Below are positions 1-8,908 of a stretch of 8,908 bases of DNA, in pieces. The notes beneath the pieces were generated by a model. The model was not told where the DNA came from, did no database searches, and was given only the letters and a program-made list of their open reading frames with translations. This DNA is from Truepera sp. Lineage in GTDB: Bacteria > Deinococcota > Deinococci > Deinococcales > Trueperaceae. The stretch spans positions 1-8,908 of the forward strand of contig JAGXSO010000126.1 of NCBI GenBank assembly GCA_018333775.1. The letters run 5' to 3'. The first letter of the stretch is position 1. Every line of letters begins with the position of its first letter. Position numbers and translations under genes: made by a program.

Positions 1-78
1 GTAACTCCCGTTGCTCGGACGTACCGCTACATCAAGGCGGGCTTTGGAAACATCGATGCCAACAAAGACTTCTCCCAC
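1..78 (-). CDS. IS110-family transposase (DEDD recombinase), N-terminal fragment cut by the window edge
   Basis: Read on the minus strand from GTG at 78-76, the frame stays open to the window edge and gives 26 residues. They include VGIDVSKARLDVAV, the standard first motif of IS110/IS1111 transposases, and Asp9 is the first acidic residue of the RuvC-like DEDD catalytic site. The family cuts and rejoins DNA with this RuvC-like domain plus a C-terminal serine domain, which is off the window. The GTG start is supported by a strong Shine-Dalgarno sequence AAGGAGG at 90-84, 5 nt upstream. A longer minus-strand frame over 27-263 is a shadow: it runs through the structured non-coding end and stops at codon 79 without family motifs. 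Family assignment is firm; subgroup and integrity cannot be judged from 26 residues. Confidence 0.85.
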   Translation of the reverse strand, partial: MGEVFVGIDVSKARLDVAVRPSNGSY

Positions 79-257
79 AAGAGCCTCCTTTGTGCCTCTG
101 GGATAGGACTTGCTCCAGCAGCATCCTTCCTTGCAGATACGAGCTTACAGGCTCTGACAACCGTTCGGACTCGAGCTGGAGACTCCGGCACGGCGATCCA
201 TGCTTTCTCACGGTCTCCTAGACCTTGGAGGTAACGGTCTGCCGTGCCGTGTCCCAA
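79..257 (-). ncRNA. Candidate IS110 bridge RNA (two-domain structured 5' non-coding end)
   Basis: Seen in the sequence: on the minus strand two separate perfect stems close two consecutive domains. Domain 1 is closed by 9 bp (CGGCACGGC at 249-241 with GCCGTGCCG at 194-186). Within it AGACC (240-236) pairs with GGTCT (224-220) around an 11-nt loop, GTTACCTCCAA. Domain 2 is closed by 7 bp (CTCCAGC at 181-175 with GCTGGAG at 119-113). Known: IS110-group elements such as IS621 express a bridge RNA of about 177 nt from this position, with a target-binding loop followed by a donor-binding loop. The length, order and two-domain form fit. Inferred: domain 1 is the target loop and domain 2 the donor loop. 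The exact ends are not determined; the 3' end may reach into the transposase Shine-Dalgarno region. Confidence 0.5.
84..90 (-). promoter_or_regulatory. Ribosome binding site of the IS110 transposase
   Basis: AAGGAGG on the minus strand, 5 nt before the GTG at 78-76. It decides the transposase start and marks the downstream limit of the preceding non-coding RNA region. Confidence 0.75.
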
Positions 258-261
258 TCTC

Positions 262-267
262 AAGATA
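262..267 (-). promoter_or_regulatory. Possible -10 box (TATCTT) for bridge RNA and transposase
   Basis: TATCTT on the minus strand lies 12 nt before the first arm of the domain 1 stem and close to the inferred IS end. I see no -35 hexamer at a suitable distance upstream. In IS110 elements a full promoter can form only when the two ends join in the circular intermediate, with the -35 box supplied by the other end. That would fit, but the -10 box alone is weak evidence. Confidence 0.25.
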
Positions 268-268
268 C

Positions 269-275
269 AAGGAGG
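269..275 (+). promoter_or_regulatory. Ribosome binding site of casB
   Basis: AAGGAGG, 6 nt before the GTG at 282. It supports GTG 282 as the casB start. It overlaps or abuts the inferred IS110 boundary, so the insertion has left casB translation signals intact. I see no convincing plus-strand promoter between 79 and 281, so transcription of the operon must come from upstream, through the IS, or from an unrecognised promoter. Confidence 0.7.
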
Positions 276-281
276 TAGAGG

Positions 282-881
282 GTGCTAAAGGAAATTAGTA
301 GGGAACAGGCTTTCATACGCCACTTGCGCCGCCGCAGCGAGCCCGCCGACCTGGCGAGGATGCGCCGGGCCCTGGGCGACCCCGGTCAGGAAGTGATCCC
401 GGTGGTCGAGGGGTTCCTGGGGCGCATTCAGGACGAGCGCGAAGACCGCTGGGAGCGGCTGGTCTACTACCTGGTGGCCGGGTTATGGGCTACCACGGTG
501 TCTTCATCGGAGCTGGAGCAGCTTCACCAGCAGTCCGAGGAGGAGGCGGAGCCGACGCAAACCGAGGAAAAGCCAGTGGAGGCAGGTTACCGCCGGACGC
601 TGGGGCACGCCATCGCCCAGCTTTACCTTGCCCGTAACCAGTCCCGGAGTATCGAGCAGCGCTTTATCGCTCTGCTTGATGCCGACGAAGAGCAACTACC
701 CTATCGGCTGCGCCAGATGATGCAACTAGTCAAGACCGAGGATGGCATCCGTATTTATTGGTCGGAACTCTTGCGCGACCTGCTGGCCTGGAACCGCGAA
801 CGCAAGCCTGTGCAGCAGAAGTGGGCCAGGGCTTTCTACCGCACCGTGTCCAAAGAAACCAAAGAAGGAGAGGAAGAATGA
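282..881 (+). CDS. casB: Cse2 (CasB), Cascade small subunit, type I-E
   Basis: 199 residues. Cse2 is the small alpha-helical subunit, present as a dimer in type I-E Cascade, that forms part of the belly and stabilises the R-loop with the displaced DNA strand. The family signature is clear: FIRHLRRR near residues 11-18, [10 protein letters not shown] at 23-32, then [11 protein letters not shown] at 125-135, [13 protein letters not shown] at 139-151 and a C-terminal [10 protein letters not shown] at 177-186. It is longer than E. coli CasB (160 aa). Much of the excess is an acidic low-complexity stretch at about residues 85-100 (many Glu) and an acidic tail. GTG 282 is chosen for the Shine-Dalgarno sequence AAGGAGG and because the family N-terminus follows directly. 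The stop overlaps the cas7e start (ATGA). Normally cas8e is the gene just upstream; here an IS110 end occupies that place. Confidence 0.93.
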
Positions 882-2080
882 AACACCTGCTCGAGATCCA
901 CATCCTGCAAAACTTTGCCCCGTCCAACCTCAACCGCGACGATACCGGCAGCCCCAAAGACGCCATTTTTGGCGGCTACCGCCGCGCTCGCATCAGCAGC
1001 CAGAGCCTCAAGCGGGCCATGCGCGAGTACGTGCGCGACAACCCCAACGGCTTGTCGCAAGAGGCAACCGCCATCCGCACCAAGCGCCTGGTGCAGGAAT
1101 TGGTGCGTCAGTTGATCGATAGGGGTCGCCCTGAGGACGAGGCCCTGCAGAAGGTCACGCTGGCCCTGGGGGGCATGGGCCTTAAGGTAGGAGAGGAAAA
1201 TAAAACCCAGTACCTGTTGTTTGTGGGCAGGCAAGAAGTGAAGAAAATAGCTGAACTGATTCATGACCACTGGAACAGCCTGGTCGCAGGTCAGGCCGAG
1301 GAGGAAGGCGGTAAGAAAAAAGCTAAAGATTTGAAGAGAGCCGCTCGAGAAGCCGTTTCAGCCGAAATCAAGAAGGCTCTGAGCCAGGTCTTGGACGGGG
1401 GTAAGGCGGTGGATGTGGCCCTGTTTGGCCGCATGTTGGCCGATCTGCCTGAAAAAAACCAGGACGCGGCCTGCCAGGTGGCCCATGCCATCTCCACCAA
1501 CGCGGTGGAGCGCGAGTTCGATTTCTACACCGCCGTGGACGACCTCAAGCCCGACGACACCTCCGGGGCAGACATGCTAGGCACGGTGGAGTTCAACTCG
1601 GCCTGTTTCTACCGCTACGCTGCTCTCGACCTCCAACAGCTTCACAAAAACCTGCAGGGTGATACCGAGCTGATGTTCAAAGGCCTCGAGGCTTTCCTGC
1701 GGGCGATGGTAAAAGCCAAACCCAGCGGCAAGCAGAACAGCTTTGCTGCGCACAACGACCCCGAGTATGTGGTGTTAACCGTTCGCCAGGAGGCCGACCC
1801 TCGCAGTTTAGCAAATGCCTTTGAGAAACCTGCCCGGCACAGCAGGGATTTACGCCTCACCGAGGCTTCCGCCGTCAAGTTTGAGCAGAAATGGCGTTGG
1901 CTCGAGGAGGCTTACAACCAAGCTGGAACCACGTTCCGTCTCAACGATCCAGAACTGGATGGTGCGGATTTCCGTCGCAAGGGTGAGGAAAAGGCCGAGC
2001 GGGTGGGGGTTATGGTTAGAAACCTGGAGGACCTGATCCTAAAGACCCTGGAGGCGGCCCGTAAGGCGATGGGGGTTTGA
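878..2080 (+). CDS. cas7e: Cas7e (Cse4/CasC), Cascade backbone subunit
   Basis: 400 residues. Cas7e is the RRM-fold (RAMP) subunit that polymerises, six copies per complex, along the crRNA spacer to form the Cascade backbone. The N-terminus shows the family block [20 protein letters not shown] at residues 13-32, followed by [15 protein letters not shown] at 35-49. Further blocks are [12 protein letters not shown] (179-190), VAHAISTN (201-208), [10 protein letters not shown] (213-222) and the [13 protein letters not shown] segment (281-293). It is longer than E. coli CasC (363 aa); a charged Lys/Glu-rich helical stretch at about 139-168 accounts for part of this. The open frame extends upstream to 758, but ATG 878 is the right start: it has AAGGAG upstream at 865-870, overlaps the casB stop as ATGA, and begins with the expected family N-terminus. 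Confidence 0.95.
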
Positions 2081-2770
2081 ATGTCCACCCTGCTATTGCG
2101 ACTGGCCGGCCCGATGCAGTCCTGGGGCACCAAGAGCCGCTTTGACGAGCGAGACACCGATCTTCTACCCTCCAAAAGCGGGGTGATCGGCCTGCTGTGC
2201 GCTGCGATAGGCATCGACCGAGAGGAGCGCGAGCCGGTACTGCAACTGGCGGACTTGCGCATGGGCGTGCGGGTGGATCAGCCGGGGGTACTGCGCTACG
2301 ACTACCAGACTGCCCAGAACGTGATCGCTGCCGACCAATCCAAGGTACACCCCACCACAGTTTCGAGGCGCTTCTACCTATCGGATGCAGTTTTTCTGGT
2401 GGGGCTCGAGGGGGCGGATCGGGGCCTGCTGAGGCGCGCCCACCTCGCTCTCAAAAACCCGGCCTGGCTGCTTTTTCTAGGGAGAAAGGGTTATCTGCCA
2501 AGCCCAGGAGTATTCCTGTCCGATGGTTTGCGTGATGAGCCCCTGCGGGAAGCTCTTGGATACAAGTTCCTCGGGCGTGAGTGGCCCAAGGACGAGAATG
2601 GAAAGGACGTCGAACGACTTCCCGTGATACTTGAAAACCGGGACTCGAGCGAAGGCTCACTGCGCATGGATCAGCCGCTCGGTTCATTTGCCGAGCGCCG
2701 TTTTGGAGCTCGCTTCGTAGTTCCAGATTCGGTGGAGGTGAAGCGTGTATCTGAGCCAGCTTCAGCTTGA
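2081..2770 (+). CDS. cas5e: Cas5e (CasD), Cascade subunit binding the crRNA 5' handle
   Basis: 229 residues, near the family's usual size (E. coli CasD 224). Cas5e is a RAMP protein that caps the foot of Cascade and holds the 5' handle of the crRNA next to Cas8e. The N-terminal block LLLRLAGPMQSWG (residues 4-16) with SRFDERDT (19-26) and PSKSGVIGLLCAAIG (30-44) is diagnostic. Later family features are SRRFYLSDAVFLVGLEG, the LFLGRKGYLPSPGV glycine-rich segment, and RRFGARFV near the C-terminus. The ATG follows the cas7e stop without a gap (TGA-ATG) and has no distinct Shine-Dalgarno sequence of its own beyond G-rich sequence in the end of cas7e, so translation is probably coupled. Its 3' end overlaps cas6e by 26 nt. 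Confidence 0.95.
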   Translation: MSTLLLRLAGPMQSWGTKSRFDERDTDLLPSKSGVIGLLCAAIGIDREEREPVLQLADLRMGVRVDQPGVLRYDYQTAQNVIAADQSKVHPTTVSRRFYLSDAVFLVGLEGADRGLLRRAHLALKNPAWLLFLGRKGYLPSPGVFLSDGLRDEPLREALGYKFLGREWPKDENGKDVERLPVILENRDSSEGSLRMDQPLGSFAERRFGARFVVPDSVEVKRVSEPASA

Positions 2771-3377
2771 CCCCCGTTCCAAACAAGCCCGCACCGACCT
2801 CGCTAACCCCTACCAGCTCCACGCCACTCTCTGCCGCGCCTTCGCCCCCGAAGACCAGCGCCCGCCCCGGTTCTTGTGGCGGCTCGAGGAGGGCAAAACC
2901 CCCCAGGTTCTGGTGCAGAGCCCGAATCTGCCCAACTGGGAAATCCTGACCCAACGCTTCCCCGGCTATTTCGCCCAGGCCCCCCAGTCCAAGCCGATTC
3001 CTTTGGATCACCTCCAGCCCGCCCAGATTCTTCGCTTCCGCCTGAAGGCCAACCCCACCGTTACCAAGAAAGACGCTGCCGATCCAGAGGGCAAAAAGCG
3101 TAAACGCCACGGCCTGAAGGATGTCGAGGAACAACTCCAGTGGCTTCACCGCCAGGGAGCTAAGGGGGGTTTCATGGTACTGGGCGCGATGGTGGCCCAG
3201 AGCGAGCGGATCAGGATGCACAAACATGACGGTGGGAGTCCCATCGTGATCCAGTCCGCGCATTACGAAGGTCATCTGAAAATCACCGACCTCGAGACCT
3301 TCAAGCGTACCCTCGAGACCGGTCTGGGCCATGCCAAGGCGCTGGGCTTCGGCCTGCTCTCTGTCGCCAAGGGGTAA
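2745..3377 (+). CDS. cas6e: Cas6e (Cse3/CasE), crRNA-processing endoribonuclease
   Basis: 210 residues. Cas6e cuts the pre-crRNA at the 3' base of each repeat hairpin without a metal ion and stays bound to the hairpin as the Cascade head. The catalytic region is DLANPYQLHATLCRAF; its histidine is residue 26, the same number as the catalytic His of the T. thermophilus enzyme, with Tyr23 close by. The C-terminal glycine-rich RAMP loop GLGHAKALGFGLLSVA (193-208) is intact. A basic stretch KKRKRH near 117-122 suits RNA binding. The GTG start at 2745 has GGAGGTG at 2734-2740, 4 nt upstream, inside cas5e; the two genes overlap by 26 nt in different frames. The repeat in the downstream array has the matching 6-bp hairpin. 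No damage seen. Confidence 0.95.
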   Translation: MYLSQLQLDPRSKQARTDLANPYQLHATLCRAFAPEDQRPPRFLWRLEEGKTPQVLVQSPNLPNWEILTQRFPGYFAQAPQSKPIPLDHLQPAQILRFRLKANPTVTKKDAADPEGKKRKRHGLKDVEEQLQWLHRQGAKGGFMVLGAMVAQSERIRMHKHDGGSPIVIQSAHYEGHLKITDLETFKRTLETGLGHAKALGFGLLSVAKG

Positions 3378-3380
3378 GCA

Positions 3381-4343
3381 GTGAAGTACGAGACTCGCAA
3401 CCTCCAAGAACTACCCAAGTTCCGCGACGGTCTAGGCTACCTCTACCTCGAGCACGGGCGCATCGAGCAAGAGGACCAGGCGATCGCCCACTACGGCCCC
3501 GACGGCATGACCGCCGTGCCTATCGCCGCTCTGGGGGTCATAATGCTCGGCCCCGGCACCAGCGTTACTCACGCCGCCATCAAGGCGCTCGCTGCCAACG
3601 GCTGCTCGGTCTTTTGGGTCGGCGAGGAGATGGTGCGCTTCTACGCTAGCGGTACCGGCGAGACCCGCAGCACCCAGCACCTCCTTAAACAGGTGCGCGC
3701 CTACAGCCATCCGCCAACTAGATTGGAGGTCGTCAAGCGCCTTTATCATCTCCGCTTTCCCGAACCGCTACCCGAAAGCCTAAGCTTGCAGCAGATCCGC
3801 GGCCACGAAGGGGTACGCGTGCGCGACACCTACGCCTACTGGAGCCGCGAGACCGGCGTGCCGTGGCACGGGCGCAACTATAGCCGCGGCAACTGGGCGC
3901 AATCCGACCCCATCAATCGCGCCATTAGCGCCGGGGCCGCCTGCCTCTATGGACTGTGTCATGCCGCCATCGTCAGCGCCGGCTATAGCCCGGCGCTCGG
4001 CTTCATCCATACCGGCAAGCAGCTTTCGTTTGTCTTCGATATCGCCGACCTCTACAAGGCCGAAACGCTCATTCCCACTGCGTTCAGAGTGGTAGCCGAG
4101 TCGTCCGAGAGTGTCGAGCGGCGCGTGCGCACCATCCTGCGCGACCAGATGCGCGAGGTTAGACTCCTAGAGCGCATCGTCGCTGATTTACACGCTCTTT
4201 TCGACAGTCTGGACATCCCTGACCCCTATGCTGAGGACGCCGCCAGACCCGGCGAGCTGTGGGACCCTGAGGGGAACGTTCCTGGAGGTGTCGCCTATGG
4301 TTGTGATGATCCTGGAGAAAGTCCCCAAGAGCCTCAGGGGTGA
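3381..4343 (+). CDS. cas1e: Cas1e, spacer integrase of type I-E
   Basis: 320 residues (E. coli Cas1 305). With Cas2e it forms the Cas1(4)-Cas2(2) integrase that captures PAM-bearing pre-spacers and inserts them at the leader-proximal repeat. The metal-binding active site is complete: Glu143 in IRGHEGVRVRDTYAYW, His210 in LGFIHTGKQLSFVFDIADLY, and Asp220 and Asp223 in the same block, matching E. coli Glu141, His208, Asp218 and Asp221 with an offset of two. The tail from about residue 280 is Pro/Gly/acidic and probably flexible, like the Pro-rich E. coli tail. The GTG start lies 3 nt after the cas6e stop with AAGGGG at 3369-3374. The 3' end overlaps cas2e by 47 nt. Confidence 0.96.
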   Translation: MKYETRNLQELPKFRDGLGYLYLEHGRIEQEDQAIAHYGPDGMTAVPIAALGVIMLGPGTSVTHAAIKALAANGCSVFWVGEEMVRFYASGTGETRSTQHLLKQVRAYSHPPTRLEVVKRLYHLRFPEPLPESLSLQQIRGHEGVRVRDTYAYWSRETGVPWHGRNYSRGNWAQSDPINRAISAGAACLYGLCHAAIVSAGYSPALGFIHTGKQLSFVFDIADLYKAETLIPTAFRVVAESSESVERRVRTILRDQMREVRLLERIVADLHALFDSLDIPDPYAEDAARPGELWDPEGNVPGGVAYGCDDPGESPQEPQG

Positions 4344-4611
4344 GCTGACCCGCTGGATGCTCGAGGTCTCGACCGGCGTCTTTGTCGGCACTGCGAGCGG
4401 CATGGTGCGTGACCTGCTGTGGGAGAAATGTGTAGATAAAAGCCGCGCTGGGCGCTGCTGTCAGCTCTATCGCACGAATAACGAGCAGGGTTATGCCATC
4501 CGCATGCACGGTGACAGCAATCGCAGCGTCAGCGACTTCGACGGACTCACGCTCGTCACTGTCAAGAATGCCAAGTGGGAGAAGATGTTCGTAGAGCCCG
4601 CAGGAAGCTGA
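4297..4611 (+). CDS. cas2e: Cas2e, structural partner of Cas1e in spacer acquisition
   Basis: 104 residues, a little longer than E. coli Cas2 (94 aa). Cas2e is the central dimer of the adaptation complex and holds the pre-spacer duplex. The sequence follows the I-E Cas2 subfamily pattern: MVVMILEKVPKSLRGELTRW at the N-terminus (E. coli has LVVVTENVPPRLRGRLAIW), then MLEVSTGVFVG, a central DLLWEKC helix, the NNEQGYAIRMHGDSNR segment and FDGLTLV near the end. The open frame reaches upstream to an ATG at 4228, but ATG 4297 is preferred: it starts the family N-terminus and has a GGAGG sequence at 4284-4288. It overlaps cas1e by 47 nt, so translation is probably coupled. It is the last gene before the leader. 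Confidence 0.93.
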   Translation: MVVMILEKVPKSLRGELTRWMLEVSTGVFVGTASGMVRDLLWEKCVDKSRAGRCCQLYRTNNEQGYAIRMHGDSNRSVSDFDGLTLVTVKNAKWEKMFVEPAGS

Positions 4612-4724
4612 CTTTTGCGGGGCAATTTGGCAATACAATGCATCTGTATGCCGAGGACCATGACAACTAAGCCTTTGGGATACTTCCAGGGCCTTTTTGC
4701 GTGTTTTTAGCGTCTGGGTCTAGT
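4612..4724 (+). promoter_or_regulatory. CRISPR leader
   Basis: 113 nt of AT-richer sequence between the cas2e stop and the first repeat, with no open frame. By position it should hold the array promoter and the signals guiding integration by Cas1e-Cas2e. A possible -10 box is TACAAT at 4634-4639, but I see no good -35 box at 16-18 nt, so the promoter is not firmly located. A short dyad GCAT-CTGT-ATGC lies at 4640-4651. I see no clear match to the E. coli IHF leader site, and IHF-dependent integration would not be expected in Thermales. The location next to cas2e and the repeat orientation show this is the leader end, so spacers near 4753 are the newest. Confidence 0.75.
4673..4698 (+). terminator. 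Weak terminator-like hairpin in the leader
   Basis: CTTTGGGA (4673-4680) can pair with TTCCAGGG (4684-4691), with three G-U pairs, around a 3-nt loop. CC and a run of five T follow (4694-4698), and a second run of five T lies at 4704-4708. It could end the cas operon transcript before the array, or be a leader element with another role. The stem is weak, so this is tentative. Confidence 0.25.
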
Positions 4725-7700
4725 CTATTCCCCACGCCTGTGGGGATGAACCGTCCCTGGTGGCCACCGCCGCCTAATTCGCTGGCTATTCCCCACGCCT
4801 GTGGGGATGAACCATTGTGGAGCACGCTATGGGATGGCGATCACACCTATTCCCCACGCCTGTGGGGATGAACCGGGGAGGCGAACCCTTCCGGGATGCT
4901 GCTAGCACTATTCCCCACGCCTGTGGGGATGAACCAACGGACCCGGCGCCCCACCCACGAGGCCATGACTATTCCCCACGCCTGTGGGGATGAACCGCTC
5001 TAGCGAGCGGAGGTTAGGCGGGGGGGACTATTCCCCACGCCTGTGGGGATGAACCGAGCGCGCTGTCCGAGCCTTCACTGCCGCCACCCTATTCCCCACG
5101 CCTGTGGGGATGAACCGGTCAGCCATTAAGCCCGCAGTCTCGAACGCCCCTATTCCCCACGCCTGTGGGGATGAACCACCGTCATAGTTCGACCATCCCG
5201 TACTATAAACTATTCCCCACGCCTGTGGGGATGAACCGGTTCGAGCACGGGGTTGTGAACCATTTCACAACTATTCCCCACGCCTGTGGGGATGAACCAT
5301 GGTGGAGGTCATTATTTACGCGGGGGGGATCTATTCCCCACGCCTGTGGGGATGAACCGTCATGGAACCAGTTTCAGGCCGCGGTGCAGCCCTATTCCCC
5401 ACGCCTGTGGGGATGAACCGAAAGGGAGAGCAAAATGACAACAAGGCGCTACCTATTCCCCACGCCTGTGGGGATGAACCGAAGTCAATAATCTGCCCGC
5501 CGATAGCCTCGGCCTATTCCCCACGCCTGTGGGGATGAACCGGGGCTTGCGCAACTCCCGGCGGTGCTTAACCCCTATTCCCCACGCCTGTGGGGATGAA
5601 CCGATGGCTTCAGTGCCCGCTCTTGAAGTAGTCTTCTATTCCCCACGCCTGTGGGGATGAACCGAGGCCATCGGGAACTTAAACACGTCTAGCTGGCTAT
5701 TCCCCACGCCTGTGGGGATGAACCGTTTCAGGTTGTGGTGGGCAGGCACGTCTACCACTATTCCCCACGCCTGTGGGGATGAACCGCAGTCGCTTAAAAA
5801 GCTTAAGGCGCTGCAAACTATTCCCCACGCCTGTGGGGATGAACCGCGCGAAGCGGGGCCGCACGCGGTCGGGTTGGACTATTCCCCACGCCTGTGGGGA
5901 TGAACCGTCGTCTAAGACAAGCAGCTTCGCCTCAGCCACTATTCCCCACGCCTGTGGGGATGAACCGTATACTTGAGAGGTGCTCGTGACGCGCAGAGCT
6001 ATTCCCCACGCCTGTGGGGATGAACCAGTTGAGCAGGCCGTAGTAGTCTGGGCAGAGGCCTATTCCCCACGCCTGTGGGGATGAACCGGCGCGGCGTCAG
6101 CGGCGGCCAGCGAATGCGAACTATTCCCCACGCCTGTGGGGATGAACCAGAGGGCCAGGCGTTGTGGCCGGCGAAGTTCTCCTATTCCCCACGCCTGTGG
6201 GGATGAACCGTCGTCCCAGTCGGGGGCCAGGTAGCGCTCACCTATTCCCCACGCCTGTGGGGATGAACCGCTACCAGTAAGTTGAAAATCGTCAGGGAAA
6301 CTCTATTCCCCACGCCTGTGGGGATGAACCGAGCAAGAATCAGCGCGAGCCAGATTGAAATCCCTATTCCCCACGCCTGTGGGGATGAACCGCTGCCGCT
6401 GCACCCGCGCTCTCGCTGACAGGCCTATTCCCCACGCCTGTGGGGATGAACCCGAGCCACCCGGCATGTTGAAGTGCCGCTCGGCCTATTCCCCACGCCT
6501 GTGGGGATGAACCGCCGCTCTCGGTGCGCGGCACCTCTGGTACCATCTATTCCCCACGCCTGTGGGGATGAACCGTCTACGTTGCGTGTCCCGAAGTTGT
6601 GCGTGACCTATTCCCCACGCCTGTGGGGATGAACCGCTAATGCGCGGTACTCCGTTCTCGACATGCGCCTATTCCCCACGCCTGTGGGGATGAACCGATG
6701 CTCGAGGACGTTTGGCGGGAGGCCAAACCTATTCCCCACGCCTGTGGGGATGAACCGGCGGGGTGTGATGGTGAGATCGCCGTCTCCAACTATTCCCCAC
6801 GCCTGTGGGGATGAACCGTTAGGCAAGGAGCTGGAACGGCTCCTTGAAAGCTATTCCCCACGCCTGTGGGGATGAACCGCCCGCTATGGCAGGCGATGCA
6901 CAGCGATATCACTATTCCCCACGCCTGTGGGGATGAACCGCTCTTGCGCTGCACGCCAGCGATGATTGCCGACTATTCCCCACGCCTGTGGGGATGAACC
7001 GCATCATATTAGTCAGAAACCAGAAGTCAGCCCCTATTCCCCACGCCTGTGGGGATGAACCGGCCGCCATCCTCCTGGCGAAGGCCGCGCTAGTTCTATT
7101 CCCCACGCCTGTGGGGATGAACCGGCAGGTGATGCGCGAAGCGCCACGCAGCCTGACTATTCCCCACGCCTGTGGGGATGAACCGCCATATAGCACGAGG
7201 TACGCGCCGCCTCAGAACTATTCCCCACGCCTGTGGGGATGAACCGGTGCGGCTGGTCTACGTCTTCCCTACGGCTACTATTCCCCACGCCTGTGGGGAT
7301 GAACCGGAGCTGACGAAGGGCCAGGCGTCGGCACTGCTCTATTCCCCACGCCTGTGGGGATGAACCGCTCACGTACGCGAACATCCAGCCAATCAAACCT
7401 ATTCCCCACGCCTGTGGGGATGAACCGTCAGTATAGGGCGCACTGGCCAGAAAGGGCGGTCTATTCCCCACGCCTGTGGGGATGAACCGGCCTAGCGACA
7501 TAGTCTTAAGCGAGACGCTGCCTATTCCCCACGCATGTGGGGATGAACCGTTGGGCATCAGGCCCAGGGTGACAATAACCTCCTATTCCCCACGCCTGTG
7601 GGGATGAACCGGTTGAGCCCGCGCTCGTGCCCTCCTCAGCTGTCTATTCCCCACGCCTGTGGGGATGAACCGGGATGTTAGCAAGCCTACTCTACTCATC

Positions 7701-8643
7701 TACTCTATTCCCCACGCCTGTGGGGATGAACCGCCCAGCCCCCCGATTCAGGCGGCGGCTCCGTCCTATTCCCCACGCCTGTGGGGATGAACCGGAGCCA
7801 GCGACACTATGCAGGCCAGGGATGCCTATTCCCCACGCCTGTGGGGATGAACCGGTGATACGATTAGCTAACCCGCTGGATATGCCTATTCCCCACGCCT
7901 GTGGGGATGAACCAAGGCATCGTAGCGCGTCCTCCACTCCCACCACCTATTCCCCACGCCTGTGGGGATGAACCGTCCATTAACGCATCAGTAATCATCA
8001 CATCACCCTATTCCCCACGCCTGTGGGGATGAACCGCCGATTCATTAACGCCCAGACTGACAAATCTCTATTCCCCACGCCTGTGGGGATGAACCGCAGC
8101 CAGGATTAGCCCTACAGCTACACCGCCCTATTCCCCACGCCTGTGGGGATGAACCGTGACCAACCTGCACAGCCCCATGGAACCAGGGCCTATTCCCCAC
8201 GCCTGTGGGGATGAACCGCGGCGGGTGGCAACGAAAGCGCAGCCGCGTACCTATTCCCCACGCCTGTGGGGATGAACCTTCGTGCCAGATACCGGTCTCG
8301 CCGCTGAAATCCTATTCCCCACGCCTGTGGGGATGAACCGCGCCTACAACCTTCTGGGCCTCTGCTGGCAGTCTATTCCCCACGCCTGTGGGGATGAACC
8401 GTTGTCGCTATGCTCCTGGGCGGTCGCGCGGTTCTATTCCCCACGCCTGTGGGGATGAACCAGGATAGTCATTTCCACTCCTCCAGGGCTTCCCCTATTC
8501 CCCACGCCTGTGGGGATGAACCGTAGCGCAGGGCAGGTCTGGCTGTCATCGGGTCTATTCCCCACGCCTGTGGGGATGAACCGCCGTTTGCGGCGCAGGG
8601 TCGCTAGGGCGCGGCCTATTCCCCACGCCTGTGGGGATGAACC
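4725..8643 (+). CRISPR. Type I-E CRISPR array, 65 repeats and 64 full spacers
   Basis: I count 65 copies of a 28-nt repeat, the first starting at 4725 and the last at 8616. It begins CTATT, contains CCCCAC-GCCT-GTGGGG (6-bp stem, 4-nt loop) and ends ATGAACC. All copies read the same except the one at 7522, which has A for C at position 14, in the loop. Start-to-start distance is 61 nt in 46 cases, 60 in 14, 62 in three and 59 in one. Spacers are thus mostly 33 nt, or 32 if the next base (usually G) is counted with the repeat as in E. coli. ATGAACC plus that base would be the 8-nt crRNA 5' handle after Cas6e cleavage. Transcription is expected rightward from the leader. The last repeat is perfect, and only 8 nt of a 65th spacer follow before an insertion sequence. 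I found no duplicated spacers by eye. Confidence 0.99.
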
Positions 8644-8651
8644 GCCGCCTG
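8644..8651 (+). other. Truncated 65th spacer at the IS21 junction
   Basis: GCCGCCTG follows the last repeat with the usual leading G, then sequence typical of an IS21 end begins at TGTCAA (8652). No repeat occurs at the expected position near 8677. The last 4-8 bases here would be the target duplication if the IS inserted inside this spacer. Confidence 0.6.
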
Positions 8652-8908
8652 TGTCAAGGGCGTTTTATTTTTGGACAGATCGGGCGGTTTAGAAGTTGAC
8701 ACTTTTGGCGGGTAGTTTAGGGCGGCATAATCACCTCCATTCCTGAGCTAGGCAGTCGTGAGCCCTGCCTCACGCCGATGCTTGAGGCGATAGGACTCGC
8801 CACGGATATTGATGGTGGTGGCATGATGGAGCAACCTGTCGAGCAGCGCGACGGCCAAAACCGGATCGGGAAAAACGTCTCCCCACTGGCCATAGGACTT
8901 ATTCGAGG
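8652..8908 (-). mobile_element. IS21-family insertion sequence, istB-side (right) end, partial
   Basis: The IstB C-terminus is followed on the minus strand by about 96 nt of non-coding sequence ending at the array. The terminal TGTCAA (8652-8657) and an inverted copy TTGACA (8696-8701) lie in this end. IS21 elements begin with TG and carry repeated motifs in their ends for IstA binding, so 8652 is taken as the terminus. The istA gene and the other end are beyond the window. The array may continue on the far side. Confidence 0.75.
8748..8908 (-). CDS. istB: IstB-like transposition helper ATPase (IS21 family), C-terminal fragment
   Basis: On the minus strand an open frame enters from the right edge and ends at TAG (8750-8748), giving the last 53 residues. 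They contain SYGQWGDVFPDP, LLDRLLHH and NIRGESYRLK, the conserved C-terminal pattern of the AAA+ helper protein of IS21 elements. IstB binds ATP and DNA, selects target sites and stimulates the IstA transposase. The Walker motifs would be upstream, beyond the window. The visible part has no stop or frameshift. Confidence 0.9.
   Translation of the reverse strand, partial: SNKSYGQWGDVFPDPVLAVALLDRLLHHATTINIRGESYRLKHRREAGLTTA

Follow-up and report, generated by a model that had tools for sequence, protein, structure and literature searches.

The closest described systems are the bridge RNA of IS621 and the seekRNA of ISEc21. According to the parts of the IS621 report drawn on here (PMC11208160), its bridge RNA lies upstream of the recombinase with a promoter at the joined element ends, and carries two guide loops, each with a left and a right arm that include the core dinucleotide. 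The locus described here is similar in having a putative RNA upstream of the recombinase, two predicted two-armed guide loops and, in relatives, a promoter-like junction. It differs in its target, a Shine-Dalgarno sequence where IS621 uses a REP element, and, as judged by eye and outside any alignment, in the lack of a separate 5' stem-loop before the first domain, which some relatives seem to have. ISEc21, in the portion of its description used here (PMC11187229), shares with our locus an upstream non-coding region and guide segments for both target strands, and its circle-junction promoter has a promoter-like counterpart in relatives of our element; unlike our element it targets a site inside IS3-family transposase genes, and a 74-nt seekRNA is its abundant form, the RNA of our locus being predicted from sequence. 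Both published systems already show the guide loops, the core, the placement in the left end and a promoter at the junction (PMC11208160, PMC11187229). What is new here is a guide spelling the complement of a Shine-Dalgarno sequence, and a search of titles and abstract openings, covering few subscription journals or preprints, returned no IS110 or bridge-RNA Shine-Dalgarno targeting among the matches listed.

The window, by which we mean the whole stretch analysed (8,908 nucleotides of a Truepera sp. contig), begins with the left end of an IS110-family element (positions 1-271), whose transposase is encoded on the minus strand and continues past the left edge; of this copy, the larger part of that gene and the entire right end lie beyond the window. 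The DEDD transposase starts with a GTG at 78 (1-78, minus, VGEVFVGIDVSKARLDVAVRPSNGSY), leaving 26 residues visible before the window edge. Pfam found no family in this 26-residue piece. A profile built from five relatives' transposases matches it with 27.1 bits, and a relative with a similar transposase start, L021, carries PF01548 and PF02371. A Shine-Dalgarno sequence, AAAGGAGG, precedes the GTG (84-91, minus), and the structured region sits just upstream of it, as the earlier note had placed it. The element's left end (262-271, minus), mapped by comparison with multi-copy relatives, consists of a CT core (271-270) followed by TGTATCTT; within it, TATCTT (267-262, minus) corresponds to the -10 half of the promoter expected on end joining, as in the junction promoter of relatives. 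Membership of the IS1111 group, in which the guide RNA lies in the downstream end, was considered and rejected because the structured, covarying region lies upstream of the transposase. The same IS110 layout was found in the aligned relatives, in a comparison confined to the region upstream of the transposase rather than a survey. In 37 relatives the order left end, RNA, transposase, right end was found on a single strand, to which the parse was confined.

On the minus strand the region folds into two consecutive domains of 64 nt (186-249) and 69 nt (113-181). The two perfect stems that the earlier note had drawn around them are both present in the inverted-repeat listing at 100% identity, one of 9 nt (186-194/241-249) and one of 7 nt (113-119/175-181). 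The first, P1, with its 5' side CGGCACGGC at 241-249 and its 3' side GCCGTGCCG at 186-194, closes the predicted target-binding loop, which contains an apical hairpin (GGTCTAGGAGACC, 212-224). The putative donor domain is bounded by the outer stem CTCCAGC (175-181)/GCTGGAG (113-119). Inside it come an inner closing stem pairing GTCC (167-170) with GGAT (123-126), and the apical hairpin GAGC...GCTC (141-154). In the common plan, the target loop inside P1 reads AGACCG, left guide, hairpin GGTC/GACC and right guide ending AGC, and the donor loop reads GTCC/GGAT, left guide GAACRGTTG, hairpin GAGC/GCTC and right guide TGCAAGG; the letters are those of the window, and relatives vary.

Alignment A2, comprising 20 non-coding ends (the window and 19 relatives) aligned purely as sequence, carries these stems through compensatory change, the outcome that the bridge-RNA reading called for. 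Over 21 pairs (419 cells), 89.0% of cells held standard pairs vs 66.2% after shuffling, and 17 of the 21 pairs had changed on both sides, with a covariation score of 0.630 vs 0.204 shuffled. Slid controls left 33.7-46.4% of cells paired, a contrast that is flattered because the inner closing stem was moved one column after the first count; the structure itself was drawn from the window's row. All nine pairs of P1 had changed on both sides. In the apical hairpin of the target loop four pairs were counted (81.3% of cells paired), and the corresponding hairpin of the donor loop was paired in 92.5% of cells. The inner closing stem was paired in 96.3%, with two of its four pairs changed on both sides and two invariant. 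The count covered the 9-bp stem and these three further helices; for the outer 7-bp stem, counterparts of other sequence were seen by eye, uncounted, in several relatives. The stretch 79-263 is more stable than dinucleotide shuffles on the transposase strand (-73.3 kcal/mol, z -3.0) and likewise on the opposite strand (-74.9 kcal/mol, z -3.8), and therefore folding alone gives no strand. The RNA core as modelled spans 112-255 (minus). The transcript of 175-180 nt foreseen by the earlier note gives way to a shorter one, probably running from ~255 to 108, about 150 nt.

A covariance model, R1, was built from the 20 ends of A2. The window scored 117.6 bits as a member of the training set. R1 matched 75 of 90 loci, 55 of the 75 being outside its training rows (copies included), and gave no match in the other 15. 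Among 346 genomes of the phylum centred on G001 it had matches in 16, six of which had supplied model sequences; it also matched 1 of 60 genomes of the G005 phylum, and 17 of 39 genomes of one order inside the G001-phylum set, a search overlapping the first. Related elements were also sought through the transposase. With alignment A1 at E 1e-50 they occurred in 31/398, 6/198 and 9/188 genomes of the phyla centred on G002, G001 and G004 (those of a Burkholderiaceae, a Streptomyces and a Deltaproteobacteria genome, respectively), and a one-protein search at E 1e-20 found them in 18/200 genomes of the G002 phylum. Among viral sequences the A1 search gave 25 loci, and the one-protein search 13 stretches, none of them confirmed. 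Plasmid loci are also among the related elements; a plasmid search with the window's element end as query gave no match. An exact motif scan of genome contigs returned 17 matches, none of which on inspection had the conserved end or an adjoining IS110 start. Outside the guide arms, the window RNA is nearest to L109, L111, L110 and L106 (64-65% identity), and is 61% identical to that of a Deinococcus element, L022.

Genomes with several copies define the element ends: the core is mostly CT, the left end reads CT followed by TGTATCTT or similar, and the right end before the core is often AC[AG]GTTG or AC[AG]GTCG. These end patterns left one of nine multi-copy groups (G222) unresolved. Removing 18 matches without a parsable left end and 8 repeat copies from the 75 R1 matches left 49 elements, and removing a further 12 without a right end left 37.

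These ends allow the loop arms to be compared with the DNA on either side of the insertion. In the window, the predicted left target guide TTACCTC with the core position CA (226-234, minus) matches the left flank CTACCTC at 6 of 7 positions. With the first core base included, guide and flank share the run TACCTCC, and the probability of a random 7-mer occurring in that 16-nt interval is 0.0006. The right target guide, TGAGAAAG (203-210, minus), was assigned from relatives with a known right flank and from the R-K of CasA (see below). The left donor guide would be GAACGGTTGTCA (155-166, minus), several multi-copy relatives ending in AC[AG]GT before the core and the window's own right end lying outside. 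The candidate right donor guide, GTATCTGCAAGG (129-140, minus), is read from the sequence and is largely conserved in A2; within it, TGCAAGG is complementary, allowing one G-U pair, to CCTTGTA in the left end of the window's element. The right ends of relatives were located by their match to the donor guide, and the ends of several multi-copy elements agree independently.

Across relatives the target arms follow the flanks. The left guide was identical to the 7 bases left of the core at 3.63 positions on average, vs 2.25 with exchanged flanks (n=49), and the right guide to the 6 bases right of the core at 4.38, vs 1.73 shuffled (n=37); at these fixed offsets 0 of 20,000 shuffles were as good, left and right alike. 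When three offsets were allowed, the left guide reached 4.86 vs 3.09 (0 of 5,000 shuffles). These counts are dependent because related elements stand in both sets. In L083, L084, L085, L052, L027, L095 and L088 the left guide and flank agree poorly and the right, TGTTA, agrees well; the left guide of this group may be offset or differently used. Structure, covariation, upstream position and guide-flank match, all read from the DNA itself, support the earlier proposal; of the two outcomes that the earlier note named as refuting it, stems that do not covary and a guide RNA at the other end as in IS1111, neither was seen. We put at about 93% the probability that an IS110-group insertion sequence has its bridge RNA here. 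In the circular form of the element, the joined ends would create a promoter, recognisable by sequence in relatives, from which the minus strand of the window copy would be transcribed from ~255 to ~108. The first loop would act as the target guide, its left arm UUACCUC copying the left flank and its right arm pairing with the right flank, and the second loop would recognise the donor, formed by the ends of the element itself once they have joined. The RNA would presumably be bound by the transposase.

The opposite-strand sX15 match described below, the Shine-Dalgarno target and the insertion at the casA/casB junction go beyond the earlier note. To the right of the element lie Cse2, Cas7, Cas5, Cas6, Cas1 and Cas2 of a type I-E system, then a CRISPR array. 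The array (4725-8643) holds 65 repeats matching CTATTCCCCACGC[CA]TGTGGGGATGAACC; beyond it, cut by the window edge, lies the C-terminal end of an IS21-type IstB helper (8751-8906, minus; PF01695, 2.8e-17). Among the best 120 of 2296 Cas7 matches, the best named relative is Calidithermus roseus (80%), others reaching 85%, and the host likely belongs in or near Calidithermus; the thermophilic host assumed earlier is plausible on this showing, and not more than that.

The insertion site is AAGGAGG (269-275, plus), the ribosome-binding site of casB, which matches the guide, is intact after insertion and ends six bases before the casB start at 282 (casB/Cse2, 282-881, plus; PF09485, 8e-29). The last codons of casA, EVEGAKGN and a stop (272-298, plus), have a similar tail in CasA relatives and are severed by the element. 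casA appears to overlap casB by 17 bases, placing the casB ribosome-binding site within casA, with the last residues of CasA replaced by the element. Since the window's right flank lies outside, the right target guide yields a prediction: a flank CT-TTCTCA, by which the uninterrupted casA-casB junction would carry AGAAAGGAGGTAGAGG. The predicted casA reading is AGA AAG, then GAG GTA GAG GGT GCT AAA GGA AAT TAG, giving a CasA C-terminus of R-K-E-V-E-G-A-K-G-N-stop. In 11 aligned CasA relatives, R-K-E stands at the predicted place in 8, Q-K-E in two and R-E in one, and four have a GAKGN-like tail. This is support rather than proof, because the 11 were picked post hoc for a similar tail out of 94 returned, whose last residues were inspected, and because the guide gives only the R and part of the K.

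CTCC, complementary to GGAG, occurs in the target guides of the window and its nearest relatives, and we take these guides to resemble the 3' end of 16S rRNA. When insertions were grouped by this motif, a criterion set after the flanks had been seen, 11 of 17 CTCC-guide insertions had a start codon 7-15 nt past the core that opens a frame of 60 or more codons, vs 3 of 39 with other guides (L067, L055 and L115; Fisher, 2e-5). The 11 are the window (casB), L110, L106, L111, L144, L026, L109, L147, L160, L164 and L162; the remaining six are L105, L107, L149, L155, L063 and L161. This comparison includes six further loci (L152, L153, L160, L161, L162 and L164) whose left ends and guides had been entered manually; L111, a second copy at another site, was kept, and L031, which has a CTCC guide and in which no left end was found, was left out. 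Five of the 10 downstream genes other than casB contain a Pfam family (TOBE, xylose isomerase-like barrel, dienelactone hydrolase, short-chain dehydrogenase and the start of an IS3-type transposase).

With a target guide complementary to a Shine-Dalgarno sequence, the element would enter ribosome-binding sites, its left end facing the gene start. The left end begins with CTTG, and AAGGAGG would thus be rebuilt on insertion. The window copy would have entered the casB ribosome-binding site in the end of casA, replacing the last residues of CasA and leaving the casB start signals intact, and we infer that it is neutral for casB. On balance we consider it probable that a clade of IS110 elements has target guides that imitate the anti-Shine-Dalgarno end, uses ribosome-binding sites as landing pads genome-wide, rebuilds them from its left end and keeps the downstream start signals, and that the window copy entered the CRISPR-Cas operon in this way.

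An explanation that competes with Shine-Dalgarno targeting accepts the bridge RNA and attributes the association to a few related elements that happen to use G-rich targets. We hold it to be rather unlikely. In its favour, 114 of 583 AGGAG sites across these loci (19.6%) satisfy the start-codon criterion by chance, the grouping was made post hoc, and the elements concerned are related. In a tree of 58 transposases (that of the window absent), 8 of the 9 Shine-Dalgarno-labelled elements, all eight from one order, group together, with L026 apart, pointing to few independent events; the label needs two changes vs 8.6 when shuffled. The labels follow a hand list in which L155 and L063 are unlabelled despite their CTCC guides, and support at the node uniting the eight is weak (94/26). 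Against the by-product explanation, the 11 of 17 clearly exceed 19.6% (binomial, 6e-5), and several of the downstream genes, casB included, are recognisable. L148, L150 and L155, sisters of the Shine-Dalgarno group, stand beside sites of CCC directly followed by CT, with matching guides, and L148 and L150 have T-runs to the right of them.

There is also the question of which strand the RNA comes from. Rfam's one match in positions 1-400 is sX15 (RF02234) at 102-263 on the plus strand (40.2 bits, E 2.2e-05 for 400 nt), on which basis the functional molecule would be a small outward-running RNA that might regulate the bridge RNA, or transposition, in antisense. Over the whole window, other weak Rfam matches lie mostly in the CRISPR repeats. 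A separate match, glycine riboswitch-like, occurs at L107:450-628 (minus) with 71.6 bits vs a gathering score of 110. The type locus of sX15, a family reportedly defined through RNA sequencing in Xanthomonas, is on plasmid pXCV183, beside a truncated IS110 transposase and on the opposite strand to it; the same end is matched by R1 with 84.5 bits, as a member of its training set. L067 has an sX15 match of 120.2 bits, its R1 match lying on the other strand. From the arrangement in pXCV183 and L067, sX15 appears to be an IS110 non-coding end taken on its other strand. Our locus and sX15 are of a common type, an IS110 non-coding end matched by R1, and differ in that sX15 is annotated opposite to the transposase strand and in that the window's 40.2 bits fall below the Rfam gathering score of 55. 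A scan of 19 related loci gave no sX15 match at E 0.05 in 18 of them. In the window, L019 and L067, sX15 coincides with an IS110 non-coding end, opposite to the transposase strand.

Since the sX15 match sits on the other strand, the strand of the junction promoter matters. Of 37 relatives, 21 had joined ends that were promoter-like (at least 9/12) on the transposase strand, and 0 had such ends on the reverse strand. Mean scores in these relatives were 8.62 on the transposase strand, 7.05 on the reverse and 7.12 for shuffles, and the usual form is TTGACN-17-TATCTT. Only the -10 half is visible in the window, the right end being outside; a sigma-70 scan of 1-420 found no promoter on either strand, which is expected if the promoter requires the right end and offers nothing to a plus-strand RNA. 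At paired positions, G-U exceeded A-C on the transposase strand (30:11 in A2 and 62:30 in 48 ends, the distinct ends within the best 56 R1 matches), the excess being only 31:20 among 28 ends outside the model. Two further strand tests did not discriminate: folding energy favoured the transposase strand in 26 of 48 ends, and wobbles at guide-flank mismatches stood at 15:20 on the left and 11:8 on the right. The plus strand was weighed on these grounds and not adopted, given the junction promoter and the G-U excess on the transposase strand, and a plus strand carrying the functional molecule appears improbable. We conclude from these sequence patterns that the functional RNA is most plausibly on the transposase strand, with an additional outward RNA possible; sX15 itself seems to represent the other strand of a bridge-RNA locus, or else a genuine antisense RNA. 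A reading without guides, in which the inverted repeats are DNA-binding sites or form a structured 5' leader that controls the transposase, would suit a region adjoining the transposase start, and is very improbable, as it leaves the tracking of flanks by loop arms, element by element, unexplained.

The bridge RNA described here adds to its family a lineage that is plausibly thermophile-derived, and R1 provides that lineage with a covariance model. A further suggestion is that sX15, a catalogued small-RNA family, is an IS110 bridge-RNA locus on the other strand. If Shine-Dalgarno targeting is true, the element aims at a signal repeated in every genome and restores that signal on entry, and an RNA-guided element has many sites available yet spares genes. 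Such an enzyme would put cargo directly upstream of translated genes.
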